From Bacteroidales bacterium (lineage in GTDB: Bacteria > Bacteroidota > Bacteroidia > Bacteroidales > JAFGHD01): a stretch of DNA of 46,109 nucleotides. Shown piece by piece: positions 1 through 46,109 of this stretch; the first letter of the stretch is position 1; each line of letters opens with the position of its first letter. The stretch covers positions 1 to 46,109 of the forward strand of contig JAFGHD010000154.1 of NCBI GenBank assembly GCA_016939365.1, in the 5' to 3' direction. Below the pieces are notes generated by a model, which searched no databases, had not been told where the DNA came from, and was given only the letters and a program-made list of their open reading frames with translations. The translations under genes were made by a program, and so were the position numbers.

Positions 1-82
1 CTGTCTGCCCTGTCTGCCCTGTCTGCCGACAGGCAGGCGACAGGCAGGCGACAGGCAGGCGACAGGCAGGCGACAGGCAGGC
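1..82. repeat. Short tandem repeats at the left edge
   Basis: Three copies of the 9-mer CTGTCTGCC (1-27) are followed without a break by five copies of the 11-mer GACAGGCAGGC (28-82) and a broken sixth (GACAAAAGG). The two blocks are partly complementary (CTGTC with GACAG, TGCC with GGCA), so the tract can fold on itself. The array starts at base 1 and may continue outside the window. A degenerate echo (CAGGCATGGTCAGGCAGGTC) lies near 163-182. No spacers of CRISPR length are present. Confidence 0.9.
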
Positions 83-275
83 GACAAAAGGGGTAAATCT
101 TGGGTTATGACGAGGATATGGAGCGATAATTTATGTCATGGGAAAAACGGTCAACGTTATTCAGGCATGGTCAGGCAGGTCAGACGTCAAAAGCCAAATG
201 GCAAATGTAAAAAATTCATAATCAATGATATATAAATATTTGACATCACACTTTTGACCTCTGACATCATACATC

Positions 276-307
276 AAAAAAAAACAGGCTCCCTCAGGTG
301 GGGAGCC
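276..307 (-). terminator. Rho-independent terminator on the minus strand
   Basis: GGCTCCC (287-293) pairs with GGGAGCC (301-307) around a 7-nt loop. The plus-strand A-tract at 276-284 becomes a run of Us after the hairpin when read on the minus strand. It would therefore stop a minus-strand transcript that comes from within or beyond hutU. No minus-strand gene is visible there, so its purpose is unclear; it may block antisense transcription. Confidence 0.6.
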
Positions 308-471
308 GTCGGGAGCCTTGCAGGGTAACCAACCAATTATGGAGCTTGTTGAGGATACATCTTCAAAAATACGAAAGCCACGGGGGGTATGTCAACGTAC
401 AGTCAGTCTGCGGCGGGTACGGGTCAGTTAACGGAAATGGCCCGGAGCCTGATGAAATGTTCAATAAATCG

Positions 472-479
472 TACTTTTG
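472..479 (+). promoter_or_regulatory. Promoter -7 element for hutU
   Basis: TACTTTTG matches the Bacteroidota consensus TAnnTTTG exactly and ends 25 nt before the ATG at 505. No good TTTG -33 element is seen at the usual distance. Its position supports 505 as the true start of hutU. Confidence 0.55.
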
Positions 480-504
480 GACAGACCGAACAAAGAACCA
501 CGAT

Positions 505-2514
505 ATGTCAGTTGAAGAATTCCGTAAAGAGGTGCTGGAGGGCATTCCCGGAGTGCTCCCGGAGCCTCTCCCTTACGATAACGGGGTGAACCATGCCCCG
601 AAACGGAAGGATATCCTGAACAGGGAAGAGAAGAAGCTGGCCCTCAGGAACGCGTTGCGTTATTTCCGGCCGGAGCATCATGCCGTCCTGGCCCCTGAGT
701 TTGCCCGTGAGCTGGAGGATCACGGCAGGATCTACATGTACCGGTTCCGGCCGCGCTACCATATCCATGCCCGGAGCATTGATGAGTTCCCGCACCGCTC
801 CCGGCATGCCGCCGCCATCATGCTGATGCTCAGCAACAATCTGGATGAGGCGGTGGCGCAGCATCCCCATGAGCTGATCACCTATGGAGGCAACGGCGCG
901 GTCTTTCAGAACTGGGCGCAGTACCGTCTCACCATGAAGTACCTGGCCACTTTGACCGACTGGCAGACCCTGGTATTGTATTCCGGTCACCCTCTCGGCC
1001 TGTTTCCTTCCCATCCCGATGCGCCCCGTGTGGTGGTGACCAACGGGATGGTCATCCCCAACTACTCCTCGCAGGATCACTGGGAACGGTTCAATGCCCT
1101 GGGTGTCTCGCAATACGGACAGATGACGGCGGGATCGTTCATGTACATCGGCCCGCAGGGTATCGTCCATGGCACCACCATCACCCTGATGAATGCCGGC
1201 AGGCTGACAGCCGGAGGCCAGGGCGATCTGGGCGGCCGCATCTTCGTCTCATCCGGGCTGGGAGGCATGTCGGGCGCACAGGCCAAAGCGGCTGTGATCG
1301 CCGGCGCCGTCGGCGTCATCGCCGAGATCAACCCCAGGGCGGCCGAAAAAAGACACAGCCAGGGTTGGGTGGATGAGGTGTATGACGACCTGGACCGCCT
1401 GCTGGAACGGATGATAAAGGCACAATGCAATAAGGAAGCCGTATCCCTGGCATTTCAGGGCAATGTGGTGGAGCTCTGGGAGAAGCTGGTAATAGAAGGT
1501 ATTCATGTGGATCTCGGCTCCGACCAGACCTCCCTGCACAACCCGTGGGCAGGGGGATATTACCCGGCCGGGCTCACCTTCGATGAGTCCAACCGGATGA
1601 TGTCGGCAGATCCTGACCGGTTCCGCGAAAAGGTCAGGGAGTCTTTAAGGAGACAGGTAGCCGCCATCAATGAGCTGACCGCCGGGGGAATGTATTTCTT
1701 CGACTACGGCAATGCCTTTCTGCTGGAATCGGGCCGTGCCGGGGCGGATATTTTCGATGAAAGGGGCGGGTTCCGTTACCCTTCCTATGTTCAGGACATC
1801 ATGGGCCCGATGTGCTTCGATTACGGCTTCGGCCCCTTCAGGTGGGTCTGTACCTCCTCCCGCCCGGAGGACCTGGAGGTCACCGACCGGATCGCGATGG
1901 AGACGCTGGAAGAGCTGGCGGCTGCATCACCCGCGGAGACCGCGCAGCAGATGAAAGACAACATACGCTGGATACGGGAGGCCCGGCAGAACAGGCTGGT
2001 GGTGGGCTCACAGGCGCGGATACTTTATGCCGACTGCGAGGGCAGGACCCGGATCGCCGCCGCCTTTAACAAGGCCATCCGCGAAGGACAGATTTCTGCC
2101 CCGGTCGTCCTCGGGCGCGACCACCACGATGTCTCCGGAACAGACTCGCCGTTCCGCGAAACATCCAACATTTACGACGGCTCACAATTCACTGCCGACA
2201 TGGCCGTTCAGAACGTCATCGGCGATGCCTTCCGCGGCGCCACCTGGGTGTCGCTGCACAACGGCGGCGGCGTGGGATGGGGAGAGGTGATCAACGGCGG
2301 CTTCGGCCTGGTGCTCGACGGATCAGAAGAGGCCGGCAGAAGGCTGAAAATGATGCTCTACTGGGATGTCAACAACGGCATCGCACGCAGGAGCTGGGCC
2401 CGGAACCCGGGCGCCCTCTTCGCCGTCAGACGCGCCATGGAAGCCGAACCGCTCCTGCAGGTAACCATACCCAACCTGGCTGACGACCATGTGATCGACG
2501 AACTCTTCAGGTGA
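505..2514 (+). CDS. hutU: Urocanate hydratase
   Basis: Converts urocanate to 4-imidazolone-5-propionate, the second step of histidine breakdown in the cytoplasm, using tightly bound NAD+. The 669-residue product carries the GSDQTS motif near residue 338, a glycine-rich NAD-binding stretch (GGRIFVSSGLGGMSGAQ), and GPMCFDYG with Cys437 at the place of the active-site cysteine. It is of the long type (about 670 residues) usual in Bacteroidota. I chose ATG 505 because the product then begins like family members (MSVEEFRKEV) and a -7 promoter box lies 25 nt upstream; the frame is open back to 298. No hutH, hutI or ftcD is in the window, so the pathway's other genes must lie elsewhere. The stop codon shares one base with the start of the next gene, so the two are co-transcribed. 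Confidence 0.95.
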   Translation: MSVEEFRKEVLEGIPGVLPEPLPYDNGVNHAPKRKDILNREEKKLALRNALRYFRPEHHAVLAPEFARELEDHGRIYMYRFRPRYHIHARSIDEFPHRSRHAAAIMLMLSNNLDEAVAQHPHELITYGGNGAVFQNWAQYRLTMKYLATLTDWQTLVLYSGHPLGLFPSHPDAPRVVVTNGMVIPNYSSQDHWERFNALGVSQYGQMTAGSFMYIGPQGIVHGTTITLMNAGRLTAGGQGDLGGRIFVSSGLGGMSGAQAKAAVIAGAVGVIAEINPRAAEKRHSQGWVDEVYDDLDRLLERMIKAQCNKEAVSLAFQGNVVELWEKLVIEGIHVDLGSDQTSLHNPWAGGYYPAGLTFDESNRMMSADPDRFREKVRESLRRQVAAINELTAGGMYFFDYGNAFLLESGRAGADIFDERGGFRYPSYVQDIMGPMCFDYGFGPFRWVCTSSRPEDLEVTDRIAMETLEELAAASPAETAQQMKDNIRWIREARQNRLVVGSQARILYADCEGRTRIAAAFNKAIREGQISAPVVLGRDHHDVSGTDSPFRETSNIYDGSQFTADMAVQNVIGDAFRGATWVSLHNGGGVGWGEVINGGFGLVLDGSEEAGRRLKMMLYWDVNNGIARRSWARNPGALFAVRRAMEAEPLLQVTIPNLADDHVIDELFR

Positions 2515-3167
2515 TGTACACCCTCATCCTTGCCCTGGCTCCGGTTCTGATCATCCTCTTCTATATCTATTTCAGGGACAAGTACGAAAAGGAGCCGCTC
2601 GGGCTGCTGCTCCGGGCCTTGCTGACAGGAGCATTCATCACCCTGCCTATCATCCTGACCGAACAGTGGCTGCATACCCGCGGCAACCACCACCAGGGCT
2701 ACATGGCCGCAGCCTACCAGGCCTTCATCATCGCCGCACTCACGGAAGAGACCTTTAAGTTCGCCGGACTGTTCCTGCTGGTGTGGCGACACAGGGCCTT
2801 CAATGAGAAGTTCGACGGCATCGTCTACGGAGTGTTCGTCTCCCTCGGTTTTGCCGCTGTGGAGAACATCCTGTACGTCTATGAATTCGGTCACGAGGTG
2901 GCTTATTCCAGGGCGCTGACCGCAGTGCCGGCACATGCCGTCTTCGGTATTGTGATGGGATATTACCTGTCAATGGCCCGGTTCAGTAAAAAGATGCGCT
3001 TCTATTTCCTTCTCCAGGCCCTGCTGATCCCCATCCTGCTGCACGGCATCTACGACTTCATCCTCATGACGGAACACCAGTGGTTGCTCCTCGTGTTCAT
3101 TCCCTACCTCATCTACCTCTGGAGGACGGGGTTCCGGAGGATGCGGGAACTGTCGGTCAATCAGTAA
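2514..3167 (+). CDS. prsW: PrsW family intramembrane metalloprotease
   Basis: A polytopic membrane protein of 217 residues with the hallmarks of the PrsW/CPBP-like family: a double glutamate (TEET, Glu78-Glu79), FAAVEN (Glu117), a helix-borne histidine (His141 in PAHAVFG) and HGIYD (His177). In Bacillus, PrsW cleaves the anti-sigma factor RsiW at the membrane; the substrate here is unknown. About six to seven hydrophobic segments are visible. The start ATG overlaps the hutU stop by one base; a GTG codon at 2511 is an alternative. Linkage to hutU probably reflects shared transcription rather than a role in histidine catabolism. No anti-sigma factor gene is near. Confidence 0.85.
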   Translation: MYTLILALAPVLIILFYIYFRDKYEKEPLGLLLRALLTGAFITLPIILTEQWLHTRGNHHQGYMAAAYQAFIIAALTEETFKFAGLFLLVWRHRAFNEKFDGIVYGVFVSLGFAAVENILYVYEFGHEVAYSRALTAVPAHAVFGIVMGYYLSMARFSKKMRFYFLLQALLIPILLHGIYDFILMTEHQWLLLVFIPYLIYLWRTGFRRMRELSVNQ

Positions 3168-3322
3168 GCAATGGTCCTTGTACGGTAGTATATCAGGAAA
3201 TTACAATCTCTGGATTTTTTCCGTATTAATCGGACATCCCGGGCTGACCTCAGGAGTTCCAGGCATGTCAAAGAATTTAACGAAACGGATACCAATTCCC
3301 TTCAAAGGAGACAAAATCTCAT

Positions 3323-3330
3323 TAATTTTG
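3323..3330 (+). promoter_or_regulatory. Promoter -7 element for the leuCD-like gene
   Basis: TAATTTTG is an exact TAnnTTTG match ending 24 nt before the ATG at 3355. The -33 element is weak (TTCA at 3301-3304). It argues against the longer open frame that begins at 3178. Confidence 0.5.
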
Positions 3331-3354
3331 ACCCGTAAACAAAAGCGAACCATC

Positions 3355-5157
3355 ATGAACCTGATTGAAAAGATCATCGCCTCCCATTCGAAGCATCCGG
3401 TGGTAAAGCCGGGCGACATCGTGGATATTCATCTGGACGTGAGGGCCGCCCGTGACTTCGGCGGGGCCAACGTCGTGAAGAACATCGTGGACAACGGCCT
3501 GGAGATCGATGATCCCTCCCGCACCTTCTTCACCTTCGACTGCAACCCGACGGGATCGGACCAGAAATATGCGGTGAACCAGCACATCTGCCGGCTCTTT
3601 GCGCGTAAAAACGGCATCCGGGTATACGACATCGACAAGGGCATCGGTACCCATATCCTGATCCACGAGGGGCTGGCCCATTCCGGCTCCACGGCGGTCA
3701 CCACCGATTCGCATGCCAACATCCTGGGTGCGGTGGGGGCCTTCGGTCAGGGCATGGGCGACCAGGACATCGCCGCCGCCTGGAGCAAGGGCAAGGTGTG
3801 GTTCAAGGTGCCGCCGTCGGTAAGGATCAACCTGAACGGCAAAAGGCCGGAAGGGCTGACGGCCAAAGACATCGTGCTGAACCTGCTCGACCGCTTCGGG
3901 GCCAACTCCCTGCTCGGTTATTCAGTGGAGATATATGGCGAGGAGGTGGAGCGGCTGACCCTCGACGAACGCATCACCATCGCCTCCATGGGTACGGAGA
4001 TGGGGGCCATCACCCTGCTGTTCACCCCCAGCCCGGAGATACTGGCTTACAGCTCCGCCAGAGCGGGCAAGGAGATCGCCCTGGTGGCGGCCAATCCGGA
4101 CGCTGAATATGAAAATAGCTTTGATCTCGATATCTCTTCCTTCAGGCAACGTATCTCCCGTCCGGGCAAGCCGCACGACACCGTGCCGGTGGATGAGGTC
4201 CGCAGGACCAAGATCGACTCAGCCTTCATCGGCAGCTGTACCAACGGTCGCATCGCGGACATGCGTGCCACGGCAGCAGTTCTGAAAGGCCGGAAGGTGG
4301 CTCCGGGTGTGGTGCTCAAGATCGTCCCCTCCACCGACGAGGTCTGGAACCAGATGCACCGTGAAGGATTGCTCGACATCTTCAAGCAGGCGGGAGCTCT
4401 GGTGTCCAATGCCGGCTGCGCCGGATGTGCCGCCGGTCAGGTGGGGCAGAACGGCCCGGGAGAGGTCACCGTCAGCACCGGAAACCGCAACTTCCCCGGA
4501 AAACAGGGAAAGGGCGATGTCTACCTGGGCTCCCCTGAGATGGTCGCCGCCTCGGCCGTGTCCGGGTATATCACCACACCGGACCAGATACCTGCCGAAC
4601 CGGCCGTGTTCTCCATGCAAGAGAAGATGCAACGGATGGAAAAGGCAGCAAGGGAAAAGCCCGTGACATCCAAACCCACCGAGGTGGAGGGGCGTGCCTG
4701 GTTCATTCAACGGGATAACATCGACACCGACATGATCTTCCACAACCGCTACCTGGCCATCACGGATATCAGCCAGATGGGGCAGTACACCTTCGACAAC
4801 CTGCAGGGATACGAGGATTTCGCAAAGAAGGCACAGCCTGGCGACATCGTGGTGGTGCGGAAGAATTTCGGCAGCGGCAGCTCCCGTCAGCAGGCGGTCG
4901 ACTGCTTCAAGGCCCTCGGCATTCAGGCCTTGCTGGCCGAGTCGTTCGGCGCCATTTATGAACGTAATGCCATCAACGCCGCCTTCCCGATCATGACCTG
5001 CCCTTCATGGGAGGCTCTCGAGCTCAAAAACGGCGATAAGATCCGGGTCAGCTTCGAAACGGGGCTGATCACCAACCTCGCCAACGGCAAGTCGGTACAG
5101 GGAGAGAAATTCTCTGAGGTCCAGATGGAGATATATCAGAACGGCGGGCTGTTCTGA
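3355..5157 (+). CDS. Fused large/small subunit aconitase-family hydro-lyase (LeuC-LeuD-like)
   Basis: A single 600-residue chain joins the parts that in most bacteria are separate: a large [4Fe-4S] domain (about 1-420) and a swivel domain (about 440-600). Cluster ligands are Cys295 (GSCTNGR), Cys355 and Cys358 (CAGC). The swivel domain has GSGSSRQQAVD, the counterpart of the LeuD/aconitase GSGSSRE-type substrate loop. The family isomerises hydroxy-acids: isopropylmalate (leucine), homoaconitate, citramalate-derived or dimethylmalate substrates. Which one cannot be told from sequence alone, and no leuA, leuB or homocitrate gene is adjacent. ATG 3355 is chosen over upstream in-frame starts because family homology begins there and a -7 box lies just before it. 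The gene stands alone and converges on the next. Confidence 0.85.
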   Translation: MNLIEKIIASHSKHPVVKPGDIVDIHLDVRAARDFGGANVVKNIVDNGLEIDDPSRTFFTFDCNPTGSDQKYAVNQHICRLFARKNGIRVYDIDKGIGTHILIHEGLAHSGSTAVTTDSHANILGAVGAFGQGMGDQDIAAAWSKGKVWFKVPPSVRINLNGKRPEGLTAKDIVLNLLDRFGANSLLGYSVEIYGEEVERLTLDERITIASMGTEMGAITLLFTPSPEILAYSSARAGKEIALVAANPDAEYENSFDLDISSFRQRISRPGKPHDTVPVDEVRRTKIDSAFIGSCTNGRIADMRATAAVLKGRKVAPGVVLKIVPSTDEVWNQMHREGLLDIFKQAGALVSNAGCAGCAAGQVGQNGPGEVTVSTGNRNFPGKQGKGDVYLGSPEMVAASAVSGYITTPDQIPAEPAVFSMQEKMQRMEKAAREKPVTSKPTEVEGRAWFIQRDNIDTDMIFHNRYLAITDISQMGQYTFDNLQGYEDFAKKAQPGDIVVVRKNFGSGSSRQQAVDCFKALGIQALLAESFGAIYERNAINAAFPIMTCPSWEALELKNGDKIRVSFETGLITNLANGKSVQGEKFSEVQMEIYQNGGLF

Positions 5158-5201
5158 CACATTGGCCTCAACTACATGCGGGGACAATAGGGGGATAAGT
5201 T

Positions 5202-5216
5202 CCGGACCTTGTCCGG
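5202..5216. terminator. Hairpin between convergent genes
   Basis: CCGGAC (5202-5207) pairs perfectly with GTCCGG (5211-5216) over a 3-nt loop, in the 145-nt gap between two convergent genes. There is no T-run on either side, so it is a weak terminator candidate only. Confidence 0.3.
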
Positions 5217-5302
5217 GCAATCACTCCGGCAGCATGCAGGATGGGGATCGGGCAGGGATATCGTTGATGCATGCTGGCCGCACCATAAAACCGGGACAGC
5301 GG

Positions 5303-6238
5303 TCAGAAGAACAACCAGTGGAACAATATCCCCTGCTCCGCATTGTATTCCAGGGCCGGGAAGGGTACCTTCAGGAAGCTGAATCCATGCAGCAGGAAGC
5401 TGAGCACCTGCGACCGGGTGCGGATACGGGTCAGATCCACATCCAGCGAAAGGTAATATTGACGGTATCTGGTATATCCGGGCAACATGACACCGTTATA
5501 TTCCTGAGGATTGGTGTGTGCCCCGAGCATCCCTGATGCTCCACAGCCGAAGGCCACGTTCAGCCACCGGGGGATACGGGCCTGTTCCGGAAGGAACGAT
5601 CTGATATTGCCCGACAACCAGTATGTCTGTCCATTGTAATCCTTGAGCATCCGTTCCGCGAAGCTGGCGCCCAGCTGGTCGGGGCGGTACTGCGCAAATT
5701 CAGTGGGGTTGTATGACCACTTCATCAGGAGGCGTTGTTCGTCCCATCCCAGCTGCTGTCCGATGAAAAGTGCTGTTCCCGCGGCATTGGAGATGAAATC
5801 CCCGGCCGAGGCGCCCCATTGTGCCGAGAAGCCGTCAAGGGCCTCGATGGTGGTCAGGTAAACGAACCCCAGTGATCCGCCCAGCCAGATGGCAGGCTTC
5901 CGCTTCACCCCGGCCCACCGGTAAAACTCATAACCGAACCTTCCGATATACGCTGCCGTGGTGGCATGCCCGAGCTTGTCCACCTGCATCCATTCGTCCC
6001 AGTCGTTGATCCAGTGGAAGGATGATTGCGGGTAGTCGCTGTACCAGGCCTGGTACAGTGCAGTCATCGATCCGGCGTACAAAGCCCCTTCCGTGACCAG
6101 CATCAAGGTCAGCCTCTTCCGGTTGAGCGTATCCGGATAGCTGTCCCTGAACAAAGGCTCCGGTTGACCCGGTGATTGAAGGAATATCATGGCTGTCAGA
6201 AAGGCCATCAGGTTGCGGTGGGTCAGCAGAAGTCTCAC
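5303..6238 (-). CDS. DUF2279 family envelope protein
   Basis: A 311-residue protein with a hydrophobic N-terminus (about residues 5-25) that could be a signal peptide. The family is recognised from the conserved block around residues 83-150 (DWDEWMQVDKLGHATTAAYIGR, then EALDGFSAQWGASAGDFISN), typical of DUF2279/YfiM-like proteins. These are predicted envelope proteins of unknown biochemical role; the Asp/His-containing segment recalls small membrane-embedded families but no activity is established. The rest of the chain is rich in Tyr/Trp. It lies 49 nt downstream of mltG on the same strand and may be the last gene of that operon. Confidence 0.7.
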   Translation of the reverse strand: MRLLLTHRNLMAFLTAMIFLQSPGQPEPLFRDSYPDTLNRKRLTLMLVTEGALYAGSMTALYQAWYSDYPQSSFHWINDWDEWMQVDKLGHATTAAYIGRFGYEFYRWAGVKRKPAIWLGGSLGFVYLTTIEALDGFSAQWGASAGDFISNAAGTALFIGQQLGWDEQRLLMKWSYNPTEFAQYRPDQLGASFAERMLKDYNGQTYWLSGNIRSFLPEQARIPRWLNVAFGCGASGMLGAHTNPQEYNGVMLPGYTRYRQYYLSLDVDLTRIRTRSQVLSFLLHGFSFLKVPFPALEYNAEQGILFHWLFF

Positions 6239-6287
6239 AGGGATGTATTTGTCGGCTCAAAAATAGCAATTTGGAACGTGGCCGGTG

Positions 6288-7379
6288 TCACTTGCGGATG
6301 TTCAGGCGGTCCAGCGCCTGCTGGTAACGTCGGGCATTGCGGTTGTGCTCGCCCAGGGTGCGGGCGAAGTCGTGGTAACCTGAGAAATCATCCCGGGCAC
6401 AGAAGAAGAAGTAATCATGCTGGTCGGCGTGGAGCACCGCATCGATTGCGGCAACGGAGGGAATGCAGACCGGTCCCGGGGGAAGCCCCCTGTGAATGTA
6501 TGTGTTGTAAGGCGACTCGATCTTTTTATGCAGGTTGAGCACGCGATGGATGGAGAAGTCCCCCCAGGCGAAAACGACCGTCGGATCGGCCTGCAGCAGC
6601 CATCCGGAGCGCATGCGGTTCAGGTAGACCCCGGCAATGGCAGGCATCTCGTCCACGCGGTTGGTCTCCTTTTCCACGATAGAGGCGAGGATAGCGGCCT
6701 CTGCCGGTGCGAGACCTATGCCGGCAGCCAGGGCGCGCCGCTCAGCATTCCAGAATGCCTTGTGCTCGCGTGCCATCCGGCTGATGAACCCCAGGGCGTC
6801 CGTCGTCCAGTATACCTCATAGGTGTTCGGGATGAACAGGGTGAGTATGTTTTCCGTATTCAGCCCAAGGCTGTCCGCCAGGGCAGCGTCATTGAGAAGA
6901 CTGACAATGGACAGGGAGTCGGCTTCGATCTGCCGGGAAATGCGCTGCGCAAACTCGTTCCGTGTCCTGATGTTATTGAACACAAGCATGACGGGAGTCT
7001 GCTCCCCGGAACGCAACATGTTGATCAGCTCATTGCTGCTCATGCCCGTGGTGATCTCATACCGTCCGGGATGAATATGCCTGGGAAGGTTTTTCCGTTC
7101 AGCCAGCCACTCGAACCGTTTCCTGTGAAGCACCATTCCCTGGCTGTACAACAGGTTTTTCAGATCACTGAAGTCCGATCCCGTGGGAACATGGAGCCAG
7201 GTGCTCCCGCCCCCGCTGACCCACGTGTTGGGCCCGTAAACGATGCGATGCAGGTATAGTCCGGCCACAAAGGCCACGGCAATAATCAGCATGAACGACA
7301 ACAGGAAAAAACGGCGCATCACATTCCGCCTGGACTTTCTCCTGCTCCCGGATCCGTATTTGCTGTGGTAGTATTCCAT
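6288..7379 (-). CDS. mltG: Endolytic murein transglycosylase MltG
   Basis: Membrane-anchored lytic transglycosylase that cuts nascent glycan strands in the periplasm and so limits their length. The 363-residue chain has a short basic N-terminus, one membrane segment (about 23-45), a LysM-like region and the YceG catalytic domain. The VEKET motif (Glu236/Glu238) contains the catalytic glutamate, followed by LNRMRSGWLLQADPTVVFAWGD, highly typical of the family. A second ATG at residue 21 is possible but leaves fewer positive residues before the anchor. It starts 6 nt after the preceding GNAT gene, in an operon headed by dapF, which supplies meso-diaminopimelate for the same polymer. Confidence 0.93.
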   Translation of the reverse strand: MEYYHSKYGSGSRRKSRRNVMRRFFLLSFMLIIAVAFVAGLYLHRIVYGPNTWVSGGGSTWLHVPTGSDFSDLKNLLYSQGMVLHRKRFEWLAERKNLPRHIHPGRYEITTGMSSNELINMLRSGEQTPVMLVFNNIRTRNEFAQRISRQIEADSLSIVSLLNDAALADSLGLNTENILTLFIPNTYEVYWTTDALGFISRMAREHKAFWNAERRALAAGIGLAPAEAAILASIVEKETNRVDEMPAIAGVYLNRMRSGWLLQADPTVVFAWGDFSIHRVLNLHKKIESPYNTYIHRGLPPGPVCIPSVAAIDAVLHADQHDYFFFCARDDFSGYHDFARTLGEHNRNARRYQQALDRLNIRK

Positions 7380-7385
7380 GACCTG

Positions 7386-7964
7386 TCAATGCAGGGTTTT
7401 ATTGAATGATCCGGATGGGTCTGCTGCCAGTCTCTGCAGGAGATATACATCTTTCCTGCCGTCCGGTGTACGGATCCACTCACGCAGGACGCCGGCCTTC
7501 CTGAAGCCATTCCTGAGGAAAAGCCTCAGGCTGGAGGTATTTCCCTCCGGGATGTGACAGTAAACCTGATTCAGGGTCAGTGCATCGAAACAATAGTTCA
7601 GTATGACCTTCAGGGCTTCGGATGCAATTCCTTTCCCCCGGTCTTCATTCCTCACCAGGATACCGATTCCGGCGCGCATATGTACCGGATCAAAATCGAA
7701 CAGGTCGATGCAGCCCGATGTGACATACTTTTGTCCCCGCTGTTTCCGGTCGATCATGAGCCTGAGCTGGCGGTTGGTATAGATATCCTGGTGGGCATTC
7801 ACAAGGTATTGCTCCAGTGTGAAACGGGATACCGGAGCCAGACCCGTTCCCAGGTGCCAGACTGACGGATCATTCTCCCACCGGTAGATGATCTCCGTAT
7901 CCTCGGGTTCCATAGCCCGCAGTCTGACCTTCCGGCCCCGCAGCAGCGACCACTCATTCTTCAT
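7386..7964 (-). CDS. GNAT family N-acetyltransferase (RimJ/RimL-like)
   Basis: A 192-residue acetyl-CoA-dependent acyltransferase of the RimJ/RimL/SpeG-like type. The N-terminal part (LRAMEPEDTEIIYRWENDP) and the acetyl-CoA loop region (RNEDRGKGIASEALKVILNY) are clear, as is the NTSSLRLFLRNGFRKAG C-terminal block. The substrate is unknown. AGGAG lies 9 nt upstream of the ATG at 7964 and only 3 nt from the ATG at 7970, so I favour 7964; an in-frame codon as far up as 8009 exists. It overlaps the upstream GNAT gene by about 11 nt, indicating translational coupling. The setting between dapF and mltG hints at an envelope or translation-related target, which is inference. Confidence 0.85.
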   Translation of the reverse strand: MKNEWSLLRGRKVRLRAMEPEDTEIIYRWENDPSVWHLGTGLAPVSRFTLEQYLVNAHQDIYTNRQLRLMIDRKQRGQKYVTSGCIDLFDFDPVHMRAGIGILVRNEDRGKGIASEALKVILNYCFDALTLNQVYCHIPEGNTSSLRLFLRNGFRKAGVLREWIRTPDGRKDVYLLQRLAADPSGSFNKTLH

Positions 7965-8391
7965 CTGCATCCGCTCCTGCTTCCCTGATGATGTAGACGT
8001 CATAATCACCGAGTCTTTTGAATCCCCCCCGGGTATAGATGTTTATTGCCCGGGCATTGGTGCGGTGCACCTCCAGTTTGATCTGCATACCCTTCCGGCG
8101 CGCGAACCGGAGCGATCCCTCCAGCAGGAACTCCGAATACCCCATTCCCTGCCTGTCCGGACGGATACCGAAGTGGTGCAGGTAGATCCTGCGTCCGTTG
8201 CAGGTCAGCCAGGAGGTGCCTATGACCTCATGTGTGACTTCATCCTCCATGATGAGCAACTTGCCTCCCGCCCTGATGGTCCTGCGGATCACACGCTCAT
8301 CATCCCCCCGTTCCGGCCCGCCCATGCCGGTGGCTTCCCAAAGGGCGAGGACCTGCCCATAGTCCTCATTCCGGTAATCACGGATGATCAT
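7954..8391 (-). CDS. GNAT family N-acetyltransferase (RimI-like)
   Basis: A compact 145-residue single-domain acetyltransferase. The start IIRDYRNEDYGQVLALWEA, the acetyl-CoA binding loop RPDRQGMGYSEFLLEG (about 88-103) and the NARAINIYTRGGFKRLGDYDVY ending are standard for RimI-like GNATs. It is not closely similar to the neighbouring GNAT, so the pair is not a recent duplication. Its ATG overlaps the dapF stop by 4 nt (ATGA), so it is the second gene of the dapF operon. Substrate unknown. Confidence 0.85.
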   Translation of the reverse strand: MIIRDYRNEDYGQVLALWEATGMGGPERGDDERVIRRTIRAGGKLLIMEDEVTHEVIGTSWLTCNGRRIYLHHFGIRPDRQGMGYSEFLLEGSLRFARRKGMQIKLEVHRTNARAINIYTRGGFKRLGDYDVYIIREAGADADEE

Positions 8392-9200
8392 CTTCCGGAT
8401 GACAATAATTCCTTGCGGGTTGTTCCCCTGAAAACATATGTTGCCGGGCCTTCAAGCCAGATATCGCTGAATCCCTTTTCATTCCTGCTGAATGAAACCT
8501 TCAGTGCCCCGCCTGGTGTTTCGAGCCGGATCGTTCCCCCTGTTAGATTTCTCCTCATGGCGAAGGCCAGGGCAGCTGCCGTGACACCCGTGCCGCATGA
8601 CAGCGTGATCCGCTCCACACCGCGTTCATAGGTCACCACATGGAGATATCCCTCACGCTCTTCCACAAAGTCCACATTGATCCCTTCCTTCCGGAAGGGT
8701 GCGCTGTGCCGTATCTCCCTGCCCTCCTGAAATGCCGACTCAAGGTTATCCGGCATCAGGAACCTGACCAGGTGGGGCGATCCCGTATCCATGATGTAAT
8801 CACCCCCATCGCAATGAACGTCAGGCACATCCTTCATCTTCAGGGACACAACGGCATGGTCTCCGTCAGATTCCCTGATTGTTGATCTGTGAGGCCCGTC
8901 AATGGCCAGAAACTGCAAATCCGGCCCGGTGGCGATGCCCAGGTGAACCACAAGTGCCGAAACACATCGGCCCCCGTTGCCGCACATCGTTCCCTCCCGT
9001 CCGTCCGCATTGAAATACTGCATCGAGAAGTCATATCCGAAGGCCTCATGGATCAGGATGAGACCATCTGCCCCTACACCCAGTTGACGGTGACACAAAC
9101 CGGCGATCACCTCCCTGTCCGCTATGAAGACATCCTGCCTGTCATCAATGATGATGAAATCATTACCGGTTCCATGATATTTATAAAATGGGGTGCCCAT
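8388..9200 (-). CDS. dapF: Diaminopimelate epimerase
   Basis: Interconverts LL- and meso-diaminopimelate for lysine and peptidoglycan synthesis, without a cofactor, by a two-cysteine mechanism. Both cysteines are present: Cys73 in MCGNGGRC and Cys202 in SCGTGVTA. The start MGTPFYKYHGTGNDF is diagnostic, so I use the ATG at 9200 although the frame is open to 9260. At 270 residues it is normal length. First gene of the operon dapF-GNAT-GNAT-mltG; a TATCTTTG -7 element at 9258-9265 and a 22-bp palindrome at 9217-9238 lie in front of it. Confidence 0.95.
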   Translation of the reverse strand: MGTPFYKYHGTGNDFIIIDDRQDVFIADREVIAGLCHRQLGVGADGLILIHEAFGYDFSMQYFNADGREGTMCGNGGRCVSALVVHLGIATGPDLQFLAIDGPHRSTIRESDGDHAVVSLKMKDVPDVHCDGGDYIMDTGSPHLVRFLMPDNLESAFQEGREIRHSAPFRKEGINVDFVEEREGYLHVVTYERGVERITLSCGTGVTAAALAFAMRRNLTGGTIRLETPGGALKVSFSRNEKGFSDIWLEGPATYVFRGTTRKELLSSGR

Positions 9201-9216
9201 GGCGGTTATTGAACTG

Positions 9217-9238
9217 TCAGATTGACATGTCAGTCTGA
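9217..9238. promoter_or_regulatory. 22-bp palindrome in the dapF leader
   Basis: TCAGA (9217-9221), TGACATGTCA (9223-9232) and TCTGA (9234-9238) form a dyad with one mismatched pair. It lies between the presumed transcription start near 9251 and the dapF start at 9200. It could be an operator or an RNA hairpin that affects translation. Confidence 0.45.
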
Positions 9239-9257
9239 AGGCATGTATTATCCGAAG

Positions 9258-9265
9258 CAAAGATA
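9258..9265 (-). promoter_or_regulatory. Promoter -7 element for the dapF operon
   Basis: On the minus strand this reads TATCTTTG, an exact TAnnTTTG match, 57 nt before the dapF start. No good -33 element is seen. The leader of about 50 nt contains the palindrome at 9217-9238. Confidence 0.5.
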
Positions 9266-9309
9266 AAAATATCTGAAAGCCTGACTCTTCCGTGGGGGAG
9301 GAAAGGCTC

Positions 9310-9325
9310 TTAACAATCTTTAACA
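9310..9325 (+). promoter_or_regulatory. TTAACA direct repeat upstream of htrA
   Basis: TTAACA occurs at 9310-9315 and again at 9320-9325, exactly 10 bp (one helical turn) apart, with a related TGTAAC at 9333-9338. This looks like a regulator-binding site. No TAnnTTTG element is found for htrA, so a stress-type sigma factor or activator is plausible; this is inference. Confidence 0.3.
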
Positions 9326-9457
9326 GAAGAGTTGTAACGAAGCGGAGGCCTGATGCGTTTTTATTTTGCCTTTTATATCCACTCCTGTGATTTTAAAACA
9401 GGCGGGACAAGGCATGGAAATTGATCCGGATCAGGCATAAAACAAAAGCTAAATAAG

Positions 9458-10912
9458 ATGAAAGTCATGAAAAAATATCTGGGGAGTTTTTTGTCGGCAA
9501 TGGCAGGGGGACTGGTGTTCCTGCTGCTGTATATGATGATCTCGGAAAGGGGAGGGGAAAGAAGCGACTCTGCCCTTTATCAGGAGCCCGCCCCTGTGGT
9601 TCAGACCGGCTATACGCCGGCCATGCCGGTCATAGGGCCGGATTTTGTCGAAGCGGCAGACAAGACAGTTCATGCGGTGGTGCATATCAAGTCGGAGCTG
9701 GCCAGCCGCAACCAGACATACAATGATTTCTTCGACCTGTTCAATGAGTTCTTTGGCAATCCCTACCGGGGTTATAACGAGCCGGCCATTGCCACGGGTT
9801 CCGGAGTGATTATATCGAGCGACGGTTATATCGTGACCAACAACCATGTGGTACAGCAGGCCTCCAGGCTGGAGGTGACACTCAACGACAAGCGTTCGTA
9901 TGAAGCAAAGATTATCGGAACGGATCCCACCACCGATCTGGCACTGATCAGGATCGAGGAGGCCGGGCTGCCTTATCTGAGCTACGGCAATTCCGACGAC
10001 CTGAAGATCGGGGAATGGGTTCTGGCCGTAGGTAATCCCTTCAATCTGACTTCAACGGTGACTGCCGGTATCGTCAGTGCCAAAGCAAGGAATATCAACA
10101 TCCTGGGAAACCGTTCCGCGATAGAATCATTCATCCAGACCGATGCCGTTGTGAACCGCGGAAACAGCGGGGGAGCGCTGGTGAACGTCAATGGTGAGCT
10201 GGTGGGCGTCAATGCCGCCATCGCATCCAACACCGGATCCTACACGGGGTATTCTTTTGCCATACCTGTGAATATCGTCAGGAAGGTGATGGATGATTTC
10301 CTCAGTTACGGTGACATCCAGAGGGCTTACCTGGGGATCACCTTCGTGGAGGTCGACAGCAGGTTTGCCGGGGAAAAGGGCCTGAAGGACGTGCGGGGGG
10401 TTTATATCATGGAGACTGTCGAAAACGGTGCGGCGGATGAAGCCGGCATGCGACCGGGTGATGTCATTGTCCGTGTGAATGATGTGACGATCAACTCCAA
10501 ATCGGCCCTTCTTGAATCCATCGGAACACACCGGCCCGGTGACAGGATCAGGGTAACGGCCGAACGCGACGGAAAAACCAGGGAGTTCGAAGTGGTACTG
10601 AAAGACATCTCCGGCGGCACCGAACCATCGAAGAAGGATGTGTTTCAGCTTCTCGGCGCGACATTCGAACCCCTCCCGGAGTCTGAAATGGTTCAGCTGG
10701 GCATCACCCACGGGATGAAAGTGACACGGCTGGAATCAGGCAAACTGCAGAGCGCTGGCGTCAGGGAAGGTTTTATCATCATGGATGTTGACGAGGTCGC
10801 CATCCGCTCCTTCGATGACCTGCAATATGCCCTTTCGGGCAAACGCGGAGGCGTTCTCATCGAAGGGATATACCCGAACGGGCAGAAAGCCTATTATGGG
10901 ATAGGGCTCTGA
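9458..10912 (+). CDS. htrA: HtrA/DegP-type periplasmic serine protease
   Basis: Quality-control protease and chaperone of the cell envelope. The 484-residue chain has an N-terminal membrane segment or uncleaved signal (about 8-28), a trypsin-like domain (about 65-275) with the full triad His130 (NNHVV), Asp160 (TTDLALI) and Ser237 (GNSGGAL), then two PDZ regions (about 290-380 and 400-484); the second is less typical. The Q-linker-type insertion NDFFDLFNEFFGNP near residue 90 is the usual LA loop of DegP-like enzymes. It has its own 250-nt upstream spacer shared with divergent dapF, with a TTAACA direct repeat, and is followed by hairpins, so it is probably a single-gene unit. Confidence 0.93.
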   Translation: MKVMKKYLGSFLSAMAGGLVFLLLYMMISERGGERSDSALYQEPAPVVQTGYTPAMPVIGPDFVEAADKTVHAVVHIKSELASRNQTYNDFFDLFNEFFGNPYRGYNEPAIATGSGVIISSDGYIVTNNHVVQQASRLEVTLNDKRSYEAKIIGTDPTTDLALIRIEEAGLPYLSYGNSDDLKIGEWVLAVGNPFNLTSTVTAGIVSAKARNINILGNRSAIESFIQTDAVVNRGNSGGALVNVNGELVGVNAAIASNTGSYTGYSFAIPVNIVRKVMDDFLSYGDIQRAYLGITFVEVDSRFAGEKGLKDVRGVYIMETVENGAADEAGMRPGDVIVRVNDVTINSKSALLESIGTHRPGDRIRVTAERDGKTREFEVVLKDISGGTEPSKKDVFQLLGATFEPLPESEMVQLGITHGMKVTRLESGKLQSAGVREGFIIMDVDEVAIRSFDDLQYALSGKRGGVLIEGIYPNGQKAYYGIGL

Positions 10913-10921
10913 TCAGTTCCG

Positions 10922-10941
10922 CCGGATGTGTTCACATCCGG
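10922..10941 (+). terminator. Hairpin just after htrA
   Basis: CCGGATGTG (10922-10930) and CACATCCGG (10933-10941) are perfect complements; the real loop is 4 nt. It lies 10 nt past the htrA stop and is followed by GTGAAAAATTT, not a true T-run. It may protect the htrA message 3' end or act as a weak terminator. Confidence 0.45.
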
Positions 10942-11010
10942 TGAAAAATTTGCCTTAAGGAATGTAACTTCCATGGAACTTTAGCAGTATCATCTCATAG
11001 GTGTTCAATT

Positions 11011-11051
11011 AAACCCGCAGGGTGAACAAAATCACCCTGCCTGGGTTTTTT
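11011..11051 (+). terminator. Strong rho-independent terminator
   Basis: GCAGGGTGA (11017-11025) pairs perfectly with TCACCCTGC (11032-11040) around ACAAAA. An outer AAACCC (11011-11016)/GGGTTT (11043-11048) stem continues it past a 2-nt bulge, and seven Ts follow (11046-11052). It lies 100 nt beyond the htrA stop, past another hairpin, so it may end the htrA message or a separate small RNA. Confidence 0.8.
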
Positions 11052-11153
11052 TATCTGTATGTTTCAAATGGGTACGCATTTCCGGATGTCGTCAGCAACA
11101 ATCACTTCGTCCCTTTTTTGTTTTCAATATACAACTCCTGAGGTTGTTGTTGT

Positions 11154-11179
11154 GTCAATGCCATGTGAAAACCATTGAC
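11154..11179. repeat. Inverted repeat upstream of rpoD
   Basis: GTCAATG (11154-11160) and CATTGAC (11173-11179) are perfect 7-bp arms separated by 12 nt, about 110 bp upstream of the rpoD promoter. It is a possible regulator site; nothing in the sequence proves it. Confidence 0.3.
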
Positions 11180-11261
11180 GTGATTTTATCAACACAGAAG
11201 TGCAATAATCGAGTTGAAACAGATGTTTTAGAAAAAGACCTGTTCAAAAAAACAGGAGAAA

Positions 11262-11295
11262 ATTGATCATAAATTTGATTTTTTTGGTATATTTG
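11262..11295 (+). promoter_or_regulatory. rpoD promoter
   Basis: TATATTTG (11288-11295) matches TAnnTTTG exactly; ATTG at 11262-11265 is a fair -33 element at a 22-nt spacing. It would give a leader of about 55 nt before the ATG at 11357. Confidence 0.55.
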
Positions 11296-11356
11296 TAAAT
11301 CTTTTTCTTTATCAACGTACTGATTATCAGGCACTTAAAATAATTTGGGGAGGTTC

Positions 11357-12223
11357 ATGAGACAACTAAAGATTACCAAGTCCATTACCAACCGGGAGAC
11401 CGCCTCCCTTGACAAGTATCTTCAGGATATCGGAAAGGAGGAGCTGATCACGGCTGAGGAGGAGGTGCAACTGGCACAACGGGTCAAGCAGGGGGATCAG
11501 CGGGCGCTTGAGAAACTGGTGCGTGCCAACCTTCGTTTTGTGGTGTCGGTGGCCAAACAATACCAGAATCAGGGATTAAGCCTTCCCGACCTGATCAACG
11601 AGGGCAACCTGGGACTGATCAAGGCAGCCAAAAGGTTCGACGAAACGCGAGGTTTCAAGTTCATCTCATATGCCGTATGGTGGATCCGTCAGTCTATCCT
11701 CCAGGCATTGGCAGAACAGTCGAGGATCATTCGTCTTCCGCTCAATCAGGTGGGATCACTCAACAAGATCAAGAAAGCCACATCCAAGCTCGAGCAGGAA
11801 TATGAAAGGCCTCCTTCCTCTGATGAAATTGCTGAAATTCTGGAGATGCCGGGCTACAAGGTGGATGCTGCACGGAAAATTACCACGAGGTATATTTCCA
11901 TGGATGCTCCCCTCACCCAGGACGAAGAAACGAAATTCCTTGATGTGTTCGTCTCGGATGAGATGCCCGGAACCGACGAAGGCCTGATGAAGGAATCCCT
12001 GGCCAAGGAAATCCAGCGATCCCTTGCCACTCTCACCAAAAAGGAGCGGGACGTCATCAATCTGTATTATGGCATCGGTATGCCTCATGGACTGACCCTC
12101 GAAGAGATCGGAGCCAAATTCGACCTTACCCGCGAGCGCGTCAGGCAGATCAAGGAAAAAGCAATCCGCAGGCTGAAGCATACATCGCGCAGCAAATTGC
12201 TGAAAGCATACCTTGGGCAGTAA
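11357..12223 (+). CDS. rpoD: Primary RNA polymerase sigma factor RpoD/SigA
   Basis: The housekeeping sigma-70 factor, in the short Bacteroidota form (288 residues) without the acidic 1.1 region. It starts with the phylum-typical [14 protein letters not shown]. Region 1.2 lies at about 15-45, region 2 at about 50-120 ([16 protein letters not shown], then [15 protein letters not shown]), region 3 at about 130-205 and region 4 at about 220-288 with the helix-turn-helix [20 protein letters not shown]. The ATG at 11357 follows GGGGAGG, a rare clear ribosome-binding site here; a TTG at 11345 is not needed. It recognises the TAnnTTTG elements listed in this window. A T-run terminator follows 24 nt after the stop. 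Confidence 0.96.
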
Positions 12224-12238
12224 CATTTCAGGAGGATC

Positions 12239-12282
12239 GAAAAAAATGGGGGTAATTGATATTCAGTTATCCCCTTTTTTTT
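12239..12282 (+). terminator. rpoD terminator
   Basis: GGGGGTAA (12248-12255) pairs with TTATCCCC (12267-12274), one G-T wobble, followed by eight Ts (12275-12282). An A-run precedes it, so it could also work on the minus strand. Its last T is the first base of the -7 element of the next gene's promoter. Confidence 0.8.
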
Positions 12283-12289
12283 AAATTTG
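12282..12289 (+). promoter_or_regulatory. Promoter -7 element for gap
   Basis: TAAATTTG is an exact TAnnTTTG match 38 nt before the gap start. The expected -33 region falls inside the rpoD terminator hairpin (ATTG at 12255-12258, spacing 23). Termination and initiation are therefore packed into about 50 bp. Confidence 0.55.
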
Positions 12290-12327
12290 GCCATTCATCT
12301 AATATTCACCAATTAAGAGCAAGTCAT

Positions 12328-13797
12328 ATGGTCGCAAGCATGAATGATGCGGGGATGAATTACAAGGATTCCCTGAGCAAATGGATTGAAGACGAAAAGG
12401 CAGGGTTTGAATTCATAGATGTGTTGGGCAAGCTATTCTATGAGAAGTCGATTGAACTGATCTTTTTCCGCAGTCAGCTTTTCGACCGGAGTTCCAGTGT
12501 GATCCTTCATAAGCATTCCTACTCTCTGACCGTCATTGGTAAGAAGCTGGCGATACAGGACTCGCTGCTGCTCTCCAAGCATCTGATACGTATGAATCTG
12601 CCGCCTGCACGGATCGATATCGGACGCCTGAACCAGGAATGGACTGAAGAACAGGATCAGTTCGGGAAGGATCCCCTCGCCTTTCTGAACAGCAAGCTGG
12701 GCCATATGATCGGCAAACCGCCGAAATCGGAAAAACCCATGGATGTTGTGCTTTACGGTTTCGGGCGTATCGGAAGGCTGCTCCTCCGGGAGATGATCAT
12801 TCAGGGCAATGGTACCCAGCTCAATGTCAAGGCTGTCATGACACGCAAGGTGACACCCGAGGATATTGTCAAGAGGGCCTCTTTGGCGAGGCATGATTCC
12901 GTTCACGGGCCCTTCAGGGGCAATGTCATCGAGGATGTGGAGAACCGATCCATCTATTTCAACGGCCACATCGTGAAAATGCTCGAAGCTTCCAGTCCTG
13001 AGGGATTTGATTATGAAGCAGAGGGGATCAGCAATGCACTTCTGATCGACAATACCGGGATCGTCCGTGATCGTGAAGGCCTTTCCAGGCATCTGAAAGC
13101 CATAGGGATCAGCAAAGTCCTGCTCACCGCTCCCGGAAAGGGCGACATCCCCAACATCGTGTATGGTGTGAATCACCTGGAGTTCGATCCCGATCAGGAC
13201 AATATCTTTTCCGGGGCTTCCTGTACGACCAATGCGATCGTGCCGGTGCTGCATGTTCTGGAAGAGAAGCTCGGCATCGTCAAGGGACACCTTGAGACCA
13301 TCCATGCCTATACCAATGACCAGAACCTTCTGGACAACTATCATAAAAAGCCCAGAAGAGGCCGGGCGGCACCGCTGAATATGGTCATCACAACCACGGG
13401 AGCCGGTTCCGCTGCCGCCAAAGCCATTCCCAGCCTTAAGGGAAAGCTGACCTCCAATGCCGTCAGGGTGCCTGTACCTAACGTCTCCCTTGCCATACTC
13501 TCCCTGACCGTTGAAAAAGCCACCACGCGCGAAGAGTTGATCGAACTGCTCCGTGACGCTGCACTGAAAGGCAATCTCGTGGAACAGATCCGTTTTTCTG
13601 CTTCCAATGAATCCGTTTCCTCCGACTTTATCGGCGATTCCTGCGCATGCATCTTCGACAGCCCCTCCACATTGGTCTCTGCCGATGGAAGGAGCATTGT
13701 AGTTTATATCTGGTATGACAACGAGTTCGGATATACCATGCAGGTGATCCGGCTGGCCAAGTACCTGGCAAAGGTTGAGAGGTATTCATATTATTGA
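12328..13797 (+). CDS. gap: Glyceraldehyde-3-phosphate dehydrogenase with N-terminal extension
   Basis: Oxidises glyceraldehyde 3-phosphate to 1,3-bisphosphoglycerate or runs in reverse. The core has the Rossmann motif YGFGRIGR (about 143-150), catalytic Cys299 in GASCTTNAIVP and the partner His326 in ETIHAYTNDQ, and ends with YDNEFGYTMQVIRL. At 489 residues it is about 150 longer than the usual 335-residue enzyme; the extra part is an N-terminal helical domain (about 1-135) with no motif I recognise. Long GAPDHs of this kind are known in Bacteroidota and some Proteobacteria. The coenzyme cannot be read with confidence. ATG 12328 is used; the next Met (12340) is possible. It has its own promoter right behind the rpoD terminator. 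Confidence 0.92.
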   Translation: MVASMNDAGMNYKDSLSKWIEDEKAGFEFIDVLGKLFYEKSIELIFFRSQLFDRSSSVILHKHSYSLTVIGKKLAIQDSLLLSKHLIRMNLPPARIDIGRLNQEWTEEQDQFGKDPLAFLNSKLGHMIGKPPKSEKPMDVVLYGFGRIGRLLLREMIIQGNGTQLNVKAVMTRKVTPEDIVKRASLARHDSVHGPFRGNVIEDVENRSIYFNGHIVKMLEASSPEGFDYEAEGISNALLIDNTGIVRDREGLSRHLKAIGISKVLLTAPGKGDIPNIVYGVNHLEFDPDQDNIFSGASCTTNAIVPVLHVLEEKLGIVKGHLETIHAYTNDQNLLDNYHKKPRRGRAAPLNMVITTTGAGSAAAKAIPSLKGKLTSNAVRVPVPNVSLAILSLTVEKATTREELIELLRDAALKGNLVEQIRFSASNESVSSDFIGDSCACIFDSPSTLVSADGRSIVVYIWYDNEFGYTMQVIRLAKYLAKVERYSYY

Positions 13798-13904
13798 TGA
13801 ACCGTGCTTCAGATATCGGGAATGGGCCGTCTTCAGGGACCGCCCGTTTCCGGTTTTATGAAGGAAAGAGGATTGTTTGATTTCGGTAGATGAGAGTCGT
13901 ATAA

Positions 13905-15560
<1,656 letters not shown>

Positions 15561-15611
15561 TCCGCAAACAGAGGCACGCATTTTGTATCTTTAGGGTTTT
15601 AAACATGCATC

Positions 15612-16346
15612 ATGATGAAATTCTCTCAATTCGTATGGATGGGAGTGCTGTCTTCATTGCTCATGACGGCTTGTGAAGAAGACACCGGGATCCTTTTCCC
15701 CTCCAGTCTTACTGAGACGGAAGTGGTTCATGGCCTCAAGGATGCGCTCCGTGTCGGGACCGATACAGCCGTAAAACAGGTATCTGCTGTGGACGGTTTC
15801 TACGGTGATAACCTGATCCGGATACTGCTGCCCCCTGAAGCAGATGTGATCACAGAACATCTAAATGACCCGTTGGTGGTGGCTGCAGGAGTGGATACAC
15901 TGTTTGAAAAGGTGATCCTCCTGATGAACCGTGCAGCAGAGGACGCAGCAGTTAAGGCCGGACCGATATTCCTCAACGCCGTAACCACGATCACCTTCGG
16001 GGACGCCTTTGATATCCTGAACGGATCGGATACCGCCGCTACCCATTATCTCAGGGAGAAGACATGGACAGACCTGAAGAATGCCTTCCAGCCCGATATC
16101 GAAGCATCCCTTGATAAACCCCTGGTGGGAGGCGTCAGCACCAACGAGGCCTGGAGTTCGCTCACGGGAGCCTACAATATCATAGCCATGCTGACCGGAT
16201 GGCAACAAGTAAATACCGATCTCGACGATCATGTCACCCGGAAAGCCCTCAACGGTCTTTTTTTAAAAATCTCACAGGAAGAGACTGCCATACGTACCGA
16301 CCCCCTGGCCCGCGTCACCGAAATCCTGCGGCGCGTGTTCGGATGA
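15612..16346 (+). CDS. DUF4197 family lipoprotein
   Basis: A 244-residue predicted lipoprotein: a short basic start, a hydrophobic stretch and the lipobox LMTAC with Cys at residue 21. The rest matches the DUF4197 pattern: GLKDALRVGTDTAVKQVS, then GFYGDNLIRILLPPEA, NRAAEDAAVKAGPIFLNAVTTITFGDAFDILNG and TAATHYLREKT. The function of the family is not established; it is a helical periplasmic or outer-membrane-associated protein found widely in Gram-negative bacteria. A TATCTTTA near-consensus element lies at 15586-15593, only 19 nt before the ATG. It follows pyrG by 51 nt and converges on the next gene. Confidence 0.8.
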   Translation: MMKFSQFVWMGVLSSLLMTACEEDTGILFPSSLTETEVVHGLKDALRVGTDTAVKQVSAVDGFYGDNLIRILLPPEADVITEHLNDPLVVAAGVDTLFEKVILLMNRAAEDAAVKAGPIFLNAVTTITFGDAFDILNGSDTAATHYLREKTWTDLKNAFQPDIEASLDKPLVGGVSTNEAWSSLTGAYNIIAMLTGWQQVNTDLDDHVTRKALNGLFLKISQEETAIRTDPLARVTEILRRVFG

Positions 16347-16409
16347 ATGATGTTTGGATCGGAATGCCGGTAAGTGATACGCAAAGGATGTTCAGACCAT
16401 ACGACGGGC

Positions 16410-17396
16410 TTACTCGATCCCGGCAAAGTATCTCATGAACTGAACCCTCTCATAGGCCGCCGGATTATCAGCCTCCTTGAAGTTCATTTTTCCGTTGAAT
16501 TCACTGATCGAGGAGAAGCCATGCCGCTTCATCCATGATTCCAGGAACTGCAGCATCTCAGGAATGACCCGGATGCCGTTTTTATACAGTGCGGATGTGA
16601 TCTGGACGGCTTTGGCCCCTGCCAGCAGTTGCTTCACCACCCCCGTCCCGTCATGGATCCCTGTGGATGCGGCAACATCACAATGAAGCCTTCCGGAAAG
16701 CATGGCAACCCACCTCAGTGAAATGGCGATCTCTTCCGGGCTGCTGAAGACATATGAGGGCGTGATCTCGAACTTTTCAATGTCAATATCCGGTGAATAA
16801 AACCGGTTGAAAAGAACGATCCCGCGGATTCCTGTCCAGGAAAGCTTCAGCGCTGTCTTGGCCAGGCTTGAAAAATAATAGCTGATCTTGACCGAGACAG
16901 GTATGCTGACCTGCCTGAGGACGGCCATGACGATATCAAAGTAGACCTTTTCATTCTGTTCGCCGGAGCGTTGCGGATCGGAGGGAAGGATGAAGATGTT
17001 CAGTTCCAGGGCATCGGCTCCGGCCTCCTCGACCCTTTTCGCAAAAAGGGTCCATTCGGAGGAAGATACGCAATTGATGCTGGCGATCACCGGAATGGTA
17101 AGTGTTTCCTTGCATTTCCTTATCAGGTTCAGGTACTGGCTGACGTCATTCTCCCTGGAATACTGCCCGATATAGTCCATCGCTTCAGGATAGGAGTAAA
17201 TGGCCTCACTTTGATTGATATTGTGGTGGGCATGAAACATGATCTGTTCCTCGAACAACGACTTGATCACCACAGCTCCGGCCCCGGCCGACTGCAATTC
17301 AGACAACTTTTCCAGGCTGCCCGTCATTCCGGAACTTCCGGCGATGACCGGGTTCTTCAGGGGAAGACCCAGGTATGCGGTCTGCGTATCTATCAT
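16410..17396 (-). CDS. Dihydroorotate dehydrogenase-like FMN enzyme
   Basis: A 328-residue TIM-barrel flavoprotein of the class 1 dihydroorotate dehydrogenase superfamily. It begins with TAYLGLPLKNPVIAGSSGMT, carries SINCVSSSEWTLFAKRVEEAGADALELNIF (barrel strands holding substrate and FMN) and a C-terminal phosphate-binding region AGAKAVQITSALYKNG. Members of this 'DHODH-like' group are common in Bacteroidota alongside a true PyrD, so pyrimidine synthesis cannot be assumed. The catalytic base expected in true PyrD enzymes is not obvious to me. No other pyr gene besides distant pyrG is near. A TAACTTTG box stands 38 nt upstream; the gene is divergent from gldF. Confidence 0.8.
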   Translation of the reverse strand: MIDTQTAYLGLPLKNPVIAGSSGMTGSLEKLSELQSAGAGAVVIKSLFEEQIMFHAHHNINQSEAIYSYPEAMDYIGQYSRENDVSQYLNLIRKCKETLTIPVIASINCVSSSEWTLFAKRVEEAGADALELNIFILPSDPQRSGEQNEKVYFDIVMAVLRQVSIPVSVKISYYFSSLAKTALKLSWTGIRGIVLFNRFYSPDIDIEKFEITPSYVFSSPEEIAISLRWVAMLSGRLHCDVAASTGIHDGTGVVKQLLAGAKAVQITSALYKNGIRVIPEMLQFLESWMKRHGFSSISEFNGKMNFKEADNPAAYERVQFMRYFAGIE

Positions 17397-17434
17397 ATAT
17401 CCAGCGATTTAGAGAAATAACTCCCATGGGGACA

Positions 17435-17442
17435 CAAAGTTA
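17435..17442 (-). promoter_or_regulatory. Promoter -7 element for the DHODH-like gene
   Basis: Minus-strand TAACTTTG, exact TAnnTTTG match, 38 nt before the start at 17396. No clear -33 element. Confidence 0.45.
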
Positions 17443-17586
17443 AGGATACATTTCTGATCTGTCCCCGTCATCCGGTGATTTATATTCATTTCAAATTGAA
17501 CCTTTCCAGGACAACACGGGCGTTATCATTTTCGTTTTTCCCGGAAGTACCCGGGTCGGCGATCCGGATTTGTAATCAAAAATCTC

Positions 17587-17594
17587 TATTTTTG
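17587..17594 (+). promoter_or_regulatory. Promoter -7 element for the gldF operon
   Basis: TATTTTTG, exact TAnnTTTG match, 18 nt before the ATG at 17613. TTTG at 17569-17572 is present but at a short 14-nt spacing. It supports the shorter gldF start. Confidence 0.45.
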
Positions 17595-17612
17595 ATCCTT
17601 TTAATCTCCCCG

Positions 17613-18344
17613 ATGTTTGTCCTTCTGAAGAAAGAGGTCAGCACTTTTCTGACATCCCTGATCGGGTATGTGGTCATTGTGGTCTTCCTGCTGATCAACG
17701 GCCTGTTCCTCTGGGTGTTCCATGTGGAATCGAATATCCTGGACTGGGGATATGCCAACCTCGACGGGCTCTTCATCCAGGCTCCGTTTGTCTTTCTCTT
17801 CCTGATACCGGCCATTACCATGAGGCTTTTTGCCGACGAGAAGAGGAGCGGTACCCTGGAGACCCTGATCACCCGGCCGCTCACCGAGTTGCAGATCGTC
17901 ATGGCCAAGTACCTGTCCGGACTGCTGCTGGTGCTGATTGCCTTGCTGCCTACACTGATTTACCTTCTTACCGTGTATCTGCTTGCCCTGCCGGCAGGCA
18001 ATATCGATACCGGCGGCATCTGGGGGTCATATATCGGACTGTTTTTCCTGGGCGCATCCTTTGTAGCGATCGGTTTATTCGCCTCTTCACTGACGGATAA
18101 CCAGATCGTGGCATTCATCCTGGGTGCCCTTCTCTGCGCCGGTGTTTATACGGGATTTGAACTGATCTATTCCATGGAGCTTTTTGGATATATCGACTTC
18201 TTTCTTCGCCAGTTGGGGATCAATGCCCATTACTCCGCCATGAGCCGGGGTGTCATCGATACCCGGGATGCACTTTATTTCATCAGCCTGATCACCCTGT
18301 TTGTCATGCTGACCAAAATCTCGCTCGAAAGCAGGAAATGGTGA
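17613..18344 (+). CDS. gldF: Gliding-motility ABC transporter permease GldF
   Basis: A 243-residue integral membrane protein with about six hydrophobic segments, homologous to ABC-2 type permeases. Diagnostic stretches are FVLLKKEVSTFLTSLIGYVVI at the start and MRLFADEKRSGTLETLITRPL near residue 70, the coupling region that contacts the ATPase. With GldG and the ATPase GldA it forms a transporter needed for gliding in some Bacteroidota; its cargo is unknown. ATG 17613 gives family-normal length; the frame is open to 17475 but that part looks non-coding and a promoter box lies in it. The end overlaps gldG by 7 nt. No gldA lies beside it, which is common. Confidence 0.9.
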   Translation: MFVLLKKEVSTFLTSLIGYVVIVVFLLINGLFLWVFHVESNILDWGYANLDGLFIQAPFVFLFLIPAITMRLFADEKRSGTLETLITRPLTELQIVMAKYLSGLLLVLIALLPTLIYLLTVYLLALPAGNIDTGGIWGSYIGLFFLGASFVAIGLFASSLTDNQIVAFILGALLCAGVYTGFELIYSMELFGYIDFFLRQLGINAHYSAMSRGVIDTRDALYFISLITLFVMLTKISLESRKW

Positions 18345-20119
18345 AACAGCCCTACATACGGAAAAGAGTGGATTTTCGCAGGAACAGCCTGATGCAGTTT
18401 GCCATGGGACTGGTGGTGATCATCCTGGTCAATATTATCGGATCATTTATTTTCACCCGCTTCGACCTGACCGCCGAGAAACGTTTCACTCTTTCCGAAC
18501 CCACCCGGAAATTGCTTCGCGGCCTTGATGATATTGTCTTCTTTGAGGTTTATCTGGAGGGCGGTTTTCCTGCCGGATTCAAGCGGCTCCGGAAGGAGAC
18601 CCGCGAGATGCTGGATCAGTTCAGGGTTTACAGCCGGTTCATCCAATACGAGTTCATCAATCCATTTGAGAAAGATAAAGAGGCCAGCCAGCGGGATGTC
18701 ATCAACAGGCTGGCCGAACGGGGCCTCAGCCCTACGGACCTGCATGTGAGCAAAACGGAGGGATCTACCAGACAGGTGATCTTCCCGGGAGCCATAGTCC
18801 ACCACAAGGCTTCCGAAATGCCCGTCGACCTGTTCATCTCCCAGATGGGCGTCTCTCCCGAAGAGGTGCTGAACAATTCCATTCAAAACCTTGAATTCAA
18901 CCTGGCCAACACCATCCGGAAGATGACCGTCACCATCAAACCCAAAGTGGCTTTTACCGAAGGACACGGAGAGCTTTCACCACTCGAAACGGCGGACATC
19001 ACCCGCGCCCTCATGGAATACTATTCTGTGGAGCGTGTCAGGCTGGATGAAATGCTGAGCAGCCTGACGGAACGCCGGCAGGTCGATTCGGCTTCCACTC
19101 GGATCGTCAACAAATATGAAGCGATCATCATTGCAAAGCCGGATTCTGCCTTCAGCGAAAAGGACAAATTCATCATTGACCAGTTCGTCATGAGGGGAGG
19201 GCGGGTACTCTGGCTGATCGATCCGGTCATGGCCAGCATGGACAGCATTCAGTTCTCGGATGCCACGGTCGGCATCGCCAACAACCTCAACCTGGACGAC
19301 CAGCTCTTTCATTACGGTGTACGCCTGAATAACAATCTGGTGATGGACCTCAGCGCACTGCCGATCCCCCTGAGAACAGGGCAATCGGGCGGCACACCCC
19401 AGATCGAGTTTTTCCCGTGGTACTATTTCCCGGTACTGACCCCTTTGTCGGAACATCCCGTGGTAAAAAACCTCAATGCCATCCGCACGGAGTTTATCAG
19501 CAGCATTGACACCATTAGCGTACCGGGTATCACCAAGACCATTTTGCTGACCTCCTCACCCTATGCCAGAACAGTCAACACCCCGGCTTTCATCACCCTC
19601 GATGTGCTGAGGAATGAACCGGACCGGGAGCTTTTTAATAAGCCGGACATCCCGGTCGCATGCCTGCTCGAGGGTTCATTCGGATCTATATACAAAAACC
19701 GGATACCCCCCGTTCTTATGGAGGACAAGGATATTGGATTTATCGAACGATCCGGGCCTAACCGGATGATCGTCATCGCCGACGGAGATGTCATCAAAAA
19801 CCAGGTCCGGTATTCCCAGGGAAGACCATACCCCTATCCCCTGGGGTACGACCGTTATACACAGCAGACCTTCGGAAACCGCGACCTCATCATGAATGCC
19901 ATGAACTGGCTCGTGGATGACATGGGCCTGATTGGCATACGATCAAGGGAGTTGAAGCTGAGAATGCTTGATAAGACCCGTGTCGATAGCCACAGAGTGT
20001 TCTGGCAGATGCTGAATACACTGCTGCCTGTGATCGTGGTGGTGGTTTTCGGTTTCTCCCTCATCATCTATAGAAGATGGAAATATACCCGTCCTGCCGT
20101 TCAGGATCAGGGTGGGTGA
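18338..20119 (+). CDS. gldG: Gliding-motility ABC transporter component GldG
   Basis: A 593-residue protein with an N-terminal membrane segment (about 19-38), a large periplasmic part and a C-terminal membrane segment (about 562-583). The start FTRFDLTAEKRFTLSEPTRKLL and the GHGELSPLETADITRALMEYYSVERVRL region are standard for the GldG/ABC_transp_aux family. It is thought to be the periplasmic, possibly cargo-contacting, part of the GldA-F-G transporter. It overlaps gldF by 7 nt and is followed after 13 nt by the DUF4340 gene, so the three are co-transcribed. Confidence 0.92.
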   Translation: MVKQPYIRKRVDFRRNSLMQFAMGLVVIILVNIIGSFIFTRFDLTAEKRFTLSEPTRKLLRGLDDIVFFEVYLEGGFPAGFKRLRKETREMLDQFRVYSRFIQYEFINPFEKDKEASQRDVINRLAERGLSPTDLHVSKTEGSTRQVIFPGAIVHHKASEMPVDLFISQMGVSPEEVLNNSIQNLEFNLANTIRKMTVTIKPKVAFTEGHGELSPLETADITRALMEYYSVERVRLDEMLSSLTERRQVDSASTRIVNKYEAIIIAKPDSAFSEKDKFIIDQFVMRGGRVLWLIDPVMASMDSIQFSDATVGIANNLNLDDQLFHYGVRLNNNLVMDLSALPIPLRTGQSGGTPQIEFFPWYYFPVLTPLSEHPVVKNLNAIRTEFISSIDTISVPGITKTILLTSSPYARTVNTPAFITLDVLRNEPDRELFNKPDIPVACLLEGSFGSIYKNRIPPVLMEDKDIGFIERSGPNRMIVIADGDVIKNQVRYSQGRPYPYPLGYDRYTQQTFGNRDLIMNAMNWLVDDMGLIGIRSRELKLRMLDKTRVDSHRVFWQMLNTLLPVIVVVVFGFSLIIYRRWKYTRPAVQDQGG

Positions 20120-20132
20120 AAAGCCTGGAAGT

Positions 20133-21182
20133 ATGAAAAAAAACAGGGTATTTTGGGTCGTGATTCTCTTGCTGGCATTGCTGGCCATCGTCTTGCTTGT
20201 TACCCGGAGAAGCGGTACCATTCATCCAAGGAATTACCGTTTTGCCGTGGAGGATACTGCATCCATCACGAGAATCTTCATGGTTGACAAGGAGAACGCC
20301 AGTGTCCTCCTGGAAAGGGACAGCTCGGGCATATGGATGGTCAACGGCAAGTACCGTGTCAGGAAATCAGGAATCGATATGCTGTTGGAAACCTTGCATA
20401 AGGTGATGCCCAAGGCCCCGGTGCCTTTGTCCGGAAGGGATAATGTGATCGCCGAGCTTGCCACTCAAGCCATCAAGGTGGAGGTATACCAGTGGGTTTA
20501 CAGGATCAATCTCTGGGACCGGATCAGGTTGTTTCCCCATGAGAAACGCACCAGTACCTATTACGTCGGGGGGGGCACACCGGACAACCGGGGCACCTTC
20601 ATGCTCATGGAAGGGTCGTCCATTCCCTTTGTGGTGCACATCGTGGGATTCAGGGGATATATCGCTCCGCGCTATTCCTCCTGGGAGGAAGACTGGAGGG
20701 ACCATACGGTATTCAATATGAGGCTTGGGGAGATCGCCTCCCTGTCCATCGAGTTTCCGGAAACACCCGCCTCCTCCTTCAGGATCGAAAACCGCCCGGA
20801 AGGCCTCCGTCTGTTCAGCCTTGAAGAAGAACAACAGGTGGCGGGTTTCGATACCCTCAGGGTGATGAATCTGCTCACTGCCTTTTCCGATATTCGTTTT
20901 GAGACGCTGGTGACGACGATGGATCCGCGCCGGAAGGATTCCCTGCTTATGGCCACTCCCTTTCATATCATCACACTTGCCGGACGTGACGGGGAGGTAC
21001 AGATGATGAAGACTTATCATAAGCCCAATGATATGATGAGATTGGATTTCGATGGCACTCCCCTGCCTTATGATATGGACCGCTTCTACGGCTGGCTGGA
21101 GGAAGAGCAGGAATTCGCCCTGCTTCAGTTTTTCGTTTTCGACAGGATTATCCGGCCCCTCGACTTCTTCCTGAACATTTAA
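20133..21182 (+). CDS. DUF4340-type membrane-anchored protein
   Basis: A 349-residue protein with one N-terminal membrane segment (about 5-22) followed by a long periplasmic domain. It resembles the DUF4340 family: ITRIFMVDKENASVLLERDSSGIWMVNGKYRVRKSGIDMLLETL near the start is the repeating beta-rich unit that family shows. Related proteins follow GldG-like genes in ABC_transp_aux operons in several phyla, suggesting an accessory part of the transporter. I chose ATG 20133; a GTG at 20112 would overlap gldG. Function unknown; the link to gldFG is from operon order and is inference. Confidence 0.7.
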   Translation: MKKNRVFWVVILLLALLAIVLLVTRRSGTIHPRNYRFAVEDTASITRIFMVDKENASVLLERDSSGIWMVNGKYRVRKSGIDMLLETLHKVMPKAPVPLSGRDNVIAELATQAIKVEVYQWVYRINLWDRIRLFPHEKRTSTYYVGGGTPDNRGTFMLMEGSSIPFVVHIVGFRGYIAPRYSSWEEDWRDHTVFNMRLGEIASLSIEFPETPASSFRIENRPEGLRLFSLEEEQQVAGFDTLRVMNLLTAFSDIRFETLVTTMDPRRKDSLLMATPFHIITLAGRDGEVQMMKTYHKPNDMMRLDFDGTPLPYDMDRFYGWLEEEQEFALLQFFVFDRIIRPLDFFLNI

Positions 21183-21224
21183 AAATCACAGCCTCGAAAT
21201 ATTCATAAAAACAGTCGTTGTATC

Positions 21225-22229
21225 ATGGAGAATCAAAACGGCACCGGGAACCTGCTGCAAAACACTTCCGTGCTTGTGACAGGAGGTGCGGGATTCATCG
21301 GATCCAATCTGGTGGAGGCTTTGCTGCGGCAGGGTAACCGGGTTACATGTCTTGATAATTTCATTACGGGCAAGAGGAAGACCGTTGAGGCCTTCATGGG
21401 TAATCCGGCGTTCAGGATGATGGAGGGCGATATACGTAATCCTGAGGATTGCAGGAAGGCGGTGGAGGGGGTCGGGGTGGTGCTGCACCAGGCAGCCCTG
21501 GGATCGGTCCCGCGCTCCATCAAGGATCCCAGGACATCCAACGATGTGAATATCGGTGGCTTCGTCAATATGCTCATTGCAGCCCGGGATGCCGGGATCC
21601 GACGGTTTGTCTATGCCTCCAGCTCCTCCGTTTACGGCGATCATGCCGGACTGCCCAAAGTGGAGGAGGAGACCGGCAATCCCATGTCACCCTATGCGGT
21701 CACCAAACGGGTCAATGAACTGTACGGCCGTGTCTTTTCCGACCTTTACGGGATGGAGCTCATCGGCCTGCGTTACTTCAATGTGTTCGGAAAACGCCAG
21801 GATCCCGAAGGTCCCTACGCCGCAGTGATACCCAGGTTTGTCAAAAGCCTCATCAACCATGAACCGCCGGTGATACACGGGGATGGAACCCAGTCGAGGG
21901 ATTTCACCTACATCGACCATGTGGTCGGGATCAACCAGCTTGCGGCTGTGACGGAAAACAAGGATGCCCTCAACCGGGTATATAACGTGGCATGCGGTGC
22001 CAATACGACGATCAGCGAGCTGTTTTCACTGCTCCGCATGTTGCTGGCAAGGTTCGATCCCGATGTGCGGATGATAGAGCCCGTTTATGGTCCGGAACGC
22101 CCCGGTGATGTGAAACACTCCCTTGCCTCCATCAGGCTGGCCGCGAAATATCTGGGGTATGATCCTCGGACGGATGTACGCCAGGGGCTTGAAATGGCCA
22201 TCGAATGGTATTGGAAGGACCTTCGCTGA
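21225..22229 (+). CDS. UDP-N-acetylglucosamine 4-epimerase (WbpP-like)
   Basis: A 334-residue extended short-chain dehydrogenase/reductase. It has the NAD-binding TGGAGFIGSN (19-28), the catalytic serine cluster SSSSVYG (132-138) and YxxxK (Tyr157, Lys161). The stretches HQAALGSVPRSIKDP, SPYAVTKRVNELY and RYFNVFGKRQDPEGPYAAVIP are very close to WbpP/TviC-type UDP-GlcNAc(A) 4-epimerases, rather than GalE for plain UDP-glucose. It would supply UDP-GalNAc or UDP-GalNAcA for surface glycans. It lies 42 nt after the DUF4340 gene, perhaps in the same transcript, and converges with priA 11 nt away. The glycan cluster it may feed is 15 kb downstream. Confidence 0.85.
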   Translation: MENQNGTGNLLQNTSVLVTGGAGFIGSNLVEALLRQGNRVTCLDNFITGKRKTVEAFMGNPAFRMMEGDIRNPEDCRKAVEGVGVVLHQAALGSVPRSIKDPRTSNDVNIGGFVNMLIAARDAGIRRFVYASSSSVYGDHAGLPKVEEETGNPMSPYAVTKRVNELYGRVFSDLYGMELIGLRYFNVFGKRQDPEGPYAAVIPRFVKSLINHEPPVIHGDGTQSRDFTYIDHVVGINQLAAVTENKDALNRVYNVACGANTTISELFSLLRMLLARFDPDVRMIEPVYGPERPGDVKHSLASIRLAAKYLGYDPRTDVRQGLEMAIEWYWKDLR

Positions 22230-22240
22230 ATTCACCTTTT

Positions 22241-24724
22241 TCAAATGGGATCCACATCGGGGATCAGGCTGACTCCCTTGAAGGATGCAGCTGCATGGAA
22301 CCGGTCGACCGTATCCATCACGGTCTTCTTGAGAGCGGTAAGCTGCGGACCCCGCTCCAGTTTGATCAGTATCTTCATGATATACTGGCTCCTGATCCGG
22401 GACACGAGCGGGTACTCGGGCCCCAGCACGATCAGTCCCCGGTGTTCCCGGAGCATGCCCGCCAGATGCATGGCTGCCCGGCTGACCGTTTCATTGTTGC
22501 GATGCCTGACTTCCAGCTGCACCAGCCGGTAAAAGGGCGGATAACGGTACTGCCGGCGCTCTAGTACCTGGCTCTGGTACATGGAGAGGTAATCATTCTC
22601 CATGACATATCGGATCACGGAGTGATGCGGCCGGTAAGTCTGGATGATTACCCTGCCTCTTTTGTTCTTTCTTCCCGCCCTGCCGCTGACCTGGGCCATG
22701 AGCTGAAAGCTGCGCTCGAATGACCGGAAATCCGGGAAGCTGATCATATTATCCGCATTGAGGATACCTACAACGCTGACATGATCGAAGTCCAGCCCCT
22801 TGGTGATCATCTGGGTGCCCACCAGGATGTCGATCCGCCGCTGTTCAAAGTCCTTGATGATTTGCTGGTATGACTGGCGGCTTCGGGTGGTGTCCAGATC
22901 CATCCGGCGGATACGGGCTTCTGGAAAGAGGATGGCGAGTTCCTCCTCGACCTTCTCCGTTCCGAATCCTTTCATCTTCAGATGAACACTGCCGCAGGAT
23001 TCGCACCGGGTAGGCACACTCCTGGTGAAACCGCAATAATGACATCTCAGATGCCGCTCCGATTTATGGTAGATAAGCGTCACATCGCATCTCTCACATT
23101 CCGGCATCCAGTGGCATGTGTCGCACTCCAGGCGAAGCGCAAACCCCCGCCGGTTCTGGAACAGGATGACCTGTTCCCCGGCCCGGAGCGCCTCTCCGAT
23201 ATGCTCCATGAGAAGGGATGAAAAATGCGAGTGCATCGTCTTTTTCCGGAGTTCATCCCTGATATCTGCAACCAGTATTTCGGGCATCTGAATACCGCCG
23301 TACCTGCCGGTCATGGAAGCCAGCCCGTACTTGCCGGTGCGGCAGTTGAAGTAGCTTTCTATGGATGGTGTCGCAGATCCCAGAAGTACCCGGGCACCAT
23401 GAAGTGAAGCCAGAAAGACGGCGGAGTCGCGCGCATGGTATCTCGGGGCGGTATCGGTTTGTTTGTATGAGGAGTCGTGCTCTTCGTCCACGATCACCAG
23501 TCCGAGCCGGCTGAAGGGCAGGAACAGGGCGGACCTGGCCCCCAGGATCACCTGGTAGTCATCACCGGTATGCCCTTCCGGTGAGGAATGCAGCACGCGC
23601 TCCCAGATCTCGGCCCTTTCCTGCTCATTGTACCTTGAATGATACACACCCACCCGGCTTCCGAAGTATTTCCGCAGCCGCATGATGATCTGGGTCGTCA
23701 GTGCGATCTCAGGCAACAGATACAGCACCTGCCTGCCCTCCCGGATGGCTTCGGCGATGAGCCGGATATACAGCTCCGTCTTTCCGCTCGAGGTGACGCC
23801 GTGCAGCAGCACCACCTCCTTTTCCCCGAACTGGCTGCGAATGGAATCCAGTGCCGAAATCTGCTCCTCGTTGAGTATGATGTCTTCGGGCCGGGCGCTC
23901 TCGGCGGAGTGCACCAGCCTGCTTTCCGTACGGGTCACCTGCTCCAGTATTCCTTTGCTGACCAGTGCCTGTAAGGCGGCGGCGCTGCCGGGACGGTCGC
24001 TGGTCAGTTCCGTCTTCCGCACCTCCGGGTAGCCCCGGCCAGGGCCCGACATACTGATGTAGCTCATCAGCACTTCGAGCTGGCGAAAGGCCCGTTTTTC
24101 CAGGTCATTGAAAACCTGCCTCAGCCGTTCTTCTGTCCTGCAGCTTTCCGAAAGCCTGATGTAGGCCACTTTCAGCGGTTTCAGGGGCTGTTTCAGCTCT
24201 TCGGAGAGGAGGATGACCTTGCGCTCCAGAAGGGATCTGACGATGGGAATCACCTTCAGCACCCCCGTGATACTGGTCAGATCATCCAGGCTGATCTTGC
24301 CCCTGTGTCCCAGCGCCTGGACCACCAGCTCCTCCTTCCGGCTGAAAGAATCGGTGTTACCGTCGAACTCAGGATGCAGAACCAGCTGTGTCTCGCTGGT
24401 CATCTTCAGAGCGGAGGGAAGGGCTGCATTCATCACCTCTCCGGGATGACACAGGTAGTAATCCGCCATCCACTGCCAGAAACGATACTGTACCGGGTTG
24501 GTCAGCGGGTGTTCATCGGGTACGGAAAGAATTGGTTTGACGGGCGTGCCGGAGGGCAGCCGGTCATGGATATTTACGACCAGGGCTGTGTATATCTTCT
24601 GCCTTCCGAACTGCACGATGACCCTTTTCCAGGGTTTCACCGCTTCGCAGAGCTCATCCGGAATCCGGTATGTGAATACTCCGGGGACGGGAAGCGGCAG
24701 CAATACATCGGCAAAGCGTTCCAT
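22241..24724 (-). CDS. priA: Primosomal replication-restart helicase PriA
   Basis: A 3'-5' superfamily 2 helicase that reloads the replisome at stalled forks. The 827-residue product has the N-terminal DNA-binding domain (ADVLLPLPVPGVFTYRIP), Walker A GVTSSGKTE, DEEH box in VIVDEEHDSSYKQ, and the cysteine-rich zinc-binding insertion (CDTCHWMPECERCDV, then CHYCG and CESCG) holding two zinc sites, followed by GTEKVEEEL and motifs V-VI (QVSGRAGRKNKRG). All are intact. It starts 8 nt after pfkA and is last in the rlmL-like, pfkA, priA operon; its stop is only 11 nt from the stop of the convergent epimerase gene. Confidence 0.96.
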   Translation of the reverse strand: MERFADVLLPLPVPGVFTYRIPDELCEAVKPWKRVIVQFGRQKIYTALVVNIHDRLPSGTPVKPILSVPDEHPLTNPVQYRFWQWMADYYLCHPGEVMNAALPSALKMTSETQLVLHPEFDGNTDSFSRKEELVVQALGHRGKISLDDLTSITGVLKVIPIVRSLLERKVILLSEELKQPLKPLKVAYIRLSESCRTEERLRQVFNDLEKRAFRQLEVLMSYISMSGPGRGYPEVRKTELTSDRPGSAAALQALVSKGILEQVTRTESRLVHSAESARPEDIILNEEQISALDSIRSQFGEKEVVLLHGVTSSGKTELYIRLIAEAIREGRQVLYLLPEIALTTQIIMRLRKYFGSRVGVYHSRYNEQERAEIWERVLHSSPEGHTGDDYQVILGARSALFLPFSRLGLVIVDEEHDSSYKQTDTAPRYHARDSAVFLASLHGARVLLGSATPSIESYFNCRTGKYGLASMTGRYGGIQMPEILVADIRDELRKKTMHSHFSSLLMEHIGEALRAGEQVILFQNRRGFALRLECDTCHWMPECERCDVTLIYHKSERHLRCHYCGFTRSVPTRCESCGSVHLKMKGFGTEKVEEELAILFPEARIRRMDLDTTRSRQSYQQIIKDFEQRRIDILVGTQMITKGLDFDHVSVVGILNADNMISFPDFRSFERSFQLMAQVSGRAGRKNKRGRVIIQTYRPHHSVIRYVMENDYLSMYQSQVLERRQYRYPPFYRLVQLEVRHRNNETVSRAAMHLAGMLREHRGLIVLGPEYPLVSRIRSQYIMKILIKLERGPQLTALKKTVMDTVDRFHAAASFKGVSLIPDVDPI

Positions 24725-24732
24725 GACGGTTT

Positions 24733-25713
24733 TCAGGAAGAGAGTATCCGGGCCATCTCCAGAAGGTCCCTGCGGATGTCCTTGTGGTGTTTTATGGCTT
24801 GTTCAAAGGGTGTAAAGACCACCTTCCGGTTGATGACCCCTACCATAACACCCTTGTTTTCTGCCCGGAGTGCATTCACTGCTTCGAATCCCAGGGTGCT
24901 GGCCAGCAGGCGGTCGCTGGCCGTAGGGCTTCCGCCCCGCTGGATGTGGCCGAGAACGGTCACCCGGGTATCATAATGGTCGTAACGCTCCCTGACTTTC
25001 CGGGCCACTTCGAAGGCACCCCCGGCATCATCCCCCTCGGCCACGATGATGATCCCCGATTTCTTGTTCTTCCTGAATCCGCGGTCCAGGATATCGATGA
25101 GTTCATCGATCGATGTGGTGGTTTCCGGTACCAGGATATCCTCGGCTCCCGAGGCAACGCCGCTCCTCAGGGCGATGAACCCTGCATCCCTGCCCATCAC
25201 TTCGATGAAGAAAAGGCGGTTGTGGGAATCGGCCGTGTCACGAATCTTGTCCACCGCTTCCATGACGGTGTTGACGGCTGTGTCGTAGCCAATTGTGTTA
25301 TCCGTACCGAACAGGTCGTTATCGATAGTCCCGGGGATGCCGATCATCGGGATATCAAATTCATTCATGAAAACACGCGCACCAGTGAAAGTCCCGTTAC
25401 CACCGATCACGATCAGGGCATCCAGCCTCTGCTGAACGATATTATCATAGGCGGTGGCGCGTCCTTTCCGGGTGCGAAAGGCTTCACTGCGGGCCGTCTT
25501 CAGGATGGTGCCGCCCCGCTGGATGATATTGGATACAGAGGCGCTGTCCATTGGCCGGAACTCGCCCCGGATCAGCCCGTTAAAGCCGTTGAGAATACCG
25601 GACACCCCGAGGCCGTGATACAGCCCCGTCCTCACAACAGCACGGATGCATGCATTCATGCCGGGAGCATCACCCCCTGAAGTGAGCACCCCGATCTTCT
25701 GTATGGAACTCAT
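24733..25713 (-). CDS. pfkA: 6-phosphofructokinase
   Basis: Phosphorylates fructose 6-phosphate to the 1,6-bisphosphate, the committing step of glycolysis. The 326-residue chain has TSGGDAPGMN (11-20), the phosphate-donor loop GGNGTFTGA (104-112), and the catalytic PGTIDNDL (127-134). Glycine at the position following the loop's Asp/Asn predicts ATP rather than pyrophosphate as donor. The loop has Asn where the E. coli enzyme has the magnesium-binding Asp103; this is unusual against the textbook enzyme but may be normal in the phylum. It lies 17 nt after the methyltransferase gene and 8 nt before priA. Confidence 0.94.
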   Translation of the reverse strand: MSSIQKIGVLTSGGDAPGMNACIRAVVRTGLYHGLGVSGILNGFNGLIRGEFRPMDSASVSNIIQRGGTILKTARSEAFRTRKGRATAYDNIVQQRLDALIVIGGNGTFTGARVFMNEFDIPMIGIPGTIDNDLFGTDNTIGYDTAVNTVMEAVDKIRDTADSHNRLFFIEVMGRDAGFIALRSGVASGAEDILVPETTTSIDELIDILDRGFRKNKKSGIIIVAEGDDAGGAFEVARKVRERYDHYDTRVTVLGHIQRGGSPTASDRLLASTLGFEAVNALRAENKGVMVGVINRKVVFTPFEQAIKHHKDIRRDLLEMARILSS

Positions 25714-25730
25714 TGGCTGGATTTTTCCTT

Positions 25731-26909
25731 TTAGTCATTATTGATATTCCCTGACCCACTCTTGTATTCCCGGGTTGATCCCTCGTACAGGGAGTAGCCT
25801 GCATACCTGCACTCCAGGCTGCCGTTGAAGAGCTTGTATTTCTTTCCGGCATGCAGGCCGATGGCTTTCATGGCCTCCATGTCCGAGCTGATCACCCAGG
25901 CTGTATAACCGTTGAACCGGTGCTTGAGGGTGGTTCCCATCTCACGGTACTGGTTTACGATCTCCTCTGTCCTGATACGTTCGCCGTAAGGTGGATTGAT
26001 GATCAGTATACCATTAGGTGCAGGAGATTTCAGATCGTTGAAATAGGAGGCTTTCCATTGTATCAGGTCCTCTACACCTGCGGCACGTGCATTGTCCCGG
26101 GCGACGGTGAGTATCCTTCCCGACATGTCGGAGCCCATGATCAGCGGGGGATGGGCAGGGCGGGGCACAGGCTCGGCGATGACATGCTCCCAGAGCGTGC
26201 TGTCGAAACCGGGCCATCGCTCAAAGCCGAAACCCTTTCTGAAGGATCCGGGAGCGATGCCTCCGGCGATGAGCGCTGCCTCAATGGGGATCGTACCTGA
26301 ACCGCACATCGGATCGACCAGGGTGCTGTCGCCGTTCCATCCGGTCAGAAGGATCATACCGGCGGCCAGCACCTCGCTGATGGGTGCCGGGCCTGCGGCA
26401 GTGCGATAACCCCGGCGGTGCAGCGAATCGCCCGAACTGTCCAGCGAAACGGTGCACTCATCCTTGAAAATCCGGACATTGATCCGGATGTCAGGCAAGC
26501 GAGTGTTTACATTCGGACGGCGCCCTGTGCGGTTCCTGAACTGATCTGCAATGGCATCCTTGGTCTTCAATGCCACATAATGCGAATGGGTCATCCCGGA
26601 ATAGCTGGTCACACCCTCCACGGCAAAAGTGCTCTCCTCATGCAGATACTCGTCCCAGTTGATCCGGCTGATCCCTTTGTAGAGCTCGTTTTCGTTCCCC
26701 GCCCTGAAAACAGCCACCGGCTTCAATACCCTTAGTGCAGTGCGGGACCTGTAGTTCACCCGGTACATCATGGCCAGATCGCCGCTGAGACGAACCCCAC
26801 GGCGGATGATGTGCGTGTCCTGTGCACCCAGATCCCTGATCTCCTTTTCAAGTACTTCTTCGAGCCCTTCATAGGTCTTGGCGATCAGATCGAATTTTTC
26901 TCCTTTCAT
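25731..26909 (-). CDS. THUMP-domain 23S rRNA guanine methyltransferase (RlmL N-terminal-like)
   Basis: A 392-residue RNA methyltransferase: an N-terminal ferredoxin-like/THUMP part (about 1-160) that binds RNA, then a class I SAM-dependent domain with VDPMCGSGTIPIEAALIA (SAM loop) and the catalytic INPPYGERI, which is the NPPY signature of base N-methylation. It resembles the first half of E. coli RlmL (m2G2445 of 23S rRNA) and related single-domain enzymes in Bacteroidota. The second, RlmK-like half is absent, as expected for the short form. The upstream ATG at 26921 is an alternative start. First gene of the operon with pfkA and priA; divergent from the MazG-like gene. Confidence 0.88.
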   Translation of the reverse strand: MKGEKFDLIAKTYEGLEEVLEKEIRDLGAQDTHIIRRGVRLSGDLAMMYRVNYRSRTALRVLKPVAVFRAGNENELYKGISRINWDEYLHEESTFAVEGVTSYSGMTHSHYVALKTKDAIADQFRNRTGRRPNVNTRLPDIRINVRIFKDECTVSLDSSGDSLHRRGYRTAAGPAPISEVLAAGMILLTGWNGDSTLVDPMCGSGTIPIEAALIAGGIAPGSFRKGFGFERWPGFDSTLWEHVIAEPVPRPAHPPLIMGSDMSGRILTVARDNARAAGVEDLIQWKASYFNDLKSPAPNGILIINPPYGERIRTEEIVNQYREMGTTLKHRFNGYTAWVISSDMEAMKAIGLHAGKKYKLFNGSLECRYAGYSLYEGSTREYKSGSGNINND

Positions 26910-26939
26910 GGTTGTTTTCAATATAAGCCGGTCGGTGCC

Positions 26940-26969
26940 ATCCGGTAAAATTGTTCAAATTTGCCGGAT
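26940..26969. repeat. Inverted repeat between divergent genes
   Basis: ATCCGGTAAAATT (26940-26952) and AAATTTGCCGGAT (26957-26969) are 13-nt arms with 11 matching pairs around GTTC. It sits midway between the divergent methyltransferase and MazG-like starts and could be an operator for both. A further CCGGTA copy occurs at 26974-26979. Confidence 0.4.
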
Positions 26970-26993
26970 ACTGCCGGTAAAAATACAACAGTT

Positions 26994-27320
26994 ATGACAA
27001 TACAGAAAGCCCAGGAGCGTGTAGACCAATGGATCAATACGGTGGGAATCAGATATTTCAGCGAACTGACCAATATGGCACTACTCACAGAGGAGGTGGG
27101 TGAGCTCGCACGCATCATCGCCAGGAAATATGGAGAGCAATCCTTCAAGAAGGGGGAGGAACAGTTTGACCTTGCCGATGAAATGGCGGATGTGATGTTC
27201 GTTCTGATCTGCCTTGCCAATCAGACGGGGATCGATCTGACCGGCGCCCTGGAACGGAACCTGGAAAAGAAAACCGTCCGGGACGAATCACGGCACCGCA
27301 ACAATCCCAGACTTCGCTGA
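26994..27320 (+). CDS. MazG-like nucleotide pyrophosphohydrolase
   Basis: A 108-residue all-alpha hydrolase of the MazG/iMazG type, which removes pyrophosphate from (d)NTPs, often non-canonical ones. The metal-binding motifs are EEVGE (33-37) and DEMAD (62-66), giving the EExxE-(n)-ExxD pattern. Length fits the short single-domain forms that work as dimers or tetramers. ATG 26994 is used; a TTG codon at 26961 lies in the inverted repeat and is unlikely. It is a single gene, divergent from the methyltransferase, with 193 nt before the next gene. No toxin partner is adjacent. Confidence 0.88.
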   Translation: MTIQKAQERVDQWINTVGIRYFSELTNMALLTEEVGELARIIARKYGEQSFKKGEEQFDLADEMADVMFVLICLANQTGIDLTGALERNLEKKTVRDESRHRNNPRLR

Positions 27321-27513
27321 ACGTCCGCTTCCGGACAGAAGATTGTGCGGTAAAAGACAGGTGTGAGACAATAGTTTAATTTTATAAGGCTGAAAATGAG
27401 ATTAAAACATTTATTGCACATTATTTGATAATATCCGTCACAACCACAGTACCGGTTCCGGAACGAAACGAACACATGACAATCACAGCGGGAATCAGCA
27501 CAATCCGAAAAGC

Positions 27514-28992
27514 ATGATCGCACGATGGTTTCTCAGACATCAGTTCAAGGAGTTCCGGCGTTCCCCGGCCTGGAGCAGGAGCATTGCCCTGAACATTTTC
27601 GTGGGCCTGATGATGTTCATGTTGATCCTCTACCTGCTGCTTCTGGGAATGTTCATCGATAAGATACTGGAAGAGCTTTACCCGGGAAGGGATCCGGCAG
27701 AGGTCTTCAACGGCTTGCTGCTATACTATCTTGGCTTCGAGCTCATCATCCGGTTCTTCATGCAGTCTCTGCCCATGCTCCATGTTGAATCATACCTCCA
27801 CCTCCCGATCAAGAAGCGCAGCATCGTTCATTTTGTGGTACTGAAATCCCTGACCGCCGCAGGCAATTACCTCTCGTGGCTGGTATGGTTTCCGTTTGCT
27901 TTCAAGGTGATCGCCCCCGCCTATGGCGCCGGGCCGGCATGGATCTGGCTGGCAGGGGTTATTCTGCTGGTGCTGAACAACAATTTCCTGGCGACCTACC
28001 TGAAGAGGCAGCTGGTATCCCGGCCGGCCGTCACCGGCCTGGGGGGGCTCCTGCTGGTGCTTGCGGCCATGGCCGATTACACCGGCTATGCGTCGCTTTC
28101 TGCCCTTTCTTCACGGCTCTTCGGCCTGCTGATACGGGAGTCCTATCTGCTCCTCATCCCCGCCGCCTGCCTGGTCATATCCTACGCACTCAATTACCGG
28201 TTCCTCCGTTCCAGGATGTATCCCGATAAGGTACGGTTCAGGAAGGAATCCAGGATCGATGCCATCGGCAATATCCGCTACCTGCGCTCCATGGGCCTTA
28301 CCGGCCAGCTCATCTCCCTGGAGCTGAAGCTGATCTGGCGCCACAAGAGGATACGGACAATCATCTATATGGCTCCCATATTCCTGGGTTATGGACTGAT
28401 ATTTTATCCACAGCCGGAATACGCGCAAATGAACGGATTCCTGATTTTTGTCGGCATCTTCATGACCGGCGGCATGATGCTGAACTATGCCAATTACTGC
28501 TTCGGGTATGAAAGTAACTACTTCGATGCCATTCTGGCCAAATACAGGGATTATGAGCGGTATATCCGGGTTAAATACATCATGGCGGTGATGATCGCCA
28601 CAGCCTGCTGGGTGCTCACCATACCTTATGTCTTTTTCGGCATTGATATTCTGATCATCAACACAGTGACATTTCTTTATAACCTTGGCTTTTTGTCGTT
28701 TGTGTTGTTCTGGTTCAGCACTTATACCCGGAAGCGGATGGACCTGTCGCAGGGTTCCGTGTTCAATTATCAGGGGGTCGGGGTTACCCACTGGCTCTCC
28801 ATGCTGCCGGCCTTCCTGCTCCCGGTGCTCATTTACTGGCCGTTTTCAGCCATGGGCGTACCTTATGCGGGCCTGATCGTGATCGCAGCATTGGGTCTGG
28901 GAGGCCTTCTGTTTTACCGCTACCTGCTGAAGTTGCTGCTGGCACAGTGGATGAAAAGCCGTTACCGGATGGCTGAAGGATTCAGAGAATAA
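27514..28992 (+). CDS. DUF5687 family membrane protein (ABC transporter permease)
   Basis: A 492-residue membrane protein with roughly ten to twelve hydrophobic segments. The opening (FLRHQFKEFRRSPAWSRSIALNIF) and PIKKRSIVHFVVLKSLTAAGNY near residue 98 are characteristic of the DUF5687 family, which pairs with an ABC ATPase in Bacteroidota. It probably forms the membrane channel of an exporter; the cargo is unknown. The ATPase gene starts 13 nt downstream, confirming the pair. Confidence 0.82.
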   Translation: MIARWFLRHQFKEFRRSPAWSRSIALNIFVGLMMFMLILYLLLLGMFIDKILEELYPGRDPAEVFNGLLLYYLGFELIIRFFMQSLPMLHVESYLHLPIKKRSIVHFVVLKSLTAAGNYLSWLVWFPFAFKVIAPAYGAGPAWIWLAGVILLVLNNNFLATYLKRQLVSRPAVTGLGGLLLVLAAMADYTGYASLSALSSRLFGLLIRESYLLLIPAACLVISYALNYRFLRSRMYPDKVRFRKESRIDAIGNIRYLRSMGLTGQLISLELKLIWRHKRIRTIIYMAPIFLGYGLIFYPQPEYAQMNGFLIFVGIFMTGGMMLNYANYCFGYESNYFDAILAKYRDYERYIRVKYIMAVMIATACWVLTIPYVFFGIDILIINTVTFLYNLGFLSFVLFWFSTYTRKRMDLSQGSVFNYQGVGVTHWLSMLPAFLLPVLIYWPFSAMGVPYAGLIVIAALGLGGLLFYRYLLKLLLAQWMKSRYRMAEGFRE

Positions 28993-29004
28993 TTACAACA
29001 GAAA

Positions 29005-29700
29005 ATGATAGAAGCGATCAATCTTTCGAAATCATATCACGGCGAGAAAGTACTGGATATCCCTTCGCTGAAGGTTGCCAGGGGGGAGAGCTTCGGCCTG
29101 GTGGGAAACAACGGCGCCGGCAAGACCACTTTCTTCCGGCTGATCCTCGACCTGATCCGTGCCGACTCCGGTCATGTGCTTTCCAACCAGCAGGATGTCC
29201 GGAAATCGGACAACTGGAAATACACCACCGGCTCATACCTCGATGCCAGGTTTCTGATCGATTACCTGACGCCCGAGGAGTACTTTGATTTCCTTGCCCA
29301 TGTGCACGGCATGTCCGATGGCGACCTGCAGGAGTTCTATGATGGCTTCCGGGAGTTCTTCAACGGAGAGGTCTTGGAAAAGCGCAAGTTCATCCGAGAT
29401 TTCTCGGCAGGCAACCAGCAGAAGATCGGTGTGGCCGCGGCCCTCATGATGAAACCCGGGATCGTGATCCTGGATGAGCCCTTCAACAGCCTTGATCCCT
29501 CGACTCAGATACGGCTGAAGAACATCCTGAACCGGATGAAAAGGGAACACGGCACCACACTGCTCATCTCCAGCCACGACCTGAACCATGTGACCGAGGT
29601 ATGCGACCGGATCGTAATCCTCGAAAAGGGTAAAATCGTCCACGACCTCCAAACGACCCAGACCACGCTGCAGGAGCTGGAGCAGTACTTCGCGGTGTAA
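29005..29700 (+). CDS. ABC transporter ATP-binding protein
   Basis: A 231-residue ATPase subunit that powers the DUF5687 permease encoded 13 nt upstream. Walker A is GNNGAGKT (34-41), the signature is FSAGNQQKIG (133-142) instead of the textbook LSGGQ, Walker B is IVILDEPF with Asp157-Glu158, and the switch histidine is in LISSHDLNHV. The Q-loop region lies near residue 78-90. The changed signature (SAGNQQ) keeps the serine and a glycine; such variants are common in ABC-2 exporter ATPases of the CcmA type. A 264-nt non-coding stretch follows. Confidence 0.92.
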   Translation: MIEAINLSKSYHGEKVLDIPSLKVARGESFGLVGNNGAGKTTFFRLILDLIRADSGHVLSNQQDVRKSDNWKYTTGSYLDARFLIDYLTPEEYFDFLAHVHGMSDGDLQEFYDGFREFFNGEVLEKRKFIRDFSAGNQQKIGVAAALMMKPGIVILDEPFNSLDPSTQIRLKNILNRMKREHGTTLLISSHDLNHVTEVCDRIVILEKGKIVHDLQTTQTTLQELEQYFAV

Positions 29701-29964
29701 ATGACTTCATGACTTCAAATCTTTCGTCAGGATGTCTCATCGGTGTTTATTCCCACCTGCTTGCCTATGGCTGGTAAACATGACTTCTGATTTACCCGCC
29801 GGTTTATCTGCCTAAGATATGGCCAGGTGGGAAAGCAGTCGTACAGCGCGGATTTTCGATTTGAGATTTCAACATTACTCAGACGAATTCATTATGAATG
29901 CCGGATTCTGAATTCTGACAGAGATTTCTCTCTGCAAAGGAAAGGGGTGATGAAGCCGGATTCC
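29701..29964. other. Gene-free stretch after the ABC exporter
   Basis: No gene is seen. It holds the tandem ATGACTTC pair at 29701-29716 and repetitive AT-rich text such as GGATTCTGAATTCTGA (29903-29918) with short palindromes. No terminator with a T-run was found. Confidence 0.5.
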
Positions 29965-30804
29965 TCAGATGTCCAGGATATAATGAAATATCAGCTCGCG
30001 CTTCATGATCCGGGTGATCTGTTCCAGATACTGCCTGCGGTCTTCCTGCATCTTTCCGATGAGGGGTTGCACCGCCTCCCTTTCTTCTGCGGTGCGCTCA
30101 GGGATATTGAGGTACTCCCCGATCAGGGTGACCCCGTTGACGAGATCATGCCATTCGCCAAGGGTCTTCTCAATTTTCTTGAGCTCCAGGAGCGACATTT
30201 TGAGAAAGGTTTTGTGACGGATCATTTTCCGGGTAAAATCAAAGATGTAGTGTATCTGCTTCAGCAGGGTCCGGATCTCGTGCACCGCCTCATCATTGGA
30301 CAGGTCTTTCCTGAGTGTATCAATCCTTGCGATCTTTTCATTGAGGAGCCTGACGGTCCGCGCATACAGCTCATCACCCGCTTGCATCTCCTGGATGGAG
30401 CTTCGTGTTCGTTCAAAATCCGGTATGCCGTCCACCAGCAATTCCAGCATCTGTGCGTCAAATGCCCGGATGGCCGCATGCTCTTTCGACTCCAGGAATT
30501 CCCTGTATGCATGGAAGGTTTTCTGCAGGCCGGTTTCGTTACGATCCAGCAGGGCATACTGAACCTGGATATCCCGGATGCTGCCGGCCAGCTTGAAGAC
30601 CTTTTTTACCGTCCGGAAATCCTTTCTGGCATCAAATCTCCCGGGATCCGCATATTCAAGGAACTGGAACAGGGCCCGGATACGCTTCACACTCAGGCGG
30701 AGCTGATGGATGTCTTCCATGTCGAAGCCCCTGGAAGACCTGGAAAGACGCTTCCGGAACTCACCAAGTTGCCTGTTGAAGTATATGTGAACCGGGTCTT
30801 TCAA
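29965..30804 (-). CDS. CHAD domain protein
   Basis: A helical protein of about 279 residues with the CHAD pattern: conserved histidine and basic residues in MEDIHQLRLSVKRIRALFQFLE and later DEAVHEIRTLLKQIHYIFDF. CHAD proteins bind inorganic polyphosphate and often accompany CYTH or polyphosphate kinase genes; none is near. The frame is open up to an ATG at 30969, but a TAACTTTG promoter box lies inside that extension (30838-30845), which also codes an odd hydrophobic stretch. I therefore favour the TTG at 30804 (product beginning with KDPVHIYFNRQL, preceded by GAAGG). The start is uncertain; the domain call is firm. Confidence 0.75.
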   Translation of the reverse strand: MKDPVHIYFNRQLGEFRKRLSRSSRGFDMEDIHQLRLSVKRIRALFQFLEYADPGRFDARKDFRTVKKVFKLAGSIRDIQVQYALLDRNETGLQKTFHAYREFLESKEHAAIRAFDAQMLELLVDGIPDFERTRSSIQEMQAGDELYARTVRLLNEKIARIDTLRKDLSNDEAVHEIRTLLKQIHYIFDFTRKMIRHKTFLKMSLLELKKIEKTLGEWHDLVNGVTLIGEYLNIPERTAEEREAVQPLIGKMQEDRRQYLEQITRIMKRELIFHYILDI

Positions 30805-30837
30805 ATTGTCCGGATTGCCTTCATTCAAATATTGCCG

Positions 30838-30845
30838 CAAAGTTA
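30838..30845 (-). promoter_or_regulatory. Promoter -7 element for the CHAD gene
   Basis: Minus-strand TAACTTTG, an exact TAnnTTTG match, set in very AT-rich DNA, 33 nt before the TTG at 30804. The -33 region has no clear TTTG. Confidence 0.4.
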
Positions 30846-31052
30846 CATAGATAAATATAATAAAATTGAGAAAATATGGGGATTCACCGGACACATCCGT
30901 CAGGTTTTTGGCAATGAGTGTAATTTTTTGTTCCTCCGGTGTTTTTGGCAGGGAAATTGTTGCTGCCACGGCAATTGCCTGTTGCCAGTCATGTTACAAA
31001 ACAACGTTGTTCCCGTCATAAATAACTGCAGGAAACGGCCTTTCACAACCCC

Positions 31053-33530
31053 ATGAAAAGACATCTTCGTACTCTTCTGATCTTTCTGTACTGCATCCTT
31101 TTTCTCCTGGCAGCGGTGCCTGGAGTTTCACAGGAATACCGTGTTCAGGGACGTATCATTGACCGTGATACCCGGGAACCGCTTCCTTTTGTCAACATCC
31201 TGATCAATGACAGCCGGCAGGGCGGGACCACCGATATCGACGGGAAGTTCGCACTGGGAGCAGATGAACCCATCCTGTATCTGCGTCTCAGCTATGTAGG
31301 GTATGAACCGGTGGAATATCCTGTGGGTGAAGGCGGAAAGAGGCTGCTGATCAACATGAAGGCAAAAGAGTTCAGTCTTCCCGAGGTGGTCATTACACCG
31401 GGGATCAATCCCGCCCACCGTATCATCCGGAATGTCCTTGCGAACCGTGAGCGGAACAATCCTGAAAGTCTTCCTGCATTTTCCTATACCGCCTATGAGA
31501 AATTCGTGTTCACCATTGAGCTGGACTCGCTACTGCGCCGTGATTCTGCTACTCTTGACACTTCCGATATCGAGCTGATGAAGTTCCTCGATGAGCACCA
31601 TCTGTTCCTGATGGAGAATGTCTCTGAGCGGAAGTACAGGCATCCCGGCAAAAATCTCGAAACGGTTCTGGCCACCCGGGTGTCGGGACTGCAGGATCCG
31701 TTTTTTATCTTCCTGATCTCGCAGCTTCAGTCCACATCCTTTTACGACGATGTCTTCACCCTGGCCGACAAGAATTACATTAATCCCATCAGCAGGGGCA
31801 GCCTCGACAGGTATTACTTCCAGATCGAGGACACGGCGTGGTCGGGCAGGAGCGATACGGTGTTCATCATCAGTTACCGGCCGCTTTTGAACGCCAACTT
31901 CGACGGTCTCACCGGCCTGTTGTATATCAACACCCACGGGTGGGCGATCCAGAGCGTCACTGCCGGCCCAGCGCGGCAGGAGGGTGGGTTGGGCCTGAAG
32001 ATACAGCAGATGTATGAGCTCATTGATGGTTCTCAATGGTTCCCGGTCCAGCTCAACACCGAGATACGTCTGAACAATGTCACGGCATCGGGTGACGAGG
32101 TGACGATAAGCACCGGCGGGACTTCGGGGATATATAATCCCATCGGCATCGGCAGGAGCTACATCCACGACATCCGGATCAACCCCGATCTGCCGGGCAG
32201 GCTATTCGGCCATGTGGAGCTGGAGATGGACCCGAATGCCACACACCGGGATTCGCAATACTGGCGCGGCTACCGATTGGATACCCTGACCCCCAGGGAG
32301 CTGAACACCTACCATTTCATCGACTCCATCGGAAAGGAGATCAACCTCGACCGCATCGCACGGACCACCGAAAGCCTCATCACCGGCACCATCCCATGGG
32401 GCAAGGTAGATCTGGATATCGACCGCTTCCTGAGATATGATGATTATGAAGGACTTGCCCCCGGTATCGGGCTCCATACCCATGAGCGGCTCTCCGGGTT
32501 CTTCAGGCTCGGAGGCTATGTTCGTTACGGATTGAAGGATAAGGAACCCAAATATGGCGGTGACGTGAGCTTTACGTTTGACCGTTATCGCGATATCAGG
32601 CTGGGGGCTTTCTATTCAAACGATGTCGCTGAGACAGCCGGTACCCTGTTCTTTGACGAACAGATCCGGTTCTTCAGACCGGAGTCGTTCAGAAGCCTAC
32701 TGATCCGGCGGATGGACAAGACCGAGGCATGGGGCGCTTTCATGGATTTCAGGTTATTGGATTATTTCAAAATCCATGGAGGGATCACCGTCACCGGCAG
32801 GCAGGTGACCACGCCCTATCGCTATGCGGTGACCTCGGAGACCATGGCGGTGCTCCTCGACCGTTACCGGTTCGCCGATCTGACCCTCGGTATCAGATGG
32901 GCGCACAGGGAGAAGTATGTACAGAACATGAGGAAGAAGATCCCGTTGGGGACCCGATGGCCCGTGGTGCATCTTCAGTACATCAGGGGGCTGGAAGGGA
33001 TTCTGGACGGCGAATATGACTATCACCGCCTTGACCTGCGCCTGGAAAAATCCTTCTATTTCAAATATCTGGGCAGGACCCGGTTCCGGCTGAACGCAGG
33101 AGTGGTCGACCGTGCCATCCCTTACACCAACCTTTACAACGGCAACGGCAGCTACCGCGACTTCACCCTTTATGCACCATACAGCTTTGCTACCATGCGG
33201 ATGAATGAGTTCCTGTCCGACAGGTATGCCGCCCTTTTTGTCGTGCATGACTTCGGCAAGCTGCTCTGGCGGGGAGAGAAGTTTGAGCCTGAGATATCGC
33301 TGGCCTTCCATGCCGGTATCGGCGACCTGGTGCACCCGCAACCGCATTACCAGGTGGAATACAAAACAATGGATCAGGGATATTATGAAGCGGGCTTTCT
33401 GGTCAACAACCTCCTCAACCTGAAGCTTTACTCTCTGGGTCTGGGCGCCTTCTGGCGGATAGGGCCCTATTCATACGATCAGTCAATCAAAAACCTCGCT
33501 GCAAAGCTGACCCTGAGCTTCCCGTTCTAA
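31053..33530 (+). CDS. DUF5686 outer-membrane protein with CarboxypepD_reg-like domain
   Basis: An 825-residue secreted protein: signal peptide (about 1-26, ending before QEYRVQGRI), a carboxypeptidase-regulatory-like beta-sandwich (about 28-112; GRIIDRDTREPLPFVNILI ... GTTDIDGKFAL) of the kind found at the start of SusC-type receptors, then a DUF5686 region to the C-terminus ending in alternating aromatic strands and a terminal Phe, as in outer-membrane beta-barrels. No TonB plug domain is visible. The function is unknown; the family is restricted to Bacteroidota. It stands alone, divergent from the CHAD gene. Confidence 0.85.
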   Translation: MKRHLRTLLIFLYCILFLLAAVPGVSQEYRVQGRIIDRDTREPLPFVNILINDSRQGGTTDIDGKFALGADEPILYLRLSYVGYEPVEYPVGEGGKRLLINMKAKEFSLPEVVITPGINPAHRIIRNVLANRERNNPESLPAFSYTAYEKFVFTIELDSLLRRDSATLDTSDIELMKFLDEHHLFLMENVSERKYRHPGKNLETVLATRVSGLQDPFFIFLISQLQSTSFYDDVFTLADKNYINPISRGSLDRYYFQIEDTAWSGRSDTVFIISYRPLLNANFDGLTGLLYINTHGWAIQSVTAGPARQEGGLGLKIQQMYELIDGSQWFPVQLNTEIRLNNVTASGDEVTISTGGTSGIYNPIGIGRSYIHDIRINPDLPGRLFGHVELEMDPNATHRDSQYWRGYRLDTLTPRELNTYHFIDSIGKEINLDRIARTTESLITGTIPWGKVDLDIDRFLRYDDYEGLAPGIGLHTHERLSGFFRLGGYVRYGLKDKEPKYGGDVSFTFDRYRDIRLGAFYSNDVAETAGTLFFDEQIRFFRPESFRSLLIRRMDKTEAWGAFMDFRLLDYFKIHGGITVTGRQVTTPYRYAVTSETMAVLLDRYRFADLTLGIRWAHREKYVQNMRKKIPLGTRWPVVHLQYIRGLEGILDGEYDYHRLDLRLEKSFYFKYLGRTRFRLNAGVVDRAIPYTNLYNGNGSYRDFTLYAPYSFATMRMNEFLSDRYAALFVVHDFGKLLWRGEKFEPEISLAFHAGIGDLVHPQPHYQVEYKTMDQGYYEAGFLVNNLLNLKLYSLGLGAFWRIGPYSYDQSIKNLAAKLTLSFPF

Positions 33531-33605
33531 ATAGATGAAGTTCGTATTAATATGTCAGGTAATCGACATTTTGTTAATTCACCAAAAAAACCGGTGGTTT
33601 AAGGA

Positions 33606-35051
33606 CTATTTACCTATTAATAACCAGGCAGTCCTCAACTCATTTGCAGTCCGGAGCATAATTACATACATCCCAGGGATAACATCCGGTAATTTAATCA
33701 GCAGCCGGTTTTCACCGGACCAGACAGGATGACTTCCCGGTAGTTCCATCATCTTTCCGTTGGTATGGACGATGGATACTTCTGCTTTCCCTCCACAGCG
33801 GGCATTGAACACCAGGCTGACCTTATCGCGGGCGGGATTGGGATAAAGGTACAGGTGTATGTCCTGGGCACGGTCAATCCGTTCCGGTATTCCGGGTGCA
33901 ACATACGGGAACAGAAACACCAGTGCATCCTTCAGGTGGCCCTTCCAGTTGCCCCAGCTGTGCCCTTCGTGTATCTCCTGGTAGAGGAGGGGATATCCCC
34001 TCGTCTCCAGGATATCCCGGAGCCCTTTCACCAGGGGTATGAGTTGGGAAATATCATAAGTCCCGATGTCGAGGTATATCTTCAGGTCGAGCAGCGCTCC
34101 CGTCTGGAAACCGCTGGAGATGGCGGACTCCACGTTACCCGAGAAGGCGGCGATCTTGCCGAAGACCTCCGGTTCCTGCCATCCCATCCAGAGGGAGATG
34201 TTGCCCCCGTTGGAAGCCCCGGCTACGGCCCGTGCTTCCGCCTCCGGCCGGATACGGTACCTCCCTTCCAGCCAGGGCATAAGCCCGGAAACGATGAAGG
34301 CTGTGAATTCCTCCTTCTGACTGCCTGCATACTCCGCAGTCCGGTTCACCGGAGGGATGAACACGGCGATCAGCGGCGCGATCAGCTCATGATGGATCAG
34401 ATAGTCCAGAATGTTCACCGCTGCACCGAGCTGCAGGTAGTCCTGACCGTCGTGGAACAGGATCAGCGGATAATTTTCCGTTGAAGTGGAATAACCATGA
34501 GGAACGTACACCCAGACCGTCCTGGAGTTGTTCAGCTCCGTGCTGAAAAATACGCTGTCCCACAGGGTTCCGTGGCTGATGTCCGGATAGTGGAGGATTT
34601 CATCCGGCGGAACATAATCCGGCATCCGGAGCTCGGAATTGGGTCCGAAGCCGCCTGCGCAGCTGTTCGGGTTCTGCGGATCGAGGATCCATGAGGAGCC
34701 GTTCAGGACGAACTTGTAGTCCAGGCGGGCATCGCTTTCGTAATGCGTCACCAGGTACCGGAAGTCGGTGCCGTTGACCTGGATCATCGGGAATGATGCC
34801 GGGTTCCAGCTGTTGGCATCGCCCGGGACCGTTACACTCTGGGCGTTCCCCTTCCAGATGAAACAGGCGGTGGTATCATTGTCCAGGTAAGGCAAAACAG
34901 GATTGGCCGTCAGGAAGCTGTCGGTGACTGCCTGCCGTGCGGACCCGGGCAATGCATATACATGGTCCAGAAAGTCCTGAAAAGTCTGCGCACGGGTGCA
35001 GCCGGCCAGAGTCAGGGACACCACCAGGTTGAACATAAGGATTCGTGTCAT
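33606..35051 (-). CDS. Secreted alpha/beta-hydrolase esterase with T9SS sorting domain
   Basis: A 481-residue secreted enzyme. After a signal sequence, an early-set/CBM48-like region (about 60-150; CFIWKGNAQSVTVPGDANSWNP) precedes an esterase domain (about 160-390) of the Fes/esterase D type with nucleophile Ser280 in GASNGG and a likely catalytic His364 in HEGHSW. The C-terminal ~80 residues (LYPNPARDKVSLVF ... GMYVIMLRTANELRTAWLLI) form a T9SS type A sorting domain, so the protein should be exported across the outer membrane. The signal also contains LAGC, which could be read as a lipobox; AQ at 21-22 is an alternative cleavage site. The substrate may be a siderophore, glycan ester or feruloyl ester. 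It has the best promoter in the window. Confidence 0.88.
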   Translation of the reverse strand: MTRILMFNLVVSLTLAGCTRAQTFQDFLDHVYALPGSARQAVTDSFLTANPVLPYLDNDTTACFIWKGNAQSVTVPGDANSWNPASFPMIQVNGTDFRYLVTHYESDARLDYKFVLNGSSWILDPQNPNSCAGGFGPNSELRMPDYVPPDEILHYPDISHGTLWDSVFFSTELNNSRTVWVYVPHGYSTSTENYPLILFHDGQDYLQLGAAVNILDYLIHHELIAPLIAVFIPPVNRTAEYAGSQKEEFTAFIVSGLMPWLEGRYRIRPEAEARAVAGASNGGNISLWMGWQEPEVFGKIAAFSGNVESAISSGFQTGALLDLKIYLDIGTYDISQLIPLVKGLRDILETRGYPLLYQEIHEGHSWGNWKGHLKDALVFLFPYVAPGIPERIDRAQDIHLYLYPNPARDKVSLVFNARCGGKAEVSIVHTNGKMMELPGSHPVWSGENRLLIKLPDVIPGMYVIMLRTANELRTAWLLIGK

Positions 35052-35066
35052 CGCTCGTCGTTTTTA

Positions 35067-35098
35067 CAAATATACTGCTCATGAGGCTCTCTCACAAA
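35067..35098 (-). promoter_or_regulatory. Promoter of the T9SS esterase gene
   Basis: On the minus strand TTTG (35095-35098) is followed after exactly 20 nt by TATATTTG (35067-35074). Both match the Bacteroidota -33/-7 consensus at normal spacing. The leader would be only about 10 nt. Confidence 0.75.
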
Positions 35099-35285
35099 TT
35101 GATTCATATTCAAATTTCAGGCAGCGATCCTGAGGAGAGAAAATGTTTGTCGGGAATCATGAGTTGTACCGCGATCTCTGCGATCCAGCCTGACTGCTGC
35201 CAGGTCTGCGTGTGAATCATATTGAAAACGGCCTCTTTATGATCATGAAAGTCTCCGTACTTTTATACATCCCAAAACGGATCTT

Positions 35286-35522
35286 ATGGAAAAACCGAAA
35301 ATTGCAGCCGGGGAACCCCTGAAGAAGATGATGAAGCCCGGATCGTATTTCTGGTGTGCCTGCGGCCTGAGTGCTTCACAGCCCTTCTGCGACGGCTCAC
35401 ATGTCGGGACAGGCATCACACCGGTGGAGACACGCATTGAAGAGGAGAAGGAGGTGTACTGGTGCATGTGCAAACATTCGCACAGCAAGCCTTTCTGCGA
35501 CGGCACCCACCGGAAGCTTTAA
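35286..35522 (+). CDS. Double CDGSH iron-sulfur protein
   Basis: A 78-residue protein with two CDGSH motifs, each of which binds a [2Fe-2S] cluster with three Cys and one His: Cys24, Cys26, Cys35, His39 (FCDGSH) and Cys60, Cys62, Cys71, His75 (FCDGTH). This is the layout of the CISD3/MiNT type, which folds as a single chain with two clusters. There is no signal peptide, so it is cytoplasmic. Such proteins take part in electron or cluster transfer; the exact partner is unknown. A near-consensus TACTTTTA box lies about 27 nt upstream. It converges with the next gene only 4 nt away. Confidence 0.92.
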   Translation: MEKPKIAAGEPLKKMMKPGSYFWCACGLSASQPFCDGSHVGTGITPVETRIEEEKEVYWCMCKHSHSKPFCDGTHRKL

Positions 35523-35526
35523 GCCC

Positions 35527-36084
35527 TCACTTCCGCGTCACTCCGATCTCCTTCCTGTGCAGATCGAGAAGGGAGGTGCAGTGTTCGTCAGGCCCGGTCA
35601 CCAGGGTGGACAAGGTCAGTATCTGGAAGTCACCGGGCCAGAAGACCACAGGAAGGTCCATTCCTCCATATTCCCCGTTTGAGGAAACAAATTCCTCCGG
35701 GGAGGATGTGGGGGGCTGATGCATCATGTACGGCCCCTGATCATGATACCTGAACAGCCGGATATCCGAAAGGCTCTTGAATCGGTAAACCGCCAGGCCG
35801 CAGAGCTTTCCGTTCTCCTCGAACAACTTCTTCTCCACCAGGACGGCATGGGGGTACTCATCCGCAAGCCGGGTGCCGTCGAGATATTTTGTCGTCAGTT
35901 CACTGTAATCATCAGCGGATTCATCCTCACCCTCACCTGAGAGCGACATGATATTCTCATATTTTACCGTCAGGGTACCCGTGCCATCCCCGGAGAGCTC
36001 GATCCGGTACTCCTTGTGTTCCACCGTGAGGCATCCGGCCAGGATTATGGGAAGCAGAACAGCGGTAATAATGATCCGTTTCAT
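35527..36084 (-). CDS. Unrecognised lipoprotein
   Basis: A 185-residue predicted lipoprotein that I cannot assign to a family. The N-terminus is a classic lipoprotein signal (KRIIITAVLLPIILAGC, lipobox Cys at 18). The mature part has a beta-rich first half (HKEYRIELSGDGTGTLTVKYENIMS), an acidic stretch (EGEDESADD), and a second half with several aromatic residues. The pattern of an early GDGTGTLTVKY block recalls small DUF lipoproteins that look like immunoglobulin or LolA-like folds, but this is not firm. It converges with the CDGSH gene and is divergent from pnuC. Confidence 0.7.
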   Translation of the reverse strand: MKRIIITAVLLPIILAGCLTVEHKEYRIELSGDGTGTLTVKYENIMSLSGEGEDESADDYSELTTKYLDGTRLADEYPHAVLVEKKLFEENGKLCGLAVYRFKSLSDIRLFRYHDQGPYMMHQPPTSSPEEFVSSNGEYGGMDLPVVFWPGDFQILTLSTLVTGPDEHCTSLLDLHRKEIGVTRK

Positions 36085-36189
36085 AGTTTAATGTTGGAAT
36101 CCTTATACGGAGAAATGGTGCAATAGTTCAGCCTGATCCGTACGAGTAGATGAATGTTCATAATTTTACGGCGATGGAGACGGGAGATC

Positions 36190-36780
36190 ATGTCGACCTG
36201 GCTGGAAGGTAACTGGCTGGAGCTTACGGGCGCAATGCTCGGAGTGGCATATGTCCTGCTGGCGATGCGGCAGAGCATCTGGTGCTGGCCCGTGGGCATC
36301 CTCAACGTGTCGCTCTATATCGGGGTTTTTTTTTCCGCCCGGCTGTTCGGCGACATGGTGCTCCAGGCCTTTTACCTGGTGATGGGCATCTACGGCTGGT
36401 ATCAGTGGAAATACGGGAAATCCAAAGGTCTCGGGGGAAAGGGCCTGCCCATCAGCCGTATCCCGGCGCACCTGGCCGTGACCGCCCTGGTTGCCACCGC
36501 CCTGATGTCCGTGGTCTTTGGTAACATCCTATCGGGCACGGTATCGACCTTGCCTTACTGGGACGGGACGACTACAGCGCTCGGACTGACAGGTACCTGG
36601 ATGACCGCCCGGAAATACCTGGAAAACTGGCTGGTGTGGGTGTTCGCCGACCTGCTTTCCGCAGGGATATATGTGTACAAGGAGCTCTACCCCACCGTTG
36701 GCTTTTATATACTGCTGACCATCGTGGCGGCAATAGCATACAGGCAGTGGAAGAGAGATATGAAACAGCAGGCAGCATGA
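36190..36780 (+). CDS. pnuC: Nicotinamide riboside transporter PnuC
   Basis: A 196-residue inner-membrane protein with about seven hydrophobic segments. The core WPVGILNVSLYIGVFFSARLFGDMVLQAFYLVMGIYGWYQW and the C-terminal WVFADLLSAGIYVYKELYPT are diagnostic of PnuC. It lets nicotinamide riboside (or a related vitamin B3 form) enter by facilitated diffusion; trapping needs phosphorylation. The next gene, overlapping by 4 nt, encodes the matching kinase. ATG 36190 gives normal family length; an upstream ATG at 36154 adds 12 basic residues of doubtful value. Confidence 0.92.
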   Translation: MSTWLEGNWLELTGAMLGVAYVLLAMRQSIWCWPVGILNVSLYIGVFFSARLFGDMVLQAFYLVMGIYGWYQWKYGKSKGLGGKGLPISRIPAHLAVTALVATALMSVVFGNILSGTVSTLPYWDGTTTALGLTGTWMTARKYLENWLVWVFADLLSAGIYVYKELYPTVGFYILLTIVAAIAYRQWKRDMKQQAA

Positions 36781-37310
36781 AGGCGCTCAGGGTATCCGTG
36801 ACAGGTCCCGAATCCACGGGAAAGTCCGAACTTGCGGAACAGCTGGCCGTTCATTATCAAACGGTATGGGTGCCCGAATATGCCCGGGAATACCTGGACG
36901 GCCTCAACCGCCCGTATACCCGGGATGATATCCTGGAGATCGCAAAAGGCCAGCTTCATCGTGAACAGGAACTGCTTCACTCCGCAAACAGGCTGCTGAT
37001 ATGCGATACCGACCTCATCGTCACCAGTATCTGGAGCGGGTTCAAATACGGTTCTGTGGATCCCTGGATCACGGAGCATATCGAAGCCTTCCCCCATGAC
37101 CTTTACCTCCTGATGGACATCGACATTCCCTGGGAGGAGGATCCGCTGCGGGAGTATCCAGGTAAAAGGAAGGAATTGTTCGATCTCTTTTACGGGGAGC
37201 TATCCGGTCTTGGATTCCTTTTCCGGGTGATCTCAGGAACGGGGGATAAACGGTTCCGCAATGCCCTCAGGGCGGTGGAGGAGTTGTTGTACGGCCTGCC
37301 CGGGCGATGA
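36777..37310 (+). CDS. NadR-type nicotinamide riboside kinase
   Basis: A 177-residue P-loop kinase of the NadR C-terminal (AAA_28) type. Walker A is TGPESTGKSE (9-18), followed by VPEYAREYLDGLNRPYTRDDIL and LLICDTDLIVTSIWSGFKYG, which hold substrate-binding residues. It lacks the NMN adenylyltransferase and DNA-binding domains of enterobacterial NadR, so it is a kinase only. It would phosphorylate the nicotinamide riboside brought in by PnuC, trapping it as NMN. The ATGA overlap with pnuC shows coupling. The stop is only 1 nt from the stop of the convergent next gene. Confidence 0.88.
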   Translation: MKALRVSVTGPESTGKSELAEQLAVHYQTVWVPEYAREYLDGLNRPYTRDDILEIAKGQLHREQELLHSANRLLICDTDLIVTSIWSGFKYGSVDPWITEHIEAFPHDLYLLMDIDIPWEEDPLREYPGKRKELFDLFYGELSGLGFLFRVISGTGDKRFRNALRAVEELLYGLPGR

Positions 37311-37311
37311 G

Positions 37312-38892
37312 TCATCCTTCACCACGAAGCACCGCCTCGAGATACCAGCGGGTGATCACCGCGTTGAAATAGTAGTAGCGGTCCATCCGGACACCCCTGG
37401 CTTTCATGTCGCGGATCATCTCCCGGGTGACCTCGCTGTAACAGATCGGGTCGTGCCGGGTAAGCCTGCGGCGGATCATCCCCTGCGGGAACAGTTCCTG
37501 CAGCTTTTTCCTGCGTCGCAATCTCCTCGGATCAGGCAGGGTAAAGGGCCTGTCCTCAGGAAAGACCAGCCCCGCGGGGCCAAAGAAATGGCGGACCAGG
37601 ACATCATCATACAACTTCTTGCCCAGCTTGGCATGGAAGGGCAATACCTTGCAGAATTCGATGAGACCGCGTTCCCAGAAGGGAAGCCGGTGCTCAAAAC
37701 CAAAGAAATTGCAGATGTTGCACGAATTGACGACAAACCGGGCCTGCCGGTGCTCCAGATCCCATTGCTCGAACAGGCTGTGCGGCAGGTATCCCTCATC
37801 CATCGGCAGGCTTTCCCGGATCAGATCCCTGAGCTTGTTTTCGATACTGCGGGAGCTTTCAGTCAGCCGGTAATGTCTGATGAACAGGGCTTCGATCACC
37901 TCCTCTTCCGGAGCGCCCGGTGCCAGCGTCGCGTCCAGGTGGCTTCCGCCGAGGAAATCACCGGAATGGCCGGGGATGATCACCGTGCCGGACGGTAAGA
38001 TCCTCTGCTCCGTCAGGCGCTTCATGGCGAAAAACTCCTGCATGTAGAACATGGAAGCATGGTTGGCCGACCAGGGATAATAGGCCCGGAAGACCGGATC
38101 ATCCGGAAATCCCCCGGTAACCTGTTTGTCATACGGGATGTAATGCCATTCAAATCCCAGATTTTCCGCCACTTTCCGGGAGATTTCCGTGTCATGACTT
38201 CCGCGTCGACCGTAGGTGAAGCAGGTGACCGACCGGAATCCCATTGATTTCAGCGTCAGGGCTGCCAGGCGGGAGTCATACCCTCCGCTCAGCGCCACGG
38301 CCACGGGCCGGTCTTTCAGTCCCGCAAGCGTCCGCTGGAACGCCTCCACCAGTACATCCGCCATGGGTTTCCTGAGCTCTTCGACGGAACCTTCCCGCGT
38401 CTTCCTGACCAGGTAATCCGCATAGGCGCGGGTTTCGGCTCCTTTACCCGTGATCCGGAGGATCATGGCGGTGCCCATCTGCCGGATACCGCTGATGAGC
38501 GTCCTGTTGCCCGTAACATAGGCGCAGTGCCTGAACTCCATACAGGACAGGTCATCCTGCCGGTTCAATCCTGTAAGCCTCATGATGGCGGCCGCATCAT
38601 CCGACAATACAAATGGTGACCGTTCCGTAAAGAAGAGCGGGAACATCCGGATCCTGTCGGTGGCCGCGAGGATGGCGTCATCGAGCCGGATGACGATGCT
38701 GAACAGCCCTCCCGATGTCTTCAGCAGTGTTCCGAAGCCTGCGGCATCCGTCACCTGGCTGAACAGCCCTGCCAGGGCGTCCCCTTCATGGAACCTGCCG
38801 TCGGGTGTGGTCAGGTATCCTTTGACGCTGACTTTTCCCCGGTGATGCCAGGGATAGCCCTTGTCCCGGATGAGTTCAATCCTTGCCTCCAT
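37312..38892 (-). CDS. Asparagine-synthase-like enzyme without glutaminase cysteine
   Basis: A 526-residue protein of the asparagine synthetase B/beta-lactam synthetase family. The C-terminal ATP-pyrophosphatase domain has the PP-loop LSGGYDSRLAA (201-211) and FTYGRRGSHDTEISRKVAENLGF, typical of adenylation of a carboxylate. The N-terminal domain keeps the Ntn-fold sequence SGGLFSIVIRLDDAILAATDRIRMFPLFF but begins with Met-Glu, so the essential Cys2 nucleophile of glutamine hydrolysis is absent. It must use free ammonia or another amine, or join two amino/carboxyl groups. It overlaps the flippase gene by 17 nt and lies in a glycan cluster, so amidation of a sugar acid or similar is plausible (inference). 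ATG 38892 is chosen; an upstream extension to 38988 lies inside the flippase gene. Confidence 0.83.
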   Translation of the reverse strand: MEARIELIRDKGYPWHHRGKVSVKGYLTTPDGRFHEGDALAGLFSQVTDAAGFGTLLKTSGGLFSIVIRLDDAILAATDRIRMFPLFFTERSPFVLSDDAAAIMRLTGLNRQDDLSCMEFRHCAYVTGNRTLISGIRQMGTAMILRITGKGAETRAYADYLVRKTREGSVEELRKPMADVLVEAFQRTLAGLKDRPVAVALSGGYDSRLAALTLKSMGFRSVTCFTYGRRGSHDTEISRKVAENLGFEWHYIPYDKQVTGGFPDDPVFRAYYPWSANHASMFYMQEFFAMKRLTEQRILPSGTVIIPGHSGDFLGGSHLDATLAPGAPEEEVIEALFIRHYRLTESSRSIENKLRDLIRESLPMDEGYLPHSLFEQWDLEHRQARFVVNSCNICNFFGFEHRLPFWERGLIEFCKVLPFHAKLGKKLYDDVLVRHFFGPAGLVFPEDRPFTLPDPRRLRRRKKLQELFPQGMIRRRLTRHDPICYSEVTREMIRDMKARGVRMDRYYYFNAVITRWYLEAVLRGEG

Positions 38893-40165
38893 AGGCCCTC
38901 CCGGAGATTCGGATGAAGTAGAAGAATAGGAATATGTTGAATGCCAGGCCGGTGGCTGAATAGAAGATGATGGACCAGATGATGTCATGATAGTAGTGGT
39001 ATCCGGCGTACAGCGCCAGAGCGCGTACGGCCAGCAGCAGGGCGTCGTACCATACCATCTGCCTTTGCCGGCTCAGCACGGTGACGATGTAGGTGATGGG
39101 AGAATTGAGGAAGGCGATGAACAACCATGGGATCAGAAGGCGGGTGTAATGACCTGCAATGTCCCATTCCGGACCGAAGACCACCCTGAAAATCCACGGG
39201 GCGAACAACGCCATCAAGGCAAACGGGATGATCCCGGTACGGAAGAGCCTCCGGTAGGTCTGCCGGACGAATCCGGCGAGCTCCCGGCGGTTGTTGAACC
39301 TGTCTGCAGCCTCCTTGTAGAACACCTGTCCGGCGGACTGTCCCACGAGCCCCATGGGGGTGGTGATGATCCGGTTGGCCAGCCCGTACTGGCTCATCAG
39401 TGCCGGCCCGTAAAACCCGCTGAGCATGAAGACCGGCAGCTGGTTGGAGAGGTTGTTCAGGGCGTCGATCAGGGTGTTGAGCAGGGGAAGGTTCCGGTAT
39501 TTCACCGCCAGCTGCCATAGTTCTGACAGCTTCGTACTCCCTGCATGCCGCATGATGCCGCGGGCTGAACGACCCATCATGACAACGACCGAGACTGCCT
39601 GCCCGGCGATGAGGCCCCATATCAGCCCTGCGGACCGGAAGTCAAGCCAGCCGGCTCCGAGCTGCACCGCACCGGCCGAAGCGCTCCGGCTGATCTTGCC
39701 GGCCGAGATGTGACGGTACCTGTTCGCCCGGTTCGCCCAATACATAAAGGTCTGGAAGATGCCCGTCAGGAAGCTGCTCAACGGCACCAGCCAGAGCCAG
39801 CCGGCAATACCGGGATGCCCCAGCAGGTGCGCAGCAGGATGACGAAAAAGCGCGATGAGAACCAACAACAACAGGCTGACCACGAAGGCCGTGAGAAAGC
39901 TCAGTACGGCCAGCCTCGCACCCTCCCGGTCATCAGAGGGAAGCACCACGGCCAGCTCATACTCCAGCGTGGAGATGATCGAAAGAACCACCACCAGCGA
40001 GGAGTAGATGAAGAAGATACCAAAGACCTCCTCAGGATAGATCCGCGTCAACAGGGGCATCACCAGGATCGGCACCAGCTGCGCCATGGCCGACCCCGAG
40101 AACAGCGTCAGCCAGTTCTTCGAAAATTCATCCCGGATAACCTTATTTACCAACGGTATCTTCAT
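38876..40165 (-). CDS. Polysaccharide flippase (Wzx-like)
   Basis: A 429-residue integral membrane protein of the MOP/MATE-like exporter superfamily with about 12-14 hydrophobic segments. The start (KNWLTLFSGSAMAQLVPILVMPLLTRIYPEEVFGIF) is the classic Wzx/LPS-biosynthesis flippase entry. It would flip lipid-linked oligosaccharide units of a surface polysaccharide across the inner membrane. Its end overlaps the asparagine-synthase-like gene. It is separated from the GT-C gene by 250 nt that contain a long hairpin. No Wzy polymerase is recognisable in the window; the GT-C protein could partly fill the gap. Confidence 0.88.
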   Translation of the reverse strand: MKIPLVNKVIRDEFSKNWLTLFSGSAMAQLVPILVMPLLTRIYPEEVFGIFFIYSSLVVVLSIISTLEYELAVVLPSDDREGARLAVLSFLTAFVVSLLLLVLIALFRHPAAHLLGHPGIAGWLWLVPLSSFLTGIFQTFMYWANRANRYRHISAGKISRSASAGAVQLGAGWLDFRSAGLIWGLIAGQAVSVVVMMGRSARGIMRHAGSTKLSELWQLAVKYRNLPLLNTLIDALNNLSNQLPVFMLSGFYGPALMSQYGLANRIITTPMGLVGQSAGQVFYKEAADRFNNRRELAGFVRQTYRRLFRTGIIPFALMALFAPWIFRVVFGPEWDIAGHYTRLLIPWLFIAFLNSPITYIVTVLSRQRQMVWYDALLLAVRALALYAGYHYYHDIIWSIIFYSATGLAFNIFLFFYFIRISGRAYGGKD

Positions 40166-40415
40166 TCCTGGTTTTCATCTTACAGGCAGAGCGGGTTACA
40201 CTTAATCAGTATTATGATTTTGATATTCAGGCATATTTCATGAGGAGACCGGAACTTATTCGTCTTCAATTCGAGCCTGCCTGCCGCCCAGTGGCCGTAC
40301 GCTGGGCAGGCAGGCATTCGTGGCATAAATATAATAACCCTCATACCCTGCAGGATTTCATACAGATAGTTGATGACCCACCTGATCAGCCAAATTTACG
40401 CCAAAGAGCCGGAAA
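40166..40415. other. Gene-free gap in the glycan cluster
   Basis: No gene is seen between the GT-C and flippase genes, which share a strand. Its main content is the GC-rich hairpin at 40275-40315. A transcript from the FAD oxidoreductase promoter would have to pass it to reach the flippase gene. Confidence 0.6.
40275..40315. repeat. Long GCCTGCC hairpin
   Basis: Arms GCCTGCCT (40275-40282) plus GCCCAG (40286-40291) pair with CTGGGC (40302-40307) plus AGGCAGGC (40308-40315); the only flaw is a 3-nt bulge (GCC). The loop is 10 nt. The AGGCAGGC word is the same as in the tandem array at 28-82, so both may belong to one repeat family. No T-run follows on either side. Confidence 0.75.
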
Positions 40416-42197
40416 TCATATATCCGGTGCAGTCCGGTACAGCCTGAAATATTTGCTTTCTGTCCCGACTGGCTCCGACATGTCCAGTAGGGTCTGCATG
40501 TATATGAACCGTTCCCTGCTGTATTCCATGGGCTCCAGGGGGCTTTCCGCCATTTCGATGGAGTTGAAACGGTCCACCACCAGGAATATTTCGCGGCGGC
40601 TCATCACCTCGCGGATCATCCGCATCAGATGCTCATCCGCCCCCACATGCTCGTTCCGGATCATCCAGTCCAGCGGGAACGGGTTGCGGCTTTCAAGTGC
40701 CGGGTAGATCATGGCGTTGTTCGGCAGCATCACAAACCGGTTTTTCAGTTCGTAATTGTTCCAGAGCTTCATGAAATCCTCATAATATTCAAAGGTGACG
40801 GGGTTGGTATGGATGTGTCCGAAGGCCGGGATCAGGGTTCCCAGGTCGCAGGTCAGTTCGCGGGAAGGTCTGTCCCGGTAGTTGAACCTTCGTTGCCCGT
40901 AAATGGAAACCGCCACCAGGGCGATGAGCATCAGGGCGACCGCCGGGCGAAACCAGGAGAGGCTGAACATCCCGGGCCAGGATTCATCGAGCAGCAGATA
41001 GATGATATATGCGTTCATCACCGCCAGGATGCCGAAGGTGTAAATGGGAGAGTTGGCGCCCAGCGATATGGATGATGTCCATGCCAGCACGATGCCCGGG
41101 ATGAGGATAACTGCCTCCCGTCTGCCGGTCAGTCCCCTTGCCCATGCAACGGAGAGCAGCGCCGTCAGCGCCCAGAAGAACTCGAAGGGTACCGTCTTGT
41201 AATCCCGGTAAAAGAAAAACACGGACAGCCCGGCGACCAGGACGGCTGTATAAATGACCAGGATGCTTTTCCAGCGGATACCCCGGTCACGGACGATCAC
41301 ATCAATGCCCCTTTTCAGAAATGCGCACAACTTCCTGTAAATCCCGGCCTTCTCAGCGATGACCGCAGCTATCAGCGCGAGGTTGAACGGCATCAGCCAC
41401 GCTTTGATGAATGATTTGACATAGCGCAGGATACCCGTTTCGAACAGCTCGGTGCGTCCGGTCATCTGGCTGATGAACTCATCCAGCGCGCCGTGTATCC
41501 AGAGGTACAGGATATACAAGACCAGCGGCAGGATGCCGGCAACCGGTATCAGGATGGCGGATCCCCGCTTTTTTCTGAAAATGCCCTCCAGGAAGATCCA
41601 TGCCGAAAGGAAGAGCCAAAGAAACAGGAAGTTCTGCTTGCACAGTGCCGCCATGGCTGCCAGCCAGAGCGACGCCGTCAGATGATTGAACCTGCCTCCC
41701 GGAGCCACTCCCGCCATCCCGGCCCGTGCGAAAAGGACGATGCTGCAGACGCTGAAACAGACTCCGTCGATGGTCGTCCATGGGTAGAGATGGAAGGTGT
41801 TCAGATTCAGGATGAATGCCGGGATGCCGGCCGCTGCAAAAAGGAACAGGCGTGATCCTTTGCGCAGGTGTCCGGCGAAGGTACCGGTGATCAGCCAGGC
41901 GAACAGGAATGAGAAGAAGAAAATCTCTGCGGTGACGAACCAGCGGCCGCTGATCGCCAGCGGAAGGGGGGAGAAGAAATGCACAGTATGTATCCAGCCC
42001 GACAGTGCCGGCCGGATCGAGATGAAGTCGCGGTGCGGCACCTCACCGTGCAGCAGCCGCCACGACTGTGCCGGCACCACCCCGTCATCGGTCGGGCTGA
42101 AGCCTTCGTTCTCAGGGAAACGCAACAGGATGAACAGGATGCAAAACAGGGCGGCAACGGCCAGGCCTGTCAGGAGATTCCCGCTATTTGCTCTCAT
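40416..42197 (-). CDS. GT-C-like multi-pass membrane protein
   Basis: A 593-residue membrane protein with about 11-13 hydrophobic segments and a soluble C-terminal region of about 130 residues. After the first membrane helix comes [25 protein letters not shown]; the Asp37-Asp38 pair in the first outer loop is where GT-C glycosyltransferases (PMT/ArnT-like) carry their catalytic acidic residue. It would transfer a sugar from a polyprenyl-phosphate donor on the periplasmic face. I cannot name the donor or acceptor. It overlaps the FAD oxidoreductase gene by 14 nt, so the two are coupled. A Wzy-type polymerase is a less likely alternative. Confidence 0.68.
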
Positions 42198-43767
42198 GGT
42201 ATTCCTGTTCGGTGTTGATGTTCCAGATGCTCTCCTTGTCCACCGTGCCGGCGATGATGTGGTCCACCGCCGTCATGGCCGTGAGCATGGAGTGGTCCTG
42301 GTTGTTGTATTTGTGCATGCCGTTGCGGCCGATGAGGAAGAGGTTTCCGAAGCCGTCCAGGTATTGCCGCACCACGTCGAAGCGGTCGTAGGTGCCGAAG
42401 TAGGCGGGGTAGGTCTTGGGCATGCGGATGACCAGGCCGTCCAGGTAGTCCTCACTGCCGATGAAGCCGATGCGGGCCAGCTCATCCACGGCGAACCGCA
42501 CCAGATCGGCATCCTTCATTCTCCAGACATCATCCCCTTCGTTGCAGAAATACTCCAGTCCGATCCAGACCGTATCCGGGTCGGCCACCATGTAAGGGCT
42601 CCAGTTGTTGAACAGCTGTATCCTGCCGATCTTCACATCCCGTTCCTGGACGTAGATCCAGCAATCCGGGATCAGGCGGCCATCAACGGAGGCCACCCTC
42701 AGCTTTTTCAGAAGCAATCCGACCGTGATGAAGTCGCGGTAGACCAGCCCTTCGGCCACCTCCCTGACCGGGTCGGGCACGGGTGTGTCCATGGCGCGGA
42801 TGAGGTCCCTGACCGGCATGCTGCTGAAGATGTAACCGGCACGGAAGGACAGCTCCTCACCCGTTTCGAGGTGGATGGCTTTGACACCGGTGATGGTGTT
42901 CCCGGAGACCTGCAGGCCAGTCACCCTGTGGCGGCAGAGCACCTCGCCGCCCTGTTCCGTGACCCGGCGGGCGGTCTCCTCCCACATCTGGCCGGGACCG
43001 TACTTCGGGTAGAGGAACTGCTCGATCAGGCTGGTCTCCTTCTCTTTCTGGGAGATGGATTTGTCTTTTTTCAGGATGGACGAGACGGCATTGCCGATCA
43101 CCTTCGAGACCGAGAGCCCCTTGATGCGCTGGGCGCCCCATTCTGACGGTATCTCCCTGCAGGGCACCCCCCAGACCTTCTCGGTGTAGTCGCGGAAGAA
43201 GGTGCGGTAGAGCTCCCCGCCGAAGCGGTTGATCATGAAATCCTCCAGGGATTTTTCCTTCCGGACCGGGAAGAGCTTAACCCACAGGTATCCCGCCACG
43301 ATGCGGATGATCCGGATCAGTCCAAGGTTCCGGATGGTGTTGAGGTTGAGCGTGACCGGGTAATCGAAGAACTTCCGGAGGTAGAGGATGCGTGAGACGC
43401 GTTTACGCAGCAGCATGAGCCGGTCTTCCTGGTCAGGGTCGCCGCCCTCCTGCGGGATGGCCAGTCCGCGTTTCTTCCCCTGGTAGGCGATCTCACCCCC
43501 CGCACCTTCCGGCAGCTTCTGCAGGGGGAGGATATCGAGCCACCACTGCATGACGCGGTCGCTCTTGGAGAAGAAGCGGTGCCCGCCGATATCGATACGG
43601 TTGCCTTTGTGGTTGACGGTGCGGGAAATACCACCCGGTTGTGCATCCTGTTCGAGCACAATGGGCCGGATACCCGCCCTGGTGATCAGCTCATAAGCCG
43701 CCGTGAGCCCCGCCGGCCCCGCCCCGATGATGACCGCAGTCCTTTCCCGCTTTACCGGCTTATTCAT
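42184..43767 (-). CDS. FAD-dependent oxidoreductase (UDP-galactopyranose-mutase/protoporphyrinogen-oxidase-like)
   Basis: A 527-residue flavoprotein. The N-terminal FAD-binding motif is [16 protein letters not shown] (12-27), followed by [14 protein letters not shown] and [14 protein letters not shown], the conserved FAD-clamping region of the amine-oxidase/UGM-like superfamily. The C-terminus has the second FAD motif [20 protein letters not shown], close to the pattern in Glf-like enzymes. In polysaccharide clusters such proteins are thought to act on nucleotide- or lipid-linked sugars; the reaction is not known. ATG 43767 is chosen because family homology and a -7 promoter box (43792-43799) support it over 43803. 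It is first in a four-gene cluster and overlaps the GT-C gene. Confidence 0.82.
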
Positions 43768-43791
43768 GCCATACTGCTGTCTAATGCCCGA

Positions 43792-43799
43792 CAAAAATA
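43792..43799 (-). promoter_or_regulatory. Promoter -7 element for the glycan cluster
   Basis: Minus-strand TATTTTTG, an exact TAnnTTTG match, 24 nt before the ATG at 43767. No clear -33 element. Confidence 0.5.
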
Positions 43800-43856
43800 A
43801 CATTCACGGGGAATCAGCAGGGGATCAGATACAACATAATGCAGGATCCCTGGCAA

Positions 43857-43875
43857 CCGGATCAGGATCATCCGG
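43857..43875. repeat. Hairpin at the left side of the AT-rich island
   Basis: CCGGAT (43857-43862) and ATCCGG (43870-43875) flank CAGGATC. It lies just before base composition switches to AT-rich near 43895. Confidence 0.35.
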
Positions 43876-43941
43876 CTTGTGTGCAAGGGCTGCGTTTAAG
43901 TCATATTTGTTTGGCCTGACGTTCATTAATATCACTTTTTT

Positions 43942-44157
43942 ATGAGCAAAGTTAATAAACTTTGGGTTGTAATCAAACCCAACAAAAATTCAGAGTTAAT
44001 TGATATTCTGTTTCATGCAGATATGAAAAGGATGCAATTACAGTTCAATGGCGGTTTGACAAGTAAAGAAATAATTGGTATCTTTACAACAAAAAATGAA
44101 GCTGAAAAAGTTGCAAAAATGGCTTTATTAAAAGCAGGAGCAATTACAAAGTTTTAA
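43942..44157 (+). CDS. Small unknown protein upstream of Fic
   Basis: A 71-residue protein that I do not recognise. It has no signal peptide or membrane segment; the predicted order is a strand (KLWVVIKP), a helix, strands and a final helix (TKNEAEKVAKMALLKAG). The codons are AT-rich, unlike the genes to the left, but like the fic gene 39 nt downstream on the same strand. That spacing suggests joint transcription. It could be an antitoxin-like partner, but no known antitoxin motif is seen and the Fic protein already carries its own inhibitory helix. Confidence 0.55.
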   Translation: MSKVNKLWVVIKPNKNSELIDILFHADMKRMQLQFNGGLTSKEIIGIFTTKNEAEKVAKMALLKAGAITKF

Positions 44158-44196
44158 TCATTAGTAGGTATACGACCTGTTTTAAATAATTTTTAT

Positions 44197-44985
44197 ATGG
44201 GAAAACATTTAAAATTAGTTTCGACAGAATATCTACAAGAATATTCAAATAAAGTAAAAATTAACTGGTTGGATGTATTTAATAAATTAAAAGCCAAAAC
44301 TCATTTCACGCTTGAGGATTTTGAATATTATATTATATCATCATCTCTTTATTCTTCAAAAATTGAAGGTAATACACTTGATGCTAATAGCTTTTTTAGA
44401 AATCGCGGAAAGAAAACATCTCCAAAGAAAAAAGAAGTTCAAGAAATTGAAACACTAATGGAAGCATATAAATTTGCATCCGAAAACAAACTAAATCGAA
44501 CAAACTTTTTTAAAACTCATGCTATTTTATCAAAAACATTACTCCCTGCTAAGGAAAGAGGTGTTTTAAGAAAAGAACAAGTTGGAGTAAGGGATTCAAA
44601 AACATTAAAGCCCGTATATTTAGCAGTAGAACCACAATTTTTAAAAGAAGAATTTAGCAAACTATTTGATGATATTGATGAATTATTAAAAAGAGATTTA
44701 AGTCATAAGGAAATCTTTTATTTTGCTTCAATGATTCATATTTGGTTGGCTAAAATACATCCTTTCAGCGATGGTAATGGACGGTCTGCAAGATTATTAG
44801 AAAAATGGTTTTTAGTATCTAAACTTGGAATGTCTGCGTGGTCAATTAACTCCGAAAAGTATTATTGGGATAATCGCCCTGATTATTATCAAAATATTGC
44901 GCTTGGGTATAACTATTATGTTCTTTATTGGAACAGATGTATTCCGTTTTTATTAATGTTGCCAAAAGCTATGCAGTTGTCTTAA
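44197..44985 (+). CDS. Fic family AMP-transferase
   Basis: A 262-residue Fic/DOC-superfamily protein. The catalytic loop HPFSDGNGR (188-196) matches HPFx(D/E)GNGR completely, so it should be active in transferring AMP (or a related group) from a nucleotide to a target hydroxyl. An inhibitory helix motif SSKIEGN (Ser53, Glu57, Gly58) lies N-terminal to the core, the class II arrangement in which Glu57 blocks ATP. The target is unknown. It is strongly AT-rich compared with the rest of the window and follows a small unknown gene, so it is probably horizontally acquired. Roles in stress, defence or toxin-like growth control are all possible. Confidence 0.92.
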   Translation: MGKHLKLVSTEYLQEYSNKVKINWLDVFNKLKAKTHFTLEDFEYYIISSSLYSSKIEGNTLDANSFFRNRGKKTSPKKKEVQEIETLMEAYKFASENKLNRTNFFKTHAILSKTLLPAKERGVLRKEQVGVRDSKTLKPVYLAVEPQFLKEEFSKLFDDIDELLKRDLSHKEIFYFASMIHIWLAKIHPFSDGNGRSARLLEKWFLVSKLGMSAWSINSEKYYWDNRPDYYQNIALGYNYYVLYWNRCIPFLLMLPKAMQLS

Positions 44986-45007
44986 TACGTTTGCCCATAA
45001 CGATATA

Positions 45008-45037
45008 ATGTAAGGCTCGTTTTAATGGGCTTTACAT
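45008..45037. terminator. Hairpin between convergent fic and T9SS genes
   Basis: ATGTAAGGCTC (45008-45018) pairs with GGGCTTTACAT (45027-45037) with two wobble pairs and an 8-nt loop. TAAC (44998-45001) and GTTA (45041-45044) flank it as outer arms. It is a likely bidirectional terminator, though without a T-run; the outline also recalls an integron attC site but the core consensus is not met. Confidence 0.4.
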
Positions 45038-45052
45038 AATGTTAAAAACAGT

Positions 45053-46109
45053 TTATCTCTTGATAATTTTTGTTGTCAATACTTCGTTATCTGTTTGAAT
45101 GCTGACAATGTAAATTCCACTTTCAAAATTTGATAAATCTATGGTTTCCTTTTGTTGTAATTCTGTTTTTTCAATTACCTGTTTCCCTGCTATATTTAAA
45201 ATTACTAATCTTTTAATGTTGTTGTTTGAATACTCAAGAATAAATTTTTCGGTTGTAGGATTAGGATGAATGGAGATTCCATATTTTGATTTTTCAGAAA
45301 TATTTGCATATGGACTTTGGAAGACACGCACATGTCCAGCATCATATCCATTTCCGGTATTCCATGGTGCTCCTATTGCTATAATTGAACCATTGGAACT
45401 TAAACTTACTGATGTTCCAGAATGGTCATCAAATGCTTCCCCGTCAATATCCATCCCGATCTTTGTCCATGTCCCGTTTTGGTTTTCAAAGATACGAACA
45501 TGGCCGACAGGATAATTATTGTTTCCATAATTATATGGAGCACCAATTGCTACAATTGATCCTTGATAACTTAAACTTACTGAAGTACCGGACTTGTCAT
45601 ATTCAGCTTCACCATCAATATTTTGCCCGATTTGTGTCCATGTTCCACTTTGGTTTTCAAAGATACGAACATAGTTATTTGAACCACCAAGTAAAGCTCC
45701 TGGAGCCCCTACTGCTAAGGTTAAGCCATTAGAACTTAAACTCACGGAGTAGCCGAAACAGTCACCCGGAATTTCCCCTTCAATATTTTGCCCGATTTGT
45801 GTCCATGTTCCACTTTGGTTTTCAAAGACACGAACAGAGCCTGCAAACTGATTATTCCATAGAATTCTCGGTGCTCCAACAGCTACAACTGAGCCTTCAG
45901 AACTTATATCAACCGACCAGCCAGAAAAGTCATCTACATTTCCACCGTCAATATCCTGCCCGATCTGTGTCCATGTTCCGTTCTGATTTTCATATATACG
46001 CACATGACCGCCAAACTGGTAAGTGACTATTCCGGCCCAATCAGCGCCACCCATTCCGGAGGAATCAGCGCCATTGATTCCGGCGCAAACGGCGCCACCC
46101 TGTGGAGGC
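45053..46109 (-). CDS. T9SS-secreted repeat protein, partial at the right edge
   Basis: The frame is open to the last base of the window, so the N-terminus is missing. From the Met at 46054 the visible 333 residues hold four repeats of 55-57 residues, each with VRI(F/Y)ENQxGTWTQIG, then (D/N)I(D/E)G, SGxSVSLSSxGS and VAVGAP, plus a fifth partial start (HVRVFQ). This resembles FG-GAP/integrin-like beta-propeller blades. Residues about 262-333 (IHPNPTTEKFILEYS ... GIYIVSIQTDNEVLTTKIIKR) are a T9SS type A sorting domain, so it is an exported surface or secreted protein. Repeats are AT-rich; upstream of them the frame continues through a GC-rich 24-nt tandem repeat (46029-46100) coding an 8-residue unit. 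No signal peptide is visible in the window. Confidence 0.82.
   Translation of the reverse strand, partial: PPQGGAVCAGINGADSSGMGGADWAGIVTYQFGGHVRIYENQNGTWTQIGQDIDGGNVDDFSGWSVDISSEGSVVAVGAPRILWNNQFAGSVRVFENQSGTWTQIGQNIEGEIPGDCFGYSVSLSSNGLTLAVGAPGALLGGSNNYVRIFENQSGTWTQIGQNIDGEAEYDKSGTSVSLSYQGSIVAIGAPYNYGNNNYPVGHVRIFENQNGTWTKIGMDIDGEAFDDHSGTSVSLSSNGSIIAIGAPWNTGNGYDAGHVRVFQSPYANISEKSKYGISIHPNPTTEKFILEYSNNNIKRLVILNIAGKQVIEKTELQQKETIDLSNFESGIYIVSIQTDNEVLTTKIIKR
46029..46100. repeat. Three tandem 24-nt repeats at the right edge
   Basis: Units 46029-46052, 46053-46076 and 46077-46100 each begin ATTCCGG and contain a central CAA/GAA and (A/G)GCGCCA. They are GC-rich against an AT-rich neighbour. Read on the minus strand in the frame of the T9SS gene they code an 8-residue unit of the form (G/N)GA(D/V)x(A/S)G(I/M). 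The array probably continues beyond the window. Confidence 0.8.

Follow-up and report, generated by a model that had tools for sequence, protein, structure and literature searches.

In Porphyromonas gingivalis, the wzx gene porS (PGN_1235), whose product has been reported to have Wzx activity (PMC3684754), is directly followed by the AsnB-family gene wbpS (PGN_1234) in the order porR-porS-wbpS (PMC7468200). The wbpS gene is required for a uronamide that is found in the linker of T9SS cargo. When it is deleted, the glucuronamide of the linking sugar becomes glucuronic acid, a shift of +1 Da, and cargo attachment continues; T. forsythia, which lacks wbpS, has its linking sugar in the acid form (PMC7468200). 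In the same Wbp/Vim pathway, VimA has been proposed to transfer an amino acid (PMC7468200), and the pathway genes are scattered in the P. gingivalis genome (PMC13086638). The linking sugar differs among species, P. intermedia having another one (PMC11969387).

Other members of the AsnB family provide two further points of comparison. P. aeruginosa WbpS, to which together with TIGR03108 the P. gingivalis enzyme was placed closest by its authors, and E. coli O121 WbqG, of the same TIGR03108 group, are proposed or have been shown to amidate N-acetylated hexuronic acids (PMC7468200). CarA, beta-lactam synthetase and the lasso cyclases likewise combine an AsnB scaffold with a degenerate glutaminase domain and an intact ATP site, but they form intramolecular amides on small molecules or peptides.

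Here we describe a locus of a Bacteroidales bacterium that resembles the porS-wbpS region. The stretch of DNA analysed, hereafter the window, is 46,109 nucleotides long and is one entire contig (C183) of a 3.67-Mb genome in 197 contigs. As in P. gingivalis, an AsnB-family gene lies directly downstream of wzx, the remaining pathway genes are scattered, and VimA, VimE, Wbp enzymes and a T9SS sortase are encoded in the genome. Unlike in P. gingivalis, there is no wbpE (porR) directly upstream, and the likeness described here is one of gene order and content. We propose, at a probability of roughly 0.7, that the ligase is WbpS-type and the flippase a PorS-type Wzx of the Wbp/Vim pathway, and that the sugar probably links T9SS cargo via PorU.

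Results

Gene layout

Positions 37312-43767 hold four genes, all on the minus strand, as two overlapping pairs (Table 1), an arrangement already recognised in an earlier sequence-only reading of this DNA. The UGM-like gene overlaps GTC by 14 nt, and with Met33 as the ligase start the overlap between WZX and the ligase gene comes to 17 nt. The ORF of the ligase begins at 38988; because its residues 1-32 resemble no relative and Met33 (38892) is preceded by a GGGAGGG stretch, with GGGAGGGCCT upstream, Met33 is the likely start. The gap between the two pairs is consistent with two modules.

Table 1. Features of the four-gene region of the window
Feature	Coordinates	Strand	Basis
WbpS-like glutaminase-less AsnB-family ligase, 526 aa	37312..38892	-	PF00733, 47-sequence alignment, profile alignment, tree
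PorS/Wzx-like polysaccharide flippase (WZX), 429 aa	38876..40165	-	PF13440/PF01943, upstream homologues in ligase loci
250-nt gap separating the two overlapping gene pairs	40166..40415	-	sequence
GT-C-like polytopic membrane protein (GTC), 593 aa, partner of the UGM-like protein	40416..42197	-	topology, motif
UGM-like flavoenzyme, NF005546/PRK07208 type, 527 aa from the ATG at 43767	42184..43767	-	NF005546, UGM residues

Two other parts of the window deserve mention. The product of the gene at 33606-35051 is an esterase that combines a CBM48-like domain with a T9SS C-terminal sorting domain and may be T9SS cargo. Toward the contig end (43900-46109) the GC content drops sharply: over a few hundred bases it goes from about 60% to 27-40%. 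A Fic protein (44197-44985) and an FG-GAP/T9SS-tail protein (45053-46108) are encoded in this end, which is either a low-GC island or a sign of a chimeric contig.

A ligase without a glutaminase nucleophile

The ligase matches PF00733 at 45.1 bits (cut-off 21), and a Pfam domain search returned no GATase domain match in it. In a profile alignment with seven canonical AsnB proteins, it could be aligned only from residue 54 of canonical AsnB, and both Cys2 and the HRGPD stretch are absent. The SGGxDS(R) motif and the second D motif, PGHSGD, are nevertheless retained, and across a 47-sequence family alignment they are invariant or nearly so. The sequence-only reading had described an enzyme that keeps its ATP site but has lost the glutaminase nucleophile, and had named loss of ATP-site residues as a sign against it; the alignments agree with the description, and no such loss is seen in these two motifs. 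At the AsnB catalytic lysine, a gap falls beside K424-K425 of the ligase in the profile alignment, a placement that is not confident.

The truncation is shared by the family. Members with a complete N-terminus start near a GxxW...VKGY motif and have neither Cys2 nor HRGPD, and the N-terminal extensions of a few family ORFs are probably start calls placed upstream. A tree built from 46 family members and 7 canonical AsnB proteins separates the family from canonical AsnB with 100/100 support; the window ligase groups, with weak support, beside that of locus L034, where the ligase gene adjoins VimA-VimE.

Against the model for glutamine-hydrolysing asparagine synthetase (TIGR01536) the ligase scores 50.1 bits, below the cut-off of 267.1, and a glutamine-dependent AsnB is ruled out by the missing nucleophile-carrying segment in the ligase and the relatives examined. 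Membership of the XrtA/PEP-CTERM amidotransferase group (TIGR03108) was also rejected: the score is 33.4 bits, far under the cut-off of 816.9, and the alignment begins only at position 127 of 628. In failing this model the window ligase differs from P. aeruginosa WbpS and E. coli O121 WbqG. The gene content does parallel that of the XrtA/PEP-CTERM set, with VimA-like/FemAB, deacetylase and AsnB-like genes, a parallel that has been pointed out before (PMC7468200).

The same genome encodes a second AsnB-like protein (contig C102, L200:9237-11081), which starts MSGLFGI, has Ser in the place of Cys2 and retains the remainder of a GATase domain. Its gene lies inside a large polysaccharide locus and adjoins a gene that resembles N-acetyl sugar amidotransferases and has no Pfam match.

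With the glutaminase half lost family-wide and CarA among the PDB profile matches, one may ask whether the ligase joins an amine or amino acid, instead of ammonia, to the sugar carboxylate, in the manner of the beta-lactam/carbapenam synthetases and lasso cyclases that share a scaffold without Cys2. We consider this improbable. The lasso cyclase model NF033535 gives only 30.6 bits against a cut-off of 525, and no precursor or pathway of the carbapenam, beta-lactam or lasso type was found near the window genes. In P. gingivalis, the +1 Da change on loss of WbpS corresponds to an acid in place of a primary amide (PMC7468200). Moreover, the amino acid in the Wbp/Vim pathway is assigned to VimA, which makes the amino-acid attachment that the sequence-only reading had also entertained for the ligase less likely. 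Its other suggestion, amidation of a uronic acid, is the one favoured by the wbpS precedent: judging by its sequence, the ligase is most likely an ATP-dependent enzyme that lacks the glutaminase nucleophile and amidates a uronic acid. The lost glutaminase half, taken with the primary amide known in P. gingivalis, suggests ammonia as its nitrogen donor.

The flippase and ligase genes form a conserved unit

WZX matches PF13440 at 56.7 bits (cut-off 23) and, also above the cut-off, Polysacc_synt (PF01943) at 33.9 bits, in keeping with the Wzx-type flippase named earlier. The ligase subfamily is present in 16 of 149 genomes of the order, the window's genome counted, with 26-37% identity for the other 15, and in 45 of 392 genomes of a second order sample. 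A wider scan recovered relatives from Bacteroidota, Delongbacteria, Cloacimonadota, Bacillota, Pseudomonadota and methanogenic archaea; the methanogen relatives (L131, L140, L142 and L151) come from Methanoculleus, Methanosarcina and Methanomassiliicoccus.

The WZX-ligase pair is a conserved unit. Among 91 non-redundant ligase loci, the window excluded, 59 have a WZX homologue within six genes of the ligase, and in 51 of the 91 it lies upstream on the same strand, either directly (31 loci) or two genes away (20). The gene between flippase and ligase is a GT4 glycosyltransferase in 14 loci and a PGA_cap protein in 5. The earlier statement that no cytoplasmic glycosyltransferase is present thus holds within the window but not for these 14 relatives. 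Altogether, seven loci (L035, L037, L091, L115, L120, L129 and L131) have a CapA/PGA_cap-like protein adjacent or close to the ligase, five times between flippase and ligase.

In relatives from other phyla, the pair is joined by sugar-biosynthesis genes. We called these by family: WbpA as UDP-sugar dehydrogenases, WbpB as Gfo/Idh/MocA oxidoreductases, WbpD as hexapeptide acyltransferases, WbpE as DegT aminotransferases, WbpI as UDP-GlcNAc 2-epimerases, VimE as DUF7033 proteins and VimA as PF13480/FemAB-like proteins. The proteins called VimE match the NCBIfam model NF053580, UDP-2,3-diacetamido-glucuronate deacetylase VimE, at E-values of 1e-47 to 3e-53, under its strict cut-off. Ligase, flippase, Wbp and Vim genes occur together in three loci, from Colwellia (L113), Ruminiclostridium (L130) and Selenomonas (L122), the Colwellia order being WbpA-WbpB-WbpD-WbpE-WZX-ligase-formyltransferase-like-VimA-VimE-WbpI-GT. 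Operons that join all four kinds of gene therefore exist in Gammaproteobacteria and Firmicutes. Six further loci have four Wbp enzymes and the flippase without Vim genes, and in Bacillales and Pseudoalteromonas WZX-ligase is accompanied by Wbp genes.

The UGM-like and GTC genes are a separate module

The UGM-like protein scores 826.6 bits against NF005546 (cut-off 418) and is homologous to Aspergillus UGM (AfUGM, 3ute; E 4e-23), in agreement with the earlier description of a UGM-like flavoenzyme. Its R214, Y372, R382, Y487 and N489 are invariant and align to AfUGM R182, Y317, R327, Y453 and N457, which we take to be the catalytic residues of that enzyme. Against the bacterial UGM model TIGR00031 it reaches 24.3 bits, below 303.75. 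The flavin fold and the catalytic Arg, Tyr and Asn residues are thus those of the eukaryotic-type UDP-galactopyranose mutase, and their retention makes mutase chemistry plausible. The protein differs from that enzyme in belonging to an uncharacterised group, PRK07208, that pairs with GT-C-like membrane proteins.

About 12 hydrophobic segments can be counted in GTC, and its first loop bears an acidic motif that is invariant in an 11-sequence family, but no Pfam or PDB match was obtained for it. The GT-C-like transferase of the sequence-only reading accordingly stands on topology and motif. The UGM-like/GTC pair may make and transfer a furanose-type sugar; our literature search for such a pair turned up nothing useful. 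The pairing of a PRK07208 protein with a GT-C-like membrane protein recurs in many Bacteroidota (L155-L164, L167). In further genomes the UGM-like gene lies beside other GT-C-like membrane proteins, once with GtrA.

Could the four genes nonetheless be one functional unit in this lineage, with UGM-like and GTC modifying the glycan amidated by the ligase? The two genomes of the order that have both a close UGM-like protein and the ligase, the window's and G086, belong to different families, and each groups UGM, GTC and ligase, the order in G086 being different from that in the window; the G086 grouping makes a functional link possible. Elsewhere the two parts go separate ways. At least six relatives in the order have UGM-GTC but no ligase (G023, G034, G066, G099, G136 and G147, with one extra gene between the two in G034 and G147), and most ligase-bearing genomes have no UGM-GTC. 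In G099 the neighbourhood is the same as in the window, UGM-GTC-flippase-NadR-PnuC, but the flippase is unrelated and on the opposite strand, and the ligase is missing; this arrangement suggests an insertion of WZX-ligase between GTC and NadR-PnuC. We regard a single unit as unlikely, and the UGM-like/GTC pair is an independent neighbouring module. All four genes occur together only in the window, so that a conserved four-gene cluster is ruled out by synteny in favour of two modules.

Pathway genes elsewhere in the genome

In the window, the ligase has neither Wbp nor Vim genes as neighbours. VimE and VimA are encoded side by side on contig C126, the VimE matching NF053580 with an E-value of 3e-53 and 181 bits, under the 440-bit cut-off. 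WbpD-WbpB-WbpA lie on C102 (WbpB, E 8.6e-109), and a DegT protein is the candidate WbpE. Two tandem PorU-type sortases are encoded on C179, and proteins with T9SS tails are present in the window itself. The genome also has a VimA/FemAB-like paralogue (C131, L190:4252-5304), encoded in another polysaccharide locus alongside Wzx-like, glycosyltransferase and O-antigen-ligase-like genes. The idea of a stand-alone, compact decoration module does not survive these findings, the P. gingivalis genes being scattered likewise (PMC7468200, PMC13086638).

All 16 ligase-bearing genomes of the order have VimE, compared with 110 of 149 overall (hypergeometric p 0.006), and all 16 have VimA, compared with 117 of 149 (p 0.016); both p values treat genomes as independent and ignore kinship. 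The genus mate G001 has VimA and VimE without the ligase, like T. forsythia.

Discussion

From gene content, synteny, co-occurrence and the retention and loss of motifs we infer the substrate, the use of ammonia, the product and the cargo linkage of the proposed pathway as follows. The Wbp enzymes, whose genes lie outside the window, would make UDP-2,3-diacetamido-2,3-dideoxy-glucuronic acid; VimE would take off one acetyl group, and VimA would add an amino acid to the freed amine. The ligase would use ATP to activate the C-6 carboxylate and convert it to a primary amide. Given that the nucleophile-carrying half of its glutaminase domain is missing, the ammonia would have to be free in solution or be supplied by another enzyme. 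The flippase would carry the lipid-linked glycan across the inner membrane, and the finished sugar would probably join T9SS cargo to surface polysaccharide via PorU. Amidation of a uronic acid by the ligase is supported, and such a pathway is already described in P. gingivalis. The suggestion of the sequence-only reading that the locus represents an undescribed pathway has to be given up, considering that wbpS downstream of porS has been shown to be necessary for the uronamide (PMC7468200).

The same chemistry could instead serve the uronic acid of an ordinary secreted or O-type polysaccharide, with no link to T9SS cargo. Bacillales, Pseudoalteromonas, Methanosarcina and Methanoculleus, in which no T9SS is expected, have relatives of the ligase, several of them in full polysaccharide loci that have Wbp but no Vim genes. 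In the window's own genome, WbpD-B-A open a large EPS locus with Wza, Wzc, Wzy-like, Wzx-like and DegT-like genes, those without a Pfam match named by eye from sequence. Pointing the other way are the presence of VimA and VimE in every ligase-bearing genome of the order, the two PorU sortases, and the location of the P. gingivalis uronamide in the cargo linker (PMC7468200). We therefore treat an ordinary polysaccharide as a reasonable minority reading and retain the PorS/WbpS-type pathway with its probable T9SS cargo linkage as the preferred one for this organism. The T9SS step does not hold for the ligase family as a whole, since a T9SS role is not expected in its Firmicutes and archaeal members.

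Beyond this organism, the AsnB-like ligases linked to Wzx fall into a single glutaminase-less clade that spans phyla and includes archaea. NCBIfam has no model specific to it, and our literature search found no description of a class of glutaminase-less uronate amidotransferases. We tentatively suggest, at somewhat less than even odds, that they are a distinct and as yet unnamed class of glutaminase-less uronic-acid amidating enzymes that use free ammonia or an amine in Bacteroidota, Bacillota, Pseudomonadota and methanogenic archaea. If this is true, the amidation of surface sugars would be tied to the supply of ammonia, not of glutamine.
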